IMG/VR virus record: IMGVR_UViG_3300034284_002793
Coordinates: 62,001-126,000 of that record
From: a virus
DNA length: 64,000 nt
Strand: one strand, 5' to 3'
Part shown: positions 1 to 64,000 of the stretch, piece after piece
How positions within the stretch are numbered: the first letter of the stretch is position 1
How the letters are laid out: every line of letters begins with the position of its first letter
Translations under genes and position numbers: made by a program
The notes under the pieces: model-generated
Told to the model about the DNA's origin: nothing
Database searches by the model: none
What the model saw: the letters and a program-made list of their open reading frames with translations, nothing else

Positions 1-100
1 TTAAGAAATCATTTCTAGTATGTTCAGCAAGTTTCTGCTTTAACTCCTCTTTATGCTTATTGTATTTTTGAATTTCTTTATTTTTACTTTTTGATCCCAT
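1..100 (-). CDS. Start of a small Lys-rich protein, cut by the window edge
   Basis: An ATG at position 100 opens a reading frame running leftward with no stop before base 1; 33 codons are visible, beginning MGSKSKNKEIQKYNKHKEEL. The visible part is highly charged and should be helical. It starts one base after the stop of the upstream glycosyltransferase gene, so it is probably the next gene of that minus-strand operon. Too little is visible to assign a family. Confidence 0.5.
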   Translation of the reverse strand, partial: MGSKSKNKEIQKYNKHKEELKQKLAEHTRNDFL

Positions 101-101
101 A

Positions 102-1178
102 TTATTTTATACTTTCTAGTATTTGACTGGTAGTTTTTTCCCAAGTAAATTCTTCTTGGAGTTTTAGCCCATTTTCATTTACAGGATTAGATTTTACCTT
201 TTCGATTGCTGCATCACATGCGTCAATAAATTCACTTGATGAAAAATCAAAAATATTACCTTGATTAAATGGCTGACCCTCTCTAAAGAAAATATTATCA
301 TATGCTGGAATTTTACCATTTGGAGTTACGCAAACAGAATTTTCTTCGTTCATCCAATCTTTATATCCATGAGCTTTTAGCCCAACGCAATGCTTTCCAA
401 GAGCAACAGAAGTGAATTCTGGTAACCCCCATGTTTCACCACCAGACATAGCAATTATAATGTGATTTGCATTTAAAAATTTATTATAATCCGCGTTGTT
501 GGGCATCCATGGCAGAAAATTGATATTAAAATAACTTTTACCCTCTAATGCCTGAGATATCATTGCGCTTTGATCTTCTGGCTTCAAGAAATTATTAAAA
601 ATGGCACAATTTAAATAAACATCATGCCTATTTCCATATTTTTTTGCCCATGCATTTAAAATTTTGAGGTGATGCTTTCTTTTTTCTAGTTTTCCAGCCA
701 GACCAAAGCATATTCGATTGTCAGGATAGTTAATATTTTCAATTTTAAATGTATTTGAATCAAAACCAAGGGGTATGGCCTTACAATTAATATCAAAATT
801 AGAAAAAAGATTTGCGTAATGCTTTGATGGGACAAATACCATTTCTTGATTTTTCAAAATATTAAGCTCACGCGCAGTTGGGCTATCCAACTCATAAAAA
901 GTATAGAGATATTGTTTTTCTGAAACACTTTCTAGACTTCCGGTAATATGCCATAATTTTAGAACAGGATTCTTTTTAGAATGGGTTTCTTCTGATTTAA
1001 TAGAGTTTGAAACAATCCAATTCACAAAATCATTTTCTGATTCAAGCATCGAATGATCAGGTTGACCTATATGAAATATAGATGGGTTTATTTGCTTTTT
1101 AAAAATCTCTCTAGCAATATTATTTGAACATTGACCCAAGCTAGTCTGATTGAATGGAAAATTTATAGCGAATTTCAT
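102..1178 (-). CDS. GT-B fold glycosyltransferase (GT4-like)
   Basis: A 358-residue protein that probably transfers a sugar from a nucleotide-sugar donor to a cell or virion glycan. The C-terminal half shows the GT4 hallmarks: a GLAGKLEKRKH segment at about residues 159-169, which opens the donor-binding domain, and SGGETWGLPEFTSVALG at about 245-261, which carries the spaced acidic residues of the E-x7-E region. The N-terminal half is divergent. No signal peptide or membrane segment is seen, so it should be cytosolic. It lies downstream of the sigma factor and DUF736-like genes, behind a terminator at 1205-1241, so it may have its own transcription start. Family assignment is good; donor and acceptor are unknown. 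Confidence 0.75.
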   Translation of the reverse strand: MKFAINFPFNQTSLGQCSNNIAREIFKKQINPSIFHIGQPDHSMLESENDFVNWIVSNSIKSEETHSKKNPVLKLWHITGSLESVSEKQYLYTFYELDSPTARELNILKNQEMVFVPSKHYANLFSNFDINCKAIPLGFDSNTFKIENINYPDNRICFGLAGKLEKRKHHLKILNAWAKKYGNRHDVYLNCAIFNNFLKPEDQSAMISQALEGKSYFNINFLPWMPNNADYNKFLNANHIIIAMSGGETWGLPEFTSVALGKHCVGLKAHGYKDWMNEENSVCVTPNGKIPAYDNIFFREGQPFNQGNIFDFSSSEFIDACDAAIEKVKSNPVNENGLKLQEEFTWEKTTSQILESIK

Positions 1179-1204
1179 AAACGATAATATTTAAATGATT
1201 TGAA

Positions 1205-1241
1205 AAATCTAAAAAATAAAAGCCCAATTTTAGGTTGGGCT
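1205..1241 (-). terminator. Rho-independent terminator after the DUF736-like gene
   Basis: A 7-bp stem (AGCCCAA at 1221-1227 with TTGGGCT at 1235-1241) and a 7-nt loop. On the minus strand it is followed by a T-rich tract (1205-1220). It sits 27 bases past the stop of the 1268-1558 gene. Confidence 0.75.
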
Positions 1242-1267
1242 CTTATTTGATTTATAGATAGTTAGAA

Positions 1268-1558
1268 TTAAAACGGAATATCGTCTTGATTATCTACCTC
1301 TTGAGAACTCTCTGACTGTTGTGGCTTTTTAGCCTTCGATTCAGGTTTAAGATCCTCCGATAGGTCGGAGAGTGTCAATCGGTAATCAGGCTGGTTTGGC
1401 TTTGTCTTATTATTTTTAAAAATAAAAGCAGTATATTCGCCAGAACCAATCTTTACCTTTCCCGAAAGGAATTGTTTTCCATTTTTTTCTTTTTTCCAGA
1501 AGGCACCAACATCTGTTAGATCTGATGCATTATTACTTTTTTGCTTTGTATCGCTCAT
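1268..1558 (-). CDS. DUF736-like small protein with an SSB-type acidic tail
   Basis: A 96-residue protein. Residues 17-55 resemble the DUF736 pattern: a G-A-F-W-K-K-E start, a G-K-x-F-L-S-G-K turn, then an acidic/Asn-rich turn before a short P-D-Y-R-L strand. The C-terminal 30 residues are low-complexity, rich in Ser, Glu and Gln, and end in DDIPF, the form of tip that single-stranded DNA-binding proteins use to dock partner enzymes. It lies 5 bp after the sigma factor stop and ahead of a terminator, so the two are probably co-transcribed. A role in replication or repair is inference from the tail only. Confidence 0.55.
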   Translation of the reverse strand: MSDTKQKSNNASDLTDVGAFWKKEKNGKQFLSGKVKIGSGEYTAFIFKNNKTKPNQPDYRLTLSDLSEDLKPESKAKKPQQSESSQEVDNQDDIPF

Positions 1559-1563
1559 AGTTT

Positions 1564-2163
1564 TTATACTATATCTAGATTTGATGTAGATTTCAATTTA
1601 TTTTTCAAAAATGAAATAAATTTGTCATGCCAGTTTACAACTGTCTGTGTAGAAACCCCAAAATGATCAGCTATTTCTTTGAAGGTTTTTACTTTATTGC
1701 CTTCAGTAAAATATCTCATTTTTATTACTTCCTTTGCTGTTTCGTCTGATGACATGCTGATTATATTTTTAATATGTGATAGTATATCATTATCTTTTGC
1801 CTGATATGAGGCCTCTTCATTAGAGTACTGATCAGCCAAATATTTTAAAACATCGCTGTCCATTGTTGATTCTTTTTTGTACTGATTGCATGCATTGAGA
1901 CATGCATAAGTTACAATATTACCAAGCCAAGTTGAAAACTTCGCGCCAAATGATGGATCGAATGTTTTAGCTGCTTGATAAATAAGCGAATCTTTTTGCT
2001 CCTCAACGTCTTTTGCAATAGTTGAAGTGTTATTATGAAAATACTTGTTATATATTTTGTAACATATTCCAGAATGCCTATCAATAAGGATTGACAGTGC
2101 GTCCTGACTTGCTTGATTCCTTACCATGTCGGCCAGATCGTTATCTTGTAGTTTATTAATCAT
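1564..2163 (-). CDS. Phage RNA polymerase sigma factor (sigma-70 family)
   Basis: A 199-residue protein from the ATG at 2163 (start MINKLQDND). The N-terminal half matches sigma region 2: a helix with DRHSGICYKIYNKY, then FDPSFGAKFSTWLGNIVTYA, the aromatic-rich segment that melts -10 DNA. The C-terminal 60 residues form a region-4 helix-turn-helix, with EVIKMRYF followed by TFKEIADHFGVSTQTVVNWH. It is short, like ECF or phage late sigma factors. An in-frame ATG at 2211 would add 16 basic residues (MRPKAAK...) encoded by the hairpin leader; I prefer the inner start because the hairpins then form a leader. It probably redirects host polymerase to phage promoters; see the TGTAATAAATA elements in the late block. 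Confidence 0.8.
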   Translation of the reverse strand: MINKLQDNDLADMVRNQASQDALSILIDRHSGICYKIYNKYFHNNTSTIAKDVEEQKDSLIYQAAKTFDPSFGAKFSTWLGNIVTYACLNACNQYKKESTMDSDVLKYLADQYSNEEASYQAKDNDILSHIKNIISMSSDETAKEVIKMRYFTEGNKVKTFKEIADHFGVSTQTVVNWHDKFISFLKNKLKSTSNLDIV

Positions 2164-2175
2164 AATGAATTTTAT

Positions 2176-2217
2176 AAAAACGCCTAGCGTTTTTGCGGCC
2201 TTTGGCCGCATTTATTT
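2176..2217. promoter_or_regulatory. Two adjacent hairpins in the divergent leader of the sigma gene
   Basis: AAAAACGC (2176-2183) pairs with GCGTTTTT (2187-2194) around a 3-nt loop. Directly beside it GCGGCC (2195-2200) pairs with GGCCGC (2204-2209). Read on the minus strand, the first hairpin lies 13 nt upstream of the sigma factor ATG and looks like an intrinsic terminator, so it could attenuate sigma expression. Read on the plus strand, the second hairpin is followed by ATTTATTTTTTT and could also terminate. No gene ends here, so the usual reason for a terminator is missing. Confidence 0.5.
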
Positions 2218-2246
2218 TTTTGTTCTAACATAAATTAATATTTAAC

Positions 2247-2669
2247 ATGTTTTGTTTGAAAAAGCAATATATTTTTTTATTATCTGTCATGGATATCTAC
2301 TCAATACTCCTTATTTCAATAACAATATCAATGATTCTTTACTATGTGTATGAGACGAATGTTTTGTGGGAATATTTAAATAAAATTTCTGATTTATTAA
2401 ATTTTAATGGATCTAATAAGATTTTTTGCGGCATACTTTTGGTTAAGGCATATCCTAGCAGTGAAGAGCCAAACTATTTACAGTTTATTAATAAAATATA
2501 TAATACTTTTACAACAAGACTACTATCGTGCCCAATATGTTTAGGATTTTGGATATGTCTAATCGCTGGTGTATTATCTGATATTATTTTAGTGCCAACC
2601 TTTGCTTTTATTTCTCTAACAATGTATTACTTTATAAAAATTTTGACAAAACTATCTGCAAAAATATAA
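2247..2669 (+). CDS. Small membrane protein with a CPxC-L-GFW motif
   Basis: A 140-residue protein with a hydrophobic N-terminal segment at about residues 17-35 and two closely spaced hydrophobic segments at about 95-132. The second half carries SCPICLGFWICL, a Cys-Pro-x-Cys motif at a membrane boundary resembling the CPFCxGFW pattern of DUF1360-type proteins. A second ATG at 2289 (MDIYSILL) would give a 126-residue protein and may be the true start. It is the first gene of the plus-strand block and lies 6 bp before the next gene. Function unknown; it should sit in the host inner membrane. Confidence 0.6.
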   Translation: MFCLKKQYIFLLSVMDIYSILLISITISMILYYVYETNVLWEYLNKISDLLNFNGSNKIFCGILLVKAYPSSEEPNYLQFINKIYNTFTTRLLSCPICLGFWICLIAGVLSDIILVPTFAFISLTMYYFIKILTKLSAKI

Positions 2670-2675
2670 TCCCTT

Positions 2676-3167
2676 ATGAAAAGCATATCGTACTATAAAC
2701 CAAATAGTCAAAACAAAGGTTCTGCTGCTCAATTTCAATTTGGAGCCAAAGAAAATGACTATGGCCTTTACCTTGGCATTGTTAAGCAATTCGGGTGGAA
2801 TAGCCAATCGAAGCGCGGATCATTTTCTGAAAACTCAAAAAATCCACTAAAAAATAAAAAAATCAAGTTCAACAATACAGAGGCATCTGCAATGTGTAGG
2901 GTGATAGAATCATCTTCTGAAAAATGGTCAACGGTGCATAAAAGTGAAACTAAAACCACCTCAATATCATTCTCTCACTATATCAAGGATGGCATAAAGT
3001 TGGGGTATGGCCTTTCTATAAGCGAAAAGGATGGAGAGGCATTCATGATTGGATTCAATAATGATGAAGGTTATTTACTTAAAGAATTTTTAAAATCATA
3101 TATTTTATTTACTTTCGATAAAAATAATGTTAATGATAGTGAAAATAAAAAACAATCAAATTTTTAA
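2676..3167 (+). CDS. Putative ssDNA-binding protein, PC4/Whirly-like pattern
   Basis: A 163-residue protein with a strand-rich core. The order is a basic N-terminal part (YKPNSQNKGSAAQFQFGAKE), a lysine cluster KNKKIKF, a helix around residues 65-80, then alternating strands with aromatic residues (SISFSHY, GYGLSISEKDGEAFMIGF) and a final helix. The pattern resembles small transcription-coactivator-like ssDNA-binding proteins of phages, but I see no diagnostic motif. Its stop is directly followed by the next ATG (3168), so it is translationally linked to the glycosyltransferase genes. Function is tentative. Confidence 0.4.
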   Translation: MKSISYYKPNSQNKGSAAQFQFGAKENDYGLYLGIVKQFGWNSQSKRGSFSENSKNPLKNKKIKFNNTEASAMCRVIESSSEKWSTVHKSETKTTSISFSHYIKDGIKLGYGLSISEKDGEAFMIGFNNDEGYLLKEFLKSYILFTFDKNNVNDSENKKQSNF

Positions 3168-5120
3168 ATGAGAAAAAAGCGAGTACTTTTCCTTACAGAC
3201 TATGCAGGTGTAAATACTGGATTTGGTAAAAATATAAAATTACTTTTAACGTATTTATATAAAACAAAAAAATACGAATTATTTCATGCAGCTTGCGGTG
3301 TTGGTAGGGATAATCCAGAATTTCAAAAATTTCCTTGGAAAACTATAGGGGTAATACCAAATGATCAGTCTTTTATTAGCAGAATGCAACAAGATCAGCA
3401 TTTTGCCAGAATGGCCAGCTATGGAGAGCCAGAAATAGCTAAAATTGTAGAAGAAACAAAACCAGATGTTATTTTTGCTATACAAGACAGCTGGGGCGCA
3501 TTATTCGTAGCAGATAAGCCATTTTTTAAAAAAATTCCGACAGTTTGCTGGATTACATTTGATAGCCTTCCTCTTCTTCCAGACACCGTTGAAAAAGCCA
3601 GCAAGATAGCCAACTATTGGACATGGTCAGATTTTGCAGAAAATGAATTTCATAAACTTGGATTTGATCACGTAAAAACTCAATATCCATTAACTAATAC
3701 GGATAACTTTTATCCGCTTTCAGAAAATGAAGTGCTTACTATAAAGCAGCAGCATGGTATTGAGAAAGATTGTAAAATATTTGGTTTTGTATTCAGAAAT
3801 CAATTGAGAAAACTAGTTGGTACATTAATATCTGGATATTCAGAATTTTTAAAGCAAAATCCAGAGATGTCTAAAAAAACAAAGCTTTTGCTGCATACGC
3901 ATTTTGCAGAAGGGTGGGATATTATGAGATTTGCAAAGCAATATGGGGTTCCTGAAGAAAATATTTTATGCACCTATATTTGCAAAGAAACTTATAAATA
4001 CTTCATTCTCCCATACGCTGGGCAAGATATAGAAAATCCAACAACCAAAAGAAAAACATTAATAACCACAAATGTCAGTATTGGCGTAACTGATTCGCAA
4101 TTAAACGAAATATATAATATAATGGATGCCTACCTGCATCCTGCAACATCTGGCGCATGCGAAATACCAATTGTTGAGGCTGCATTAGCTGAAAAAATAG
4201 TATCTACATGCGACTATTCATTTGGCTGGAATGTTGTAAATCATAATAAGGGGTGTATTCCTATGGATTATTCACTTTACAATGAACCTCCAATGGGATC
4301 AAGTACTCAGTTTTTAAAATCTCAACCTTATCCATCATCCATATCAAAAATAATGAAAAAAATTTGCGAAATGAAGAAAGATCGCAAAAAAGAAATGGAA
4401 AGACATTCTAGAGAATGGGCATTAAAAAATTATTCAGTTTCTGTAAATGGTGAAAAAATAGAAAATTTTATAGATTCGCAAAAATTTATCGAAGATGAGC
4501 AGGCATGGGTAGACAAAGAAGTTAAAAATATCAATCCAAAAGCACAAATTCAAAATATTGATGATGACTTGCAGTGGGTATTGCAGCTTTATAGTAAAAT
4601 ATTAGACACTAATCCTGACCTCAACGATGATGGTGTTAGACATTGGATGATGCAAATTGAAAGAGGAATGCCAAGACAAAATATTGAATTATATTTTAGA
4701 GATGTTGCTAATAAAGAATTGCAAAAAGAAAATCCACAAACATTGGATGTTTTATTTGACAGTAGCGATAAGTTGAATAAATTAAAAAGACTATTAATTG
4801 TACAGCCACAAAGTGCTGGAGATATTTTTATAGTAACATCATTACTTGAATCAATCAGGTCAAAATTTACTAAAGACAAATGGAAGATATATTTTGCATG
4901 CGAGCCTAAATTTTTTGAAATCTTAGCTGGTAATGAAAACATAGATAAAATTATCCCATACAATCAAATTATGGATAATCAAATAATTATGGAAGGTCAT
5001 GGAGATCACAATGGTTATGTTGATATTTGCTTAAATCCATACTTTTCAACACAGAAGTTATTAAATTATACTCATAACAGTTATAGCATTTCTCAATTCG
5101 ATCACGAGTTTAAAAAATAA
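3168..5120 (+). CDS. Fused GT4 glycosyltransferase, DUF4214-like segment and N-terminal half of a GT9 enzyme
   Basis: A 650-residue multidomain protein. Residues 1 to about 420 form a GT-B glycosyltransferase (N-terminal VLFLTDYAGVNTGFGKN; donor-domain segment SGACEIPIVEAALAEK). Around 455-525 there is a DUF4214-like helical unit, recognised by LQLYSKILDTNPDLNDDGVRHW and ERGMPRQ. From about 535 the chain begins a GT9 (heptosyltransferase) Rossmann domain (LIVQPQSAGDIFIVTSLLES). That domain stops abruptly at residue 650, and its other half is the start of the next gene. Likely cytosolic and acting on a surface or virion glycan. The fusion and the mid-domain break are the odd features. Confidence 0.7.
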   Translation: MRKKRVLFLTDYAGVNTGFGKNIKLLLTYLYKTKKYELFHAACGVGRDNPEFQKFPWKTIGVIPNDQSFISRMQQDQHFARMASYGEPEIAKIVEETKPDVIFAIQDSWGALFVADKPFFKKIPTVCWITFDSLPLLPDTVEKASKIANYWTWSDFAENEFHKLGFDHVKTQYPLTNTDNFYPLSENEVLTIKQQHGIEKDCKIFGFVFRNQLRKLVGTLISGYSEFLKQNPEMSKKTKLLLHTHFAEGWDIMRFAKQYGVPEENILCTYICKETYKYFILPYAGQDIENPTTKRKTLITTNVSIGVTDSQLNEIYNIMDAYLHPATSGACEIPIVEAALAEKIVSTCDYSFGWNVVNHNKGCIPMDYSLYNEPPMGSSTQFLKSQPYPSSISKIMKKICEMKKDRKKEMERHSREWALKNYSVSVNGEKIENFIDSQKFIEDEQAWVDKEVKNINPKAQIQNIDDDLQWVLQLYSKILDTNPDLNDDGVRHWMMQIERGMPRQNIELYFRDVANKELQKENPQTLDVLFDSSDKLNKLKRLLIVQPQSAGDIFIVTSLLESIRSKFTKDKWKIYFACEPKFFEILAGNENIDKIIPYNQIMDNQIIMEGHGDHNGYVDICLNPYFSTQKLLNYTHNSYSISQFDHEFKK

Positions 5121-5121
5121 T

Positions 5122-6345
5122 ATGTCACATCTATTAGAAACTTACAGCTTGCAAACTGGAGCAAAGGCATCAAAGCCTTTTATAATTAAAAACTTTTTCC
5201 CAGTACCAAAAAAGTACATAACCATTCACAATTCTAGCGGAATGGGCGCAAAAAATTATGATCATTTTCAAGATGTAATTGATGAGATTTTAGTGAAGTT
5301 AAAAGACAATGGTATTGAAATTGTACAAATTGGTGGAGCAGAAGATCTAGCCCTCAATGGATGCGTTCATTTACATGGCAGAACAAATTATCACCAAACC
5401 GCATATATCATTCAAAATTCACTCCTTCATATTGGAAATGACAGTTTTCCCGTCCATATCGCATCTGCGGCGGACAGGCCCATTATAGCTCTATATAGTA
5501 TAACCACGCCAAGTATTGCTGGCCCATGCTTTAATTCAAAAGAAATAAATGACTATAAAGTTTTTTGCTTTTCTCCAGACTATAAAGGCAAAAAGCCATC
5601 CTTTAATCCCAACGAAAGTCCAAAAACAATAAATACAATAAATTTTGAAAATATTATTGAAGCAATTGAAAAGATATTAAATATCGATACTGGATATAAT
5701 ATAAAAACTATATTCAAAGGGGACAAATATCTTGCAAGAGTTATAGAATTTATTCCAGATACATTGCTTAGACCAGACTTTGCTGGCGGTAGTTTGATAA
5801 ACATGAGAGTTGATCTGTGTAACGGCGATATTGATGAAAATTTAATATTTGCAAATTTAAAAAGTAGGAAGTTTAACATATTTTTAAAAAATTCTAAAAA
5901 AATTAAAAATTTGCATATATTGCCTATGTTAAAAGAAAATATTGCTAATATATTCATTGATGTTACTGATGAGGTGGTAGATATTGAATACATATCATCA
6001 TTAGTAAATTATGGAATAAAACCAACAATATTATATACTGGAGAAGATGAAGATTATTTTAACGAAATTAAAATAAATTTAATAAATTTTAATTTGAATT
6101 TTATAAAATACTCTCCACAAAAAATAAAAATAGAGGATATTGTAAAAAATAACAATATTGATAATATTATATTCAAAACAAATCGCCTCATTTTAAGTTC
6201 TGGAAAATTATACCTTTCCATAGCATCTTACTTAAATGGTCAAAGCTCAAACAGTAATTTTGAAAAATTAAACGAAATTAAAAACTACAAAGATCTTGAC
6301 AAAGAATTAGAATTCTGTTATCTTTATATCAAAGAAGATAAATAA
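5122..6345 (+). CDS. C-terminal half of a GT9 heptosyltransferase-like enzyme plus unknown domain
   Basis: A 407-residue protein. Residues 30-130 are the nucleotide-sugar binding half of GT9: ITIHNSSG..KNY, IVQIGGAEDLALNG, LHGRTNYHQTAYII and IGNDSFPVHIASAADRP, equivalent to the GNDTGxxHLA region of heptosyltransferases. There is no N-terminal acceptor domain, which is instead at the end of the preceding protein. The ATG lies one base after that protein's TAA, giving a reading frame offset of +1. Residues 200-407 form an alpha/beta domain I do not recognise. The two proteins most likely assemble into one active GT9 enzyme, or are joined by frameshifting at the A-run before the stop. Confidence 0.7.
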   Translation: MSHLLETYSLQTGAKASKPFIIKNFFPVPKKYITIHNSSGMGAKNYDHFQDVIDEILVKLKDNGIEIVQIGGAEDLALNGCVHLHGRTNYHQTAYIIQNSLLHIGNDSFPVHIASAADRPIIALYSITTPSIAGPCFNSKEINDYKVFCFSPDYKGKKPSFNPNESPKTINTINFENIIEAIEKILNIDTGYNIKTIFKGDKYLARVIEFIPDTLLRPDFAGGSLINMRVDLCNGDIDENLIFANLKSRKFNIFLKNSKKIKNLHILPMLKENIANIFIDVTDEVVDIEYISSLVNYGIKPTILYTGEDEDYFNEIKINLINFNLNFIKYSPQKIKIEDIVKNNNIDNIIFKTNRLILSSGKLYLSIASYLNGQSSNSNFEKLNEIKNYKDLDKELEFCYLYIKEDK

Positions 6346-6347
6346 TT

Positions 6348-7124
6348 ATGCCTAAAACATCTCAAAAAACAGAAACAGTCGTAGTCAATTCAGATAGCAA
6401 TCCTACTGTAGATAGTGATTCGAAAATTTTTTCTAGAAATGAAAGTGGTCTTTTAAATAATACCAAATATAAATACAGCGACGATGGAACAATTAACTGG
6501 AAATCCATGGTTAAACCAGAATTCTTAGTCCCAAACAAGGATAAATTTACAGCAACAACAGATTTTAATTCTATTGACGTAACCCAGCTCGACGACAGTC
6601 AGCTTTTAATCCTTCTTGGCGGCATTAAAGATGTTGCTTGCATAAGGGGATTCTCTTCCGTTGATTATGATGTTATTACTGCCAGACAGGACTATGTTGC
6701 AGTTAAATGTAATATATCTTGGATTGCTAATTATGAAACTGGAATGATACCTGTAAAATTTTCAGCCTTAGCTGACGCCCATTTCGAGAATACGAGTGGT
6801 TTTGGTAATAAGTTTTTAATGGCAATTGCAGAAAATAGAGCGTTTATTCGCGCAGTTCGTAATTTTCTTAGAATTAATATTGTTGGCCAAGACGAAATCG
6901 ATCCAAAAAAGAAAAATGAAATTATTGAAGAATCCCAACCAACAAATCCAGCTAGTGTTTTAAACAAAGTTATGTCTGAGGTGGGCTTGAGTTTTGAAAC
7001 AATAAAGGCAAAGCTTGTAACTGAAAATGATCAAGATGCGGCTGAATGGAATGCAATTTCAGATATTCCCAAAAAACGAATATTTGAAATTATAGAGAGA
7101 ATTAAAAGAAAAAATAAAAACTGA
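6348..7124 (+). CDS. Conserved phage protein, possible single-strand annealing protein
   Basis: A 258-residue protein. The N-terminal 40 residues are disordered and rich in Ser, Thr and Asp. The core (about 70-185) alternates strands and a helix with the phrase KFLMAIAENRAFIRAVRNFL, which recalls the A-E-T-R-A-x-x-R-A-L-R helix of Rad52/Erf-type phage annealing proteins. The C-terminal 60 residues are helical with a basic end (RIKRKNKN). It starts 2 bp after the GT9 gene stop. The recombinase reading is tentative; a replication accessory role is equally possible. Confidence 0.4.
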   Translation: MPKTSQKTETVVVNSDSNPTVDSDSKIFSRNESGLLNNTKYKYSDDGTINWKSMVKPEFLVPNKDKFTATTDFNSIDVTQLDDSQLLILLGGIKDVACIRGFSSVDYDVITARQDYVAVKCNISWIANYETGMIPVKFSALADAHFENTSGFGNKFLMAIAENRAFIRAVRNFLRINIVGQDEIDPKKKNEIIEESQPTNPASVLNKVMSEVGLSFETIKAKLVTENDQDAAEWNAISDIPKKRIFEIIERIKRKNKN

Positions 7125-7128
7125 CAAG

Positions 7129-7692
7129 TTATTCGCCTTCACTTGGCAAATCTGGCGGCTTCGAAAACGGTGAAGGCAAGAACATAAAGCCATCACATGA
7201 TTGAAAAAGTATTAAATCATTTGTTACGTGTCTTTGAATTTTAAATAAAGTATCATTAAATTCAAAAATAGAGCCGTCACCATCAAAGCTAGCAAGCGGA
7301 TAGATACTCAGTATAGGGATCCTTAATGCAACTTGCCCAGACAATGTTTTTGATTGTTCGTCACTATATTCTTGCATAGATGGATAATTTTCCCACCATT
7401 GATTGTTATAATTAAAATTTGCAGCAAATGGATTTCCATTATTAAAAAAAACTTCCAACCAAACCTTCCATAACGAATCGCTTGTAACTGGGATAGCAAC
7501 ATCCTTATTGGATATATTTAGAGTACTATCTGCTGACAAACCAATAAAAATATTAGAATTTGTATTGATATTGACAGTATTTAATGTTGAAGAGCATATT
7601 GGCGCAAATGGTCCAATTTCAGCCCTTTCTGGATATTTTGTGCTGATCCCTGGCGAACCAAATGGCTCATTTTTTAATATAAAGTTGCTCAT
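7129..7692 (-). CDS. Virion-associated protein of unknown function, last gene of the late block
   Basis: A 187-residue protein beginning MSNFILKNEPFGSPG, rich in Asn, Ser and aromatics as in other tail proteins here, without transmembrane segments. It has a strand-rich middle and a Pro-rich C-terminus (LPSPFSKPPDLPSEGE). It is the distal gene of the long minus-strand operon, 6 bp after the neighbouring tail gene, and converges on the plus-strand gene ending at 7124 with only 4 bp between the stops. Position suggests a tail-tip or fibre-attachment role; no family recognised. Confidence 0.5.
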   Translation of the reverse strand: MSNFILKNEPFGSPGISTKYPERAEIGPFAPICSSTLNTVNINTNSNIFIGLSADSTLNISNKDVAIPVTSDSLWKVWLEVFFNNGNPFAANFNYNNQWWENYPSMQEYSDEQSKTLSGQVALRIPILSIYPLASFDGDGSIFEFNDTLFKIQRHVTNDLILFQSCDGFMFLPSPFSKPPDLPSEGE

Positions 7693-7698
7693 AATTAA

Positions 7699-8865
7699 TT
7701 ATACAACATAGGAGTAATATTCCCTAAAAATATTTATATTAGAACCCAAGATCCCTGTTTTATAAAAATTATTACCAGAAATAGAATAGAATGCTGAACC
7801 AGTAAAGCCTATATTTTGATTTGGTTGTTCTATCTGCTTGTATACTTCGATTTTTTTATTCTGCTCAAATATATTTGGGCTAACATTCATTTTTCCACTA
7901 TACAATTCGCCTGTTAGCAAAGCATTTTGCCCATCAATTATAAGAGACCAAGATCCGGTAAATGTATCTTGATAGCCATTTTGATTAATATTATTACCTT
8001 CATATCCACTAATAAAAATATACGCTTCTGATGTTTCTTTATCAGTATTTTTGAAAGTAAGATCAAATATAAAAGATGATCTCAATAATGAATTAGCTTC
8101 TGATATGGAAGTTGACGGATTAATACTCAATAATAAATCTTGTGTTGGAGATTTTTTATACCTAGATATAAACAAATTTCTTCCTATAATTCCAGCATTT
8201 GTATGTAAAATTAATGGTATATAAGTATCAACAAATGGAAGTCTATCTTGTATTTGTTCGATATTAAAATTAAAAATTTGATTTTTATCTATTTTAATTC
8301 CAGTTTTCCAATCATTTACTCCAGATATTTGAAAATAAAGTGATTGAATATTATTATTAAAATTACTATTTCTGCCTATTTCTCCAGAATATAAAATGAA
8401 TGGGCCATTGTTATTTTTATTTCCAGATATTGTAACTTGCACATTTTCAGTGGAAAAGCCTGAATTTTCATATATAAAATCTATAATAGGTAATTCCCCA
8501 TAAAAAAAGGTTTTAGGAAAAAAATCTTTACTATCCCAACTATATCCTGTTGTCCAATTAAATGAGAACCCACTGGCTTTTCCAAAATTTCCAGTTTTTG
8601 AATAAATGTATTGATCGTTTAAAAATATATTAAAATAATTTTCAGAATAATTTCCTGAAATATTTACAATACTTTGCGGCTGAAAAGAATAAATAAAATT
8701 ATTTTCATCAAAAATTTTTCCACTAACAAAATTTATATTTAAATTTTGATTTGTATTGGTGACAATTTCAAAATTGCCACTCCAATCATTTTGTTCATTA
8801 TTCCAAAAAAAATTAAATATACAATTTTTTTGCGGATATATATAGTTTGTAAATCCAGTAATCAT
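7699..8865 (-). CDS. Distal tail protein, Asn/Ser/Gly-rich, unknown family
   Basis: A 388-residue protein dominated by short strands separated by SG, TG and NN turns (for example VNISGNYSENYFNIF, FSFNWTTGYSW). No membrane segment and almost no charged clusters, typical of an extracellular beta-structured virion protein. It overlaps the upstream gene by 4 nt, indicating translational coupling within the tail-tip group. Likely a baseplate or fibre component; not assigned to a family. Confidence 0.5.
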   Translation of the reverse strand: MITGFTNYIYPQKNCIFNFFWNNEQNDWSGNFEIVTNTNQNLNINFVSGKIFDENNFIYSFQPQSIVNISGNYSENYFNIFLNDQYIYSKTGNFGKASGFSFNWTTGYSWDSKDFFPKTFFYGELPIIDFIYENSGFSTENVQVTISGNKNNNGPFILYSGEIGRNSNFNNNIQSLYFQISGVNDWKTGIKIDKNQIFNFNIEQIQDRLPFVDTYIPLILHTNAGIIGRNLFISRYKKSPTQDLLLSINPSTSISEANSLLRSSFIFDLTFKNTDKETSEAYIFISGYEGNNINQNGYQDTFTGSWSLIIDGQNALLTGELYSGKMNVSPNIFEQNKKIEVYKQIEQPNQNIGFTGSAFYSISGNNFYKTGILGSNINIFREYYSYVV

Positions 8866-11135
8866 GAAAATGTATTAGATGTATTGTTTCTTTTTGAAGA
8901 AGTTATTATCCTAAAAGATTTTGGACGTATAGGTATTTCTTTATATGAGTAAGAAACTCTAAGACCCCTGCTATCTAAAGATGCGCTTAAAGACTCTAAA
9001 CCAGGGACAATTGGCAGGAAAAAACCATCACATTCCGCAGACAGAGTAGATAGCCATTTTTGACCATTTCCACCAATAGCCGCAGGAACTTCAAAAGAAG
9101 TAGATGGTTCATTTTCATTTGGCGTCACATCGGTTACGATAACACTGTGCGATAGCCCATAATCGCTATTGACTGGACCAGAAAATCCCCAAGAATTTAT
9201 AGCCTGAGCATATCCAGTTTGATTAGATGAGGAATATTCGCTTTTTATGGTTCTAATCGCTTTAAAGCTAGCAAGTGATGGCATAACTACCTTTATTGAC
9301 TTTCCATTACAATCAATAGAGTAAGATTTTCCTCTGGCATGCTCTAATCCTGGAGATAATTCTGCTGAATTTTCGGAACCATTATTAATTACAACATCAC
9401 GATTTGCATTAATTAAATTTGGAACAATATCTGCGCATTCATCAACTATATCAGGCTTGTCTTGAGGCGGAACAGGATCAAGTATTGCATTTGGGTCCTC
9501 ATAATCATAAACTTCTGTTAAGTCATTTGGATTTTCAGATTCAGATGCTGAAGTAATAGTAATATTATATCTTGGTCGCTTTACAAATATAATAACCTTT
9601 CCATCTTCTTCTATTTGCTTTCTTAATCTTTCCCCAGAAGATACGTAACCCCCAGACTCTTCATTGTTAGTAGTCGGTGCAACTAAAGTAACTGGAGTGC
9701 CTTCTTGGGGGAGGCTTTTTTGGTCATAAATTTGACATATTAAATCATGAGAAACTGTTTTAATACAATCTTCAACTGCCTGAGCAAAATCTGCCGCCTC
9801 AACATCTCCAGAAACATGCTCGCTTACACTGCGCCAATAGCCCTTTCTAACAATATTATTTTGATCTTCAAATGTGCTATTGTATGGATTTTTGCCTCTC
9901 TGTGAAGGGGGTGGATTAAAAGAAGTTTGTATTTTTTTAAAATTAAACTCGTCTCCACCAGAGCCATTAAAATCGTAAGATTCATCATAAGGATAATACA
10001 ATTCTTGAGTATATTCCTTTGATTGAATATTATTATTCAAAGGATATGCCAAATAAAAATCACCATCTCCATCAATATTTAAATATTTAAATATTGCATC
10101 TCGAAAATTAGTATTTTTTGAATCAAAATTAAAGTTTGTTGATAAAAAATTTCTCCATTTTGGATCTGTAAGATTTAAAGACATTTCAATTTTAGATAAT
10201 ACATTATAGCCTAATTTTCTATAGTCTCCATTTGTTAATGCATTATAAACTGATAATGATGGGCAAACTTTTTCTAAAACTTCATTATCGGTTGGAAAAT
10301 TTGGGTGAAGAATTGGAGAAATTGAAACATGCTTATTATCTGTAATATTTAACGCAGCTTCTTGGGTTTGTTTAGTTGGCCATCTTTCAAAAAACCAAGA
10401 TGATTGAGAAGATACCCCATCTCTAGTCGCTCCATAATCAAGAGACAAAATCCCACAACCTCCTTGAGGAACATTAATTCTTATAGAGCCATTTTTTATA
10501 GCAACTATTTCATCTTTTCTCCAGTCCCACCACCATCCAATTCCCACATCTGAATAAATACCACCTAAAACACTTCTGTATGTTCCTTCATAAGAGCACC
10601 TTAAATTTTCAGAAATTTTAGGCGCACCAATTATAGCTAATGCTTGATTTGCATTATATGTGACATTGCTAGAGTCACATGGGTTTGATGACCACTCTTC
10701 CTGCCCCAAACCTCCAGCCGAATAGCCAGCCTGTCTTTGCACAACTATATTTAAATTTTTAACTCCAAAACTAAAACTAACTCTTCCCCTATCATAGCTC
10801 GCATTTACTGCTGGAACACTTACGGTTTTTGCTATATTAATTGGCCTTCCGCCAAGCCCTCTTCTAAATAAAACTATGCATTTTTGATCAAGAGTTATAG
10901 AATTATCTATATACTCATAAGTTGTTAAAAATTTTCCTTGTTCTTTATGCGTAGAATAAGAAATTAGCTGCCCAATAAATTCTATACCACCAATGCCGCC
11001 GATATTAGATCGATTAAATCCACGATCGCCCAATGTAGTAACTGATAATTTTGCTGGAGAATCGCTAACAGAAGCGCTTAAAGATAGCGAAACTATATCT
11101 TTATTTGCTCCAATACTTCTTATTTGAATAGCCAT
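8862..11135 (-). CDS. Large tail-tip protein, possible tail hub
   Basis: A 757-residue protein. The N-terminal 90 residues carry GIEFIGQLISYSTHKEQGK and a following YEYIDNSITLDQKCIVLFRR strand pattern that recalls beta-barrel modules of tail hub proteins. The centre includes a Trp-rich segment (GIGWWWDWRKDE) and the C-terminal third is strand-rich. It lies after the tape measure and the two paralogous tail proteins, where hub or baseplate proteins are normally encoded in long-tailed phages. The hub assignment rests on position and the N-terminal pattern only. Confidence 0.45.
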   Translation of the reverse strand: MAIQIRSIGANKDIVSLSLSASVSDSPAKLSVTTLGDRGFNRSNIGGIGGIEFIGQLISYSTHKEQGKFLTTYEYIDNSITLDQKCIVLFRRGLGGRPINIAKTVSVPAVNASYDRGRVSFSFGVKNLNIVVQRQAGYSAGGLGQEEWSSNPCDSSNVTYNANQALAIIGAPKISENLRCSYEGTYRSVLGGIYSDVGIGWWWDWRKDEIVAIKNGSIRINVPQGGCGILSLDYGATRDGVSSQSSWFFERWPTKQTQEAALNITDNKHVSISPILHPNFPTDNEVLEKVCPSLSVYNALTNGDYRKLGYNVLSKIEMSLNLTDPKWRNFLSTNFNFDSKNTNFRDAIFKYLNIDGDGDFYLAYPLNNNIQSKEYTQELYYPYDESYDFNGSGGDEFNFKKIQTSFNPPPSQRGKNPYNSTFEDQNNIVRKGYWRSVSEHVSGDVEAADFAQAVEDCIKTVSHDLICQIYDQKSLPQEGTPVTLVAPTTNNEESGGYVSSGERLRKQIEEDGKVIIFVKRPRYNITITSASESENPNDLTEVYDYEDPNAILDPVPPQDKPDIVDECADIVPNLINANRDVVINNGSENSAELSPGLEHARGKSYSIDCNGKSIKVVMPSLASFKAIRTIKSEYSSSNQTGYAQAINSWGFSGPVNSDYGLSHSVIVTDVTPNENEPSTSFEVPAAIGGNGQKWLSTLSAECDGFFLPIVPGLESLSASLDSRGLRVSYSYKEIPIRPKSFRIITSSKRNNTSNTFS

Positions 11136-11146
11136 AAATTGAAAAA

Positions 11147-12931
11147 TTACAGATTATAAATGATTACACCAGTATTGTAGGTTATTATATCAATTTCATC
11201 GCTTTTTTCTACTTCTTGATAATCAAATCCAAGATAAAGCCTTTGCCCGTTTAGCCAAATCATGGATGTTTTTTTATTAAAATTAAATGGTACTAAAAAA
11301 TAAGAACCAGAAGTGTTTTTAATATTATAAGTACCAAAGCCTAATGTATTTTTTTGAACTGTTAATACATTATAGTTTCCACTTATATTTCTTAATATCG
11401 TATTGGTACCACTGTAATCAATTCCAGAATTTAAAAGTTGACCATTTAAAAAAACAAATGAATTATTAAAATTTAAACTTGATATATTATTGCCACTATT
11501 TATCTGCCCAGTCATTAACAGTTCAGATTTTGGCCAAAAATCAATAAGTGAATTATTTTGATTTATAAAACCATAATTTGAATTACTAAATATTTTATTT
11601 CCAGAAATAAAGTAATCTTCTGATGGTAAATAGTTAATATTTCCACTTTGAATAAGCTCATCATATCCAGAAGATCTCGTTTGCAATTGCCCATTATAGT
11701 ATAATCCAGAAAAATCTTCGCCTATAATGCTATCATATCCATAAGAATTATCTGCATTAATATAATAAAGATTTGTGAAGTTTATTCCCGCATCAATTCC
11801 AGAATATCCATATATTGATAAAATATCATTAGGATCGATATTAAATGATAAAGATATAGCATTTTGATAATTATAAATATATTCTGGCCGAGATACAAAT
11901 GCGGAATTATTAGTAATTGAATATTCGATATAATAACCAGAATCATATTCAAATACATTTGTTCCAGTAAATACACTTGAGCAAAGTGAAAATAAATTTT
12001 GTCCACTAGAATATCCTAAAAAATAACCAGTAAAAACTTTTTGAGCGAATTGATTGAAAATCTCATTATTAAAATCTAAAAATGATTCGTGTGTTGCAAA
12101 ATATTCTCCACTACCAGTACTTAATACAATCTCATTCAGCACGCCACTTGATTGAGCAGAGCACTGTGTTATTTTTATAATATCGCCATTTAATATGCCA
12201 GTTTGTCCAGAGATAGCGCCAGTAATAGTATTTGAATTAATAGATGAAATAATGCCACTAACAAATTCATTTTCAAATATGGAAGAGCTTAAATAATCTG
12301 AATTGTAAATAAATATTTCAGCAACTTCAGCAGATAAAAATCTTCCAGATGGCAAGCTTTGACTTCCTCCAATATAATAATTATTTGATTTTTTAAAATT
12401 TTCATCAAGTGGAGCAAATATTTTTTGAAACGAATTAGATTCTGCATCAAATAAGCCCATTGAAATAGAATTCGATCCATTAATAGAAAAGCTTACAATT
12501 CCAGTTTTATTTGCTTTTAAGCTGTGGCATACAGTAATAGGCCCATAAATTTTATGAGCGTATTCAAAATATGGATAGCCAGCATAGTTTATTCCAAAAT
12601 TGATTCCGGAATCATAATTATAATTTGCAAAAAAAACATTGTCAGATTTTGCATTCCCTAATTTATACGCAAAAATAAAAGATAAAGAATCTCCACTAAA
12701 ATAATTTAATTTGGCATAGCTTTGGCCATCAAAACTTGCAAATCCAGATTTCGTCCAAAAATTTCCAGAATTTACCAGCTGTAATTGTTCAGCGCGACTT
12801 GTCCAGCTTTCGCTTGGAATATTAATTAGCCCAGATATTCCAGTATTAGAAAAATCAAAATAACCAACTATCTGCTCCGTAGATAGATTTTCATTTTTAT
12901 CAAAAAAATATTTCATTGAATTTGCTGGCAT
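11147..12931 (-). CDS. Tail protein with a concanavalin A/LamG-like lectin domain
   Basis: About 594 residues from the ATG at 12931, which overlaps the preceding stop as TAATG; a further in-frame ATG at 12946 exists but would enlarge the overlap. Residues 1-230 look like a jelly-roll glucanase/lectin fold: FASFDGQSYAKL, LSFIFAYKLG, FGINYAGYPYFEYAHK, VSFSINGSNS, then AEIFIYNSDYLSS near the end. The rest is strand-rich with many SG and TG turns. Such domains bind surface glycans, so a receptor-binding or baseplate role is likely. Confidence 0.55.
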   Translation of the reverse strand: MPANSMKYFFDKNENLSTEQIVGYFDFSNTGISGLINIPSESWTSRAEQLQLVNSGNFWTKSGFASFDGQSYAKLNYFSGDSLSFIFAYKLGNAKSDNVFFANYNYDSGINFGINYAGYPYFEYAHKIYGPITVCHSLKANKTGIVSFSINGSNSISMGLFDAESNSFQKIFAPLDENFKKSNNYYIGGSQSLPSGRFLSAEVAEIFIYNSDYLSSSIFENEFVSGIISSINSNTITGAISGQTGILNGDIIKITQCSAQSSGVLNEIVLSTGSGEYFATHESFLDFNNEIFNQFAQKVFTGYFLGYSSGQNLFSLCSSVFTGTNVFEYDSGYYIEYSITNNSAFVSRPEYIYNYQNAISLSFNIDPNDILSIYGYSGIDAGINFTNLYYINADNSYGYDSIIGEDFSGLYYNGQLQTRSSGYDELIQSGNINYLPSEDYFISGNKIFSNSNYGFINQNNSLIDFWPKSELLMTGQINSGNNISSLNFNNSFVFLNGQLLNSGIDYSGTNTILRNISGNYNVLTVQKNTLGFGTYNIKNTSGSYFLVPFNFNKKTSMIWLNGQRLYLGFDYQEVEKSDEIDIITYNTGVIIYNL

Positions 12932-14463
12932 TAGTTTTCCTCCCAAGTAATTTGAAATGATATTCTCCCATCAGAAGTTTCATTTGTGAATGTTTTAGTT
13001 TTTATAATTGTCATCGCGTATCTGTTAGCAATTGATTCTATATATGCTTTGGCTTTAGCAGAATTTCCAACCTCTACTTCCATTTGACCGTCAAACGATA
13101 CAGTGGTTTTAGATCTATGCGTGCCATAAGCTGCCCAATCACTACAAAGTGGTTGTACAAATTCATATTGCTGCAATCCATATGTTTTAGTGACTGTATA
13201 GGAAATATTTTTTATGTAACAAGGCAAAGATGCATTTATTGGATTTATATCCCAAGATATTGAATAAGATAATGACCCATCTATCTGATTTTCAGATAGC
13301 GATTCTGAGCTTTGCTTGAAATGAGTAACATTAAAATCATTATTTAACCCAGTAATATTCTTACGAAATTCTTGCATTGGATTAAAAGAATTTTGGAAAA
13401 AGTTATTTACTTGCGCAAGTCTTTCTGTTGGATTTCCAACCCTACATCTTATATTAGAATTTAAAGATGCAGAATTTTCCGAATCACCTCCATAACCAAT
13501 ATTATAAGTAGCTGTCGAATCTATATATATAATTGGACTATTATCATTATTGAATGTAACTGAAAATGAAATTTGCTTATTTGATAAATCTTCATCTACG
13601 CCAGAGTTTACATAAATACTATTTAGATCTCCAGAATTTGTACATCCGCTATAAATATCAAAAGTTAAATTCCACAAGTTCAGACTTTTATACCTATTTC
13701 TTATCAAATCCATTGATCCACTTATGCCAGCATTTAATGTTCCATTGATTGTTGCTGTGGAAAAATTAAATTTATCATACCCAATATCAACAGAATATCT
13801 TAATAATCCATTTCCCGTTTGTGACTGATCAATCGTATAATTTTCAATCCATTGACAGTTGCCATTCATTCTATCCATTGTTTCGGATATAGAATTTAAT
13901 ATTGGAAAAGATTGTTGATTTATTTTTATAAAAGCTGTGCTTGGAATATTTTTTAGTCCAGTTCTGGAGTAAACAAAATTTGTAGCATTTTTAATTGCTG
14001 GCAAGTTTGAATTAATACCAACAGCAGAAACCCTATGTGTAAGAGATAGCGTTCCGTCATTATTTTCAACAAATTCAAAAGAATCTTCCGGCTCTTTAAC
14101 AAAAAATTGCCCACTAAAAATATCAGAATCAAATGCTTCAATTTCTACTGTATAAGGCAAAATAAAAGCATAGTTTGACTCATCAAAGTTTACACCCCTA
14201 ATTAAAGCATAATCTGATTTAAAAATATCAGAACCATTTTCCTTAATCTGAAATCTTTTAAAATTTTGTGAAAAATTATTTATTAATGCATTTTGCTTTC
14301 CAACCATTCCAGAATAATCAGTCCCGCACCCAACTATTTCACCTACAAGAGAAAATGATTTGTTTGAGCCCCACCACCCATCAAATTCTTGAGAATATGA
14401 AACAAATGGCGTATATGAAACCCCACTAAAAGCATTTTTATTATTATACCAAATTTCGTTCAT
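12931..14463 (-). CDS. Tail-tip structural protein, paralogue of the next gene
   Basis: A 510-residue protein. It shares layout with the 518-residue neighbour at 14465-16021: an opening LVGEIVG-type strand, an I-R-G-V-N-F-D or I-R-N-I-N-V-D strand, a Y-T-V/A-E/D-I-x-x strand, and later S-E-S-L-S-E-N/ITEVTES plus Cys-containing repeats around Y-S-V-S/D-x-x. The C-terminus contains a beta-rich domain with AKAKAYIESIANRYAMTIIKT. The pair probably arose by tandem duplication and forms part of the distal tail. Function beyond structure is unknown. Confidence 0.5.
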   Translation of the reverse strand: MNEIWYNNKNAFSGVSYTPFVSYSQEFDGWWGSNKSFSLVGEIVGCGTDYSGMVGKQNALINNFSQNFKRFQIKENGSDIFKSDYALIRGVNFDESNYAFILPYTVEIEAFDSDIFSGQFFVKEPEDSFEFVENNDGTLSLTHRVSAVGINSNLPAIKNATNFVYSRTGLKNIPSTAFIKINQQSFPILNSISETMDRMNGNCQWIENYTIDQSQTGNGLLRYSVDIGYDKFNFSTATINGTLNAGISGSMDLIRNRYKSLNLWNLTFDIYSGCTNSGDLNSIYVNSGVDEDLSNKQISFSVTFNNDNSPIIYIDSTATYNIGYGGDSENSASLNSNIRCRVGNPTERLAQVNNFFQNSFNPMQEFRKNITGLNNDFNVTHFKQSSESLSENQIDGSLSYSISWDINPINASLPCYIKNISYTVTKTYGLQQYEFVQPLCSDWAAYGTHRSKTTVSFDGQMEVEVGNSAKAKAYIESIANRYAMTIIKTKTFTNETSDGRISFQITWEEN

Positions 14464-14464
14464 A

Positions 14465-16021
14465 TTATGCTATAGTCGTTACATTATAAGTTGCACTTCT
14501 GTCCATCGGACTTATAGATAAAGACTCATCTTGTTTTATTGCTGATGTTGAAATCCTCATATCCTCTGGAAACGAAACCAAATTTACATTTTTTCCATAT
14601 TTTCTATTTTTATTTATAGTTACTTCATAAAATGTTTTTTGATCATGCTGCTGCCTAACAATGCTATTATTTATATAATAATCAGTATAAATATTTACAG
14701 GATATTTTTCAGAAATTGACTCCTTCTCCTCTTCTATTCCGTTTGGATTATTATTTATAGTCTTGTTTGTATAAGATACGCTATACTGAACTGTTCCATT
14801 GTACTTGCTAGAAGTAAATGTTTCATTGCTTTTATTTAATATGCCGCTAGAACTACAGCGGTTTGTATTTATTGATAAAAATCTAGAATATAAACTATTT
14901 ATTTTTGACAATAATAATGATTCTTTTTGATTGTAGCCATAAATAGCATTATTATATTTTCTATCTGTATTTGGCACGCCATCACCTTGAATAGACAGAT
15001 TAGCTGTGCAGTTAATTAGGTAAGTATCGCCAAGATCGACAGATGTTTCAATAGACCAATCATACCTATTCTCTATAAATGGATTATCCGTATAGACTGT
15101 TTCTAATTCAATTGTACCATTAAATCTATCTACGTTATATCCTTGGGTTATTGGAAAATTATTAAGAGATCCAGTCACATAATTAACATAAAAATTCTGT
15201 GATCTTTGATAACAGTTAGGCTTTAATTCTGCTAGTTTATTTTTAACGGTTGTAAATTTAGGATCTTGATTGGCCTGTATCTGAACAGATTCAGTAACTT
15301 CAGTAATTCCATTTTCATCTCTACGAAGTGAATATGAAAAATCAGCGTTTGATGAATCTCCGCTTATGTTTTTATCTAACCTTTCTGTAAAAGAAAAAAT
15401 TTTATTTATTACATCAAAGCTTTCTTCGTAATATTTTTTTCCAGATAAAAAATTAGCATTCCCACTTATAAGATTAAATGGCACTTCTTTTCCAATAATT
15501 CCAGACGCAATATTTTTTGCTAATAAATCCGCGCTACCATACGCAAGCGCATTTTCAAAACTAAAACTCACACTATGTTCATAGCTATAATTATTGCTTG
15601 AATCAAGATCTAAAGAAAAATTTTCCGAAAAATCATTCATTAAATGAAGGGATAATCCTGTAAAATTTTGGAGACCAGTAAAATAATTACCAGTCATATT
15701 ATATAAATTACCCGTAGATAAAATTAAAATATCAGCCGTATATTCACCACGCCTTACCCAGTTTCCTTCATCTACATTAATATTTCTTATATATCCAGAT
15801 CCAAAATTTATCCCATTTAAAACAATATCATCGCTAACTTTTGCCAAATTTATAAGGGCATATATTCCACTTGATACCCCACTTACACCACTTGTGTTGT
15901 AAAAATCTGCAATTGTTCCACGTACAGTAAGATTTTTTTCAATACTATAAACAAAATTATCTCCTAAAAATTTAGGAGAATGTGAGTATGATAGTAATGC
16001 TGCATTATTAAAAGTTATCAT
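14465..16021 (-). CDS. Tail-tip structural protein, first gene after the tape measure
   Basis: A 518-residue protein encoded immediately after the tape measure; its ATG overlaps the tape measure stop by one base. The gene order is that of a distal tail protein, which usually adapts the tube to the tip. The sequence is strand-rich with an N-terminal part (FVYSIEKNLTVRGTIADFY) matching the start of its paralogue at 12931-14463. No enzymatic motif is visible. A distal-tail role is inferred from synteny. Confidence 0.5.
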   Translation of the reverse strand: MITFNNAALLSYSHSPKFLGDNFVYSIEKNLTVRGTIADFYNTSGVSGVSSGIYALINLAKVSDDIVLNGINFGSGYIRNINVDEGNWVRRGEYTADILILSTGNLYNMTGNYFTGLQNFTGLSLHLMNDFSENFSLDLDSSNNYSYEHSVSFSFENALAYGSADLLAKNIASGIIGKEVPFNLISGNANFLSGKKYYEESFDVINKIFSFTERLDKNISGDSSNADFSYSLRRDENGITEVTESVQIQANQDPKFTTVKNKLAELKPNCYQRSQNFYVNYVTGSLNNFPITQGYNVDRFNGTIELETVYTDNPFIENRYDWSIETSVDLGDTYLINCTANLSIQGDGVPNTDRKYNNAIYGYNQKESLLLSKINSLYSRFLSINTNRCSSSGILNKSNETFTSSKYNGTVQYSVSYTNKTINNNPNGIEEEKESISEKYPVNIYTDYYINNSIVRQQHDQKTFYEVTINKNRKYGKNVNLVSFPEDMRISTSAIKQDESLSISPMDRSATYNVTTIA

Positions 16022-19000
16022 TACTTAAGATTATTTTGCGCTTTTAATTGTTGCATTTTCGCACTGAATTCATCTAATATTCTTTGTTTTTCTGCTGTTA
16101 ACTTAAGATCTAAATCCTCTCGTGTTAAACCGCCCAAAGTAAAAGATACTGGGCCAGGATTTATATTTATAGACGGGACAACTGAAGGGGAATCAGTCAA
16201 GCTTATTGGTTTTTCAAAATTAGATGGCTGCGGCTTATCTTTGCCAGACTTTTCTGCAGTAGTTGTGAAATATTCCAACATAGCTTGTACTGAACTTTCT
16301 ATTAATTTGAAATTTGCAGCAGCTTGTTCTGCTGAAGTTGTAAGATCAAAAGCCATAGCGTTAACAATTGTTTCATATGCCTTAAAAGCTTCGCTTCGAT
16401 CAGCAAATCCGCCAAGTTGCTGAAGTGCCTTTATAGCAGCCTCAACCTCTTTCGACGAACCTTCAAACTTGCCACCTTCCGGTAAAAATCTATTTTTTAA
16501 ATAATCAATACCTAATTTGCTTGTGCCAGTAGCCTCCCCAACAGCCTGTTGGTTTAACATTCTTGCCCTGTTTTGATAATCTACTGGAAGCCCAAGATCA
16601 AAAGCCCTTTGCGCTGCGTTATTACCAGCCTGCCTCCTCACATTCATTACATCTGATCCAAATCTTGTAAATATCTCTTCTGGAGTGGCGCCCAAAGACA
16701 AAGCCTCTTTTATTCTTTCTTGTGATCTTCTGGCAACAAACTCATTTTGTCCAATTTCACCACCAAAAAAATCACTCTCTAATTGGCTAATCGCAGATTT
16801 GTTTTTATTATAGCTTAATAAGCTATCTATATCTTGAGACAGTTGCTGCGCTATTTTTTTAGAAGCATCCTTTATTGCTCCAGCCGCAAGGCTTCTAGTT
16901 TTTTCTGCTTGGCCTTTGATATTTATACCAACTTCATCGAAAACTTCTCCATATAATTCTGATAAAACCTTTTTAAAACCAGAAGATTCTTCTATAGCTC
17001 TTGGGTCAATGTTTAATGTATCACTTATTAATTTTCCAAAATCTTTTTGTATTTGTTCTTTTCCGCCCAATTCTTTTAATCTAGTTTCTAAATCTGAATC
17101 TGTTAAGCCTTGAGTTATACCTGCATTTATTTGTTTTTTAAAAGCATCTCTAATATCTTTTGTCATTTCTCCAGAATATGTTTCTATTGGTGGCTGCTTG
17201 CCTACCAGCATGCCTGGGGCATTTGGGCCAGAGCCAGATCTTCCAACAAACTCAAAAGCCCTTGCTATTATAGATCTTCTTTGTGTATTCAATAACTGCT
17301 CAACTGATACATCCGCTTGATTCCTGGCTGTTTGTTCTGCTTGTTTTTGTGTAATTTGACCAGAAACTTCCGTTAATCCTTGCATTCCGCGCTCTTTAAT
17401 TGCATTTGTAAATTTTTTAGCAGTTTCAGGATCAAAACTATTTAAATAATTTATATAATTTTGCTCTGCTTTTCTAAGCTCTGACTGTGGAGCATTTTCT
17501 TCTAATAATCTAGTATATGTTTCGTAAGATGTTGCTAGCCCTTGAGTTTTTTCGTTAACCTTGGCCAATTCTTCGGTAGATTTTTCTGCTTTAGCCTGCA
17601 ATTCTGGAAGATTTGTGTTTAATTGTTTTAATATATCTGTTAATCCTATTAGCCCGCCAGTAACCGCACCAAGTGCCGCGCCGACTGCCGCTCCCTTTGG
17701 TCCAAATGCCATGCCAACCATTCCGCCAGTTCCAGCAAAAGATGCAATTTGGCCAGCGCCACTTACTGCAGATGCCCCAACCCTTCCGCCTTGTGTATTT
17801 TGCGGTATTGCGTTTGCAATTGTTTCTGCAATGATTGGCGCAGCAAATGCCGTTCCAATACCTGGTCTAAAGCCTTTTGCTGATGATATTCCCCGTTGAA
17901 GAATGCCTGCACCTGACCTTCTAGCTGCACGTTGAGCTTGCGCCCTTTGCTCAATATCAAGCATGGCAGCATTATATCCAGACGATCCTCTTTGTAGTGG
18001 GCCAGGCCCCATAGTTGACATTTTTTGAAGATTTGCTTTTTGTTGGGATATAGATTTCCTTTCAAGCTCAGCCCTTTGCTTATACGTTTCCTTTAATTCA
18101 TTTACATCTTTTTTTCCTAATTGAGAAATACTAGCAAACAATGCGATTTGCGCGGCAACTGCCCCAATAGATTTAGCAAAATCTGAAATACCGCCTTGGG
18201 CTTCACCTTCACTACCAACTGCAAAATTTGGAGTAAATCCGGTAGCATACATCCCCATACCTTTGCGCTCGCGCCCAATTGCATCTTTTAATCCATTAGG
18301 TTCGTCACGCGTGTTTGTTACTGCAACTGGATTTCCACTCTTATCAAAGTGCGCGCGAATTTGTGAAACTGGAACTCCACGATTTGTAGATGAAAAATTT
18401 GGTATAAAACCAGAAGCTTTTGATCTTGATAATTGTCCAGGTTTAATTTTTAATTTATTACTGATAAAAGCTTTTCTAGCAACATCATTTATTAAATTTT
18501 GTTGATTCCCAATTTTTGCTTCGTAGTCTCCAGGAATATTATTAAATAATTTTCTTAATTTGTCATTTGGGTTAACAAAGTCAATAATAGCACTTGATCC
18601 ACCAGACCTTCCGGCCTGTGTAACAGCAGAATCTGTAGCCTGCGTCACGGCACTTTCAAATATATTACCAGCAATACTTCTAAAAGATCCATAATTTGCA
18701 AGCTGTTGTACTGATTTTATTCTAGCATTTGGAGAATAATTGCCGAAAATGCTTATAAATCGATTTGTAAAATCAATAACTTGATCTCCTAATAATTTTT
18801 CTAACTGAGCATCTTCTGGTTTAACTTTGGCATTGTAACCACTTGATTTAAATCCTACTTTATAAGTTTTTCCATTTGGTGTTTTTTTATCTGTAATAAG
18901 GCCCTTTTGATCTGTATTGAAAAATCCTGTCTCATCTTTTATCCCAGCTTTTTCGCCATATATTAAACTTAAAGTACTAGTTTTGCCAAGATCAATAGTA

Positions 19001-21063
19001 CTAGATGAACTTTTTCCCAGAGATGGTTTTTTTGCTGTGCCTAGTCTAGAATTAACAGCTTCAGCCGTAAATCTTTGACTTAATTGTGATCTAGAATATT
19101 GATTGCTTTGTATTGCCTCTTCTAATGAAATATTTGGTGGCAATTTTGTTTTTGCAAAATTTGGAATAAAACCAGAAGATGAAATTTTACGAGCACCACT
19201 TGGCAACCCATACTTTGCTTTCATATCTTTGTTAAAGATAGCAGTTCCATCCCCACCAGCAAAATTTGGCACAACCCACTCTCCGGTATGTGCAGTTATT
19301 TTACCTTTCTTGCCTCCACCAAATGCAAAATTCGGAATAGTAACGGGCCTATCAGTTGCCGGATTTGCGCCACCAACTCTTGCATTAATATTCGCTTGCT
19401 CAATTGATTCTGGTAAATATCCAGCAGCAGCAGTTTTTGTCTTTGTAGCTACAAACTGCCTTCCTCCTATTGTTTGTACCCCAACAGATCCAGCAAGTGA
19501 TTTAGATATCGATGCAGCAACAGAATTTTGCCTTTGCAAAGCTGCTGTCTGTTGTTGTATAACTGCCAAATATTCTTTGGCCGCAGTTGAAACAGAAACC
19601 TGCCCCTTTAAAATAGAATTATACAAACCGCTATTGTTTTGTAAAAATTTTGCTATATTTTGCTGAACCACCACCTGCTCTTTTCCTGCCTGATTTGTTC
19701 CCAAAATACTTTTAAAAGCCTCTGCTCCATACTTTGTAAACTCAGCTAATAACTTAACGATTATTGCCGTTGCTAAAGCGAGCCCAGGCCCAGCAATAAA
19801 TTTACCAAGACCATCAATTACCCCTCTACCAATCTGACCACCAACGCTTTGCGAATCTGCATTTCCCACAGACTCTGTTAATAAATTTGTTAAGTTTAAA
19901 ACATTTCTAGCAGCATCTCCAAATAACCCCTCTCCAAGAGTTCCAGCAACTTTTTGAACATTTGCCAATGTTTTTGTTCCCAACGCAGATAACGTTTGAT
20001 TTAACTGTTCATTTCTTTGAATGGCCTGATCGGTACTCGATAATGATGTTTTAAGCGCACGGTCGTAAATTGAATACTCCTTACCTAAATCACCTAAAGC
20101 AGCTTTTAAGATGTTAATCTGGAAAACGCCGCCAACCTGCTCTGCTACATAATTTTTTTGAGTAGCTCCAAGCGTATCATAAACTAATGCAAGCTCTTTT
20201 AAAAGTTGAATTTGTGTTTTTACCTGACCGCTTTCATCAGTTGCGCTAATTCCAAGACCGCCCAAAACCTCTTGAACTTTTTCTCGACCAAGTCTTGTAA
20301 AAATTGTTTTCAGTGAGTTTCCTATAACCGCACCTCCACGAGCAGTAATTTGCTGCGCAGTTGTCACTAAAGCTATCAATTCGTCAAAAGAAATTCCAGC
20401 ATCGTCAGCAGAAGATCCAACACGACTCAATGCATTAGCCAAATCTGCAGAGCTAACAGCAAATGCGGCATCAACATTAGCCAGCTTATTTACAATTTCT
20501 GTCGCTTCCAATGTCGCACTCTGAAAAGAGTTCATTGTAGCAGTAAGAGCCGCAACACTTGCTGCAGCATCCAGACCACTTAAACGAGTCAAGATTAGCG
20601 CTGCCTCAGTACGTTTTAATGTTTCTTCTACCCCAAGGCCCTGACGAGACAACTCTGTTGCTGCTTCTGCAACAACATCAAATGCTTGCGCTGTATTTCC
20701 AGCAATATCAAATAATGAGCTTCCAAAAGCCGCAAGATTTTTTTCTGACAAATTTAATATAACATTTATGTCTTGTAATTTTTTCTCTGTATTTACAAAA
20801 CTCTGAAATAAAGACACTACTGCATTTTGTAATGCAAAAATACTTCCAGCAGCTGCGCCGAATGCAATAACACGAGCATTAGCAGCAGCCAAAGACTTAT
20901 CAATTTCAGTTATTTGGCCGCTTAATTTTCCTAATGGTTGAGCGGCCCCCCTACCACCAGCCTGCACATCAATAACTAGTGGCTGCTTAGCAACTTGGTT
21001 TATCTGTTGCCTAAGCTTCGCTGTATTACCGCTAACATCTACGCTAATATTTGGGTTTGCCAT
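16021..21063 (-). CDS. Tail tape measure protein with an embedded nuclease-like domain
   Basis: A 1680-residue TP901-type tape measure. Residues 60-350 hold the family core (MNSFQSATLEATEIVNKLAN, then DLANALSRVGSSADDAGISF and GNSLKTIFTRLGR). By the usual 1.5 angstrom per residue it would set a tail of about 250 nm. Between residues 575 and 950 the chain changes character: five P-N-F motifs (about 577, 599, 635, 889 and 945, several as GFIPNFA/S or GFTPNFA) punctuate it. The 640-885 segment looks like a PD-(D/E)XK nuclease: E803 in GNIFESAV, D828 in AIIDF, and E848-x-K850 in DYEAKIG. A hydrophobic Gly/Ala-rich stretch follows near 1090-1150. It may be co-injected with DNA. Confidence 0.85.
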   Translation of the reverse strand: MANPNISVDVSGNTAKLRQQINQVAKQPLVIDVQAGGRGAAQPLGKLSGQITEIDKSLAAANARVIAFGAAAGSIFALQNAVVSLFQSFVNTEKKLQDINVILNLSEKNLAAFGSSLFDIAGNTAQAFDVVAEAATELSRQGLGVEETLKRTEAALILTRLSGLDAAASVAALTATMNSFQSATLEATEIVNKLANVDAAFAVSSADLANALSRVGSSADDAGISFDELIALVTTAQQITARGGAVIGNSLKTIFTRLGREKVQEVLGGLGISATDESGQVKTQIQLLKELALVYDTLGATQKNYVAEQVGGVFQINILKAALGDLGKEYSIYDRALKTSLSSTDQAIQRNEQLNQTLSALGTKTLANVQKVAGTLGEGLFGDAARNVLNLTNLLTESVGNADSQSVGGQIGRGVIDGLGKFIAGPGLALATAIIVKLLAEFTKYGAEAFKSILGTNQAGKEQVVVQQNIAKFLQNNSGLYNSILKGQVSVSTAAKEYLAVIQQQTAALQRQNSVAASISKSLAGSVGVQTIGGRQFVATKTKTAAAGYLPESIEQANINARVGGANPATDRPVTIPNFAFGGGKKGKITAHTGEWVVPNFAGGDGTAIFNKDMKAKYGLPSGARKISSSGFIPNFAKTKLPPNISLEEAIQSNQYSRSQLSQRFTAEAVNSRLGTAKKPSLGKSSSSTIDLGKTSTLSLIYGEKAGIKDETGFFNTDQKGLITDKKTPNGKTYKVGFKSSGYNAKVKPEDAQLEKLLGDQVIDFTNRFISIFGNYSPNARIKSVQQLANYGSFRSIAGNIFESAVTQATDSAVTQAGRSGGSSAIIDFVNPNDKLRKLFNNIPGDYEAKIGNQQNLINDVARKAFISNKLKIKPGQLSRSKASGFIPNFSSTNRGVPVSQIRAHFDKSGNPVAVTNTRDEPNGLKDAIGRERKGMGMYATGFTPNFAVGSEGEAQGGISDFAKSIGAVAAQIALFASISQLGKKDVNELKETYKQRAELERKSISQQKANLQKMSTMGPGPLQRGSSGYNAAMLDIEQRAQAQRAARRSGAGILQRGISSAKGFRPGIGTAFAAPIIAETIANAIPQNTQGGRVGASAVSGAGQIASFAGTGGMVGMAFGPKGAAVGAALGAVTGGLIGLTDILKQLNTNLPELQAKAEKSTEELAKVNEKTQGLATSYETYTRLLEENAPQSELRKAEQNYINYLNSFDPETAKKFTNAIKERGMQGLTEVSGQITQKQAEQTARNQADVSVEQLLNTQRRSIIARAFEFVGRSGSGPNAPGMLVGKQPPIETYSGEMTKDIRDAFKKQINAGITQGLTDSDLETRLKELGGKEQIQKDFGKLISDTLNIDPRAIEESSGFKKVLSELYGEVFDEVGINIKGQAEKTRSLAAGAIKDASKKIAQQLSQDIDSLLSYNKNKSAISQLESDFFGGEIGQNEFVARRSQERIKEALSLGATPEEIFTRFGSDVMNVRRQAGNNAAQRAFDLGLPVDYQNRARMLNQQAVGEATGTSKLGIDYLKNRFLPEGGKFEGSSKEVEAAIKALQQLGGFADRSEAFKAYETIVNAMAFDLTTSAEQAAANFKLIESSVQAMLEYFTTTAEKSGKDKPQPSNFEKPISLTDSPSVVPSININPGPVSFTLGGLTREDLDLKLTAEKQRILDEFSAKMQQLKAQNNLK

Positions 21064-21085
21064 GCCTTGTAATCCTTTTTCCTTC

Positions 21086-21097
21086 TATAAATTACAT
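21086..21097 (-). promoter_or_regulatory. Candidate late promoter element before the tape measure
   Basis: On the minus strand it reads ATGTAATTTATA, 22 nt upstream of the tape measure ATG, in a 75-bp gap. It matches the TGTAATAAATA-like element recurring at late gene starts. Confidence 0.35.
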
Positions 21098-21138
21098 TTT
21101 TTTAATACAAAATCGCATAAGCAAAAATGTAATAATTT

Positions 21139-22152
21139 TTATTTTTTTATTAAATCATAGATCCCCAAATCACCCCTCTGATTTGTTTCTTGTATAATTT
21201 TATCCCCAGATACCTCGCCACCACCAATGGCCTTAACTTCATCCCTATTTCCAAATAAAAATGAAGAGCTATTATCTGAGCCAGATTTATTTTTTAATTT
21301 ATTACGGGCATCTGACATTGTTTCTTTTTGCTTTTTAGACGCCTCAAACCAGTCAATTATTTTGTCTGGATCCTCATAAATGCTATCTGGAATATTGCCA
21401 TCTGAATTTTTGATAATATTTTGATAATACTTTCCAAAAATAAGCAAATCAGACTGATGTTTTGTCAAATCTATAGCACATTTTCCAAACACATCTTTTG
21501 GGTTTGATCCTGAAATATAAATAATATTTTGAAAAAGTGACGAGATAGCCAGCTGTTTAATTTTCTTTTCTGCGAAATCTGTTAAAAATTTATAGTAATA
21601 AATAGTTAATTCATCAACAAGCAAATCGTCAGATAATTCAAAATCATCTATCTGTTCAAAAAACCTTTTATTAAAATATTGATCTTTAAATACAAAATTT
21701 TGCAAAAAATAATCTACGGTTTTCTTGCTAGACCAATCTTCAGCAGTCATTACAATATAAGCACTTCTTTCATCTTTTAACTTCTTAAGACGATTTTCTT
21801 GCTCTTTAATCTGTTCTGATATTCTAGACTTATCAGATTCGTAAATTAGCTTTGATTGAGTTTTTTTTAACCTATCTATGGAAATTTTAGTAGATTCAAG
21901 CGCACCCTCTTTTTCTTTTGTCCACCACCCATTATCATAAGCAGTTTGAATTTGCTCTTTTTCTGGAAAAATTCCATGATGTCTCGCCAGCTTTAAATTA
22001 CCAGCATAATCATTTCTTATTCCAAGAAGTTCAAAATGATTTAAGTGCTTAAAATACGCTGGCTGTTTTTCACTAGAAATCAGCACATATTTGCTATAGC
22101 CATTAGATATATCTTCTAATACGGCCAATAATATATCAATTTGGCCATCCAT
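21139..22152 (-). CDS. Tail assembly protein, possible tape-measure chaperone
   Basis: A 337-residue, mainly helical protein with a strongly charged coiled-coil segment at about residues 85-130 (KISIDRLKKTQSKLIYESDK) and a Ser/Gly-rich, Asp-containing C-terminus. It lies directly upstream of the tape measure in transcription order, where chaperones that coat the tape measure are normally encoded. No ribosomal frameshift overlap with the preceding gene is seen: the genes are 13 bp apart. Unknown family; role inferred from position. Confidence 0.45.
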   Translation of the reverse strand: MDGQIDILLAVLEDISNGYSKYVLISSEKQPAYFKHLNHFELLGIRNDYAGNLKLARHHGIFPEKEQIQTAYDNGWWTKEKEGALESTKISIDRLKKTQSKLIYESDKSRISEQIKEQENRLKKLKDERSAYIVMTAEDWSSKKTVDYFLQNFVFKDQYFNKRFFEQIDDFELSDDLLVDELTIYYYKFLTDFAEKKIKQLAISSLFQNIIYISGSNPKDVFGKCAIDLTKHQSDLLIFGKYYQNIIKNSDGNIPDSIYEDPDKIIDWFEASKKQKETMSDARNKLKNKSGSDNSSSFLFGNRDEVKAIGGGEVSGDKIIQETNQRGDLGIYDLIKK

Positions 22153-22165
22153 GGATTATTATATT

Positions 22166-22897
22166 TTAACTAGATTCTTTTTGTGATGCAGAGTCAACCA
22201 AAACAAAATCTTGCCATTGATTAATTTTATTTAAAAACCATAAAGTTATTAAATAGTTAAATCTTTGACCAATTTTTACCAAATAGACATCATTTTCATC
22301 ATCTAAATTTAAACCATCATACCAGTCTAATTTTTGATCAAAACTTGTGCCTTCAAAAAATTTTTCGTTTTCATTTTTATATGCCAGCTCTGTCAACCAC
22401 CATTGAATCGACATATTTCTAGCTTTTGCCTCTGCTGTGTTTTCAAAAATATAAATCTGTTCAAGTTCAAATGTTTGTATATCTTTTTTAACTTGATCAA
22501 TTTCCTCTTGCAGCCGTGCTTGTTTTACCGTCTGCTCTTCGTTTAATTCTGAAATTTGTTCAAGTTTATTTAATTCTATACTGTATTCAAAAAATTTTTT
22601 CCTGGCATCGGTATATTGCTGAGCCTCTGATTCTGAAATTGTTCCACCCAAATTTTCTAAAATAGTATTCCATGCAGCTTTTGGTAAAAGCCCAGACTTC
22701 ACAAAGCTTGCAAGTTGCTTTGCATATTCTATTTCGCCCATTTGCCTTAAAGAGCGCGAAGGTTTTAGGATATAAAATGTATTTTCTTCACCTTTTGGAT
22801 TTTTAGCCTCAAAAGCATAAAGCCATTTTTTAGTATCAAAATCTGCTTTTATTTCGTTCTGATTTTGGTCGTTTTGGTTATCAATATTTTCACTCAT
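22166..22897 (-). CDS. Tail assembly protein, possible chaperone
   Basis: A 243-residue protein with an Asn/Gln/Asp-rich N-terminus, a compact core starting KKWLYAFEAKNP, a Glu/Gln-rich coiled coil at about residues 105-145, and a Trp-rich C-terminal half (SIQWWLTELAY, KLDWYDGL). It sits between tail tube and tape measure, the standard location for tail assembly chaperones. A CAAAAAG stretch lies just before its stop, but the downstream gene is not in an overlapping frame. Not assigned to a family. Confidence 0.45.
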   Translation of the reverse strand: MSENIDNQNDQNQNEIKADFDTKKWLYAFEAKNPKGEENTFYILKPSRSLRQMGEIEYAKQLASFVKSGLLPKAAWNTILENLGGTISESEAQQYTDARKKFFEYSIELNKLEQISELNEEQTVKQARLQEEIDQVKKDIQTFELEQIYIFENTAEAKARNMSIQWWLTELAYKNENEKFFEGTSFDQKLDWYDGLNLDDENDVYLVKIGQRFNYLITLWFLNKINQWQDFVLVDSASQKESS

Positions 22898-22899
22898 AT

Positions 22900-23136
22900 T
22901 TACTTATTATTATCCTTATTAATTAAAACAAAATCAAAATTTTCTATCTCTTGTAGAATTTCTCTTATGCAGTTATTTCCATTATCAAGAATTCTTTTTC
23001 TTATTTTTTGAAATTCTTCCTCAGACATTCGACCGTCAGCAACAATGTCTTCTAGACAGTATATAAAGAATAAAAAGAGACGAGTAACAGATTTTTTAAT
23101 AAAACCTTTAATAAATTCTTTAATATCAAATTTCAC
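22900..23136 (-). CDS. Small helical protein after the tail tube gene
   Basis: 78 residues, apparently starting with GTG at 23136. It has a hydrophobic stretch (VTRLFLFFIYCLEDIVADGR) followed by an acidic helical half. It ends 2 bp before the next tail assembly gene and follows the tail tube terminator and a TGTAATA-type element, so it would be the first gene of a new transcript. Function unknown. Confidence 0.4.
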   Translation of the reverse strand: MKFDIKEFIKGFIKKSVTRLFLFFIYCLEDIVADGRMSEEEFQKIRKRILDNGNNCIREILQEIENFDFVLINKDNNK

Positions 23137-23156
23137 CTTTATAAACCTTTTTCCTT

Positions 23157-23170
23157 AATAGGTATTACAC
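23157..23170 (-). promoter_or_regulatory. Candidate late promoter element after the tube terminator
   Basis: On the minus strand GTGTAATACCTATT, 20 nt upstream of the GTG at 23136. It lies directly downstream of the tube gene terminator, where re-initiation is needed. Confidence 0.4.
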
Positions 23171-23207
23171 TTAAAAAACAAAAAGGGCAGGATTTCTCCT
23201 GCCCTTT
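23171..23207 (-). terminator. Strong terminator after the tail tube gene
   Basis: An 11-bp perfect stem (AAAGGGCAGGA at 23182-23192 with TCCTGCCCTTT at 23197-23207). On the minus strand the loop is GAAA and a T-rich tract follows. It isolates the abundant tube transcript. Confidence 0.9.
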
Positions 23208-23226
23208 ATTTGTTAAGTTTTATTGA

Positions 23227-24339
23227 TTAGCTTAATGCTGCCACTGGATAACTTCCAGATAAGAAAATACCGCGAACAGTATCTTCTGGTCCGCCAATTG
23301 GAACTTCGAAATCGGCACTTAATGTTGCATTTCCACCAATTGTTGTAGCAAGGGCTTGGCTTACCAATTTGGCGCCCTTTAGCGTAGCGCTCATAGCTAC
23401 ATCTCCTTGCCCAGAACAGTTGATTTTTTTCAATTTCAATGTTAAATCGTATGTTCCAGTTTGGCACAATAAATCAGAAACGCTACCATTAGTTAAATCT
23501 CCAATTTCTGTTTCAACAGAAAGAGTTGCTGTAACAGGGAAATCAATTTCTCTTGCAAAAGAGAATCTACTGCCCAATTTATTGATTGGCGTACGTGTTA
23601 AGTCAAAGCTCATAGAAGCGCTTTGAATTTTTAAGTCGCTTGCGGCAAAACCAACAACGCCAGTTAAATCAAGAGTTGCATCGCCTGGAAGTAGTGCCGT
23701 TGGTTGTGCTCCGTATGCATTTGTTTTATGTTGTGGCAAAACAAAGTACTGACCCGCAATAGACAATCCATTTTCAGGATTTACTGCAGGAACATCATTT
23801 GTTCCAGTAACATTTCCATAAATTTTTGTATTTAATGCCTCTAAGGCAACTGTTGCTGTAGGTATATCTCCAACGGCAACATCAAGCGTATAAGAAGTGA
23901 TGAATGTATTTCCAATACCAACAACGCCGCTAACACTTCCAGCAAAACTAGAAGCATCACTTCCTTCAGATGTTACTAAAAGATATAAATTTTTTTCATC
24001 TGTATTCTTTTGAAGAATATCTTTAATGCAAGATACTCCAGCTTGGTTACCAGTTGTTACCGTTAGCCCCAAAAATTTTTCATTAAGGCCATCTGTAACA
24101 TAATAAGAAACGTTAGAAGTAACGGTTGGTGCTTCTGCATCAAGACGATCAATGAACGCCAAGTTACCAAATTGGTTGATGTCTGTTAAATTGCGTGTAA
24201 AATCTGAGTCAAAAGACTGTACACGGGTTAACTGTTTGATGTCGCTAGCGCCAGTTTGCATGATTCTAGCACCATTTGAGCCAGTTGTTTGGCTGGCAAA
24301 AACTCCTAGTGATTGATAAATAATTCGATTTCTGCTCAT
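23227..24339 (-). CDS. Major tail tube protein
   Basis: A 370-residue protein beginning MSRNRIIYQSLGVFASQTTG. It lies upstream of the chaperone-like genes and tape measure, in the tube position. The sequence is made of Thr/Val/Gly-rich strands, with the N-terminal phrase QLTRVQSFDSDFTRNLTDIN and FGNLAFIDRL followed by repeated strands typical of polymerising tube subunits. Base composition and codon choice are richer in GC than in neighbouring genes, resembling the capsid gene, which suggests high expression. It has its own terminator (23171-23207) and an upstream TGTAATTATATA element. No separate sheath gene is recognised next to it. Confidence 0.7.
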   Translation of the reverse strand: MSRNRIIYQSLGVFASQTTGSNGARIMQTGASDIKQLTRVQSFDSDFTRNLTDINQFGNLAFIDRLDAEAPTVTSNVSYYVTDGLNEKFLGLTVTTGNQAGVSCIKDILQKNTDEKNLYLLVTSEGSDASSFAGSVSGVVGIGNTFITSYTLDVAVGDIPTATVALEALNTKIYGNVTGTNDVPAVNPENGLSIAGQYFVLPQHKTNAYGAQPTALLPGDATLDLTGVVGFAASDLKIQSASMSFDLTRTPINKLGSRFSFAREIDFPVTATLSVETEIGDLTNGSVSDLLCQTGTYDLTLKLKKINCSGQGDVAMSATLKGAKLVSQALATTIGGNATLSADFEVPIGGPEDTVRGIFLSGSYPVAALS

Positions 24340-24373
24340 ATTTTTATATTAATTTAAATTAAAGTATTACTCT

Positions 24374-24386
24374 TATATAATTACAT
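24374..24386 (-). promoter_or_regulatory. Candidate late promoter element before the tail tube gene
   Basis: On the minus strand ATGTAATTATATA, about 34 nt upstream of the tube ATG, inside a 77-bp gap. A second related GTAATA lies closer to the gene at 24366-24371. Confidence 0.35.
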
Positions 24387-24416
24387 TTAAAAAGCATGAA
24401 AGGCACATTTTTTTTG

Positions 24417-25292
24417 TTATAATCTTGGCTGCCTCACATACTTCACTGTAAAATCAGCAAATCCACCATAGGCGTTATTTCCTAAAAGTTTATTAACAGA
24501 AGGTGCAAATCTGGATATTTTAACAGATTCAACTAGCGCCATTAGAGAGCCAGTCTGGCAATATTGTGAGTATAAATTATTAAAATTATAATTTAATCCA
24601 TTTTTATAATCACCATAAATATTAAAAGGCATATCTTTAGGATGTAGTACTGGAAAATATTTTCTTGCCATATCTGTGGCTATAGAAACGCCAGCATCTA
24701 GCAAATATGGCGAATCAGCCAAAAATATACATCTAATATCCAAAACAGTTTCATCTAATCCGCCAAATGCGAATGGTAAATTTTCTGTATATTGACTTTT
24801 TACAAAAATAGCTGGATATGTAACTTGGTCATGTTGAAGTGGCGTATTCGCAATATTTCCATAATTGTCCGTTGGCCTTACTGGATATTTTGCCTCAAAT
24901 ATAAGCTCTTCGTCTTGAGATTCGTTATAATAAACATTATATTCTTTATAAGCATATGATAGTTTTAAGTTATTAAGATTTGAGGGGGCAGATCCATTAA
25001 ATATTGTCCTGCCCATATCATAATCAATATAAAGCCCACTCGAACCTTTATTTATAATAACATTGCCAGCACTTACTCCAGATGGAATATTTGCCCCTAT
25101 AACTGAGCTATCTGCAACAAATTGTCTATATGGACTAGAATAAATTTTTTTATCTGGAAAATTTGGATCTTCAGTTTGATACAATTGCCCGCTATTAACA
25201 TTTACAAACCCATTACCTTTATAAAGCATTTCATGATCTATAAAGAGCGTGAAGCTTGGTGCTATTCGATTTAAAAACTGTGGAGACATCAT
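24417..25292 (-). CDS. Neck/tail connector protein, unknown family
   Basis: A 291-residue protein starting MMSPQFLNRI; the second Met is an equally good start. It has alternating strands and helices with many Tyr residues and an LYIDYDMGRTIF segment. It lies between neck proteins and the tail tube, the usual place for tail completion or terminator proteins, and is the last gene before the tube promoter. Assignment is positional. Confidence 0.45.
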   Translation of the reverse strand: MMSPQFLNRIAPSFTLFIDHEMLYKGNGFVNVNSGQLYQTEDPNFPDKKIYSSPYRQFVADSSVIGANIPSGVSAGNVIINKGSSGLYIDYDMGRTIFNGSAPSNLNNLKLSYAYKEYNVYYNESQDEELIFEAKYPVRPTDNYGNIANTPLQHDQVTYPAIFVKSQYTENLPFAFGGLDETVLDIRCIFLADSPYLLDAGVSIATDMARKYFPVLHPKDMPFNIYGDYKNGLNYNFNNLYSQYCQTGSLMALVESVKISRFAPSVNKLLGNNAYGGFADFTVKYVRQPRL

Positions 25293-25296
25293 GCGA

Positions 25297-25887
25297 TTAT
25301 AATTCCTTTAAATTTTTAATAAATTTTGTCCAAATTGGAGACCAGTATTTTGTTGTTCTATATATTGATCCTCTTACAGGACTTTTTGCTTGTATACCGC
25401 CGCCAGAACGTCCAAGCTTTTTAGATATAAAGTTTGAAAATCCAGAAATTCCGCGCTCAATAGATATTATCCATGACTTTCCAGACTCCCATGGCATTCC
25501 AGCATTAGAGACATATTCATTATTTTTAATTTGATCTACTTGAAACTCAAGCACAAAACCATTATTGCCATTTTGACGCTCGCCACTTTTGCGTAAAATT
25601 CTTATCTTTTGCTCTATAAAATTTACCCACTGATCTACCGGATTATCACCATTATCAAAACCTATAAAAGAAAATAGATTTCCATATCCACCCAAAGTAC
25701 CAGACGAATTTGAAGACGATGAACCTCCTGCAATTTCTGCAGAAACTGGATGCGCTTTAAAATCATTTATAAGTTCAATTTTTGCGTTCGCTAGTTTTGT
25801 TTCCGCAACTGCACGCATTTGTTTTTGAACATTTGACGTTTTTAAAACTGCTAAATTTAAAAGTTTTGGATCGACAAGTTTTGGCAT
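25297..25887 (-). CDS. Neck protein, probable head-tail joining
   Basis: A 196-residue protein with a helical N-terminus (LLNLAVLKTSNVQKQMRAVA), a Ser/Gly-rich linker at about residues 54-66 and a basic C-terminus (YRTTKYWSPIWTKFIKNLKE). Its start overlaps the preceding stop by one base, so the neck genes are translationally coupled. Size and position fit tail-completion (HK97 gp10-like) proteins; the sequence alone does not decide. Confidence 0.45.
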   Translation of the reverse strand: MPKLVDPKLLNLAVLKTSNVQKQMRAVAETKLANAKIELINDFKAHPVSAEIAGGSSSSNSSGTLGGYGNLFSFIGFDNGDNPVDQWVNFIEQKIRILRKSGERQNGNNGFVLEFQVDQIKNNEYVSNAGMPWESGKSWIISIERGISGFSNFISKKLGRSGGGIQAKSPVRGSIYRTTKYWSPIWTKFIKNLKEL

Positions 25888-26330
25888 TATTGCATATCCC
25901 TTCTTTTTGCGTATATTGTATAAAAATTAATATCAAATAAACCATGTGGCTTTGGAACTCCAACTATTTCACATGGCAAATCATCAACATAAAAAGATTG
26001 ATATCCACTTAAAAAATCATATGCATCTTTTTTCATTTTTAGCCTACATAATTGCCCAGGTAGTGGATTTTCAATTGGTAAATTTTCTTCTTTACGAGGG
26101 TCTAGCCACTGTATTCTCATTAAAAATGTTCCTGATACTGGTGTCGTATCATACTGCAAATTGGCACCCTGCTTATAGCCCCTATACGCTGAAATATAAT
26201 CATCATTACTTATAATATCAATACGCTCTGGCATTTTATATATAATAACATTTCTTCCAAATGTATCATGCAAATTATTAAATTGCGAAGACATTTCTGC
26301 TTTTTCTGCAGCTGATAAAAAAGATGGCAT
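25887..26330 (-). CDS. Neck protein, probable head completion/stopper
   Basis: A 147-residue protein. The N-terminal helix (SFLSAAEKAEMSSQFNNLHD) precedes a small beta-barrel-like half (GTFLMRIQWLDP, GQLCRLKMKKDAYDFL, SFYVDDLPCEIVGVP). The arrangement fits head-closure/stopper proteins of long-tailed phages. It lies 3 bp after the upstream neck gene and overlaps the next by one base. Moderate confidence by position and size. Confidence 0.45.
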   Translation of the reverse strand: MPSFLSAAEKAEMSSQFNNLHDTFGRNVIIYKMPERIDIISNDDYISAYRGYKQGANLQYDTTPVSGTFLMRIQWLDPRKEENLPIENPLPGQLCRLKMKKDAYDFLSGYQSFYVDDLPCEIVGVPKPHGLFDINFYTIYAKRRDMQ

Positions 26331-26333
26331 AAA

Positions 26334-26882
26334 TTATAAACCAGGTTCGCTTCTTGGATAATACACGCTACGATTTGCTTCCGCCCAATAACCGCCATCG
26401 ACAACATCAGTTCCATCAACCGATTGTGGTTTGGATTTTGATTTCAAGTATTGTTTTACCAAGTTATTGGCATTATCTTGAGCATCCTTACGAAAACCTT
26501 GGTAAGTTCTGGCAAGCTCTGATCTATTAACTCTTGTTATTGTGGAATCGCCCTCTTTTAATGTAGTCCATGCGCCAATATTATATGCACCAGAAAGGGC
26601 CATTTTAGCCTCTCTACCATAAAAAAATGTATCAAAATTAGCCTTATAAATTGATTGCTCTTGATTTCCCAATTGAGGCTCTATGCCAATACCAGTAACC
26701 TTTCCGGCATTAGAAAAATAAGGCGTTACTTGATAACATCCATCAATTTGATTATTCAAATAGCCAAGATTTGCAGGGTCTAAAAACCAACCAACCAAAT
26801 ATGTGCTAGAATAATCGTCTCTGTCGCCCAAATCAGAAGAGACATTATTTACAAAATCATTTAACCATTTAGGGTATTGCAT
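26334..26882 (-). CDS. Neck protein, probable head-tail adaptor
   Basis: A 182-residue protein from the ATG at 26882 (MQYPKWLNDFVNNV); an upstream in-frame ATG at 26900 would add MRVINN but would overlap the promoter-like TGTAATTAATAAC. It begins with a helix and ends in a Gly/Tyr-rich tail. It is the second gene after the capsid terminator and the first of the tightly packed neck genes, so a portal-adaptor role is likely but unproven. Confidence 0.45.
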   Translation of the reverse strand: MQYPKWLNDFVNNVSSDLGDRDDYSSTYLVGWFLDPANLGYLNNQIDGCYQVTPYFSNAGKVTGIGIEPQLGNQEQSIYKANFDTFFYGREAKMALSGAYNIGAWTTLKEGDSTITRVNRSELARTYQGFRKDAQDNANNLVKQYLKSKSKPQSVDGTDVVDGGYWAEANRSVYYPRSEPGL

Positions 26883-26883
26883 G

Positions 26884-26896
26884 TTATTAATTACAC
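26884..26896 (-). promoter_or_regulatory. Candidate late promoter element before the neck genes
   Basis: On the minus strand GTGTAATTAATAA; the TGTAAT part ends only 7 nt before the ATG at 26882. If it works as a -10 element, the transcript would be leaderless. Confidence 0.35.
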
Positions 26897-26924
26897 GCAA
26901 TCAGTGCTTAATTAATCTACAAAA

Positions 26925-27290
26925 TTAAGCGCCCTCTCTGAGTATTTTATGAACGTTTTTTGGTACCGATGATGGTACAGAGGCTGTATTTACCTGTCCG
27001 GATTTGAACGATGCCACATGTCTCAAAAATTCATTTACCAATCTTTCTTTTAAGATATGTGATTCAACGTCTGGTCTAAGCCCAACATCTCTAGCATGAT
27101 TTTGAAGATCAACTGGCAACATGTCATTTAATTTTGCAGTATATACCTCTAAATCCATAGTTCCATATTTTGACAAACCATCAGATCCCCAAATTTGCTC
27201 TAGAGCAGTTGGCTTATTAGCAGCAATTTTTCCATCAATTTCAATATTTTGATTTAATGCTTCTTTAGATGTGTGTTTCTTTCTTGGCAT
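26925..27290 (-). CDS. Small conserved head protein following the capsid gene
   Basis: A 121-residue helical protein with a basic N-terminus (MPRKKHTSKEA) and a core with YGTMDLEVYTAKLNDMLPVD, ARDVGLRPD and LVNEFLRHVAS, a layout I associate with small proteins encoded between capsid and neck genes in marine phages. It is separated from the capsid gene by a strong terminator and from the neck genes by 42 bp. Function unknown; possibly a head-tail accessory. Confidence 0.5.
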   Translation of the reverse strand: MPRKKHTSKEALNQNIEIDGKIAANKPTALEQIWGSDGLSKYGTMDLEVYTAKLNDMLPVDLQNHARDVGLRPDVESHILKERLVNEFLRHVASFKSGQVNTASVPSSVPKNVHKILREGA

Positions 27291-27303
27291 AATATTATTT
27301 ATT

Positions 27304-27317
27304 TAATTTATTATAAT
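27304..27317 (-). promoter_or_regulatory. Weak candidate late promoter element
   Basis: On the minus strand ATTATAATAAATTA, 14 nt upstream of the ATG at 27290 and downstream of the capsid terminator. It deviates from TGTAATAAATA at the G. Confidence 0.25.
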
Positions 27318-27348
27318 AATAGCCTAGGCACAATTCTAAATTAATATT

Positions 27349-27386
27349 TAATATAAAAAAAGAAAAAGCCCTGATTTCTCAGGGCT
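27349..27386 (-). terminator. Strong terminator after the major capsid gene
   Basis: An 8-bp perfect stem (AGCCCTGA at 27367-27374, TCAGGGCT at 27379-27386) with a GAAA loop on the minus strand and a long T-rich tract (27349-27366). It has the same design as the tube gene terminator. Confidence 0.9.
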
Positions 27387-27415
27387 TAATCTTTGATTAA
27401 CTTCTTGAACTTTGA

Positions 27416-28531
27416 TTAGACAATCAAGCCAACTACTGCGCGGCTGTCGAGACATACGCGACCTTCGCGTAGTTTCATGTACCAGCCCATCTTGTTTGCG
27501 CGAGCTTGGAACTGATCATCAACAAGCGTTTGAACTTGACCACCGTTGTCGTCGTATGTTTCAACTGGACGTAGGAAAGCTCCACGAGCCATGTCGAAAC
27601 CGACTAGGAGTTCGTCTGTTGCGTTTGCGAATTGTGCTCCACTTGTTCCGTCAGCTTTTGTGAATGATTTGCTTCCAGCGAAGAAGTCGAAGAGTTCATT
27701 GTATCTCTTACCTTCACCAAGTTCTAGCAATTCGTGAATTGTTACTCCGAAGATTTCAGATGTTCCAGCACTACGATAGATTTGGCTACGAACTTCATCA
27801 GGAAGAGCAACGTTACCAGCAGTTGTTCCAGCACCGCTACGGGTGTTAACTGGATTGTAAGCAAAGGCGCGAATTTGTCCTTTGATTTCTGGGCTTACAT
27901 ATAGATCTGTAAGTCCAGCTGCTGATGCTGTTGATGTACCACCAAGATAGTCAGCATTGAAGCGGCTAATTAGTGTCCAGAGAGCGCTAAGATCATCAGG
28001 AATGAATGTTCCAGCTGTTGATGCGCGGAAAGCATGATTTCTTCCACTTGTTGATGCGTCTGCAAGAACTTTCATGATAACAGCCCATGCGTTGCGCTCT
28101 TGTTTTACTAAGAGTTGGTTAGCTGCGAATTCGATGTAGCGAGCTACAACGTTTAGGCGTGCTCTGCGAGCATAACGCTTGTCAAAGCTGATTGCGCTGT
28201 CGAGATCATATGTACGAAGTTTGATTTCGCTTGCTCCAGCAACTTCATTGGTTGGAAGACCGCCACCAACAGTTTGTGACCAGATGGAAATGTCGCCATA
28301 TCCTTGACCAAAAAGCGTGTCGATTGGGAATGAAGGAGAATCATCTTCGTTGTATGCTTCATCACGATAAATTTGAGCAGCTGATCCAGCATGCATCAAA
28401 ACTTCTTCAACAACTGGGCTTAAGAAGGCTGCGAAAGCTTCTTGAGCTTCAGCGGCTTCGACTTTATTGTTGGATGCCATAGCCTTGATTAGGGCTACTT
28501 GCTCTGGTGTATTTTTGAATTCGATTTTCAT
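27416..28531 (-). CDS. Major capsid protein (HK97-like fold)
   Basis: A 371-residue protein. The N-terminal 45 residues are helical (MKIEFKNTPEQVALIKAMAS). Then follow an E-loop-like part, a long spine helix (RYIEFAANQLLVKQERNAWA) and the A-domain with DLYVSPEIKGQIRAF and VTIHELLELGEGKRY. The gene lies after protease/scaffold and decoration genes, is GC-richer than its surroundings and ends at a strong terminator, all expected of the most abundant virion protein. The head protease may trim the N-terminus. No Shine-Dalgarno at useful spacing: AAGGAG lies about 17 nt upstream of the ATG. Confidence 0.85.
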   Translation of the reverse strand: MKIEFKNTPEQVALIKAMASNNKVEAAEAQEAFAAFLSPVVEEVLMHAGSAAQIYRDEAYNEDDSPSFPIDTLFGQGYGDISIWSQTVGGGLPTNEVAGASEIKLRTYDLDSAISFDKRYARRARLNVVARYIEFAANQLLVKQERNAWAVIMKVLADASTSGRNHAFRASTAGTFIPDDLSALWTLISRFNADYLGGTSTASAAGLTDLYVSPEIKGQIRAFAYNPVNTRSGAGTTAGNVALPDEVRSQIYRSAGTSEIFGVTIHELLELGEGKRYNELFDFFAGSKSFTKADGTSGAQFANATDELLVGFDMARGAFLRPVETYDDNGGQVQTLVDDQFQARANKMGWYMKLREGRVCLDSRAVVGLIV

Positions 28532-28540
28532 ATTTTTAAT

Positions 28541-28552
28541 TATTTATTCTCC
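28541..28552 (-). promoter_or_regulatory. Candidate late promoter element before the capsid gene
   Basis: On the minus strand GGAGAATAAATA, 9 nt upstream of the capsid ATG. It shares the AATAAATA half of the late element but lacks TGT. Confidence 0.3.
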
Positions 28553-28559
28553 TTTTAAA

Positions 28560-29099
28560 TTAGTTAAGATTGAACTCTAGAGGAGCATATCCTTGGTCAT
28601 TTACTGGTCCTAGGAAGCGTCCGATTGCGTTTGCGGCCGTTGCTGCAACAACCTTAAGTGATCCGTCGCCAGCATCAGCGATTGCTGCGCCAGAGCCAAA
28701 TGCTGGTGTTCCAACAATACCACTATAAAGAACAAAGCCCTTTGTTGCAACTGGAGCGGCTTGTCCGCTTACTGTTACATCCATTTCGGCTGCCTTACGT
28801 GGATCATAAATTAATGGGTACCCATTTTCGTCAACTGTGCGAACATCTTTGAGAAGCATTCCGAGAACGCTTGCTTTTGCTGTGCCAGATGGGGCTGCGG
28901 TTACGAGCCAAGGAACATTGAATGTTGCTGAAAGTGTACCATCAACAGATGATAGATTTTCAAGCGTTAGCTCGTCTTTTAGGTTTAGACCAGAACCAAC
29001 AGCGGTAACAAATGTACCTTTGTTGGCTGTTGCTCCGTTATATGAGAAGAACGGAACAATGTCGTATTGATTGATTGCACGTAGAGGTTTGATATTCAT
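28560..29099 (-). CDS. Probable capsid decoration protein
   Basis: A 179-residue protein rich in Ala, Gly, Val and Thr, starting MNIKPLRAINQYDIVPFFSY. It has alternating strands (GTFVTAVGSGL, LSATFNVPWLVTAAPSGTAK) and no catalytic motif. It sits between the protease/scaffold and the major capsid gene and shares their raised GC content and codon bias, so it is probably made in large amounts. Head decoration proteins are typically encoded here. Assignment by position and composition. Confidence 0.6.
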   Translation of the reverse strand: MNIKPLRAINQYDIVPFFSYNGATANKGTFVTAVGSGLNLKDELTLENLSSVDGTLSATFNVPWLVTAAPSGTAKASVLGMLLKDVRTVDENGYPLIYDPRKAAEMDVTVSGQAAPVATKGFVLYSGIVGTPAFGSGAAIADAGDGSLKVVAATAANAIGRFLGPVNDQGYAPLEFNLN

Positions 29100-29119
29100 A
29101 GTGTTTTATTTTTTCTTAG

Positions 29120-29131
29120 TATATATTACAG
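29120..29131 (-). promoter_or_regulatory. Candidate late promoter element before the decoration gene
   Basis: On the minus strand CTGTAATATATA, 20 nt upstream of the ATG at 29099, in a 57-bp gap. It would drive decoration and capsid genes together. Confidence 0.4.
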
Positions 29132-29156
29132 TTAAATTTTATTTTTTTCCTAAATT

Positions 29157-30749
29157 TTATCTATTTAATTTAATTTTGATGTTATCTCCGCTAAATGCAG
29201 CAGCCATACGATCTTTTAAAGACTCTACTGCACCCGCAGCATTGGCTACATCATTTTTTACAGAAGCTTCGGAAACAGCCTCGGCAACAACTTCTTCTGC
29301 CTTAGCTTCTTCTTTTACTTCTTCGGTTACAACAGTTGTTTCTTCAGCGACAGTTTCTTCGCTTGCTTTGGCCATTTTCATTTTTTCTTCTTCGTTTTTC
29401 ATCATCTTTTCGGCCATTTGTTTTTTATAAGCTTTGCTCTTAGCAGAAGCTAATGTGGAAAATTTCTTGAACCATTTTTGAAAATCTTCTTCGCTAGCAA
29501 TAGCTTTTAGATCTTCAGCAATAATTTCACGATCTTCATCTGCAAGATCATATTCTGAATCGATTGTTGCCATGCGAGCTTGAAATACTTCTTCAGCTTC
29601 TTTAGCGGCGATTTGATTTTTAAGTTCATTTAGAGCTGTTTCTGAATCTTCTTTTGATTTCTTAAGCTCATCTAGTTGTGCTTGCAATTGGGCAATTTGT
29701 TCGCCAAGATTTGTTGCAAGAACTTGCTTTTCATCGGCTTCTTTTTTCCATACTTCAGAATTTTCTGCAATTTTTTCAGCGATAAAGTCAGTTATTGCTG
29801 AAGCTGAAAGTTCTTTCATAGAATCTTCATTAATGTCTTTGATGTCTGTTATTTTCATAATTAAATTAATTGATGCTTCCTGAGTTATTACATTTTCTAA
29901 TTGAATTTTATCACATTTTTTTTCATCCTCTTCAGATCCAACCTTTACAAGTTTTAAATCTACAGAGTCTTCTCCAGAATTGTCTGTTGTAATAATGCCT
30001 TTAACTTCTGCTGCTGGAGTTTCAGTCAATCCAATGCCAAGGCTTAAAATAGTATCGCCTTGCAAGTTTAAATATACTGGATTGCCTTCTTCGTCAGCAC
30101 CATTACCGCCAAATGTTTTCAATCTGGCTTTTAATTCATTAACGGCTTCGCCATCTACAATTTCACACTCTTTAAGATATTTAGATCCTTTAGCAATATT
30201 AAATTCTTTAAATGCAACTTCCCACGAGGCAGAAATTGAACCAAATTTATCTGAAGTAGCATCTCCAGATTCTGATACAACATCGGCAAAGTCAGGATTG
30301 ACTGCCCTCCAAACAATCCCAGACAAAACAACATTAAATACCTTACCTTCTGAAGCAAGTTCGCGCGCAGTTGCTTCAGCTATTGGCTGATCATCAGGAA
30401 AAGAAGAAAATCCATAATCAGTAATACATCCAACTACATTTTTTCTTTCATGCTCGATATTTATATACTTTCCTTTGAAACTTTTAGCAATTGCAATGCC
30501 TTTCTCGCCAGAAATCATATGTCCATTTTTATTGCCAAGATTTGGGGTATAGGCATTAAAAGCTACCCCAAGAATATCGTAACTAGATTCAAAATCAAAA
30601 TCTTTTGGAAGAAGATTTTTTAACTTATCCGCACTTGCTTTGGCAATATATTGTAAATCTTCCTTATCCATAGATACTGCTTTGATTTGAATGCTATCAA
30701 AGCGAATATGGAATGGATACTCTTCTAATTTTTTACTTTTTTTTGCCAT
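29157..30749 (-). CDS. Prohead protease fused to a scaffold domain
   Basis: A 530-residue protein from the ATG at 30749 (MAKKSKKLEEYPF); the frame is open further upstream but runs into the next gene. Residues 1-230 look like a head maturation serine protease: the His in YINIEHERKNVVGCI and the Ser in FGSISASWEVAF are the likely catalytic pair. From about 330 to the end it is a Glu/Lys/Ala-rich coiled coil (LGEQIAQLQAQLDELKKSKE), typical of a scaffold core. The basic C-terminus (IKIKLNR) could contact capsid subunits. It probably digests itself and trims the capsid protein during maturation. Confidence 0.8.
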   Translation of the reverse strand: MAKKSKKLEEYPFHIRFDSIQIKAVSMDKEDLQYIAKASADKLKNLLPKDFDFESSYDILGVAFNAYTPNLGNKNGHMISGEKGIAIAKSFKGKYINIEHERKNVVGCITDYGFSSFPDDQPIAEATARELASEGKVFNVVLSGIVWRAVNPDFADVVSESGDATSDKFGSISASWEVAFKEFNIAKGSKYLKECEIVDGEAVNELKARLKTFGGNGADEEGNPVYLNLQGDTILSLGIGLTETPAAEVKGIITTDNSGEDSVDLKLVKVGSEEDEKKCDKIQLENVITQEASINLIMKITDIKDINEDSMKELSASAITDFIAEKIAENSEVWKKEADEKQVLATNLGEQIAQLQAQLDELKKSKEDSETALNELKNQIAAKEAEEVFQARMATIDSEYDLADEDREIIAEDLKAIASEEDFQKWFKKFSTLASAKSKAYKKQMAEKMMKNEEEKMKMAKASEETVAEETTVVTEEVKEEAKAEEVVAEAVSEASVKNDVANAAGAVESLKDRMAAAFSGDNIKIKLNR

Positions 30750-30750
30750 A

Positions 30751-31053
30751 TTAATTTTGTTGTGTAATTGCACACCAGTATCGACTGCTTCCGCTAGATA
30801 TTGCACGGACCTCTCCCATTGGAGACGTAGAAAAAACTGGAGCGGCATAGCCAGATCCACTCAATACAATATCGTAAAATGGAACGCCTTGATCGATAAA
30901 AAATGGGCTCCTATATTGTAATCTGATAGTTCCAGAAGCATTTCCAAAAGCGCTAAATAAGTTTTCACGACTCCGACCAATTTCTGCCCATTGACCAGTA
31001 AATGGAGCCTGCTGTCCTGTTAAAAGATGTATTGTGTTTAAGAAATCGCTCAT
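30751..31053 (-). CDS. Small head-region protein, unknown
   Basis: A 100-residue protein (MSDFLNTIHLLTGQQAPFTG) with Gly/Ser-rich strands and a C-terminal SGSSRYWCAITQQN. It stops one base before the protease start, so the two are translationally coupled. It may be a small virion or assembly factor; no family recognised. Confidence 0.45.
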   Translation of the reverse strand: MSDFLNTIHLLTGQQAPFTGQWAEIGRSRENLFSAFGNASGTIRLQYRSPFFIDQGVPFYDIVLSGSGYAAPVFSTSPMGEVRAISSGSSRYWCAITQQN

Positions 31054-31062
31054 AATATTATT

Positions 31063-31074
31063 TATTTATTACAC
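31063..31074 (-). promoter_or_regulatory. Candidate late promoter element before the protease group
   Basis: On the minus strand GTGTAATAAATA, 9 nt upstream of the ATG at 31053. This is the best match to the proposed consensus. Confidence 0.45.
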
Positions 31075-31124
31075 ATTTTAAAAAGAAATTCCAAATTTGG
31101 ACTAAATAAAAATTTTTATAATTA

Positions 31125-31778
31125 TTACCATGTAATCCAATGCGACCAAATTCCACTTCTATTATTGTATGATGCGACTGCAGTTCCAGTTCCCCAAATT
31201 AAATCATTTAGACTACTACCACAATTAGTTCCATCAAATCCAGCACCAATAGACCCACTAGAATTCGACCAAGCGCATGCAAGCTGAGAGGTATTATAAA
31301 TACCATGTCCACCAGGGCTACCAAGCATCACCCTTCTTGGGGAATATCCAGATGTAGCAGTGTCAATCGGGCCAGTAGGGTTATAAAGTATGGGGGTAGT
31401 CCAATACACAGCAGCTCTTATATCAAGAGCGTCTCTTTGAACTAAAAGCCCGCCCATTGGAATATTCAAACCAAGCATATTTGTTGTTGCGATAGATCTA
31501 TATACAGATCTAAAAACACAAACCCAGCCTCTAGATTCATAATAATCTGGCTCAAATTCTAAAAGCACAGCAGAAGACATACTTCCAGATCTAAAAAAGT
31601 ATCTACCACTTCTATATCTTAACTGCATAGCCTCAGATGGGCTAGAAAGAGGCTTGCCGGGCGTGATCCCCTTATTGAATTTATCCATTATTATAAATGG
31701 CTTCATAGAGCCACCTAATGCACCATTATGCAATCCATTATTTAACGAGCCGCTTAGCTTTGCCAATAGACTGCTCAT
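31125..31778 (-). CDS. Virion protein between portal and protease, unknown
   Basis: A 217-residue protein with a Gly/Ser-rich, Tyr-rich composition (RYRSGRYFFRSGSMSSAVLL, SYNNRSGIWSHWITW) and no membrane segment. The C-terminal third (GYSPRRVMLGSPGGHGIYNT) resembles an extracellular beta domain. The gene follows the next one by 5 bp and precedes a 71-bp gap holding a promoter candidate. It may be a head fibre or decoration component. Confidence 0.45.
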   Translation of the reverse strand: MSSLLAKLSGSLNNGLHNGALGGSMKPFIIMDKFNKGITPGKPLSSPSEAMQLRYRSGRYFFRSGSMSSAVLLEFEPDYYESRGWVCVFRSVYRSIATTNMLGLNIPMGGLLVQRDALDIRAAVYWTTPILYNPTGPIDTATSGYSPRRVMLGSPGGHGIYNTSQLACAWSNSSGSIGAGFDGTNCGSSLNDLIWGTGTAVASYNNRSGIWSHWITW

Positions 31779-31783
31779 ATAGT

Positions 31784-32239
31784 TTAATAATTTTCAGCAA
31801 TAACAGTAACTGTAATCTGGCCATTAAGACCCAAATTATTCATATATCTTGCAACTAACTGGGCTCCTGATTCAACAGGATAATATCTTTTGCCAGCACT
31901 GTCTATTGGATATGCCGGAGATCCACTAGCAGAAAGAACATCTATTGGCGGTGTTGCTCCAGAGCCTGCCATTGGCGGAATACTAAGGGTTGTAAATGGA
32001 TGTATTGCTGTTGGCTCATTTCTATTTGCGCCAGAAATAGCAAACTGCATCGGTATTGTCAATGCAGCAGGAGCGACGGCACCAGTTACTGTAGCGATAA
32101 CGTTTATTGATTTAACCAAACTGTCATCATTACCAGCTGTAAAAATAGTTTTATAAATTCCACTTTCTCCAAAAGCAGTAAATGTCTGTCCAGCGTTTAT
32201 TATTTCTTTAGTTAAAAAAAGTGATGTTTGTTTTGCCAT
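31784..32239 (-). CDS. Small virion protein, possible head decoration
   Basis: A 151-residue protein starting MAKQTSLFLTKEIINAGQTF. The pattern of Ala/Thr/Gly-rich strands (FTAFGESGIYKTIFTAGN, SINVIATVTGAVAPAALT) is that of a small beta-sandwich. It is encoded in the portal-to-protease interval with other non-enzymatic virion-like genes. Function unknown. Confidence 0.45.
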   Translation of the reverse strand: MAKQTSLFLTKEIINAGQTFTAFGESGIYKTIFTAGNDDSLVKSINVIATVTGAVAPAALTIPMQFAISGANRNEPTAIHPFTTLSIPPMAGSGATPPIDVLSASGSPAYPIDSAGKRYYPVESGAQLVARYMNNLGLNGQITVTVIAENY

Positions 32240-32256
32240 ATTATATAATCCTTACA

Positions 32257-33696
32257 TTAAATATATCTTAAAATAACTAAATTTCTAATAGTTTCATTTT
32301 CTGCTTGTTGCGCTGCTTCTTGCTCTGGGGTTATTGTAACTAATCTACCACTATTAATATTCAATGTTTTTGTATTATTGCTGTAATATAATCTACCCTC
32401 TTGGTACGGAATATTCGTGTCAGAGTTCGGAATAAAATCAATTGTATTAAAATTTCCACTCGTATATTTGACTGTTATGGTTTGTGATGGGTAACCATCT
32501 TTGCTAATCTCTATTCCGCTTACGCCATCTATATTCACTGCACCATATGAATTATTTAAACTTGTAATTCCAGAATTTCCTGCCTCAATAAGTCCTGTCA
32601 AAAATCCAGAAAGATTATCTAAATATCCTGATATAATTTGAATACCAGTATTCAATGTAGAAGTTGCTTGTCCAGAAAAAATATCAAAAATATCTTTTGT
32701 TACTACATTTTTAACATAATTTGCTGAAGCAATTGCGCGACCCCCAAGAACAATATGTAAATTTGTAAGATTATTTAGCCCCCTATAGATATCTATTCCA
32801 ACAATTTGTCTTGGTAAAATATATTTATCTTGACCTATTAAATTAAAAGACGCAAATGTGCCAGTCGGCATTGTAAAATTTGTTATTGTTGTTCGCGTAT
32901 TAGATTTTGGATCACGATAATAAAATCTACCACTAAGCGGCTGCTGAATTGTTAATGGATCGCCATTTCCAATCGTACTAGATCCAGTTGATGCCGAATA
33001 AACACCCCATCTTGTAGCTATAAATTCATTTGGCAAATAATATTCCAGAACGGTTTCTCCAGTTATAGATCCATATTCCAAGAAAAAAGAAATGGCAGAA
33101 TCTCCACTACTCATTATTACGCCATCGCTTACATTGGCTTCATTTATATCGTTATATCTCCCTCTTAAAGAAACTATTAAGTCTTCTGCCCCAGACAATC
33201 CAGAATATATATTCCATCCAATAATCGTATCACCGCTAATTGTAGTTTCTGGAATTACTCCAAAATTAAAAAACTCACCAGAATTTATCCAAAACGAAGT
33301 AACTGTTGTTTTGCTATTTGGATCGGTCAAACTTCTAGTATAAAAATCTCCAGTAAGTGGGCCAAATAATAGTTGACTTGGATTTGACGGATTTACATGC
33401 GTTGGTCCAAGACCACTTCTTCCTAAAGAAACGCTCCATCCAGTAACAATATATGATGATGCTGTATATTCCTCATATAATGACATTCCAGTATATGGAA
33501 AAGATGCAAAATAACTTGGGGGCTGTAGGCCTATTTCGTATGGCAATACAATAAATGGATTTGCTCCAGGCACAGCCAATGGCCTTCCATCAATAAGTAA
33601 AGTTTCTTTCCAATCATCAACTGTCACATGGCTGCCGCTCATAAAAATAGAGGCAACATTCAGATGTGAACTAGATGTTTTAATTCTATTTTTCAT
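32257..33696 (-). CDS. Virion fibre protein with an internal repeat
   Basis: A 479-residue protein. Two internal copies of a module are visible: a FYTRS or FYYRD strand, TTVT/TTIT-x-F, an S/T-G-x-F-x-x-F segment, then IIGWNIYSGLSG or IVGIDIYRGLNN and IVSLRGR or IVLGGRA. A third copy occurs in the plus-strand fibre at 48447-50957 (WGGFYQRP, RIIGLNIYNAPEDM, IHLLGYF). The C-terminal 150 residues are helical then strand-rich. It overlaps the neighbouring gene by one base. A head fibre or whisker is likely. Confidence 0.5.
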   Translation of the reverse strand: MKNRIKTSSSHLNVASIFMSGSHVTVDDWKETLLIDGRPLAVPGANPFIVLPYEIGLQPPSYFASFPYTGMSLYEEYTASSYIVTGWSVSLGRSGLGPTHVNPSNPSQLLFGPLTGDFYTRSLTDPNSKTTVTSFWINSGEFFNFGVIPETTISGDTIIGWNIYSGLSGAEDLIVSLRGRYNDINEANVSDGVIMSSGDSAISFFLEYGSITGETVLEYYLPNEFIATRWGVYSASTGSSTIGNGDPLTIQQPLSGRFYYRDPKSNTRTTITNFTMPTGTFASFNLIGQDKYILPRQIVGIDIYRGLNNLTNLHIVLGGRAIASANYVKNVVTKDIFDIFSGQATSTLNTGIQIISGYLDNLSGFLTGLIEAGNSGITSLNNSYGAVNIDGVSGIEISKDGYPSQTITVKYTSGNFNTIDFIPNSDTNIPYQEGRLYYSNNTKTLNINSGRLVTITPEQEAAQQAENETIRNLVILRYI

Positions 33697-35132
33697 TATT
33701 CAATATATGGAGAAACGCTAAAATTTGTGAAATTTAAGTTTGCAGTGAAAATAACATCATGAACGCCATCCAGACCATCCCCAGGATCATTTCCAGAATA
33801 TCCACTTGCCCATACATACAATCTTTCATCGTTTCCTCCGCTCAAAAAAATGTTATATTTATTTGTGCCACCAAAAAGATCTGATTCGTCTTTTATATCA
33901 ATTTGTAAATTTGTTGCACGTTGAGCCATGAAATATTTTTTACCATATATTCCAAAATTTTTTGCATCAAAACTTGCATCAAAATCTGTAATATCATACC
34001 TAACGGCCATATAATTTATCTCGCCAAATAAAATTGTTCCCGTTTGAAGAAAAATTCCAGAATATGAAGTTTTTGGAACTTTCAAGGTTTTCATAATTTC
34101 CTTTCCAGATAAGAAAGCTTTCATATGCATATTTGTAGTAAATGTATTATCTACAGACCCACCAAAAGCAACAGCATATGGGTGTTTAAATGTTTGATTG
34201 TTAAAAATTCCATTTATTAATGAAGACCCTGTTACATTAACAAAATTACTTCCAGTATTATTTACAAAAGTCGAAAAACTATTTTGTAAATATCTAGAAT
34301 CAACTGAATTAAAAGTATTTATGCCAGTATTTCCCTGCAACCTATTGCGATCTCCATCAATTAAACATGATGTATTTTGATTAATTATATTCTCGTTGCC
34401 AATATAATTAATATTTAAATTATTACCTGCAAAAAACTGATTAACGCCCCAGCCTCTACCCGTATATCCAACAAAAATACTGTTTAATCCAGTAACGGTG
34501 TTTAGATTAATATCTGAAGTTCCAATCAAAGAAACTGGATTTCCTTGAAGTCCATTTATTGAATTTACCCCAGAAAATGCTGCTTGACCTGCATCAATAA
34601 AAATTGATTGGCCTGTAACAGTAACTTGAGCGCCATTTCTGCCAATTAAAGATATGTTACCAGTGGCATTGTTTAATTTTCCTATACCAGAATTACGAAT
34701 TGTTAATAAAGTTTTATTAGAATTATATACTGTTTCTATACTATTTGCCCCAGTAATAGAAATCCCACTAATGGCCAATGTGGATAAATTAATTGGCCAA
34801 ACATCAACATTTCCATATCCAGAAATATTCTGAAAGCTAAATCCTCCTCCAGCACCGCCAGAAGATCCAATATAAATTGTGTTTCCGCTTACTCTCGTAT
34901 AAATTCCGCTTACTCCAGTGACAGAAACATTTCCAGCCAATCCGCCCAAAGATTGAACAAAATTTCCATTTTCGCCATTTAGTGCGAAAAATAACGTATT
35001 TCCAATAGGAACAGATTTTAATCCAGAAACTCCACTTAAATTGCTATAATTTGGATATAAAGGATCTCCGTATGTTTTAACTAAGCCAGAAATATCTGGG
35101 TGAAGTTGTGAAGCGCGAATTAATGTTCTCAT
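33696..35132 (-). CDS. Virion fibre protein, beta-helix-like
   Basis: A 478-residue protein with a long central region of short regular strands and Asn/Gly turns ([39 protein letters not shown]), suggestive of a beta-helix or trimeric beta-prism. The C-terminal part ([20 protein letters not shown]) looks like a globular tip. It overlaps the portal gene by 4 nt, so it is coupled to it. Fibres between portal and head genes suggest a neck or head decoration rather than the tail tip. Confidence 0.5.
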
Positions 35133-37024
35133 TTTTTAGCGTGATAAAGAATTGCAGCTTCGTCTTGTCCAATTTCGTGATGTGCAGCAATATCAAAAAT
35201 TTCTTTTGAAATATTATTTTTTGTCACATCTTGAACTGGATTTTCAATATATTGATTGGCTTTATTTTTCCATTCAGATTTTTCTTCTGAAGAAATAATT
35301 ATATTAGCTATATCAGAAGATATTTTTTTCTGTGATTGGTTTAATTTTTTAATTTTATATTTCTTCTTTAGCGTTTCAGAAATTAAATTTTCTAATTCAT
35401 CTTTTTCTTTTAATACAGAGGCGATAAGAGTAGTACTAAATTTGTAAGACGCAACAGATCTCTGACCAGCTGGAGTAATTTTTTGCGTTGTTTGTTTTGT
35501 CGATATACCCGATGGCCTTCCAGATTGTTCTACGCCCTGCTTTGGATTTAATAATGGTGCATAAAATCCTTGCTCTTTTTCTGAAATCATTTCCTTTTGA
35601 GACTCTTCAAGCTCGTAAGGCTCTGGCAATACATTAGTATTAATTGCAGATATTGCATCTTTTGGGGAAATTGCTCCAAGCTCAAGAAGTCTAGTATATA
35701 CCCTAGAAAGCACAGCCGAATCATTTCTAAAATTATGTGTTTTCCATTTTGGAACAGGAACAGACTTAAAATTCATAGTTTTTGCTATATCACGAATTTG
35801 TGGCTCTAAAAATTTATTCATGAATTCGTGTCTTGCAAATTCAAGTCTTTTAAAGAAAGCATCCATTTTGGCGCTAGCATTTGCATATTTATCATCGCCA
35901 AAAATAATATTATTTAAGCCAAGTCGAATATCTCTATCTACAATTTCGTATTTTTTTGGATCAAGAATATCGCCAATTTGTGGAATTACGAATTGTGCTT
36001 TTGTTGTATAATCCGCTATTAAAACTCTTCCAACGCTACCATTTTCAAAAATTTTACGAAGCACTTCCTGGCTTTTTTGGCTTGGTGGCCCAAGCTGTTC
36101 ATCGCCTTGAGTAATTAATAATACAGCTTGTTGAATTGTTCTAGAAATAGCCATATCAACCTTTTTAAGCTCAAGCTTCCAGTTTATATCCTCTAATACA
36201 GGGAATCCCATCGGAACAGCCAATGGCTCATAATCCTGCTTTTTATAAAAAATACTAACAAGACGCTCAGAGTCCAAAGAAATTTCCAAAGACTGATTTC
36301 CATTTTTTATATTTCTAAGCTCTGGTATTGTAGATGCTATTTTCTTATCTTCTTCATTGCTTGGTCTTAATAGGGCACCAATCTCAAAAGAATTTAGTCT
36401 TTTTCTATATATTGGCGCAGTAAAGCTAGAAGAAGCTAATACTTGTATATCATATGGATTTAATATAATATATTTAAGTGGCACCTTCAATGCAGCTTCC
36501 GCAATATTCATTTGTTGAAGTTTTCGCAAACTTTCTCTTGGAAATTCTCCAAATAGTTTATATACAAAAACATTTCCACTACGAAAATATTCTCGAAAAA
36601 ACATATCGGTTAACTGCCACAAATTAATTTTTTCAGCCCAAATATTAAAAAAGTTTCTTGACTCTTTGTTTCCGCCAGAAAATGTAATTTCTGAGATTGC
36701 AAATTCTGTCATTAAGTCAATTGTGTTTCTAAAAATTGGCACATTCCAATATGCCTTTTGACACAATAAAATAGTATCTTGCAATGAGATATTTGTAGCA
36801 TATCTACTGCTATTTTTTTCATATAAAAATGGAGCAACGCCAGCTTCAAGATTAGCAAATCTTTGAATTCTGGTTATGCTACCAGCAGAATTTGACCTTG
36901 AGCCTCTCTCTGGAGTCGTATCGCAAGAGCCAATTAGCTTATCATAATCATCCAAGCTAGCTGTTAATGGCTCCGAAATCTCCCTTTTGCTCTTTTTAGA
37001 CCTTGTACCTTTTTTAGATATCAT
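35129..37024 (-). CDS. Portal protein
   Basis: A 631-residue protein immediately downstream of the large terminase. Recognisable segments are the early [18 protein letters not shown] helix, [20 protein letters not shown] in the clip/stem part, the [16 protein letters not shown] wing segment, the long helix pair [20 protein letters not shown], and [20 protein letters not shown]. The dodecamer would form the DNA entry vertex and dock terminase and neck. The Ser/Lys-rich N-terminus and the last 150 residues, which are charged and helical, are extensions of variable type. Confidence 0.85.
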
Positions 37025-37031
37025 ATGCAGT

Positions 37032-37043
37032 TATTTATTACAG
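37032..37043 (-). promoter_or_regulatory. Candidate late promoter element before the portal gene
   Basis: On the minus strand CTGTAATAAATA, 7 nt upstream of the portal ATG, in a 56-bp gap after the terminase stop. Confidence 0.45.
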
Positions 37044-37080
37044 TAATGTATTCTGAAATTCATTTTATTTAAAAATTAAA

Positions 37081-38985
37081 TTAAATTAGAGTTGGTATAA
37101 ACTGTTCTCTTTTAATTTGAACATGGGTTTTGATTAATTCAAAATAACACTTTACGCCCCAGTTTCCTAATAATAGGGTGCTATAGTTATCTTTTCTAGG
37201 TTTATTATTTGCCGTTGAAGTTCTGGCCGATCTTGGAAGGTCAAAGCTTTGATGACCTCTGGAGGTTGATGTTACCTCAATATTTGCACACTGTTCTTTT
37301 GTTGAAATAATAATATCATCCTGAAGTTCAATAAATTCTCTTATTGATAATTTTCTATTATCTTCTTTAGAGTCGCCCTCTATAACGCCAGATCCATGAG
37401 GAAATACTAATTTTAATGGAATTCTTAAATTAAACATATAAGACATATATTCTGGATGATTGCTCGCGCGAGAAGCAAACCATATTTTTTTATGATCAAT
37501 GCATGACTGCAAATAAGAATTAGATCTCATAATCCAATCCGTGCTTGGCGTTTGTCTAATGCACATGCATCCCATGTCTGGACTATATTGTTTTTTTGCT
37601 TTAATAAGCATATCCACTTGATCCTGACCATCTTTAGTAGAATCCCATTCTGTTATATATGTTATTTTCTTATTTGCACCTTTAAACAATTCGCTTTCAT
37701 TGCATGCATCAATTATTGTATCTATGTTTGAAGAGTCTGCTATAATTAAAACCGTATTAAAATGCGTTAATACATAATAGATATATTTTATGTGGTCCTG
37801 TAAATCTGCGCCAATTCTTTGATAGCCATGTACCAAAACCCCTTCTTCTTTTTCTTCATCAATCTCTATAACCGACATTGCAAAAAAGTCTGATGATGCA
37901 CTTTTTGAATAATTTGGGTCAATTGATAATATATATTTTTTTAAAGGATCACCAGTAACTTTAGAATGTGGATATTCACCATCTGGAATGGTACATTCAT
38001 TCATTTTACGCATGGAAAAATATCCATCGCCACCATCACGAAATTGTGCGCCATATTCGCGTTGAAATGAATCTTCTGATATACTTGCTCTTTGTGACTG
38101 AATAAACTCTCGGTTTAATATGGTTGCTGGTATAGCTTCCCATCCCATTTGTGATATAAAATAAGTTGGCCTTTCCTCTTCCTTATTATTCATCGTCAAA
38201 ATATCTGGACGTTCTACAAAATCATTCCAGTCAGAGTACATTTTATATAAATGCTGAAATTGATAAGATGCAGATGACAAGCAAATCATTTGCGCGGCAT
38301 TTTCAAAAATCATTTTATTATTAGGATGTAATGTGCCAGCTTTAATTAGCTCGTCCTCTAATTTTCTAACTTTAATTCTAAACGCAGCATCTCTTGGTGA
38401 AGACAGGAATGGTGCTAATACATCATTAATCATCTGTGGAGATAATAGCAAAACCTCATCAAGGATAAGAACGTCACAGCGCATACCTCGCGTATCTTCA
38501 GAAAGTGGAATGGCGCATATATATCCACCATTAACGTCCCATTGAAATTTATCGTTTCTTAAATATGGTTTTTTGTCAAAGCATGATCTTGCAAGCTGAG
38601 CTTCTTCTGTGTTTAATAGCCTTACAATTTCTTCAAAAATTCTACGGCTTGTTCTAAAATTCGCTGAAGCAATAACAATTCTAGTACCAGGCTCAAATAT
38701 GCATTTTAATATACAATACCAACCAGCTAAAGTAGATTTCCCACCACCACGACTAAAAATAAGCATGCAATTATTCTTTTCAAACATTGCATTTATATGC
38801 ATAACCTGCATAGGCTCCATATTAATACCAAGAATTAATTGTGATGTAAATCCAATATTATGGCGCAAAAATTTTGCTAAAGTTATTTTAGCCGTTCTAT
38901 CATCAAGCTCTCCATGAAGATTTAGCAGTTCTTTATTTACATCTGCTATATCTTTTACTGGTTGATTTCCTGCCCAAATTGCCAT
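37081..38985 (-). CDS. terL: Terminase large subunit
   Basis: A 634-residue DNA packaging motor. The ATPase half has Walker A SRGGGKST at residues 78-85 and Walker B VLILDE at 172-177, with a coupling SSAS segment near 237. The nuclease half has YILSIDPNYSKSASSDF (catalytic Asp356), LIIADSSNID (Asp418) and a late acidic LQDDIIIST region, as in RNase H-fold terminase nucleases. It starts one base after the ERCC4-nuclease stop, and no adjacent gene is an obvious small terminase. It acts at the portal to translocate and cut concatemeric DNA. Confidence 0.92.
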   Translation of the reverse strand: MAIWAGNQPVKDIADVNKELLNLHGELDDRTAKITLAKFLRHNIGFTSQLILGINMEPMQVMHINAMFEKNNCMLIFSRGGGKSTLAGWYCILKCIFEPGTRIVIASANFRTSRRIFEEIVRLLNTEEAQLARSCFDKKPYLRNDKFQWDVNGGYICAIPLSEDTRGMRCDVLILDEVLLLSPQMINDVLAPFLSSPRDAAFRIKVRKLEDELIKAGTLHPNNKMIFENAAQMICLSSASYQFQHLYKMYSDWNDFVERPDILTMNNKEEERPTYFISQMGWEAIPATILNREFIQSQRASISEDSFQREYGAQFRDGGDGYFSMRKMNECTIPDGEYPHSKVTGDPLKKYILSIDPNYSKSASSDFFAMSVIEIDEEKEEGVLVHGYQRIGADLQDHIKYIYYVLTHFNTVLIIADSSNIDTIIDACNESELFKGANKKITYITEWDSTKDGQDQVDMLIKAKKQYSPDMGCMCIRQTPSTDWIMRSNSYLQSCIDHKKIWFASRASNHPEYMSYMFNLRIPLKLVFPHGSGVIEGDSKEDNRKLSIREFIELQDDIIISTKEQCANIEVTSTSRGHQSFDLPRSARTSTANNKPRKDNYSTLLLGNWGVKCYFELIKTHVQIKREQFIPTLI

Positions 38986-38986
38986 A

Positions 38987-39907
38987 CTATATTATTTCTT
39001 TTTCAATGCAATATTGCAAATCTATTTTTTTAACTTCATCACCAAGGCCTAAAATTTTTAAAATTAAATCAGTCATATGCTTTCTGCCATCACAATATAC
39101 AATTTGAAAACATTCATATTTTTTATATAAATCTCTAACCCGATGAAATATATACTCTGGGCTTGTTGCAAACCACCGTTTTTTATTATAGGCCAAAGAG
39201 CTATATGATGCTTCGACCATTATAATAATATATCCATTATTATTTTGCGCTCTTAACAGTTCCCTTTCAAACCTTTCAAGGTTGGCACCAAAAGTTCCAA
39301 AAAAATCACTGAAACTTTTACGCTCAATAACAATTCTTGAAGCTGGAGATAATGCATAGTCGCCATAATCAAGCGCAACATTTACTTTTCTCAAATCTTT
39401 TGCAAATTTTAAAGGTCTTTTTTCGCGGGTGTCAATTACTATTTGCTTTGCAGGTTTTGAATTAGTAGCTCGTATATCTAAATTATAATAATCATATTTA
39501 GACTCTTTATTGCTTTTGATACATATTTCATTATAGTTAGCCGAGCATAATTTTTCTATAAACCTAATTGATGGTAAACAGCTTACTGTTTGTACAAAAA
39601 ATTCTGGTGGTGCATTTTTTAAATTTTTAATATCACAGTATTTTTTAATTTTTCCAGATATATAATCTAAAGCTTTTTCTTTACCAACTTTAGCAAGCCA
39701 AGATTTCATAGAAATTTTATCTTCAAAATCTGAAAGAAAATACTGCTCTACTGATTTGAAATGTATTTTTTTCTTGTTTGATAGGTCATGTCTGGGATAA
39801 AATTGTTCGAAATATCTTTTTTGAGATATCTTGTGTTGCTTTAAATGTTTTGAAAGCTCTATCACGCCACTAAATTTTTTAGTGCAAAATTCACATTTAA
39901 GTTCCAT
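38987..39907 (-). CDS. ERCC4-family nuclease with N-terminal C2H2 zinc finger
   Basis: A 306-residue protein. Residues 5-25 form a classical C2H2 zinc finger (C5, C8, H21, H25). After a helical middle, residues 155-290 are an XPF/ERCC4-type nuclease domain: VIDTREKRPLKF opens it, followed by GDYALSPASRIVIERKSFSD, a clear version of the GDX(n)ERKX3D catalytic motif, then a basic helix FERELLRAQ. This fold cuts branched or single-strand/double-strand junction DNA. The gene lies between a coiled-coil protein and the large terminase, 1 bp from each, suggesting resolution of branched replication DNA before packaging. Confidence 0.8.
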   Translation of the reverse strand: MELKCEFCTKKFSGVIELSKHLKQHKISQKRYFEQFYPRHDLSNKKKIHFKSVEQYFLSDFEDKISMKSWLAKVGKEKALDYISGKIKKYCDIKNLKNAPPEFFVQTVSCLPSIRFIEKLCSANYNEICIKSNKESKYDYYNLDIRATNSKPAKQIVIDTREKRPLKFAKDLRKVNVALDYGDYALSPASRIVIERKSFSDFFGTFGANLERFERELLRAQNNNGYIIIMVEASYSSLAYNKKRWFATSPEYIFHRVRDLYKKYECFQIVYCDGRKHMTDLILKILGLGDEVKKIDLQYCIEKEII

Positions 39908-39908
39908 A

Positions 39909-41021
39909 TTAACCCACCAATTCTTCTATTGTTGCTCCGCGAAGAAGAGCTTTTATTTCACTCATTGAATTAATACGACCAGCCTCCTCTTTTATTTTCA
40001 TTTTTTCTAGATCAGCTAGGTGTATTGTTTTTTTTCTAAACTCTTCATCTTTCCAAGCTTGTACTAAATTTATAAGCTTTTCAAATCCATCGCTTTTTTC
40101 TTCTAAGCGTTTATTTCTTTTTGTTGTTAAATCGTTATATAATTTTGTTTTAATATTTTCGCATGAATTAAGCTCAGTCTGCAGTACATTTATAGCCTCG
40201 TTCATTTTCATAGAAATTTCTCCTGCGGCCATGGTTGCGCGCAGAGATTCTATTCGCCTTTGAATTTCAGCCGCTCTTACAATTTGATTGCACAAAGTAA
40301 TAAATTGATCCAAATCTTCCTGTGTTAAATCTGGCTTATCATGAGTATATCGAATAAAAGCATCTTCAAAAAGATCTCGATCTCCTTGAATTTTATAAGT
40401 ATTAATTTGATATATGAAGCGAAATATATTTAAATATTTTTTAAGCTGCTGCATTTCAAAAAGCTGTTGTTTTTTTAATACCTCTTCGTTATATCCATAA
40501 TTTAAATATTTATTTACGCGTTCAATTGTTTGTTTTAAAGTTTTTGGTGGTTTATATTCAGAATCTATTAACTCTTCTGGATTATAATTAATATTAACAA
40601 TTTCTAGTTCGTCTTTTGGCTGCGGTATATTATCTCTTTTAATAGTATCTTTAATTTCTTCAATTTTTGCATTAATTGTTCTATACTCTTGACTTAAATT
40701 GGTAAGAGCATCATTATTAAAAAGTTCTTTTGCTATCTCTAGCGCGCTTTTAACTCTAAAATTATTTTGTATATAAATAACCTGCTCTTCTGTTAAATCA
40801 ATAAATCCTTTTAAAATAACCGTTCTTGTTTTAAATTTCAGCCCACTCTCTTTGCAGAAGGCTTTAATTGCCCTAGCTTCTTTTGTTTTTCCATCCAGAG
40901 CATCATTTTCAAAAACACTCTTGACAATGTTTGAAAGTTCAGGCTCCAAATCTACAGAAAAAAAATCAAGCACTTTCTTTTTGTGCTCTTCAGAAAGTTC
41001 AAAATTTACTGAATCAGACAT
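39909..41021 (-). CDS. Coiled-coil protein upstream of the terminase, possible small terminase
   Basis: A 370-residue, nearly all-helical and strongly charged protein. Coiled-coil stretches are visible at about residues 105-130 and 250-320 (IQRRIESLRATMAAGEISMK). It lies two genes before the large terminase, where a small terminase is expected, with 1-bp gaps to both neighbours. The length and coiled coil would suit a DNA-recognising oligomer, but no helix-turn-helix is evident. Unknown family. Confidence 0.45.
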   Translation of the reverse strand: MSDSVNFELSEEHKKKVLDFFSVDLEPELSNIVKSVFENDALDGKTKEARAIKAFCKESGLKFKTRTVILKGFIDLTEEQVIYIQNNFRVKSALEIAKELFNNDALTNLSQEYRTINAKIEEIKDTIKRDNIPQPKDELEIVNINYNPEELIDSEYKPPKTLKQTIERVNKYLNYGYNEEVLKKQQLFEMQQLKKYLNIFRFIYQINTYKIQGDRDLFEDAFIRYTHDKPDLTQEDLDQFITLCNQIVRAAEIQRRIESLRATMAAGEISMKMNEAINVLQTELNSCENIKTKLYNDLTTKRNKRLEEKSDGFEKLINLVQAWKDEEFRKKTIHLADLEKMKIKEEAGRINSMSEIKALLRGATIEELVG

Positions 41022-41022
41022 A

Positions 41023-41706
41023 TTACATTATCATTTCTTTGACAATTTTCTTTGCTTTTATTACAATCTGCGCTCTTATTTTTTTAACAAATTTATATCC
41101 AGTTTTTGTAGATCCATTTTTATAACCAAGCATTGTTATAACTTCTGTTTCTGGATATCCATCTACAAATAAATATGTATAAACCTTTTGCTGAACTGGC
41201 GTTAAAGATTTTAACATTTCGCTATGAACTTTTGGAACAAACGATTCAAAATCAAAACCGCTGGAATCTGATGCGCGAGCATCAAACTCATTGCCCTCAC
41301 CAAAAATTCTTTCATCATTTACGCTAACTGGCAACTTAACATCATAAGCATGTTTCTTTGTTTTCTCCCATTTTGCATAATCAGCACATTTAGAAGATTG
41401 AACATTATATAATTTACAATTATTTCCGCCAGCATTATGTGGACAATTTAAGCATGGTCGGGCATAGTTAGAGTAATTATTTCTAACAAGATTTATAATC
41501 TGATTTGTAATAACAGTATTTAGCCACGGAAGTAGCGCCATCTCTGGATTCCACTTTTCCCATTTTTTAAAAATATGCAGTCTTAACTTTTGCTCTACAT
41601 CATTAAAATCCATCCATGCAATGGATGTTAATTTCCACTGAGAACGTCTTTTAGCTATCTCTTGATTTATTATATCCAAGCAGGACTCGAAAGATGGGCG
41701 TTCCAT
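41023..41706 (-). CDS. Second sigma-like factor, with a Cys4 insertion
   Basis: A 227-residue protein. Residues 32-78 match sigma-70 region 2 (DFNDVEQKLRLHIFKKW, then WLNTVITNQIINLVRNN). Between regions 2 and 4 lies an insertion with four cysteines (C85, C88, C97, C107), a likely zinc knuckle. The C-terminal 60 residues resemble region 4 (SLTPVQQKVYTYLFVDGYPE, then EVITMLGYKNGS). It is encoded inside the packaging operon between the Zn-ribbon protein and the coiled-coil protein. It could direct late transcription, possibly by the TGTAATAAATA elements; the promoter pairing is inference. Confidence 0.65.
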   Translation of the reverse strand: MERPSFESCLDIINQEIAKRRSQWKLTSIAWMDFNDVEQKLRLHIFKKWEKWNPEMALLPWLNTVITNQIINLVRNNYSNYARPCLNCPHNAGGNNCKLYNVQSSKCADYAKWEKTKKHAYDVKLPVSVNDERIFGEGNEFDARASDSSGFDFESFVPKVHSEMLKSLTPVQQKVYTYLFVDGYPETEVITMLGYKNGSTKTGYKFVKKIRAQIVIKAKKIVKEMIM

Positions 41707-41708
41707 AC

Positions 41709-42182
41709 TTATTCTTCGTTATCTATCATATCAATATTATTTTGATAATTTCGACCTGACATCTTAGCTTCAGAAACAAAACTTTCAGGTAGTGTTTTTG
41801 CTATTTTTTTTCTTCCACGCTTTTGCTTCGCTGATTGCTTTATAGATGTAGATTGTTTTTTCTGGCTTGGCTCATCTGATACTAAATCGCCAAGCCTAAT
41901 TCCGTTGCTTTGATTATTTTTTTCTATATTTACATCAAGGCCACGCATTGAACTATAATCACCAATAATTTCAGGATCAAATACTTCATCCACATGATCA
42001 ACGCTATCCTTTTTATTTACAGCGATTGGATTTGTTATATTAACTTGAAATTGATTTGATTTAATAATACTTGTTTGCGGTGCCACAATAGAAAATGAAG
42101 ACCCACAATGAGAACAAAATTTTGGTTTTTGAAATTGGTAAAGGTTTTTACCGCCACACTTTGGACAAAAATAACTTAACAT
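41709..42182 (-). CDS. Zinc-ribbon protein with a basic disordered tail
   Basis: A 157-residue protein. Residues 6-26 are a zinc ribbon (CPKCGGKNLYQFQKPKFCSH, with one more Cys-x2-Cys pairing at 23-26). The rest is mostly disordered, with a basic cluster KQKRGRKKIAKTLPES near 120 and an acidic end. It lies 2 bp before the sigma-like gene and is probably co-expressed; a transcription co-factor role is plausible because late sigma factors of phages often need small partners. No family assigned. Confidence 0.5.
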   Translation of the reverse strand: MLSYFCPKCGGKNLYQFQKPKFCSHCGSSFSIVAPQTSIIKSNQFQVNITNPIAVNKKDSVDHVDEVFDPEIIGDYSSMRGLDVNIEKNNQSNGIRLGDLVSDEPSQKKQSTSIKQSAKQKRGRKKIAKTLPESFVSEAKMSGRNYQNNIDMIDNEE

Positions 42183-42249
42183 AATTAAAATAAATTTATT
42201 ATGTATTATTCTACAAAATAATAGAATAAAAATCTAATTTTAATTTATT

Positions 42250-43101
42250 TTATAATTTTTGGCTTGGGCACCAGCTATCTTGATAAACTTGAGAAATGTT
42301 TGTGCTATGAGCTTTAGTTTTCTTTTCTTTTTCTTTTTCAGCTAATTTGATTGCATCTTCTTTTTTGCGCTCTGTTATTTTTTTAACCACAAATTTGCAA
42401 AGCTCAGATCTTAAAATATCATCCTCTGTAAATTGAAAATGATGGATTCCCATCCTTTTTGATTCTTCGCATGAGAATAATTCAACAATTTTATCAAAAG
42501 CACCCTGTTTATTAAATGGAAGATCTGACTGCGATGAATCTGCACATATAATCATTTTTGTAAATTTTCCAATTCTTGTAAGTAATGTGGCAAACTCTGA
42601 TAATGTGGCGTTTTGCATTTCGTCCATAAGCACTACCCTTGCTGCAAAACTCAGTCCACGACAAAAGTTAATAGGCTGATTTGTAATTCTATTATCTGTT
42701 TTTAATCTTTTTATCTGATCAATTGGCAAAAGTTCTTCTAGCTTGTCAGCAAATGGCATCATATAGACATCATATTTAGATTGCAGATCGCCAGGCAAAT
42801 ATCCAAGCTTTGAATCGGCACTTTCTACAGCCGCTCTAACACATATAATATCAGAGACCTTTTTATCATTTAACATTTGAAGTGCGGCCCTAACAGCAAT
42901 TAATGTTTTGGATGAGCCAGCTGGTCCACTTACAAAAACAATTCTGGCTTCTTTATTATTAATTAAATTAAAAAATTCTTTTTGCTTGCTAGTCCACTCC
43001 AACTCTCTTACTTTTAATTCAAAATCAATTTTGTCTCTTTGATATATTTTTGGACTTTTATCCTCAATACGTACCTTTTTACTTCTTTTTTGATGTGACA
43101 T
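42250..43101 (-). CDS. phoH: PhoH-family ATPase
   Basis: A 283-residue P-loop ATPase. Walker A is GPAGSSKT (residues 59-66), Walker B RVVLMDEMQNATLSE at about 155-169, and ADSSQSDLPF follows at the sensor position. The order and spacing match PhoH. The N-terminal 30 residues and the last 50 are charged tails. PhoH-like genes are common in phages; a role in RNA or nucleotide metabolism is usually assumed but not settled. It is the first gene of the minus-strand late block, opposite the fibre locus. Confidence 0.88.
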   Translation of the reverse strand: MSHQKRSKKVRIEDKSPKIYQRDKIDFELKVRELEWTSKQKEFFNLINNKEARIVFVSGPAGSSKTLIAVRAALQMLNDKKVSDIICVRAAVESADSKLGYLPGDLQSKYDVYMMPFADKLEELLPIDQIKRLKTDNRITNQPINFCRGLSFAARVVLMDEMQNATLSEFATLLTRIGKFTKMIICADSSQSDLPFNKQGAFDKIVELFSCEESKRMGIHHFQFTEDDILRSELCKFVVKKITERKKEDAIKLAEKEKEKKTKAHSTNISQVYQDSWCPSQKL

Positions 43102-43107
43102 ACGCTT

Positions 43108-43121
43108 AATAGCAATTACAT
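43108..43121 (-). promoter_or_regulatory. Candidate late promoter element before phoH
   Basis: On the minus strand ATGTAATTGCTATT, 6 nt upstream of the phoH ATG. It resembles the element at 23157-23170 (GTGTAATACCTATT). Confidence 0.35.
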
Positions 43122-43156
43122 TGTTTTAATTACAAATAATATCATTTTTCATTTAA

Positions 43157-43184
43157 TTGAATAATTAATATTTAAATTTATAAT
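43157..43184 (+). promoter_or_regulatory. Candidate sigma70-type promoter of the fibre locus
   Basis: TTGAAT (43157-43162), a 16-bp spacer and TATAAT (43179-43184). It would give a leader of about 30 nt to the ATG at 43223. AT-rich context makes chance matches likely. Confidence 0.35.
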
Positions 43185-43208
43185 ATAGGTGTATCGCGCT
43201 ATAAGATC

Positions 43209-43220
43209 TGTAATATTTAC
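43209..43220 (+). promoter_or_regulatory. Candidate late promoter element before the fibre locus
   Basis: TGTAATATTTAC, with 8 nt from TGTAAT to the ATG at 43223. This is the plus-strand counterpart of the late element. Confidence 0.35.
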
Positions 43221-43222
43221 CA

Positions 43223-44419
43223 ATGCCAACAAATTTTCAACAGTCAAAAGATGTTCTTCACCCATTAGCGTTTGAATTTATAAATAAATGTAAAAATTTA
43301 AATGCCCAGCTCGATGCATCCGAAATAAATGCAATTGATTTTTTAACAAGGCAACTTTTACAAAACAATCTTTGGGATAAATTCAAAGCAATATACCCAT
43401 TTGTTGGAAAAAGCTCACAAACACATTCTTTAAATTTAAAAAATTTACAGAGGCATACTATAGTGTGGTATAATCAAAATGATTTAAAACACGATAAATT
43501 TGGAGTTACAAATAGCAATATTGGATATGGCAACACTATGGTTGCCCCAAGCTGGTTTAGTGATAATGATATACATATATCAGTATATAACTCGACGTAT
43601 TGGCAAAACACAAATGATACCGCTCCAATAATAGGATCTTCACCCGCAAGTGACCCGACTAAGGGATGGATGCATACAATTTACTTAAGGTCATTAGCTC
43701 CTATTTTAAATTCACAAATAAATACATTATGGGACAGGGCACCAATCTTCACCTATTCCTGTGGTTATTCATCCAATTCATCAGTGAGATTTGCAGGAAC
43801 AGATGGTTCAGAGTTTCAACATGTAGAAACGTATGGTTTTATTGTTGGTGTAAATGGCATAAAATGCTATGTGAATGGAAATTTATATGGAAGACAGGGG
43901 GTAATTAACGATGTCTCAACGCAACCAATAAATCAAGTATCAACCAGAACTGTAAATGGAAATACCGCTCAAATACCAAACATATCTCAATTTCCATTCT
44001 TGTTATTCACAAATGGCAGATTCACGTCTACTAATGGACAAGCAAGGGCAAATATAAGATTTGCAAGTATTGGATATGAATTAACAGATCAAGAGAATAA
44101 AGTTTTATATAATATTATTCAAGAGTTCCAAAAAATACTTGGAAGAAGTGTTGAGCCAATAATATTAAAAACATTCCAGCAAAATCTTATAGACCAATAT
44201 TTAACATTAAATATTAAAATAAATAAAATTTTTATACAACCAACAAAGCCATATCGTGAATATTTAAATATTGAAATGCCACCAAAACAACAAAAGAAAA
44301 TAAATGCGCTTTCAGCAAGCGTAGATATTTCAAGAATCGAAGTTTTCGGCCCAGTGCGGGTATTTTGCGCAGATACTTCAAAAACAACCGTATCAATACA
44401 GTCTTTAGTAGAATTATAA
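43223..44419 (+). CDS. Fibre/adhesin protein with a LamG-like lectin domain (family B)
   Basis: A 398-residue protein. Residues 40-300 follow a pattern of lectin-like virion proteins: FLTRQLLQNNLWDKFKAIYP, FVGKSSQTHSLNLKN, then strands with IHISVYNSTYW, YGFIVGVNGIKCYVNGNLYG and the closing ANIRFASIGYELTDQE. The same pattern recurs at 47572-48438 and at the C-terminus of the 50964-54749 protein. A charged helical tail follows. The stop is directly followed by the next ATG. It likely binds host glycan as part of the tail-fibre complex. Confidence 0.6.
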   Translation: MPTNFQQSKDVLHPLAFEFINKCKNLNAQLDASEINAIDFLTRQLLQNNLWDKFKAIYPFVGKSSQTHSLNLKNLQRHTIVWYNQNDLKHDKFGVTNSNIGYGNTMVAPSWFSDNDIHISVYNSTYWQNTNDTAPIIGSSPASDPTKGWMHTIYLRSLAPILNSQINTLWDRAPIFTYSCGYSSNSSVRFAGTDGSEFQHVETYGFIVGVNGIKCYVNGNLYGRQGVINDVSTQPINQVSTRTVNGNTAQIPNISQFPFLLFTNGRFTSTNGQARANIRFASIGYELTDQENKVLYNIIQEFQKILGRSVEPIILKTFQQNLIDQYLTLNIKINKIFIQPTKPYREYLNIEMPPKQQKKINALSASVDISRIEVFGPVRVFCADTSKTTVSIQSLVEL

Positions 44420-45538
44420 ATGAATATTTTAGTCAAACAATTTCAAGAATTTTATAAAGAACCACAAACCAAAGTGTGTGGAAAATGGAATATTTCTATT
44501 TTAGATAGAAACGGTAACGAATCTTTTCCATTTGGAAAAGAAATGAAAAAAAATCTGATATTAAATCAAGGCTTAGATCTGTTAATTGCTGGCAAATATT
44601 ATGGCGAATATTCAATTTTTAACTGGAATACAATACCATCATTTTTAATTGGTGGCGCTGTATATGGAAACGGATTGCTGCCAGCAAATGAATCTGACAT
44701 ATCATTAACAAATGAAATTGCAGAAACTTCTATAATTAATGATGATTCTTGTAGCATTACAGATAATTATACGAACGGAACGCGCACGTACAGAAAGGTA
44801 TATGACTTTCCAACAATAGAGATTGGAGATCCGAATACTCAAATTAGTGAAGTTGGCCTATTTTCAAACTGGCGAAATAATAAAACTCTTTTTTCAAAAT
44901 TTCTTTTACCAAGAGTTTTGCGGCTAGATTATGGGCAATGGATTAGATTATTTTATGATTTTACAATTGGTTCGGATATGATTGTAACCCCAAATAATAT
45001 TAATTTATCGTCAGGCAGTTTTAACGCGTCTGGTTTAATGAAATTATGCGGAAGATTTGATGATATATTTGGCAGTTTTGATGCGAATGGGAACCCTGTA
45101 ATTGTTTTCGGAGATTCTCCTCGTGCTTCTTTTATACCATTTTATGAAAATTTTTGCGCCGAGATATCCACATGTCAAACAGAATGTTTTGGAACCGCAT
45201 ATTTGTTAGCGCCAGGGATAAGCAACTTTAACGATACAAACACAAAAATCATATCCGAATGGATTGGCAATAGATTAGAAAAAAATTTAAATACAATAAA
45301 TCCATCAGAATATATAGATGGAAATTTTTATAGAGATATTGAATATATATTTGATTATAATAATCCAATTTATAATGAATTAACTGAAGGAATATTATTT
45401 ACAGTCCTTCGTGGTTCTGATACTAGCCCAAGACAAAACACAATTGATGGGTGGTTGTGGAAATTTAATAATGGTCAAATTAAACAATCATCAAAAAAAA
45501 TTGTAATAGGATTAAGACAATCTATAAATAGAATATAA
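44420..45538 (+). CDS. Fibre-locus structural protein (family A)
   Basis: A 372-residue protein. The N-terminal 45 residues (GKWNISILDRNGNESFPFGK, then KKNLILNQGLDLLI) and the SKFLLPRVLRLDYGQWIRLF, SGSFNASGLMKLCGRF segments recur in the proteins at 45539-47575 and 54817-56112. The fold should be beta-rich; the common start may bind the tail tip or a previous fibre subunit. It begins directly at the stop of the upstream gene and ends directly at the next start. Confidence 0.55.
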   Translation: MNILVKQFQEFYKEPQTKVCGKWNISILDRNGNESFPFGKEMKKNLILNQGLDLLIAGKYYGEYSIFNWNTIPSFLIGGAVYGNGLLPANESDISLTNEIAETSIINDDSCSITDNYTNGTRTYRKVYDFPTIEIGDPNTQISEVGLFSNWRNNKTLFSKFLLPRVLRLDYGQWIRLFYDFTIGSDMIVTPNNINLSSGSFNASGLMKLCGRFDDIFGSFDANGNPVIVFGDSPRASFIPFYENFCAEISTCQTECFGTAYLLAPGISNFNDTNTKIISEWIGNRLEKNLNTINPSEYIDGNFYRDIEYIFDYNNPIYNELTEGILFTVLRGSDTSPRQNTIDGWLWKFNNGQIKQSSKKIVIGLRQSINRI

Positions 45539-47575
45539 ATGAATACCGCGAATATAAATACATATTTTGGTGCAAAGTGGAATATCGAAGTATGTAAGTC
45601 TGGTGAAAATGGTATAGAATCTTATTTTCCATTAGGTGAAAAACTTAAAAATAATATGATTCTAGATCATTGGCTAGAATCACTTATTTATTTATATTCT
45701 CCTTCTGGTGGGGCAGTAAAGGCATATTGCGATAATGGGCTATCATTGGCAGGAATAACAAGAGGAGCAATGCATATAGGTGCAGGTTCCATCCCGCCAA
45801 ACTATCAACAAACTGGATTACAAATTCCATTAAAATCAACTTCATATATAAGGCCATTTTTTAATCAATGCACGGGCATTTATTATCCAGAATCAGGCAT
45901 GGCCGTTATTAGTAAAAATTACGACTTTGGTATTGAAAATAATATAGTAACTTATTCAGAAGCTGGATTTCGGCCTGGCATTGCTGATGCGTTACCTACC
46001 GGAAAAAGAAATTGGCTATGGTCAAGATTTGTATTTACTAAAGAGACTGGAGTTTCTGGATATATATATGCAAACAGCGGAAGTATGGGAATTACTGGAA
46101 TGGATCTTAGCGGTGTATTTGTAGATAATAATCAGTATGATTTAAGAAAACCAACGGATCCACTTTATAATGGACTTAGTGGATTGCCATCATTTGAATT
46201 GGGATGGAGATATAACTGGCCAGAAAATTCTGGTATGTTTTTAATTGATCAAAGCGGCAGCACTACAGGTTTTGTTTATAACCCTAAAAATATTACAGAG
46301 CTAGTAACTGGATTTATAAGTGGATATTTAAGTGGCGGAAATTTTTATCCATTTACATTATCATCTTATCCAGCAGAATCAAGTGGACTTAGTGGAATTT
46401 ATTTGCAAGATGGGATAACAAATACTTTATATTTTTCATCTGGTGGATTTAATGAATTTTCTGGATTCACTGGAAAATATTTTAATACGAGTAGTGGATT
46501 TCAATACACTGGATTCGATCAAGGCTATTCTTTATACGGTAGTGGTTTTTATCCAACTAGCGGGATATTAACTGGTAGCATGACAGGAATTATTGGCTCA
46601 AGAAACGTACTAAAACTTGACGGGTATATTACAGGAACTATTGGATTTAAAAATATTACAAACCCAATAACTTTAAGCACAGGAGAATTTTTAAAATTAA
46701 GATATGATGTTTATATGCAGATACCTGCAATAGTTAACCCAATTTTAGTTACCGGCGACGATATAACTCATGGAGAATTTAACGGAAGCGGTCAATTAAA
46801 ACTAATAGGCAAACAAACAAGCATGTTTGGCACAATCGATGGGGATGGAAAAGTTACCCCAGGTATTGGAATTTGGTGGCCACTTCATAGAACAAACTAT
46901 TCAAAATATAGCCGAAGCCAATGGGATAATCTGGCGGAACCAAATGCTCACTTATCTGCATTAATGGTAGCAAGTGGAGTTAGCGGTGGTGGGGTAAATT
47001 TTAATGACTCTTTTCCAGAAACAAACACAACCTCTCCAATTGTTAGCGCGCAGCTTGATGATGAAATACGTTTTTGTGATACTCTTGAGCCAAAAATTGG
47101 AGACTGTGGAACCGGACTAAATAAACGATCTTATTTTGAAAAACGATACTATTCAAGCAAAGGATTAATGCAAAGCCCTTCATGGCCACTATACTCACAT
47201 TCTGGTGTGCGCGTGTACAATTATATAGCGCATAACCGTCCATCTGCAATATGGCCAAAAAGCATAGATATTCAAATGATTTTTCCTGGACCTTATCCAA
47301 ATCAAGATACTGGAATTAATGGTTTTTCTATATGTGGCGCATCAGAAGGAACGGTTTGCGGTGGAAGAACCATTGCGGATGGTCAAGGAAACGCATATAG
47401 ACCCGAGCAATACATTAAGCCTACTTTATACGAAAATACAGGGGCGTATCTTGATTGCGGATTAACACTTCCATACTCTGCGTGGTATTATAAATTCAAC
47501 AATCCACAAATGAAATATGAAGATCAAATAATTAATTTATATTTAACATTTTCTTTGGATAGAATAACTGTATGA
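45539..47575 (+). CDS. Fibre protein of family A with an inserted SG/TG-repeat module
   Basis: A 678-residue protein. It opens with the family A start (AKWNIEVCKSGENGIESYFP) and later shows the family A segments FLKLRYDVYMQIPAIVNP and FNGSGQLKLIGKQTSMFG. Between them, around residues 255-370, lies one copy of the repeat module: LVTGFISGYLSGGNFYPF, SSGLSGIYLQDG, then SSGFQYTGF and GIIGSRNVLKLDG. The C-terminus contains a Cys-rich GFSICGASEGTVCGGRT stretch. It overlaps the next gene by 4 nt (ATGA). Confidence 0.55.
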   Translation: MNTANINTYFGAKWNIEVCKSGENGIESYFPLGEKLKNNMILDHWLESLIYLYSPSGGAVKAYCDNGLSLAGITRGAMHIGAGSIPPNYQQTGLQIPLKSTSYIRPFFNQCTGIYYPESGMAVISKNYDFGIENNIVTYSEAGFRPGIADALPTGKRNWLWSRFVFTKETGVSGYIYANSGSMGITGMDLSGVFVDNNQYDLRKPTDPLYNGLSGLPSFELGWRYNWPENSGMFLIDQSGSTTGFVYNPKNITELVTGFISGYLSGGNFYPFTLSSYPAESSGLSGIYLQDGITNTLYFSSGGFNEFSGFTGKYFNTSSGFQYTGFDQGYSLYGSGFYPTSGILTGSMTGIIGSRNVLKLDGYITGTIGFKNITNPITLSTGEFLKLRYDVYMQIPAIVNPILVTGDDITHGEFNGSGQLKLIGKQTSMFGTIDGDGKVTPGIGIWWPLHRTNYSKYSRSQWDNLAEPNAHLSALMVASGVSGGGVNFNDSFPETNTTSPIVSAQLDDEIRFCDTLEPKIGDCGTGLNKRSYFEKRYYSSKGLMQSPSWPLYSHSGVRVYNYIAHNRPSAIWPKSIDIQMIFPGPYPNQDTGINGFSICGASEGTVCGGRTIADGQGNAYRPEQYIKPTLYENTGAYLDCGLTLPYSAWYYKFNNPQMKYEDQIINLYLTFSLDRITV

Positions 47576-48438
47576 TTATAGCCAATCAAAGATCTTCTGA
47601 AAAGCATAAATTCATACTTGTAGCCAATCAGTATTTTTCGCTAATTAATAAGCCACGAAACCTTCCAACTTACCAAATAGGGGCAATAACAGAATTGATA
47701 AACGCACTGTACGAATCAAATTTATGGGAAAAATTTGTTGCAGTATATCCATTCGTTGGCGATGGTAGTTCTGAAAAAAACAGTTTAAATTTAATAGATC
47801 CATATAAATATAAAATTAGCTGGAGCGGATCTATTATATTTAATAAATTTGGTATTAATGGAAATGGTGGGATAGGATTGACAGGAATTAAATTGGTTGA
47901 TTTAAGCGATTTTACAAACGTTCATTTAAGCGCGTATACGCGCACAGCAATAACCAATACTATTGGGCGAGGAAGACTTATTGGGGCAAATACACAAAAT
48001 AGACTTGTTGCCATAAGAGACGTTGGCGCGCTAGAAATAAATTATAATAAAGAAAATGGTATAGTTGGATTTGTTTATAATGTGCTAAACAATAGCGGTG
48101 GATTTGGTATGATTTATGAAAATATGTTAAATAATTCAATTTCTGGAAATGGCTTTTTAATAGCAAATAACAACAATAAAGAAAAAAAATACGCAAAATG
48201 TTATCTCAATGGTTCTATTTTTGGAGAGCAATTTCCATTACTTCCAACAGAAATACACACAGCAAACCAGAGAACGTTAACAATATTTGGAGATGGGTAT
48301 GAAAACCTAAACACATCACCACTACGAGCCAATATTGCATTTGCCAGTATTGGATACGGTCTTTCAGATAATGATATATTTAATTTTAATAAAATAGTAC
48401 AATCTTTTCAGGTGGCAATGGATAGATCAGTAATGTAA
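47572..48438 (+). CDS. Lectin-like fibre protein (family B)
   Basis: A 288-residue paralogue of the 43223-44419 product without its C-terminal helical tail. Shared landmarks are ITELINALYESNLWEKFVAV, YPFVGDGSSEKNSLNL, KCYLNGSIFGEQ and ANIAFASIGYGLSDND. The first 35 residues differ. It starts inside the stop of the previous gene (ATGA), so both are coupled. Probably a glycan-binding subunit of the fibre complex. Confidence 0.55.
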   Translation: MIIANQRSSEKHKFILVANQYFSLINKPRNLPTYQIGAITELINALYESNLWEKFVAVYPFVGDGSSEKNSLNLIDPYKYKISWSGSIIFNKFGINGNGGIGLTGIKLVDLSDFTNVHLSAYTRTAITNTIGRGRLIGANTQNRLVAIRDVGALEINYNKENGIVGFVYNVLNNSGGFGMIYENMLNNSISGNGFLIANNNNKEKKYAKCYLNGSIFGEQFPLLPTEIHTANQRTLTIFGDGYENLNTSPLRANIAFASIGYGLSDNDIFNFNKIVQSFQVAMDRSVM

Positions 48439-48446
48439 TAAAAATA

Positions 48447-50957
48447 ATGGCAAGCGTTTTTTCAATTGAGAGTATCAACCTAAATGGCGATATATTAACC
48501 GCAAATAATGGCAGTTTATATATTAACAATAATTTAGTAAAAAATACATCTGGAATACAACTTTCAGATAGATTTTTTATAAAAGGCTATGCTCCGATAT
48601 CATTTTACTCCAAATGGCCACAGCAAGGAGATTATTTAAATGAAACGTATTTGAATGATTTTTTTATGGCTACTGGAATGCTTGTAACATGCAGCCAGCC
48701 AAGTACCGGAAATCAAATATTTTGGGGTGGATTTTATCAACGCCCAGCATCATCATCAATAGATACAACTGTATTTGCAAACTTTGAATTACAACCAAAG
48801 CAAATCATACAGCATAACCCTATAAATTATAAAATTGAACGTGACAGAATTATAGGGCTAAATATATATAATGCACCCGAAGATATGCGCTCTATCTCAA
48901 TTCATTTGTTGGGATATTTTCCAGCAGCAGCTCATTTTGATAGGATGCCTAAGCAAATTAATTTTTATGCAAAAAATGCTCCTATCTATGGAGACAGTAT
49001 TCATGAAGAATATTCTCAATGGGATTCGCTATATACTGGTGTTGGAATATACTGCTCAACGACTGGAATTGACAAATTAACATACACCCAACTAATAACT
49101 GGATATATTAGTGGCGTAGCTCAAAATGAACCATTATATGTATTATCTAAAAGTTTAGCAAAACAAAAATGCGACCCATGCGATCCAGATATGGATTTTT
49201 CATCATGGAGTGGTTATTATTTAAATGAAAATAAAATAAATTTTCCAACAGGAAATAATTTTTCTGGACTATCTGGGCAAAATGGATTTTCCAACACTTC
49301 TGGCTTTTCATATACAGGATTTCAAATATTAAACAATCAAACAATATTAAATGGAATATATAGCGGCTACGGAGATTCACTATTTGGATCTGGGGAAATG
49401 TTGCAAAGTATAGGATGGAGAAGTGGGGCTTTTATAGAGCCAATATCTGGATTTGTAAGCGGCTATACTGATCAATACGGCACATTCAAACGCCTTTCCA
49501 TTATTACCACTGGAGTTTCCGGCTCTGGGATAGATACTGGAATATTTAGGCTAGACTTAACTGGGTTTGTAATTGGATCAAGTGGTTACTTTATTAATGG
49601 TAAAAAATATTTTTTTCCATCAGATAGGCCAATTTCTTATAATATAGTTGGTTTCATGAGTGGCTATATGGATTCTATCGGTCGATTTTCAGGTTTTCAA
49701 AATCTAAATATCATATCAGGATCAAGTGGATATTTTATAAATACACCATCCGATTATGTGCAAGTATTTTTTCCTACTGGAAACTCTTTCAATAACTTTA
49801 TTGGTATGTATGGAATTTATACTGGTAGCGGATACTCATCATATCATACTGGATTTTCATTTCCTCTTGGAAGTGGATTTTCTGGAATTGACGGGCTGAC
49901 ATCGAATACTTATGGCATTATGACTGGCATAATTGGAGCAGCAAACATTTTCATTCCATTTTCTGGATTTTCTGGACGACCAAATGTTGATATTGGTTTG
50001 GGCTTTGATTATAGCGGATTGCGAGGAGATTTATACAAGACTTCATTTTCTGGACAAAGCTATGATGGTTTTGGATATACTGGTCAATTAATTTCTATAT
50101 TTGGAAAAAGAAATGTTTCTGGGAGGCAAGACATAACTGGCTTTGTTAGAACTGATGCAAAAATAAATTTTATACCCACAGCATCTTCACCAACAGTTTC
50201 TGGCATAAGTGGATACTATTTGGACAATAATATATATAGATTTCCAATAGGCCCATTCTATCCGCCATATTATGAATTTCCAAAATTTGATGATAACCCT
50301 GCATTTACAAAGTACGGAAATAGTTATAGTGGATTCTATCCATTTGAAAGCGGGTTCAGCGGTTTTGGAGTTACTGGAATTAGAAAAGAATATATAATTG
50401 GGTTTATAAGTGGATACAAGGATGTATTTGAACAATTTTTCCAATTTACAGGACCAAGTGGCAGTAGCGGATTTATAACTGGAAGTCAAAAATTTTTCTT
50501 TCCATCCGGTTCGCAATTTTCTGGATTTTCTGGATTTTCTGGATTTGATAATAATTTAGGATTTTTATATTCAGGCTTTAGCTCAAATCCTTATAGAAAT
50601 GAAAATTTTATTGGAGATATTTATTCCACATCTGGATCTGGAATAATCACTGGAATTGTTGGTTGGAGAAATGTTGAGTTTGTTACAAAAGAATATGGTA
50701 CTGGAATAATGACAGGCTTTATTGGTAGTAGAAATGCCCCATACTCTGGCATATTGACTGGAAATTTTTACCATAAAGATAAATTTAGCAATAAAATAAT
50801 TGGACCAAAATTTGGTTTAAATACTGGACAATTATATAATGAATCATTTGGTATTGGATTTAAAGTTCCTTATGGAAATAGGGTAGGAATTGATTTGTAC
50901 AATCCACTATCTGGAATATCAGACATAAATATAACTATGTTTGGTTACTATGAATAA
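48447..50957 (+). CDS. Long fibre protein built from SG/TG-rich repeat modules
   Basis: An 836-residue protein. Residues 60-160 form a module shared with the head-side fibre at 32257-33696 (WGGFYQRP, RIIGLNIYNAPEDM). From about 215 to 745 it consists of degenerate modules of about 95-115 residues: a GF/Y-x-SGY-x-D-x-x-G-x-F start, SSGYF, a FFPTG or FFPSG strand, SGF/SGI turns, YTGF, and GIxTGIxG-x-x-N-V at the end. Full copies are near 400-504 and 650-747; others are partial. The C-terminal IDLYNPLSGISD repeats the start module. Probably a long beta-structured shaft with terminal knobs. Confidence 0.6.
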   Translation: MASVFSIESINLNGDILTANNGSLYINNNLVKNTSGIQLSDRFFIKGYAPISFYSKWPQQGDYLNETYLNDFFMATGMLVTCSQPSTGNQIFWGGFYQRPASSSIDTTVFANFELQPKQIIQHNPINYKIERDRIIGLNIYNAPEDMRSISIHLLGYFPAAAHFDRMPKQINFYAKNAPIYGDSIHEEYSQWDSLYTGVGIYCSTTGIDKLTYTQLITGYISGVAQNEPLYVLSKSLAKQKCDPCDPDMDFSSWSGYYLNENKINFPTGNNFSGLSGQNGFSNTSGFSYTGFQILNNQTILNGIYSGYGDSLFGSGEMLQSIGWRSGAFIEPISGFVSGYTDQYGTFKRLSIITTGVSGSGIDTGIFRLDLTGFVIGSSGYFINGKKYFFPSDRPISYNIVGFMSGYMDSIGRFSGFQNLNIISGSSGYFINTPSDYVQVFFPTGNSFNNFIGMYGIYTGSGYSSYHTGFSFPLGSGFSGIDGLTSNTYGIMTGIIGAANIFIPFSGFSGRPNVDIGLGFDYSGLRGDLYKTSFSGQSYDGFGYTGQLISIFGKRNVSGRQDITGFVRTDAKINFIPTASSPTVSGISGYYLDNNIYRFPIGPFYPPYYEFPKFDDNPAFTKYGNSYSGFYPFESGFSGFGVTGIRKEYIIGFISGYKDVFEQFFQFTGPSGSSGFITGSQKFFFPSGSQFSGFSGFSGFDNNLGFLYSGFSSNPYRNENFIGDIYSTSGSGIITGIVGWRNVEFVTKEYGTGIMTGFIGSRNAPYSGILTGNFYHKDKFSNKIIGPKFGLNTGQLYNESFGIGFKVPYGNRVGIDLYNPLSGISDINITMFGYYE

Positions 50958-50963
50958 TATGTT

Positions 50964-53900
50964 ATGCTATTTGAAGACATAAAGCATCCACTTGTTAGCG
51001 ATTTTTTAACTAGAATCAGTGGGTCTGGCTATACATATTTAAATACTGAGTCTTCTAGTAGAATAAATGATTTTGTTAAATATTTGGGATCCATCACTGC
51101 AGATAATGGTGACGATTTTGCTTTTTATCCCCTAAGGCAAGCGCAAAATATAGGAATAGGAAATCAGATATTTGGCATTGGATATATGGCATCTGGCACA
51201 AATATTGTTTTTCCCCAAAATATAAACTGGACAGAGTCTGGCATTTTACTAAATAGCATTAAAAATTGTGGTATTTTAAATTTTTCTGGCAAATTAAAAG
51301 ATTCAAAATTTCAATTTAGAAAAAATGAAACTTCTATCTTTTATTTTTTAAAACATAATAGGCCTAAATATGAAACATCGTTATATAGGGATGGACAAGT
51401 ATGTCCATATTTTTGGTTCGATGATTCCTTAGATAATTTTGGCGTAATTGCTCCAGAATTTTCTACCAGCGATTTTAGAACAACCGGGACAACATACCTT
51501 TATGACGAAATATATGGTGGAGATAAAAAGGGCTACCAGATTGATTTTTCATCAGATGATCCAACAAAATATAATGTGTTTAATTCTAATACTGGAAGGG
51601 CGATAGGCACTGGTATAGCTCCATATGTACCACCAGCAGTTTCATTTTATGAAATGGACAATAATGAAAATAAATTTGTATGTATTAACGCAGTAATACG
51701 AGAAAGCCAATATTCTATTAGATCATTTTTTGGCCGCGATTATAGAAGTTTAACTGGAAATTTTCCAAATCCATATCAATCTATTGAAGTTACTGATCCA
51801 AAAACTCAAGAAGTTTATATTGATAATTTTTTTCCAAGAAGAATGGTAATTGGCGCTGGCGTAAGAAACAAAAGCGCAGCTGGCTATGATTTGGATGGCA
51901 CAGATCATATATGTGCTGGAATTTTAATATTAAGAGGCGACTATAGCAATAAATCAAAAGATATTGCCGAAAATATGGCTGAGGCTATTGGTATAAAAAT
52001 TCGCCCTCCTAAAAATTTGGATACAACATTTGCTTTTGGAAATATATTAAATGATAGATTTGCCTGTAGCGGATATATAGCATCAATCAATTATTATGAT
52101 TATACAAGTCCAGTTTTATACAAAACATATAGCGACTATTATGATATTGTAAACTTTACAGCTTCAATATACAGCGGATCATACATTGACTATGGCCAAT
52201 GGACATATAATGTGGTCAATAGCGTTACTGGAGAATTAAGATCGCCACAAATCGGTGATACAATTAATAATGATAGCAATATAACTGGAATAGTAAATTT
52301 AATTGGCTTCCAAAATGGCATAACAGCTCCGTTTGGTGCATTTTATAATCAAGGAGTAATAGGTTTTGTTAGTGGATATGCTACAAAAATAAATAACGAA
52401 TTTATCTTTAACAGATTCACAGAGCAGACAGAAAGTGGAGCGAGCGGTTTTTATAGATCAAATATCAGCGGTATAGCAACGGGGCAAATTTTCTTTCCAC
52501 CAATAAGAAAAATATTTCAAGAATTAATTACTGGATATGTTAGTGGCATTAAAGACTCAGATAGTTTATTTACTCCCTTTGATTCTAGCTCCAACCTATA
52601 TTCTAGTGGATATTATTATGGTGATCAAGTATATGCATACCCACAAATTGGCATTATACCGCAAAAAATAACTGGCTATATTAGCGGATTTTTATCTGAA
52701 AACGGAATATTCTCAGAATTTGATAAAAATTATTTGGATAGTTCTAGTGGATATTTTTATAGCGAAAATTCATACGAATTCTTGCCTAAAAAAACTATTA
52801 CTAATTCTCCCGTAACAGGATTTTTAGTTGGAATGAAAAGCGGAGATTATTTTTCCGGATACTATCAAAATACACCAACTGACGGCTTGTACAGTGGATT
52901 TTTTATAGATAATGATTTTTCTAACCCAGCAGAAATAGAACCAGTTATTGAAATATATTTTCCAACAGGCTCTGGGTTGTTTTCTGGATTTAGCGGCATG
53001 TCCGGAATAGATGAGCGTCTTGGCTTTAATTTTACAGGATTTTTTCAGAACATATTTGATATAAATGGTGATCCGATTTTGGATGAGAGCGGAAATGCAA
53101 TCATACTGTCATTTGATGGAAGTAGTGGATTTATTGATATTGGTGCTGGGCCATTTCCAAACACAAGAACAGCTTCATGCACCGGAATTATAGGGTCAAA
53201 GAATGTTTTAAATTTTTCTGGAAGTTTTGATGGCTTTAATAATATAGAAGTACCAGATATAAATTATGGATCTTCATATAGTGGATTTTTCATTGAATCT
53301 AGTGGGTTTGTCGGTACAGGAAATTTTGGAAGTGGAATGTTTACAGGATTTATTGGATCTATAAATATACTTGAATACATCAACTTAACAGGATTTCAAG
53401 ATAACTTAGATTTTCTTGCCGGAGGATTATTTACAGGATTTTCGTTTCCGCTTGGGTCTGGTTTTAGTGGATTATATGATAATCTTTCTGGAACTGGAAT
53501 ACAAACAGGATTTATTGGATCAAGATATTATCTTATGGAATCTGGATCTTTTTCTGGATTTTCTGGCTTTTCAGGATTTTCTGATGCATTTTTAAATGAA
53601 ATAAATATTGATTTTTCTTTTCAAAATGGAAGTGGATTTTCTGGACTATATTTTCAAGATTCTGGCTACGGTGTTATCTCTGGATTAATTACTACCGGAA
53701 AATCTCCATTGCTATTTGGGGATCCATTATATTTCGTTCCTTCTATATTGGCAATATCATATGGTGGCAATTTTACGCAATTCATAACTGGTGACTTTAT
53801 TTTTACTGGCGTTATTCCAGATATTACTGGTATTAGATATTTATCTGGTGCTGTATTTACCTATGCAATTAATACAGGATCATTAATAACTGGAGACATT

Positions 53901-54749
53901 TTTGTAACAGGAACGCACCCAGAAATAACCTCATTAAACTACTTTGCTACTACAGGCGAAGATATTATATTGTCTGGCTTTGATGGCAATGCACTTTCAT
54001 ATATATTTAGATTGGAAGCATATGAGGGGCAAAAGCTTGAAAGTGGAGTAAGGGTAGAAATTAATAAATTTATATCAGGATTAAAAACTGATGGTATATG
54101 GGATAGTATTACAGATTGCTGTTTGATGGCTGGACCAAGAACATTTTCTGGAGCTTTTGTTCCATTAAAAGGAAATAGCGGTATTGGTTATAACTTTATT
54201 AGTAGTGATTATAATCGCGCTAGCGGTTTAATTGGTGATGCATCATCAAAATATGTTGATTCTAATCGAAGCTTAAACATAGAACCTTCAGGAAACCAAC
54301 ACTTGGCAGTTTATATAACTAAAACTGGATCGCCATCATTTAATCAGTACTATATCGGCGCTGGTGTTCAAAACGTAACTGGATCAAGCGCTATTTATGC
54401 TAGCGGTGCAGGTGCGCTTTTCCAAAAATCTAGAGCAAGTGGAATAGCTAATTATCAAAATTTTGGACCATCCACGGGCTTCATGGCGGTCTCAAGATTT
54501 AGCACGGGTATTTGGGCTGCAAGAAATACATATATATCAGAAACAGCCTTTGTTTATGTAGAAAGTGGGGCGCAACCAGCGAATGTGTATGTTTTTGCCA
54601 ATAATAATACTGGCATTGGGGCTGGTATGCCAGAGGGTTATAGCGATGCAAGAATTGCCATTTATTCTATCGGCACGAATATTAATATATTATCAAATTA
54701 TGAAAATAGAGTTATTTCATACCTTAGTGGTATTAAGAAATATGTTTAA
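50964..54749 (+). CDS. Giant modular fibre/adhesin with a lectin-like C-terminus
   Basis: A 1261-residue protein. The N-terminal 60 residues resemble the start of family B (HPLVSDFLTRISGSG). A globular strand-rich region extends to about 440. Modules of the SG/TG type follow from about 450 to 900: IGFVSGYATKINNEF, LITGYVSGIKDSDSLF, ITGYISGFLSENGIF, then FPTGSGLFSGFSGMSGIDER and repeats ending GIIGSKNVLNFSG and GFIGSRYYL. The last 230 residues are a family B-like lectin domain (NKFISGLKTDGIWDSITDC). It is the largest fibre gene and probably carries a main receptor-binding tip. Confidence 0.6.
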   Translation: MLFEDIKHPLVSDFLTRISGSGYTYLNTESSSRINDFVKYLGSITADNGDDFAFYPLRQAQNIGIGNQIFGIGYMASGTNIVFPQNINWTESGILLNSIKNCGILNFSGKLKDSKFQFRKNETSIFYFLKHNRPKYETSLYRDGQVCPYFWFDDSLDNFGVIAPEFSTSDFRTTGTTYLYDEIYGGDKKGYQIDFSSDDPTKYNVFNSNTGRAIGTGIAPYVPPAVSFYEMDNNENKFVCINAVIRESQYSIRSFFGRDYRSLTGNFPNPYQSIEVTDPKTQEVYIDNFFPRRMVIGAGVRNKSAAGYDLDGTDHICAGILILRGDYSNKSKDIAENMAEAIGIKIRPPKNLDTTFAFGNILNDRFACSGYIASINYYDYTSPVLYKTYSDYYDIVNFTASIYSGSYIDYGQWTYNVVNSVTGELRSPQIGDTINNDSNITGIVNLIGFQNGITAPFGAFYNQGVIGFVSGYATKINNEFIFNRFTEQTESGASGFYRSNISGIATGQIFFPPIRKIFQELITGYVSGIKDSDSLFTPFDSSSNLYSSGYYYGDQVYAYPQIGIIPQKITGYISGFLSENGIFSEFDKNYLDSSSGYFYSENSYEFLPKKTITNSPVTGFLVGMKSGDYFSGYYQNTPTDGLYSGFFIDNDFSNPAEIEPVIEIYFPTGSGLFSGFSGMSGIDERLGFNFTGFFQNIFDINGDPILDESGNAIILSFDGSSGFIDIGAGPFPNTRTASCTGIIGSKNVLNFSGSFDGFNNIEVPDINYGSSYSGFFIESSGFVGTGNFGSGMFTGFIGSINILEYINLTGFQDNLDFLAGGLFTGFSFPLGSGFSGLYDNLSGTGIQTGFIGSRYYLMESGSFSGFSGFSGFSDAFLNEINIDFSFQNGSGFSGLYFQDSGYGVISGLITTGKSPLLFGDPLYFVPSILAISYGGNFTQFITGDFIFTGVIPDITGIRYLSGAVFTYAINTGSLITGDIFVTGTHPEITSLNYFATTGEDIILSGFDGNALSYIFRLEAYEGQKLESGVRVEINKFISGLKTDGIWDSITDCCLMAGPRTFSGAFVPLKGNSGIGYNFISSDYNRASGLIGDASSKYVDSNRSLNIEPSGNQHLAVYITKTGSPSFNQYYIGAGVQNVTGSSAIYASGAGALFQKSRASGIANYQNFGPSTGFMAVSRFSTGIWAARNTYISETAFVYVESGAQPANVYVFANNNTGIGAGMPEGYSDARIAIYSIGTNINILSNYENRVISYLSGIKKYV

Positions 54750-54816
54750 TTATTAATTAATAAAAAATTAAATTTTACAATATTAGAAATGTATATATAA
54801 TAAGGGAAATAAAGTT

Positions 54817-56112
54817 ATGCCTCTAAATATTTTAAAAAAACGCCATATCGAAACAGAAATTGAGAATAACACTCATGTAGATGGTGAATGGAAAGTTGAG
54901 ATTGTATGCCAAAATGGTGAAATTAAAAAGCCTCTTGGAGATAAATGGCGAAAAAACTTAATTCAAGATAGAGGATTGAATATATTCAATGGCACGTATG
55001 GAAGTTTTAGCAGCAATGCTAATGCGAATACTAATTCAATATCAGCCTTTATAAGTTCGGCATATTTTGGAAATAGCAGTGCTGATCCGTTTGCTACAGA
55101 TAAAACATTTTTAACTAGCACAAACAATAATATATACTATACAAGAAGAAACACTCTAAACGTACCAGAAAATACAAATCCAAACAGCGATGATTTAGTA
55201 ACGGGGTCACGAACTTTTACAAAAGTATGGGATTTTGCATCTCTGGCTGCTGGCGAAACGCGCGATGTTAGAGAAATAGTGATTGCGGCCAATACTTATG
55301 ATGGTTTTAATAATTCTACCGATCAAAGCAAGGGGACCCAAGGAACATTTACAACAAACATACCAGTAATTTCGCGCTTTATTCTTCCATCAACAGTAAC
55401 TCTAACTGAATTTCAATTTTTAAGACTTTACTATTCAATAAAAGTAACAGTTCCAGCAATAGTTACGCCAGTTCCGATTACATTGTCAAATAACGGTTTT
55501 GATGGAACTGGTCAATTAAAATTAATAGGCCTATGGTCTAGTATATTTTCTGGAAATGGCCACTTATGGCAGCGCAGAAACTTTGGCACTTTGATTAACG
55601 TAGTTTCAACTCCACATACGCCATGGTCGCTAATCGGAAGAGATGGAATGGCAGCTTTACCGCTTAAAGGCAATTCAAATCCAAATTTAAATTTTAATTT
55701 TCCAGCAGTTGGTGCTGATTTTTCAATATCGTATGCAAATGCGTTATATGATGCAACACAAACTGTACTCCATACTTCACCAGGCTGCTCTGTTAGTCCA
55801 TCGTCAGCAGTTCAACAAACGGTTGTAAACCAGTCTGTGTCAAGAGAGGCTACTATGCTGTTTCAAGCAAATAACCCAAGCGTGAATAGCCCACTTGCTG
55901 GATTTGTTTTCCTTCCTCGCGGTGAAGGCAATAATTTTACGGGAGGATCGACTCCAACTTTTACCGAAGCTCTTACTACAGATACTGCTCTTGGAAGATA
56001 CATGTGGTACTGGAGGTTCACAGACCCAACATTTACAAATCCAAGATCTGTAATTAAAGATGTCAACTATGGCCTTGTGGTTAATTTGCGGCAAACAATT
56101 GCAAGAGGCTAA
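54817..56112 (+). CDS. Fibre-locus structural protein (family A)
   Basis: A 431-residue protein and the third family A member: GEWKVEIVCQNGEIKKPLGD, KNLIQDRGLNIFNG, then SRFILPSTVTLTEFQFLRLY, VTVPAIVTPVP and FDGTGQLKLIGLWSSIFSG. It is set off from the upstream gene by 67 bp containing TGTATATATAATAAGGG, so it may have its own promoter. Its stop is immediately followed by the stop of the converging phosphoesterase gene (TAATTA). Confidence 0.55.
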   Translation: MPLNILKKRHIETEIENNTHVDGEWKVEIVCQNGEIKKPLGDKWRKNLIQDRGLNIFNGTYGSFSSNANANTNSISAFISSAYFGNSSADPFATDKTFLTSTNNNIYYTRRNTLNVPENTNPNSDDLVTGSRTFTKVWDFASLAAGETRDVREIVIAANTYDGFNNSTDQSKGTQGTFTTNIPVISRFILPSTVTLTEFQFLRLYYSIKVTVPAIVTPVPITLSNNGFDGTGQLKLIGLWSSIFSGNGHLWQRRNFGTLINVVSTPHTPWSLIGRDGMAALPLKGNSNPNLNFNFPAVGADFSISYANALYDATQTVLHTSPGCSVSPSSAVQQTVVNQSVSREATMLFQANNPSVNSPLAGFVFLPRGEGNNFTGGSTPTFTEALTTDTALGRYMWYWRFTDPTFTNPRSVIKDVNYGLVVNLRQTIARG

Positions 56113-56778
56113 TTATTTATCTAAAAATTTTAGTTTGATTTTGCCATTACTGTCTATTAATGCATAGCTAACTGGTAGGTCGCATTGGGAGCCCAAGTTA
56201 ACGCATTCAACCCAATCCACAGTTTTGTGTTCGGGCATATGGGTGTGGCCAAACACCACAGTACTGCATCCTAGATCGCGGCCATGATGTGCAACCCGGC
56301 GCAACACTCTTTCAGCCGAAGAACGCCACGTTTTTATTTTTCGCTTGAGCTTGCGGGTGAATTTTTGCCCCTTGTCAATTTTTTGCAAGAAATAATATAT
56401 TCCAGATGCTATTTCAGTGAGTACTGGCCGCATTTTAATAATATAATCCCAACGATCACCGTGGACAAAATAGAAACGCTTTCCATTAATAACCTCAATG
56501 TGTTCGTGTTTAAAATCAAAACCTAATAGCGCACTAACAGTATCCAGATCGCGGTCATGATTACCCTTAATAAAAATGCATTTTTTATTTTTTGATAGTT
56601 TGCGCAATAATGATAATACTTTCCACTGACGTTTGCATAAACGATGAATATTGTACGAATCCAGCAAATCTCCACATATTATTAAACTATCATACGTTTC
56701 CTCTTCAAGTATTTTTAAAACTAAATCTGCTTGGCATACAGGGCTGCCAAGATGTATGTCTGAAAGGCACAGTATCAT
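56113..56778 (-). CDS. Calcineurin-like metallophosphoesterase, LpxH-like
   Basis: A 221-residue enzyme with all metal-binding motifs in order: D7-x-H9 (LSDIHLG), GD at 36-37 (CGDLLD), GNHD at 72-75, HGD at 106-108 and GHTH at 177-180. The arrangement and a basic helical middle (KFTRKLKRKIKTWRSSAE) resemble UDP-2,3-diacylglucosamine hydrolases, which act on a lipid A precursor, but phage relatives may hydrolyse other phosphodiesters. It stands alone on the minus strand, with an AGTAATAAATA element upstream. Catalytic class is secure; substrate is not. Confidence 0.85.
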   Translation of the reverse strand: MILCLSDIHLGSPVCQADLVLKILEEETYDSLIICGDLLDSYNIHRLCKRQWKVLSLLRKLSKNKKCIFIKGNHDRDLDTVSALLGFDFKHEHIEVINGKRFYFVHGDRWDYIIKMRPVLTEIASGIYYFLQKIDKGQKFTRKLKRKIKTWRSSAERVLRRVAHHGRDLGCSTVVFGHTHMPEHKTVDWVECVNLGSQCDLPVSYALIDSNGKIKLKFLDK

Positions 56779-56799
56779 AATGTTTTATATTATTTTTTT

Positions 56800-56811
56800 T
56801 ATTTATTACTT
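56800..56811 (-). promoter_or_regulatory. Candidate late promoter element before the phosphoesterase
   Basis: On the minus strand AAGTAATAAATA, 21 nt upstream of the ATG at 56778. It differs from the consensus in one base (A for T). Confidence 0.35.
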
Positions 56812-56880
56812 TTTTACCTCACTTGATTACACTCTTCAATCATTTATAGCATATTACAATATAGAAACAAACAGTCCATG

Positions 56881-56988
56881 TATTTTTAATTCTTTTTTAT
56901 TATAATATATGCTGATATTTACAAAGATCGATATATACCAGTCTATTAATAAAGCCATCCTTTATTTTTAATTCTTTTTTATTATATA
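56881..56988. repeat. 24-bp direct repeat pair
   Basis: Copies at 56881-56904 and 56965-56988 are identical (TATTTTTAATTC then a T-run and TATTATA). They lie at the boundary between the late genes and the small-gene cassettes. Confidence 0.7.
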
Positions 56989-57175
56989 TGGGTTGATTTT
57001 ATTGGCGTTAGGATACCCTAACCACCCTGATAAGTAAAAGAAGGATAGATTTAAAAGTTGTAGAGTTTTAAAAATAGGCCCTAGCGACCAAAAGCTCAAA
57101 CGCTTGTATGAATTTTTTTCAAAAATAGGGGGTACTTGTCAACAAAAAAAAGTTTTAAAAAAGATAAAAAATCCC

Positions 57176-57209
57176 TTGCTTTCTCGGTGATCTGTGGTAG
57201 AGTGTAGAC
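57176..57209 (+). promoter_or_regulatory. Leaderless-type promoter 1
   Basis: TTGCTT (57176-57181), 16 bp, extended TGG then TAGAGT (57198-57203), then 6 nt and the ATG. The predicted +1 falls on the start codon. Confidence 0.7.
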
Positions 57210-57395
57210 ATGAAGAAGAAATACTACACCAGCACAGAGATCCTTGAGTATGCGAATAAGAACAACGCAGCTTGCATCTCTGCATCTGTGAGCCTGCGAG
57301 TGTTCCGCTACTGGACTAGCAAAGGTCAATACGAAGTGAAGTTCTACAGGGTAGAGCCTTGCGTGTGGGAGAAAAAAATCGTAAAAAAACCCTAA
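57210..57395 (+). CDS. Small basic protein, cassette 1
   Basis: A 61-residue protein (MKKKYYTSTEILEYANKNNA) with a helical N-terminus that could be a winged-helix-like unit (STEILEYANKNN, SVSLRVFRYWTSKG) and a basic end (EKKIVKKP). Such a pattern would suit a small DNA-binding regulator, but it is too short to be sure. It is the first gene of the GC-richer small-gene region and follows a leaderless-type promoter. Confidence 0.55.
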   Translation: MKKKYYTSTEILEYANKNNAACISASVSLRVFRYWTSKGQYEVKFYRVEPCVWEKKIVKKP

Positions 57396-57402
57396 AGATC
57401 CC

Positions 57403-57436
57403 TTGACTTTAATGACAGCTCTGATAGATTAAATAC
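57403..57436 (+). promoter_or_regulatory. Leaderless-type promoter 2
   Basis: TTGACT (57403-57408), 16 bp, extended TGA then TAGATT (57425-57430), then 6 nt and the ATG. Confidence 0.65.
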
Positions 57437-57667
57437 ATGAATACATTCGAAGACTACATCAAACACAACGGCAAAGAATACTACCTCTGCACAGAGTATG
57501 CGTTCGATCACACTGATCAGTTGCAACTCTCTGGCTTTGTCTTGACTGATGAAGACGGCGAAGACATCTCGCAAGATGACTTCGAAGCGAACAAGGATCT
57601 TTACGATCATGTCTGCATGGTTCTTGCTAACGAAGATGCTACCTGCTACGGCGGCGCACCTTGCTAA
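57437..57667 (+). CDS. Small acidic protein
   Basis: A 76-residue strongly acidic protein (MNTFEDYIKHNGKEYYLCTE, then DEDGEDISQDDF) with four cysteines. Charge and size resemble phage proteins that mimic DNA or bind host enzymes, but nothing specific is recognised. It follows its own leaderless-type promoter and is followed 5 bp later by a tiny hydrophobic gene, likely in one transcript. Confidence 0.55.
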   Translation: MNTFEDYIKHNGKEYYLCTEYAFDHTDQLQLSGFVLTDEDGEDISQDDFEANKDLYDHVCMVLANEDATCYGGAPC

Positions 57668-57671
57668 CACT

Positions 57672-57758
57672 ATGACACACATCATTATGACATACATTGC
57701 AGAGGCGCTTGCCGTGGTGCTTATCCTCCTGCTTGGCGTTGCGATTCTCTCGATCTAA
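57672..57758 (+). CDS. 28-residue membrane microprotein
   Basis: MTHIIMTYIAEALAVVLILL, continuing to a total of 28 residues, is one hydrophobic helix. The ATG lies 5 bp after the upstream stop, and its own stop is directly followed by repeat unit R1. A membrane-inserting peptide is likely; function unknown. Confidence 0.45.
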   Translation: MTHIIMTYIAEALAVVLILLLGVAILSI

Positions 57759-57832
57759 GTTGTTCTAAATCAACGACTTACAACGGGCCACCCTGCGCGC
57801 GCGCGTAAGTCCTTGATAATGAGGCACTTACG
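57759..57832 (+). repeat. Cassette-boundary repeat R1
   Basis: Two degenerate copies of the TTGAWAATCAACGACTTAC motif (about 57764 and 57813) around a CG-rich stretch (TGCGCGCGCGCG). It begins directly after the stop codon at 57758. Confidence 0.6.
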
Positions 57833-57884
57833 AATGTCAAGTAAAAAAGATAAAAAAAATTTCACACAATCGCAAAAAAATCCC

Positions 57885-57918
57885 TTGCTTTTTCGGTGGC
57901 CTGTGATACATTGTATGT
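57885..57918 (+). promoter_or_regulatory. Leaderless-type promoter 3
   Basis: TTGCTT (57885-57890), 16 bp, extended TGA then TACATT (57907-57912), then 6 nt and the ATG at 57919. Preceded by a 37-nt block (57852-57888) that is identical to 60361-60397. Confidence 0.75.
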
Positions 57919-58266
57919 ATGAAAGATAAAGAAAACACCACGTTCAACGTCAACGGAACCCTTTGCACGCTCGTCGTCTCGGAAGATCGGGAGGATGATT
58001 GCACGAAGCTTTGGCATGACCTCGTCAGCGTTGACACTGGCAAGGTCGTCGCAACCCTCGACTGGTCGCCCTACTCTTGCCCCTCTAATGAGGAAGTGCA
58101 GCAGATCATCGACCTCGGCCTGCCTAATGGCTTGCGTTGGGCTAACTCTCACCCTTCTTCTCGCTTCAACTTCGATAGCCTCATGCTGGCGAAATACCTC
58201 TCTGGCTACGAGCATCCCGATGGCGGCAAGATCGAACTGGTCTTCCGCGTTCGCTTGGCCGCATAA
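57919..58266 (+). CDS. Small protein, unknown
   Basis: A 115-residue protein. The first half has strands (TTFNVNGTLCTLVVSEDRED), and the second half has helix and strand segments (NEEVQQIIDLGLPNGLRWAN, GGKIELVFRVRLAA). GC-rich codon use. An in-register ATG also lies 4 nt upstream (57915) in another frame; the 57919 start fits the fixed promoter spacing. Function unknown. Confidence 0.55.
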   Translation: MKDKENTTFNVNGTLCTLVVSEDREDDCTKLWHDLVSVDTGKVVATLDWSPYSCPSNEEVQQIIDLGLPNGLRWANSHPSSRFNFDSLMLAKYLSGYEHPDGGKIELVFRVRLAA

Positions 58267-58274
58267 AAAAACTC

Positions 58275-58309
58275 TTGCGCTTCCACTCAACATCCCATAC
58301 TCTAACAAT
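58275..58309 (+). promoter_or_regulatory. Leaderless-type promoter 4
   Basis: TTGCGC (58275-58280), 17 bp, TACTCT (58298-58303), then 6 nt and the ATG at 58310. It lies within 10 bp of the previous stop. Confidence 0.65.
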
Positions 58310-58519
58310 ATGAACAGCATCCACGACGACTACAACACGCAACCGCAATCCGACGAATACGCGACCGAGCACGAGGAAGTGCGCGGCACGTTCGCCGCCG
58401 AGCCTGCCGTTGAGCAGGAGCCGCAACCCTATGATGGGTTTGAGGGGCAGTGGGCTGGGGATGGGTCGGGCTTCGACGACCTCGCAGACTGGGGCGAGCA
58501 GGAGGGCTGGGACACGTAA
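58310..58519 (+). CDS. Small acidic protein, paralogue of the gene at the window end
   Basis: A 69-residue acidic, Gly/Trp-containing protein starting MNSIHDDYNTQPQSDEYATE. The N-terminus is matched by the partial gene at 63947 (ITDDFNTQTQSDE), showing duplication within the region. The rest (EPAVEQEPQPYDGFEGQWAG) is disordered and Pro/Glu-rich. It is followed by a terminator hairpin at 58592. Function unknown; an anti-host acidic protein is possible. Confidence 0.55.
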   Translation: MNSIHDDYNTQPQSDEYATEHEEVRGTFAAEPAVEQEPQPYDGFEGQWAGDGSGFDDLADWGEQEGWDT

Positions 58520-58591
58520 GAGTGTCATAAACTTTCTCCGAACGTTTCGATGCGTGTCTCCATGACGCGGGAATAAACGATGAGGAGACGA

Positions 58592-58620
58592 AGCGCCCGT
58601 TTAAACGGGCGTTTCAATTT
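58592..58620 (+). terminator. Terminator of cassette 4
   Basis: A perfect 18-bp palindrome CGCCCGTTTAAACGGGCG (58594-58611) followed by TTTCAATTT. It lies about 75 bp after the stop at 58519 and ahead of repeat R2. Confidence 0.7.
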
Positions 58621-58635
58621 GCTAAAATTCAATGT

Positions 58636-58716
58636 TGCGTAAACCCTTGATATTCAACAACTTACGCTGGCGCGCGGGGCGCGCGGCCGTAAGTCCTTGA
58701 TAATTAACGACTTACG
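58636..58716 (+). repeat. Cassette-boundary repeat R2
   Basis: Two copies of the 19-bp motif at about 58647 and 58697 (exactly 50 bp apart) around CTGGCGCGCGGGGCGCGCGGCC. The second copy forms a hairpin of GTAAGTC with GACTTAC plus TTGA with TTAA. The 58520-58853 gap also holds the terminator, GTGTCATA repeats and the A-rich pre-promoter block; no gene is seen in it. Confidence 0.75.
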
Positions 58717-58819
58717 TAACGTCATCAAGAGTGTCATAAAGAATGTCATAGCGCAAAATTCAAACGCTCGTTTGCCAAAACGTCAACAAAAATAGTTTCG
58801 CTAATCGCAAAAAAATATC

Positions 58820-58853
58820 TCGCTTTTCGCGCGTCCTGTGCTATTCTGTATAC
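58820..58853 (+). promoter_or_regulatory. Leaderless-type promoter 5
   Basis: TCGCTT (58820-58825), 16 bp, extended TGC then TATTCT (58842-58847), then 6 nt and the ATG at 58854. Confidence 0.7.
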
Positions 58854-59036
58854 ATGAGAAACAACAACAGAAGCTGGCGCGACGAAGAACGCGAAGCAAC
58901 CCTCGACTACCCGCTAGGTGTGGATCGTGAAGATCCCGCCTACCAGCAAAGCCCAGACGCTTACGAGCGTGAAATCGAGCGCCTTAATCGGCACGAAGGC
59001 TGGGAGCGTAATCGCGGTGGTTACTACCGCCGATGA
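58854..59036 (+). CDS. Small Arg-rich protein, unknown
   Basis: A 60-residue protein dominated by Arg, Glu and Asn (MRNNNRSWRDEEREATLDYP, ending RNRGGYYRR). Probably disordered or helical; might bind nucleic acid. It follows a leaderless-type promoter, and the next promoter starts 9 bp after the stop. Function unknown. Confidence 0.5.
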   Translation: MRNNNRSWRDEEREATLDYPLGVDREDPAYQQSPDAYEREIERLNRHEGWERNRGGYYRR

Positions 59037-59044
59037 AAAATCGC

Positions 59045-59079
59045 TTGACTTTCAGCCCCATTTCACCGATACTTTCAAC
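59045..59079 (+). promoter_or_regulatory. Leaderless-type promoter 6
   Basis: TTGACT (59045-59050) and, at 17-bp spacing, GATACT (59068-59073), leaving 6 nt to the ATG at 59080. The -10 is weaker; TACTTT two bases further is the alternative. Confidence 0.45.
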
Positions 59080-59244
59080 ATGACAGAAAACACCACAACT
59101 GGCTGGCCCGAAGTCTGGAACTTCGACGAACCCAAAGACGACAACCTCACGCCCGAACAAGCGTTCGACATCCTTTTCGGCTACGCCGAGGAGCGTCATC
59201 GCAACGACCCGTGCGCTCGTCCCGCCCCTAAACCCAAACACTAA
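59080..59244 (+). CDS. Small acidic protein, unknown
   Basis: A 54-residue protein (MTENTTTGWPEVWNFDEPKD), acidic in the first half, with a helix NLTPEQAFDILFGYAEERH and a Pro/Lys-rich tail. The frame is open upstream to 58918, but the 59080 start fits the promoter spacing. It is followed within 4 bp by a coiled-coil gene, so the two are co-transcribed. Function unknown. Confidence 0.5.
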   Translation: MTENTTTGWPEVWNFDEPKDDNLTPEQAFDILFGYAEERHRNDPCARPAPKPKH

Positions 59245-59248
59245 CACT

Positions 59249-59458
59249 ATGACAAACACAGACGGCATCATCAAGTCGCTTGAAACTCTCATCAAGCATG
59301 AGAAAGCAATTCAGCGTCAAGAAAAAGAAATTGAAAAATTAAAAGACATCATTGATGGCTCTTTGCAGACGATGCAGGGCCTTCTTGTGTTGAGCGCTGT
59401 TCTCTCAAAAGAGATTGAAAGCTTGCACAATAATAAGCCTTCTTTTGGACTAAACTAA
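59249..59458 (+). CDS. Small coiled-coil protein
   Basis: A 69-residue protein. Residues 8-35 form a charged helix with heptad character (LETLIKHEKAIQRQEKEIEK), followed by a hydrophobic helix (TMQGLLVLSAVLSKEIESLH). Probably an oligomer. It starts 4 bp after the upstream stop and ends one base before the next ATG. Confidence 0.5.
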   Translation: MTNTDGIIKSLETLIKHEKAIQRQEKEIEKLKDIIDGSLQTMQGLLVLSAVLSKEIESLHNNKPSFGLN

Positions 59459-59459
59459 C

Positions 59460-59615
59460 ATGAGCAAAATCATTATGACAATCGACACGCGACCGCTTGC
59501 GCGTGTCATAGAGCGCAGCGTCCGCAAGGCATCTTGCCGCCCATCCTTCGCCATGCGTGTCAAGAAAAAATTCGCGCGCAAGGCAAAGTTTTTTCGCGGT
59601 TGGTCTGATCAGTAA
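59460..59615 (+). CDS. Small Arg/Lys-rich protein
   Basis: A 51-residue strongly basic protein (MSKIIMTIDTRPLARVIERS, then AMRVKKKFARKAKFFRGW). The basic stretch suggests RNA, DNA or membrane-surface binding. It is the last gene of its cassette; repeat R3 begins immediately after its stop codon. Too short for assignment. Confidence 0.5.
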   Translation: MSKIIMTIDTRPLARVIERSVRKASCRPSFAMRVKKKFARKAKFFRGWSDQ

Positions 59616-59725
59616 AGCTTTGAATATCAACGACTTGCGGCGGCGCGCCCCGCCGCGCGGCATAACCCATTGCAAATCAACGACTTGCAATATATAGTAT
59701 TCAGGTAGCGTGCCAATATTGGCGA
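59616..59725 (+). repeat. Cassette-boundary repeat R3
   Basis: Motif copies at about 59620 and 59670 (50 bp apart) around the GGCGGCGCGCCCCGCCGCGC palindrome, followed by the element CAGGTAGCGTGCCAATATTG (59702-59721). Begins at the stop codon. Confidence 0.75.
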
Positions 59726-59756
59726 ATCTATAAAAATAAAAAAATAAAAAAACCTA

Positions 59757-59791
59757 TTGACGAAAACATCAAACCGAGTTAGCATAAATGT
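59757..59791 (+). promoter_or_regulatory. Leaderless-type promoter 7
   Basis: TTGACG (59757-59762), 17 bp, TAGCAT (59780-59785), then 6 nt and the ATG at 59792. Confidence 0.6.
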
Positions 59792-60256
59792 ATGAAAAAT
59801 AAAATTATAACAATCATAGTCACTGCATTGGTAACCGCAGCAGTTACTTTCGTTACTCTATCACTTACAGATAGCGAACCGCTGACCGACTGGGTAAAAA
59901 TGGCGAAGTTAAGAATTAAAGGATGCTCTGATCCCGAGGCGCACCTGAGCAACGCCAAGCGGATAAAGGGTTGGCTTACCGCAGTTGGAGAGCATGAGCC
60001 TGTTAGTGTGAGAATCAGAGAAGGTGTAGGCTTGCCGCCAGACCAGAGTTTGGCTCCTAAAGGGGTTAAACTCACTCCAACAGCTACAGAAATGTTCATT
60101 TTAGTTCGTTCTTCTGATTTTGAGAACAATATCCGTGAGATATACGAATTTGATCTCATGAAAATTATGGTGGATAAGGATGCAAGAAAACAATTAAGAG
60201 AACTTATTACCAAAACTAAAGCACAGAGCAATGAGTTTGGTTTCGGTAGTAACTAA
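59792..60256 (+). CDS. Membrane-anchored or secreted small protein
   Basis: A 154-residue protein. Residues 1-26 are a signal-anchor: a short basic start (MKNKIITIIVTALVTAAVTF) and a hydrophobic run, with no clear cleavage or lipobox Cys. The remainder is a soluble, charged domain with a single Cys (KGCSDPEAH) and a C-terminal helix (DKDARKQLRELITKTKAQSN). It should face the periplasm. It forms a one-gene cassette and is followed at once by repeat R4. Codon use is a little less GC-rich than its neighbours. Confidence 0.55.
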   Translation: MKNKIITIIVTALVTAAVTFVTLSLTDSEPLTDWVKMAKLRIKGCSDPEAHLSNAKRIKGWLTAVGEHEPVSVRIREGVGLPPDQSLAPKGVKLTPTATEMFILVRSSDFENNIREIYEFDLMKIMVDKDARKQLRELITKTKAQSNEFGFGSN

Positions 60257-60358
60257 CTGAAATTCAACAACTTGCAGAGCCAGATCGGGCCGCGCGGCGT
60301 AACTCCTTGATATTCAAAGACTTACGCAAAACGCTACGCAATAGCCATGCCAAGTTGC
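60257..60358 (+). repeat. Cassette-boundary repeat R4
   Basis: Motif copies at about 60257 and 60307 (50 bp apart) around GATCGGGCCGCGCGGCG, a more divergent centre, then AATAGCCATGCCAAGTTGCA (60340-60359). It begins directly after the stop at 60256. Confidence 0.65.
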
Positions 60359-60393
60359 AGAAAAAAAATTTCACACAATCGCAAAAAAATCCC

Positions 60394-60427
60394 TTGCATT
60401 TTTGCGCGTCCGCGCTATATTGAAATC
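60394..60427 (+). promoter_or_regulatory. Leaderless-type promoter 8
   Basis: TTGCAT (60394-60399), 16 bp, TATATT (60416-60421), then 6 nt and the ATG at 60428. The upstream block is identical to that of promoter 3 over 37 nt. Confidence 0.75.
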
Positions 60428-60943
60428 ATGAAAGAGAGAAAATCACTAAACGAAAAGCCTCTGACTTGCCTGTTCGTCGGCGTTACCCTCGCTTTGGTAT
60501 CAGCAGGAGTTGCCATTTATGGGTTGCGGTTTGGGTTTGCGTCTATTGCCTTTTTGCTTGTTGCTGCTGCAATCTTAAATATCGCAGCGTGGTTTTTTGC
60601 CACCCCTGTCGTCTCTTTCGTTGGCGATTTTGTAGGAAAATTTTTTACTGGAAGTCAAAACTTTAGCAAGCCCCAGCCTGCTTACAGCCTGCCAGATGGT
60701 CTTGCCGCTACCGGACAAAACGCTTGCGCTATCCTTGCCTACAATGAACTTGCAAAAAATCATCCCGAAGAAATCTTGCCTCATCTTCGCGTGATGAGAA
60801 TATGGATTGAAAAAATGAATGACGTTGACGCTGCGGTTATGGCTTACAATCTCGCCTTGAAAAAAATTCGCGGACAAAAAAATCGCAACGAGTTTACAAA
60901 AATGGCAAAAAATAATTTCAGCAAATTCATCAGCTTTGAATGA
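60428..60943 (+). CDS. Two-pass membrane protein with a helical-repeat domain
   Basis: A 171-residue protein from the ATG at 60428; the frame extends upstream into the promoter but the spacing fits this start. Residues 12-34 (LTCLFVGVTLALVSAGVAIY) and 36-66 form two membrane helices. Residues 95-170 are helical with an alternating pattern (CAILAYNELAKNHPEEILPH, DAAVMAYNLALKKIRG), resembling one or two TPR-like units. It should sit in the host membrane and present a protein-binding surface. Single-gene cassette with a terminator behind it. Function unknown. Confidence 0.6.
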   Translation: MKERKSLNEKPLTCLFVGVTLALVSAGVAIYGLRFGFASIAFLLVAAAILNIAAWFFATPVVSFVGDFVGKFFTGSQNFSKPQPAYSLPDGLAATGQNACAILAYNELAKNHPEEILPHLRVMRIWIEKMNDVDAAVMAYNLALKKIRGQKNRNEFTKMAKNNFSKFISFE

Positions 60944-60961
60944 GTGTCATAGCAATGTCAT

Positions 60962-60990
60962 AAACGCTCGGTCAAACGGGCGTTTTACTT
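60962..60990 (+). terminator. Terminator of the membrane-protein cassette
   Basis: AAACGCTCG (60962-60970) pairs with CGGGCGTTT (60977-60985) with one wobble, then TACTTT. It lies 19 nt after the stop at 60943. Confidence 0.65.
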
Positions 60991-61010
60991 TGCGCGAAAC
61001 CAATTCTATA

Positions 61011-61119
61011 TAAACCCTTGAAAATCAACGACTTACGGCGGCGCGCCCCGCCGCGCGGCGTAACCCATTGCAAATCAACAACTTACAACATACATCATTC
61101 AGATAGCGTGCCAACTTTG
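61011..61119 (+). repeat. Cassette-boundary repeat R5
   Basis: Motif copies at about 61018 and 61066 around the GGCGGCGCGCCCCGCCGCGC palindrome, then AGATAGCGTGCCAACTTTGC (61100-61119). One of the two most canonical units. Confidence 0.8.
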
Positions 61120-61162
61120 CAGAGGGGCAAAAAATAAAAAAAATAAAAAACGAAAAAATCCC

Positions 61163-61196
61163 TTGCGTTTTTGCAGTCCTGTGCTATTCTTTAAGC
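61163..61196 (+). promoter_or_regulatory. Leaderless-type promoter 9
   Basis: TTGCGT (61163-61168), 16 bp, extended TGC then TATTCT (61185-61190), then 6 nt and the ATG at 61197. Confidence 0.75.
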
Positions 61197-61349
61197 ATGG
61201 AAAAGAAAATGACTCAATATGCGGACAAGCTCAACGCCTTCCGCGCTGGCGAAATCACCGAGGACGAATGGAAAGCGTTCTGTTTTGAGGCTCTCTCCGA
61301 GATTCTCGAAGACACGAAAGATGTCCTCATCAGGCTGAAAAATGCTTGA
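61197..61349 (+). CDS. Small helical protein, unknown
   Basis: A 50-residue acidic helical protein (MEKKMTQYADKLNAFRAGEI, ending DTKDVLIRLKNA). It starts the longest cassette (61197-62371). The next promoter's -35 overlaps its stop codon, as in TTGACC at 61346-61351. Function unknown. Confidence 0.45.
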   Translation: MEKKMTQYADKLNAFRAGEITEDEWKAFCFEALSEILEDTKDVLIRLKNA

Positions 61350-61380
61350 CCCAATCGCAACAATCAAACATACTACGACC
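61346..61380 (+). promoter_or_regulatory. Leaderless-type promoter 10
   Basis: TTGACC (61346-61351), 17 bp, CATACT (61369-61374), then 6 nt and the ATG at 61381. Weak -10; the constant 6-nt spacing supports it. Confidence 0.45.
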
Positions 61381-61557
61381 ATGAAACAAACACCACAAAA
61401 AGCCCAACTCTGGGCAGTCGGAAACAAAGTCTATCGCGTCATCCGCAACGAAGGCGACAAGACTCACGTTCATCATCACGGGCAAATGGCCCTGTTCTAT
61501 ACGCGCCATCTGAAAATGGCGACACCTTCACAAGTTGCAGAATACTTGGGAAAATAG
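61381..61557 (+). CDS. Small protein, unknown
   Basis: A 58-residue protein (MKQTPQKAQLWAVGNKVYRV) with a strand pattern, a HVHHHGQM segment of four His residues that might bind a metal, and a C-terminal helix (PSQVAEYLGK). The frame is open a little further upstream (61342), but the 61381 start matches promoter spacing. Function unknown. Confidence 0.45.
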   Translation: MKQTPQKAQLWAVGNKVYRVIRNEGDKTHVHHHGQMALFYTRHLKMATPSQVAEYLGK

Positions 61558-61558
61558 T

Positions 61559-61593
61559 TTGACAATCACCACAAAACCTAACAGAATAACAAC
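61559..61593 (+). promoter_or_regulatory. Leaderless-type promoter 11
   Basis: A perfect TTGACA (61559-61564), 17 bp, CAGAAT (61582-61587), then 6 nt and the ATG at 61594. The -35 starts two bases after the upstream stop codon (61555-61557). Confidence 0.5.
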
Positions 61594-61809
61594 ATGACAA
61601 AAAAACAATTCACCGCAATCGCTAACATCTTGGGAAAACGCTTGGCCGAAAAAGTCAAAGCACCCATCGGAGAATACGAAGTTGTCGAAGTCCTCGCGTT
61701 GGACTTGGCGAAATACTTCTCGACAGAAAACCCTCGTTTCGACGAAGATCGCTTTCTGGAAGCTGTTTTTACTCACACCCCTAACATCCCTGTGGGATCA
61801 TATAAATAA
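61594..61809 (+). CDS. Small protein, unknown
   Basis: A 71-residue protein with a basic helical N-terminus (MTKKQFTAIANILGKRLAEK), an acidic middle (IGEYEVVEVLALDLAKYF) and a C-terminal strand. It may be a small helical bundle. It stops 4 bp before the membrane-protein gene at 61814. Confidence 0.5.
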   Translation: MTKKQFTAIANILGKRLAEKVKAPIGEYEVVEVLALDLAKYFSTENPRFDEDRFLEAVFTHTPNIPVGSYK

Positions 61810-61813
61810 TCAC

Positions 61814-61993
61814 ATGAAAAAATACATCACATTCGACCGCATTGCCTACGCAATGTCCCTCTCCACCTTCATCTTCATCGCCGTGACGCTTTGCGCTGCT
61901 TGCGTTGAATTGCAAAACAGAACCAGCAAGAACCAAAAGCAAATGCAGGAAGAAGTCCGCGCAATGTTTGCCCACATCGAGGCACCTCTATGA
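61814..61993 (+). CDS. Small single-pass membrane protein
   Basis: A 59-residue protein with one membrane helix at residues 13-31 (AMSLSTFIFIAVTLCAACVE) and a charged Gln/Arg-rich tail that should stay in the cytosol. It overlaps the next gene by 4 nt (ATGA), indicating translational coupling. Size and layout resemble small phage membrane effectors, but no family is recognised. Confidence 0.5.
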   Translation: MKKYITFDRIAYAMSLSTFIFIAVTLCAACVELQNRTSKNQKQMQEEVRAMFAHIEAPL

Positions 61994-62190
61994 TTACCCC
62001 CAATATCCAAAAAGCTCTTGAGTCAAACGGAGTTCGTTTCTTTGCAAAAGACTTTCTCATGGAAGGTATGCGGAAAGACTGCGTTGACGCCGTGCATGAT
62101 GCAAAACTCGTTTACGAATTGCTAAAAGAACGCATGGAAAAAATGCTTGCAATCGAACCCGAAGACGAATACATTAAAGCCAATGAGTAA
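61990..62190 (+). CDS. Small helical protein, unknown
   Basis: A 66-residue charged helical protein (MITPNIQKALESNGVRFFAK, then YELLKERMEKMLAIEPEDEY). It overlaps the upstream gene by 4 nt and the downstream gene by 8 nt, so the three are translated as a coupled group. Function unknown. Confidence 0.5.
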   Translation: MITPNIQKALESNGVRFFAKDFLMEGMRKDCVDAVHDAKLVYELLKERMEKMLAIEPEDEYIKANE

Positions 62191-62371
62191 AGACCAAGTC
62201 AAAGCCGTGTGCGATTACTCGCATGATGTCATAATGAAAATCAAAGCCGTGTTCGGATTCAAAAAGAAAAGTCCTTCGCTTCTTTGTCATAGTCTCGCGC
62301 ACCTCAACACCGCGACATGGCTTGAGCGCGCGGTCTGCAACGGCACAATCATGGACTACAAGCCGCGATAA
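62183..62371 (+). CDS. Small protein, last of its cassette
   Basis: A 62-residue protein (MSKDQVKAVCDYSHDVIMKI) with three cysteines, a basic loop (FGFKKKSPS) and a helix. Its start lies inside the end of the previous gene, and repeat R6 begins directly after its stop. Function unknown. Confidence 0.5.
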   Translation: MSKDQVKAVCDYSHDVIMKIKAVFGFKKKSPSLLCHSLAHLNTATWLERAVCNGTIMDYKPR

Positions 62372-62480
62372 CGTAAAGCGCTAATAATCAAGCACTTACG
62401 GCGGCGCGCCCCGCCGCGCAGCGTAAGTCGTTGAAAATCAATCACTTAGGCAAAAGCACTTTCATACAGTGTGCCAAGTC
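62372..62480 (+). repeat. Cassette-boundary repeat R6
   Basis: Motif copies at about 62381 and 62431 (50 bp apart) around GGCGGCGCGCCCCGCCGCGC, then ATACAGTGTGCCAAGTCCGC. It starts at the stop codon. The two outer arms carry the swapped pair GC/CG relative to R7, keeping the mismatch. Confidence 0.75.
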
Positions 62481-62526
62481 CGCTGTCAAGTAGAAAAAAA
62501 ATATTTTTTTAATCGTAAAAAATTCC

Positions 62527-62560
62527 TTGCGTTTTTGGCATATTGTGGTATTCTTTAATT
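62527..62560 (+). promoter_or_regulatory. Leaderless-type promoter 13
   Basis: TTGCGT (62527-62532), 16 bp, extended TGG then TATTCT (62549-62554), then 6 nt and the ATG at 62561. Confidence 0.75.
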
Positions 62561-62800
62561 ATGAAAATCACCAAGCCCGACCTCTACGAAGCCCTCATCC
62601 AAGCGCGTGTCGCCTTATCGAAAGACATCCGCGAAACTTTGCGCGGTCGCCACCTCTCCTACGTTCAAGACCTCTCGCGGAAATCCATCCGCGAAAAAAT
62701 CGCGGCCTATCGGTTGCTCTCCAACCTCTCCACGATCAACGCGGAAAGCTACTCGGACAACCGCTCTCTGCGTCACGTTAAAAAAGCTCTTGCCAAGTAA
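62561..62800 (+). CDS. Small helical protein, unknown
   Basis: A 79-residue basic helical protein (MKITKPDLYEALIQARVALS, then SIREKIAAYRLLSNLSTINA). It is 25 bp upstream of the gp88-like gene and shares its cassette. Helix-rich with Arg/Lys on one side, so nucleic acid binding is possible. Function unknown. Confidence 0.5.
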   Translation: MKITKPDLYEALIQARVALSKDIRETLRGRHLSYVQDLSRKSIREKIAAYRLLSNLSTINAESYSDNRSLRHVKKALAK

Positions 62801-62825
62801 CGCAATCTCTGACAAAATCACCACC

Positions 62826-63509
62826 ATGAAACTACTAAGCACCAACAATACCAAAATCAAAAAAGGCGAAAAGCTCGGCTGGCGCACTTACGGCCTTTCA
62901 CTTTCACCCGCTGGCAAAAGTGGAAAACAATTCTGTCCGCATCGCTCGGCTGGCTGTGAGTTTGCTTGTCTCGACACTTCGGGCATGGGCATCTTCTCAA
63001 ACGTCCAAGACGCACGCCTTGCAAAGTCGCGTTTCTTCATCGACAACCGCAACGAGTTTCTCGCTCAGTTGCATAAAGAATTGCACAATGCCGAAAAGTG
63101 GAGCGCAAAAAATAATACGCCTGTGGCCGTGCGTCCGAACGTGCTTTCTGATCTGCCTTTCCATAAGCTGATCGACATGGCGCGCTTTCCGTCAATTCAG
63201 TTTTACGATTACACGCCGAACCTTCAACGCATGATGCAGTTTCTAAACGGCGAGTTGCCTAAAAATTATCACCTGACCTTCTCGCGCAAAGAGGACAATC
63301 AGCATCGTGTCCACGCTGTTGTTGCCGCTGGCGGTAACGTGGCCGCTGTCTTTAGTGAGTTGCCCGAAACCTACCTCGGAAAGCCTGTCATAAACGGCGA
63401 CGAAAGCGACTTGCGTTTTCTCGACGCGCAGGGCGTGATCGTTGGACTCAAAGCAAAAGGCAAAGCTCTCAAAGATCAATCTGGCTTTGTGGTGCAAGTT
63501 GGCGTATAA
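62826..63509 (+). CDS. GP88-family phage protein
   Basis: A 227-residue protein from the ATG at 62826. It matches the pattern of the phage GP88 domain: MKLLSTNNTKIKKGEKLGWR, a Cys-rich segment (FCPHRSAGCEFACLDTSGMG with three Cys), KSRFFIDNRNEF, LSDLPFHKL, FPSIQFYDYTPN, NYHLTFSRKEDN, AAVFSELPETYLGKPVINGD and DLRFLDAQGVIVGLKAKG. The family is found in diverse phages; its biochemical role is not established as far as I know. It is the only right-hand gene with a clear family. The following TATAAT at 63505-63510 lies at its 3' end. Confidence 0.75.
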   Translation: MKLLSTNNTKIKKGEKLGWRTYGLSLSPAGKSGKQFCPHRSAGCEFACLDTSGMGIFSNVQDARLAKSRFFIDNRNEFLAQLHKELHNAEKWSAKNNTPVAVRPNVLSDLPFHKLIDMARFPSIQFYDYTPNLQRMMQFLNGELPKNYHLTFSRKEDNQHRVHAVVAAGGNVAAVFSELPETYLGKPVINGDESDLRFLDAQGVIVGLKAKGKALKDQSGFVVQVGV

Positions 63510-63518
63510 TGAAAACCT

Positions 63519-63584
63519 ATGGAAATCATAATCCTTCTTGCTGGCATTATCGGTGGCGCATTACTAATAAATAAAAAATTATGA
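63519..63584 (+). CDS. 21-residue hydrophobic microprotein
   Basis: MEIIILLAGIIGGALLINKK, ending in Leu, is a single membrane helix with a basic end. A TATAAT box lies 8 nt upstream, and its stop overlaps the next start (ATGA). The overlap argues that it is translated. Function unknown; possibly a membrane effector. Confidence 0.4.
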   Translation: MEIIILLAGIIGGALLINKKL

Positions 63585-63739
63585 CACTAAACCTAATCGC
63601 ACGAAAAAACTTGTTTCGCTTGTCTGAATACTTTTTCAGCCTTGCGGTATGGTGGGAACGCGCTGGCGTTATGACACTCCAAAAACTTTTCTTTATGGGG
63701 TGGCAAAAATGCCTTGACACACGAGACAAATTACGGTGA
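63581..63739 (+). CDS. Small basic protein, last of its cassette
   Basis: A 52-residue protein (MTLNLIARKNLFRLSEYFFS, then LAVWWERAGV) that is hydrophobic and aromatic in the middle and basic at both ends. It overlaps the upstream microprotein by 4 nt and is followed at once by repeat R7. Possibly membrane-associated; unknown. Confidence 0.45.
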   Translation: MTLNLIARKNLFRLSEYFFSLAVWWERAGVMTLQKLFFMGWQKCLDTRDKLR

Positions 63740-63740
63740 C

Positions 63741-63849
63741 ATAACCTACTGAAAATCAACGACTTACGGCGGCGCGCCCCGCCGCGCGGCGTAAGTGCTT
63801 GAAAATCAACGACTTATACAAAATGCCATTCAAGAAGCATGCCAACTCA
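63741..63849 (+). repeat. Cassette-boundary repeat R7
   Basis: Motif copies at about 63749 and 63799 (50 bp apart) around the GGCGGCGCGCCCCGCCGCGC palindrome, then AGAAGCATGCCAACTCACAG (63832-63851). Canonical unit, starting one base after the stop. Confidence 0.8.
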
Positions 63850-63912
63850 CAGAAAAAACGCTCGTTTGAATTTTCGTCAACAAAAATACTTTTCAGAATC
63901 GCAAAAAATCCA

Positions 63913-63946
63913 TTGCATCGTGCCGTGCCTGTGCTACTCTTTACCT
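63913..63946 (+). promoter_or_regulatory. Leaderless-type promoter 14
   Basis: TTGCAT (63913-63918), 16 bp, extended TGC then TACTCT (63935-63940), then 6 nt and the ATG at 63947. Confidence 0.75.
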
Positions 63947-64000
63947 ATGCAAGCGAACACCATCACCGACGACTTCAACACGCAAACCCAAAGCGACGAG
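63947..64000 (+). CDS. N-terminal part of an acidic protein, cut by the window edge
   Basis: 18 codons are visible: MQANTITDDFNTQTQSDE. They match the N-terminus of the 58310-58519 product (IHDDYNTQPQSDE), so it is a second copy of that small acidic protein family. It follows promoter 14 with the standard 6-nt spacing. Confidence 0.6.
   Translation, partial: MQANTITDDFNTQTQSDE

Follow-up and report, generated by a model that had tools for sequence, protein, structure and literature searches.

A motif-bounded, exchangeable and probably nuclease-type cassette in a phage tape measure protein

Tape measure proteins (TMPs) are usually regarded as rulers and entry pores. Polymorphic toxin systems reportedly consist of a constant carrier on which variable toxin-like domains are exchanged by recombination, a trait shared with the TMP cassettes considered here. 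The variable domain of such toxins is C-terminal, whereas the cassette here is internal. In actinobacterial contractile injection systems (CIS), effectors of the Tme and Sle1 types are likewise described as effector domains on a TMP-related carrier, the domain being an endonuclease in Tme (PMC11126660, PMC13277306). The functional domains of Sle1-type effectors are reported to differ between species and to be exchangeable, like the cassettes here (PMC13277306). Polyvalent proteins of phages and conjugative elements, also cited in PMC7824862, likewise unite several enzyme domains in one large polypeptide, for which entry together with DNA has been proposed (PMC5512222). In addition, a survey of mosaicism reports a mosaic signal in tape measure proteins, as is found here (PMC10684548).

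The window, i.e., the whole stretch of 64,000 nucleotides that was analysed, is part of a virus record of 132,627 bases. The longest ORF listed within it lies on the minus strand (16021..21063), as do all features given below, and encodes a protein of 1,680 amino acids. An earlier note on this DNA had called it a tape measure protein, and this identity is borne out by Pfam (PhageMin_Tail, E 1e-25; residues 124-312, 20128..20694) and by several PHROG tape-measure families. None of 10 proteins from neighbouring structural genes had a match at E ≤ 0.01 in Pfam or PHROG. The motif GFIPNFA (residues 631-637, 19153..19173), just beyond which similarity to L335-L337 stops, forms the upstream cassette boundary, and GFIPNFS (residues 885-891, 18391..18411) forms the downstream one. 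The DNA pattern for GFIPNFA/S is present twice in the window and never in 100 shuffles. The segment between the two, residues 640-885 (19146..18409), had been described as bracketed by them, and it does behave as a unit in relatives. Motif-like copies are WVVPNFA (residues 596-602, 19258..19278) and GFTPNFA (residues 942-948, 18220..18240). The part of the nuclease-like domain that was aligned (alignment A1) and modelled (AlphaFold2) comprises residues 677-884 (18412..19035). A short last cassette (residues 892-941, 18241..18390) follows GFIPNFS and contains VTNTRDEPNG; EPNG-type stretches occur as 10 distinct strings among 120 TMP ORFs. Apart from this short last one, the nuclease-like cassette is the only cassette of the window TMP.

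The reading preferred here, to which a probability of about 0.5 is given, is that residues ~640-884 are a removable metal-dependent nuclease module with a PD-(D/E)XK-type site, which is carried in the TMP, swapped at the motifs, and delivered with the genome. The putative active site would be formed by E803, D828, E848, and K850 of a module whose slot has a GFIPNFA-type motif on either side. Related phages exchange the module by recombination at the codons of the motif or next to them, while the remaining TMP stays near-identical, so that one delivery platform is kept and its cargo changed. During tail ejection, the TMP would exit with the DNA and insert in or cross the inner membrane, and the module, ejected in a folded or refolding state, would act on DNA in the new cell or at its entry. 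Host DNA, a resident prophage or plasmid, and a competing phage are the candidate targets. A nuclease appears to be the best reading of the domain because the order and spacing of its residues fit PD-(D/E)XK enzymes and because SNase uses the same slot. A swappable insert of this kind suggests a changeable enzyme that would enter the cell together with the phage DNA.

Members of the PD-(D/E)XK superfamily carry E, D, and (D/E)xK in a characteristic order and at characteristic distances, followed by a helix with a conserved Lys, and the domain described here shares these traits. The four residues named in the earlier note sit at the numbers that it gave, with a gap of 19 residues between D828 and E848. 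E803 belongs to G-x-x-F-E and is predicted to lie on a helix (18655..18657), D828 belongs to I-D-F (18580..18582), E848-x-K850 is predicted to form part of a strand (18514..18522), and K864 is a further conserved Lys on the following helix (18472..18474). These assignments come from the alignments and, except for D828, also from AlphaFold2. Conservation was assessed on 160 domains from viral TMPs (E ≤ 1e-4), from which 112 with less than 75% mutual identity were retained; as the copies were gathered with motif-containing profiles, motif-less ones may be under-counted. In the non-redundant domains, G is present in 112/112, and the position of E803 is occupied by E in 109/112 and by D in the other three. 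The position of D828 holds D in 111/112, that of E848 holds D or E in 111/111, and that of K850 is conserved in 111/111. At the position of K864, K is found in 93 of the 102 domains having a letter there and Q in nine. In the profile-fitted set of 84 domains, the corresponding counts are 82 for E803 (D in two) and 83 each for D828, E/D848, and K850. Two MAFFT alignments do not depend on the profile. In A1 (22 sequences), G, E, D, K, and K are invariant; in A5 (107 sequences), G, D, and K are invariant and F and E reach at least 90%. A5 holds 107 of the 112 non-redundant domains, five having been excluded by hand, with L002 swapped for the identical window copy. Free variation of these residues among homologues had been named beforehand as an outcome that would speak against a nuclease; instead, they are near-invariant in the 112 domains. 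The nuclease-like domain is also under purifying selection, with a median dN/dS of 0.195 and a maximum of 0.544 over the 50 of 52 pairs for which dS was finite.

It has to be considered whether the domain is purely structural, as a spacer or a contact with the tube wall, its polar residues being conserved for folding. TMPs are mainly structural and nuclease activity is here only inferred, which fits this account. It is nevertheless the least probable of those considered, given that the carboxylate triad and two lysines remain near-invariant while members of A1 share as little as 14-30% overall identity with the window copy. On the basis of its sequences, the domain is a real, selected, and probably catalytic family.

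The domain was modelled with AlphaFold2 for the window copy with 22 sequences (mean pLDDT 80.3, pTM 0.75) and for the homologue L068 with 107 sequences (mean pLDDT 84.7, pTM 0.77). In both models, a long helix bears the conserved E, the D sits at a short strand or next to it, (E/D)xK belongs to a strand, and the helix after that bears the later K; a short helix also separates the D strand from the (E/D)xK strand. The order is helix(E)-strand(D)-helix-strand(E/DxK)-helix, and neither model has the three consecutive core strands that canonically lie between the E helix and the helix that follows. Residues 640-885 had been said to lack helical character, which does not hold, as the model has three long helices. 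Foldseek found no match at E ≤ 0.001 in the PDB for either model (best E 0.32 and 1.8) or in BFVD for the first model (best E 0.095). The best VIA-align matches were to unrelated folds, both in the first search (Z 2.8, rmsd 7.0, 115 aligned) and in the second (Z 3.4, rmsd 9.3, 81 aligned), and no PD-(D/E)XK enzyme stood out among the matches listed in the structure searches. Structure prediction, which had been proposed as a check, puts E on a helix and D and (E/D)xK on or beside short strands, and gave no confident PDB match for the fold by Foldseek or VIA-align.

Sequence and profile searches gave a similar picture. Pfam had no match for the window domain or for the 22 members of A1, and nothing at E ≤ 0.004 for the 107 members of A5. 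PDB sequence searches with the window domain, A1, A5, and two other cassettes returned chance-level matches only. Hemopexin-type lectins, the best of these matches (E 0.0009 with A1), were rejected, as the match covers only the GxxFE stretch and drops to E 0.06 with A5. The sole PD-(D/E)XK family compared by hhalign was Mrr_cat, represented by 25 sequences picked by regular expression from loci L345-L377; the probability was 0.1%, against 0.03% for a GNAT control. The PD-(D/E)XK claim of the earlier note thus stands for the conserved order of E, D, and (D/E)xK, seen both in the 112 domains and in the 107-sequence alignment, and goes unconfirmed for the fold. Because a PD-(D/E)XK-like residue pattern is combined with the lack of a fold match, membership of the superfamily is unproved. 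Judging by these models, the main nuclease family may have a reduced or altered PD-(D/E)XK core or a different fold, possibly one that is new to solved structures.

Other cassettes of the TMP family bear on this question. Among the cassettes of 85-700 aa, 130/310 hold the nuclease and 180/310 fall into 62 other clusters; the nuclease is the sole cassette of this size in 70 of the 106 TMP ORFs in which a nuclease cassette accompanies the N-terminal region. The cassettes were scanned with Pfam in two sets, A4 with 89 cluster representatives of 178 cassettes and A6 with 31 of the 62 clusters. Besides SNase, these scans returned GNAT acetyltransferase (best E 1.3e-4) and a cytidyltransferase-associated region (best E 6.1e-8, two members), the remaining matches being at chance level. 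The SNase match reaches 38.4 bits in the L102 cassette, against a cut-off of 21, and 16.7 bits, under that cut-off, in the L109 cassette. A search seeded with L102 found SNase-like cassettes in six TMP ORFs, none of which has the nuclease-like domain, whereas the domain is present in 141 of 206 other TMP ORFs with at least two motifs (Fisher p 0.0012, an optimistic value since some of the six are close relatives). SNase-like cassettes therefore replace the domain in a few TMPs, and the slot is also used by what its sequence assigns to a second nuclease family, SNase.

These data also bear on a rival account, in which the E/D/(D/E)xK site belongs to an enzyme outside the PD-(D/E)XK superfamily, of an unrelated fold and perhaps a phosphodiesterase or a metal enzyme acting on nucleotides or signals. 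The lack of a fold or profile match to solved structures or Pfam families would be expected in this case, as would the helix that both models predict between the strands of D and (E/D)xK, and other cassettes resemble non-nuclease enzymes such as the GNAT acetyltransferases. Conversely, the spacing and the four conserved residues match PD-(D/E)XK enzymes, the canonical spacing being taken from general knowledge, and SNase-like modules stand in for the domain in some TMPs. This account is therefore regarded as unlikely, though it deserves serious weight, and a nuclease module remains the preferred reading.

The motif served as a handle for searching IMG/VR. DNA-pattern scans matched at least 120 stretches for each of GFIPNFA, GYIPNFA, and GFVPNFA, and the widespread, uncultivated phage group in whose TMPs such motifs bracket cassettes is larger than the matches listed. 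The motif scans alone, in counts that exclude L001-L003 and L124-L149, gave 242 distinct motif ORFs among the matches listed, 188 of them with two or more motifs. Of these 242, 146 have the N-terminal region of the window TMP, and the domain is found in 134 at E ≤ 0.01 and in 111 below 1e-6. By comparison, the best of 2,987 other ORFs at the same loci scores E 0.26 with the domain profile. TMPs were termed spanning when they run from the N-terminal region through 250 residues beyond the last motif (n = 113). Among the matches listed, the domain occurs in 94/113 spanning TMPs, or in 74/93 without the loci fetched by homology. A SNase-like cassette is carried by 2/113 and neither type by 17/113, of which six show a looser E-D-(D/E)xK pattern.

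Outside this collection, matches were few. A first IMG/VR scan for the domain returned two identical copies only. Among 50,697 phage records, tblastn with the nuclease-like domain alone gave no match, no cultivated relative spans 80% of the TMP, and no cultivated phage with the cassette architecture was found; the best 40 of 96 matches of the TMP to these records lie within residues 6-524. The last cassette, and likewise the L040 cassette with the C-terminal part, had no match in cultivated phages. The conserved N-terminal pattern was found in seven genome contigs, all metagenome-assembled, from Flavobacteriaceae, Flavobacteriales, Halobacteriovorax, Verrucomicrobiales, and Neomarinimicrobiota. 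No host is claimed, because these seven matches are metagenome bins from different groups. In 148 genomes of one phylum, the domain profile matched only in the genome that was already contig-positive, where one of two loci has an ORF with two motifs.

The exchange of cassettes can be followed in pairs of TMPs that are near-identical over the N-terminal 500 residues and differ in their cassettes. The proteins of L054 and L085 are 98.0% identical over the N-terminal 491 aa and 96.2% over the C-terminal 400 aa, whereas their nuclease domains share 28.9% identity over 149 aa. In the DNA of this pair, a 94.8% match ends at nt 1743, exactly where the GFIPNFA codons end, and a 95.8% match begins at nt 2476, exactly where the GFIPNFT codons start. 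Similarly, DNA similarity is lost at the final base of the motif match in L161/L237 and in L064/L330. In 87 pairs with N-termini at least 80% identical, 84 de-duplicated similarity breakpoints were located in the cassette region. Sixty of the 84 lie at most 12 nt from a motif, compared with 7.9 on average and 17 at most in 1,000 random draws, an excess that is an upper estimate since HSP ends tend toward any conserved motif. The clean pairs are stronger evidence of exchange than this count. When both members of a pair hold a nuclease, the nucleases are less than 40% identical in 31/64 pairs, some of the local alignments being short. The window TMP itself is 72.5% identical to that of L337 up to residue 640 and 25-32% thereafter, and its similarity to L335 and L336 stops at residue 642. 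In the comparison with L334, similarity continues to residue 893 (55% overall), which argues against a clean boundary in the window.

Pairs of this kind also fit the description of a variable domain exchanged on a constant carrier, by which polymorphic toxins are recognised. The cassettes of L161 and L237 are 30.6% identical over 124 aa, while their DNA is 96.2% identical over the stretch that starts 0.6 kb ahead of the TMP gene and ends at the motif, and 97.5% identical at 10818-12968, which includes 1.75 kb downstream of the gene. As these flanks are near-identical despite the differing cassettes, no adjacent gene co-varies as a linked immunity gene should, and in this one pair no linked immunity gene changing with the cassette was seen.

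Motif-bounded exchange could also be produced by a selfish cassette, the nuclease of which would cleave TMP genes that bear a different cassette and so spread through gene conversion, i.e., by homing without splicing. The exchange boundaries at short conserved DNA and the nuclease content agree with such a behaviour, and phage nuclease genes are reportedly known at the boundaries of genetic exchange. Homing, however, predicts frequent empty sites, and the spanning TMPs without a recognised nuclease number only the 17 of 113 mentioned above, six of them with the looser pattern. Moreover, the non-nuclease cassettes (180/310 of 85-700 aa) share the motif boundaries. A selfish cassette is thus considered highly improbable, and the exchange is better read as the swapping of a delivered module. 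The strongly diverged versions that are exchanged point less to housekeeping than to conflict, be it over host range, defence, or competition.

A folded domain of ~200 residues is hard to fit inside a tail tube, which counts against a delivered module. The window TMP has, after its last motif, a glycine zipper, GAAVGAALGAVTG (residues 1124-1136, 17656..17694). Such a zipper after the last motif is also present in 41/113 TMPs, whereas 0 of the 113 have one ahead of the first motif and 2 have one when the sequence is shuffled. It has been reported that the glycine zipper of Tde1, a T6SS DNase effector, is required for passage into the target cell, and the same authors remark on glycine zippers in TMPs (PMC10240207). 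TMPs exit the tail together with the DNA and come into contact with the inner membrane; the lambda TMP is described as being labelled by an inner-membrane protein during injection (PMC13190303), and the CIS effector Tme as a remote TMP homologue with endonuclease activity (PMC11126660). From the membrane contact of the lambda TMP, the zipper, and Tme, we infer that the module may reach DNA in the infected cell. Net charge was considered as a sign of DNA binding and dropped. The window cassette has a net charge of +14 and nuclease domains are positive in 122/145 cases (mean +2.5 per 100 aa), but non-nuclease cassettes are more positive (178/180, mean +4.9 per 100 aa).

Some of this evidence would also suit a nuclease that acts on the phage's own DNA, or on DNA located at the membrane during entry, in DNA entry or trimming and not as a weapon. 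The near-universal presence of the domain (94 of the 113 spanning TMPs among the matches listed) suits such a housekeeping role. Tme is reported to combine a DNA-entry endonuclease of the EndA type with a TMP-like part (PMC11126660), and the lambda TMP to meet inner-membrane proteins during entry (PMC13190303). What this account leaves unexplained is the exchange for versions only 24-40% identical between near-identical TMPs, and it is held to be improbable; a nuclease module delivered into the new cell is still preferred.

Extended to the whole of a large uncultivated phage group, the TMP would be a polymorphic injection platform, with a near-universal nuclease slot, optional enzyme cassettes, and motif codons as the exchange point, in which delivered anti-host or anti-competitor enzymes are traded as toxin systems trade toxins. 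This wider proposal is tentative, and its chances are put somewhat below even. If TMPs do carry exchangeable enzymes, each infecting particle of this group would deliver effectors before phage gene expression, with consequences for early host takeover, for superinfection, and for counter-defence. Thanks to the exact exchange points, the question can be tested by giving the same particle another cassette or a dead one. The GFIPNFA motif also offers a handle by which thousands of as yet unread cargo domains could be sought in phage tails.

In the open-access PMC literature searched, neither the GFIPNFA motif nor such cassettes in phage TMPs were found described. Tme and Sle1-type effectors, as presented in their reports, belong to bacterial injection systems and have C-terminal functional domains, whereas the present protein is from a phage record and its motif-bracketed cassette is internal (PMC11126660, PMC13277306). 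The nuclease family here also differs from that of Tme and goes unrecognised by Pfam. Assignment to the Tme type was accordingly rejected, the domain being internal (677-884 of 1,680) and without a Pfam nuclease family, in contrast to the C-terminal EndA-type domain of Tme. Compared with the PD-(D/E)XK superfamily, a family-level match is absent and the fold is unconfirmed. In the case of polyvalent proteins, the term 'tape measure' is absent from the main text of PMC5512222, whereas the platform here is a TMP with motif-bounded exchange. The authors of the mosaicism survey, as far as its account goes, confirmed no genuine recent case in TMPs, while the pairs described here show exchange at nucleotide resolution (PMC10684548). 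Polymorphic toxin systems would be expected to have a linked immunity gene, and none co-varied in the one pair L161/L237. Taken together, a motif-bounded, exchangeable, and probably nuclease cassette in a phage TMP goes undescribed in the open literature searched, and it is akin to TMP-borne effectors and to polymorphic toxins.

Several further domain types are indicated in the cassettes, that is, the segments of related tape measure proteins lying between GFIPNFA-type motifs. One is a staphylococcal nuclease homologue at L102:8760-9341 (-), whose Pfam match exceeds the cut-off. GNAT acetyltransferase-like cassettes are found at L133:6553-8070 (+) and L048:2069-2653 (-), the former representing a cluster of 40 cassettes among the 62 clusters into which cassettes without the nuclease-like domain were sorted. 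A P-loop-like stretch, GTAGIGKTT, occurs in the cassette at L050:4163-6145 (-), the representative of a 22-cassette cluster, and the cassette at L103:1269-2585 (-) gives a weak Pfam match to AAA_30 (E 0.0025), under the cut-off. Among the cassettes of L133, L095, L023, and L040, we also recognised by eye what we take to be HAD-like (DWDGT, DFDRT), kinase-like (GSGAESHAFK), and ART-like (LYRG) signatures; Pfam does not back these three readings of the four cassettes.

In the window, the tape measure protein carries a glycine zipper past the cassettes (17656-17694, -), a feature likewise present in 41 of 113 related tape measure proteins. The tail genes are adjoined by a glycosyltransferase family 9 gene (5122-6345, +; E 4.7e-14) and by a DUF4214 match slightly under the cut-off (3168-5120, +). 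A terminase large subunit match at 37081-38985 (-) is weak and under the cut-off (E 4.7e-4).

In the cassette at L124:5365-5979 (+), a weak Pfam match to DUF6998, under the cut-off (E 0.0074), spans an FE..D stretch. The cassettes at L142:5281-5754, L290:2881-3789, and L173:4621-5229 contain E..D..(D/E)xK patterns, such as PD-x11-E-x-K in the first; they have no match in the Pfam search, and the profile search does not link them to the nuclease-like family. Their patterns are nearer to classic PD-(D/E)XK than that of the nuclease-like family itself.
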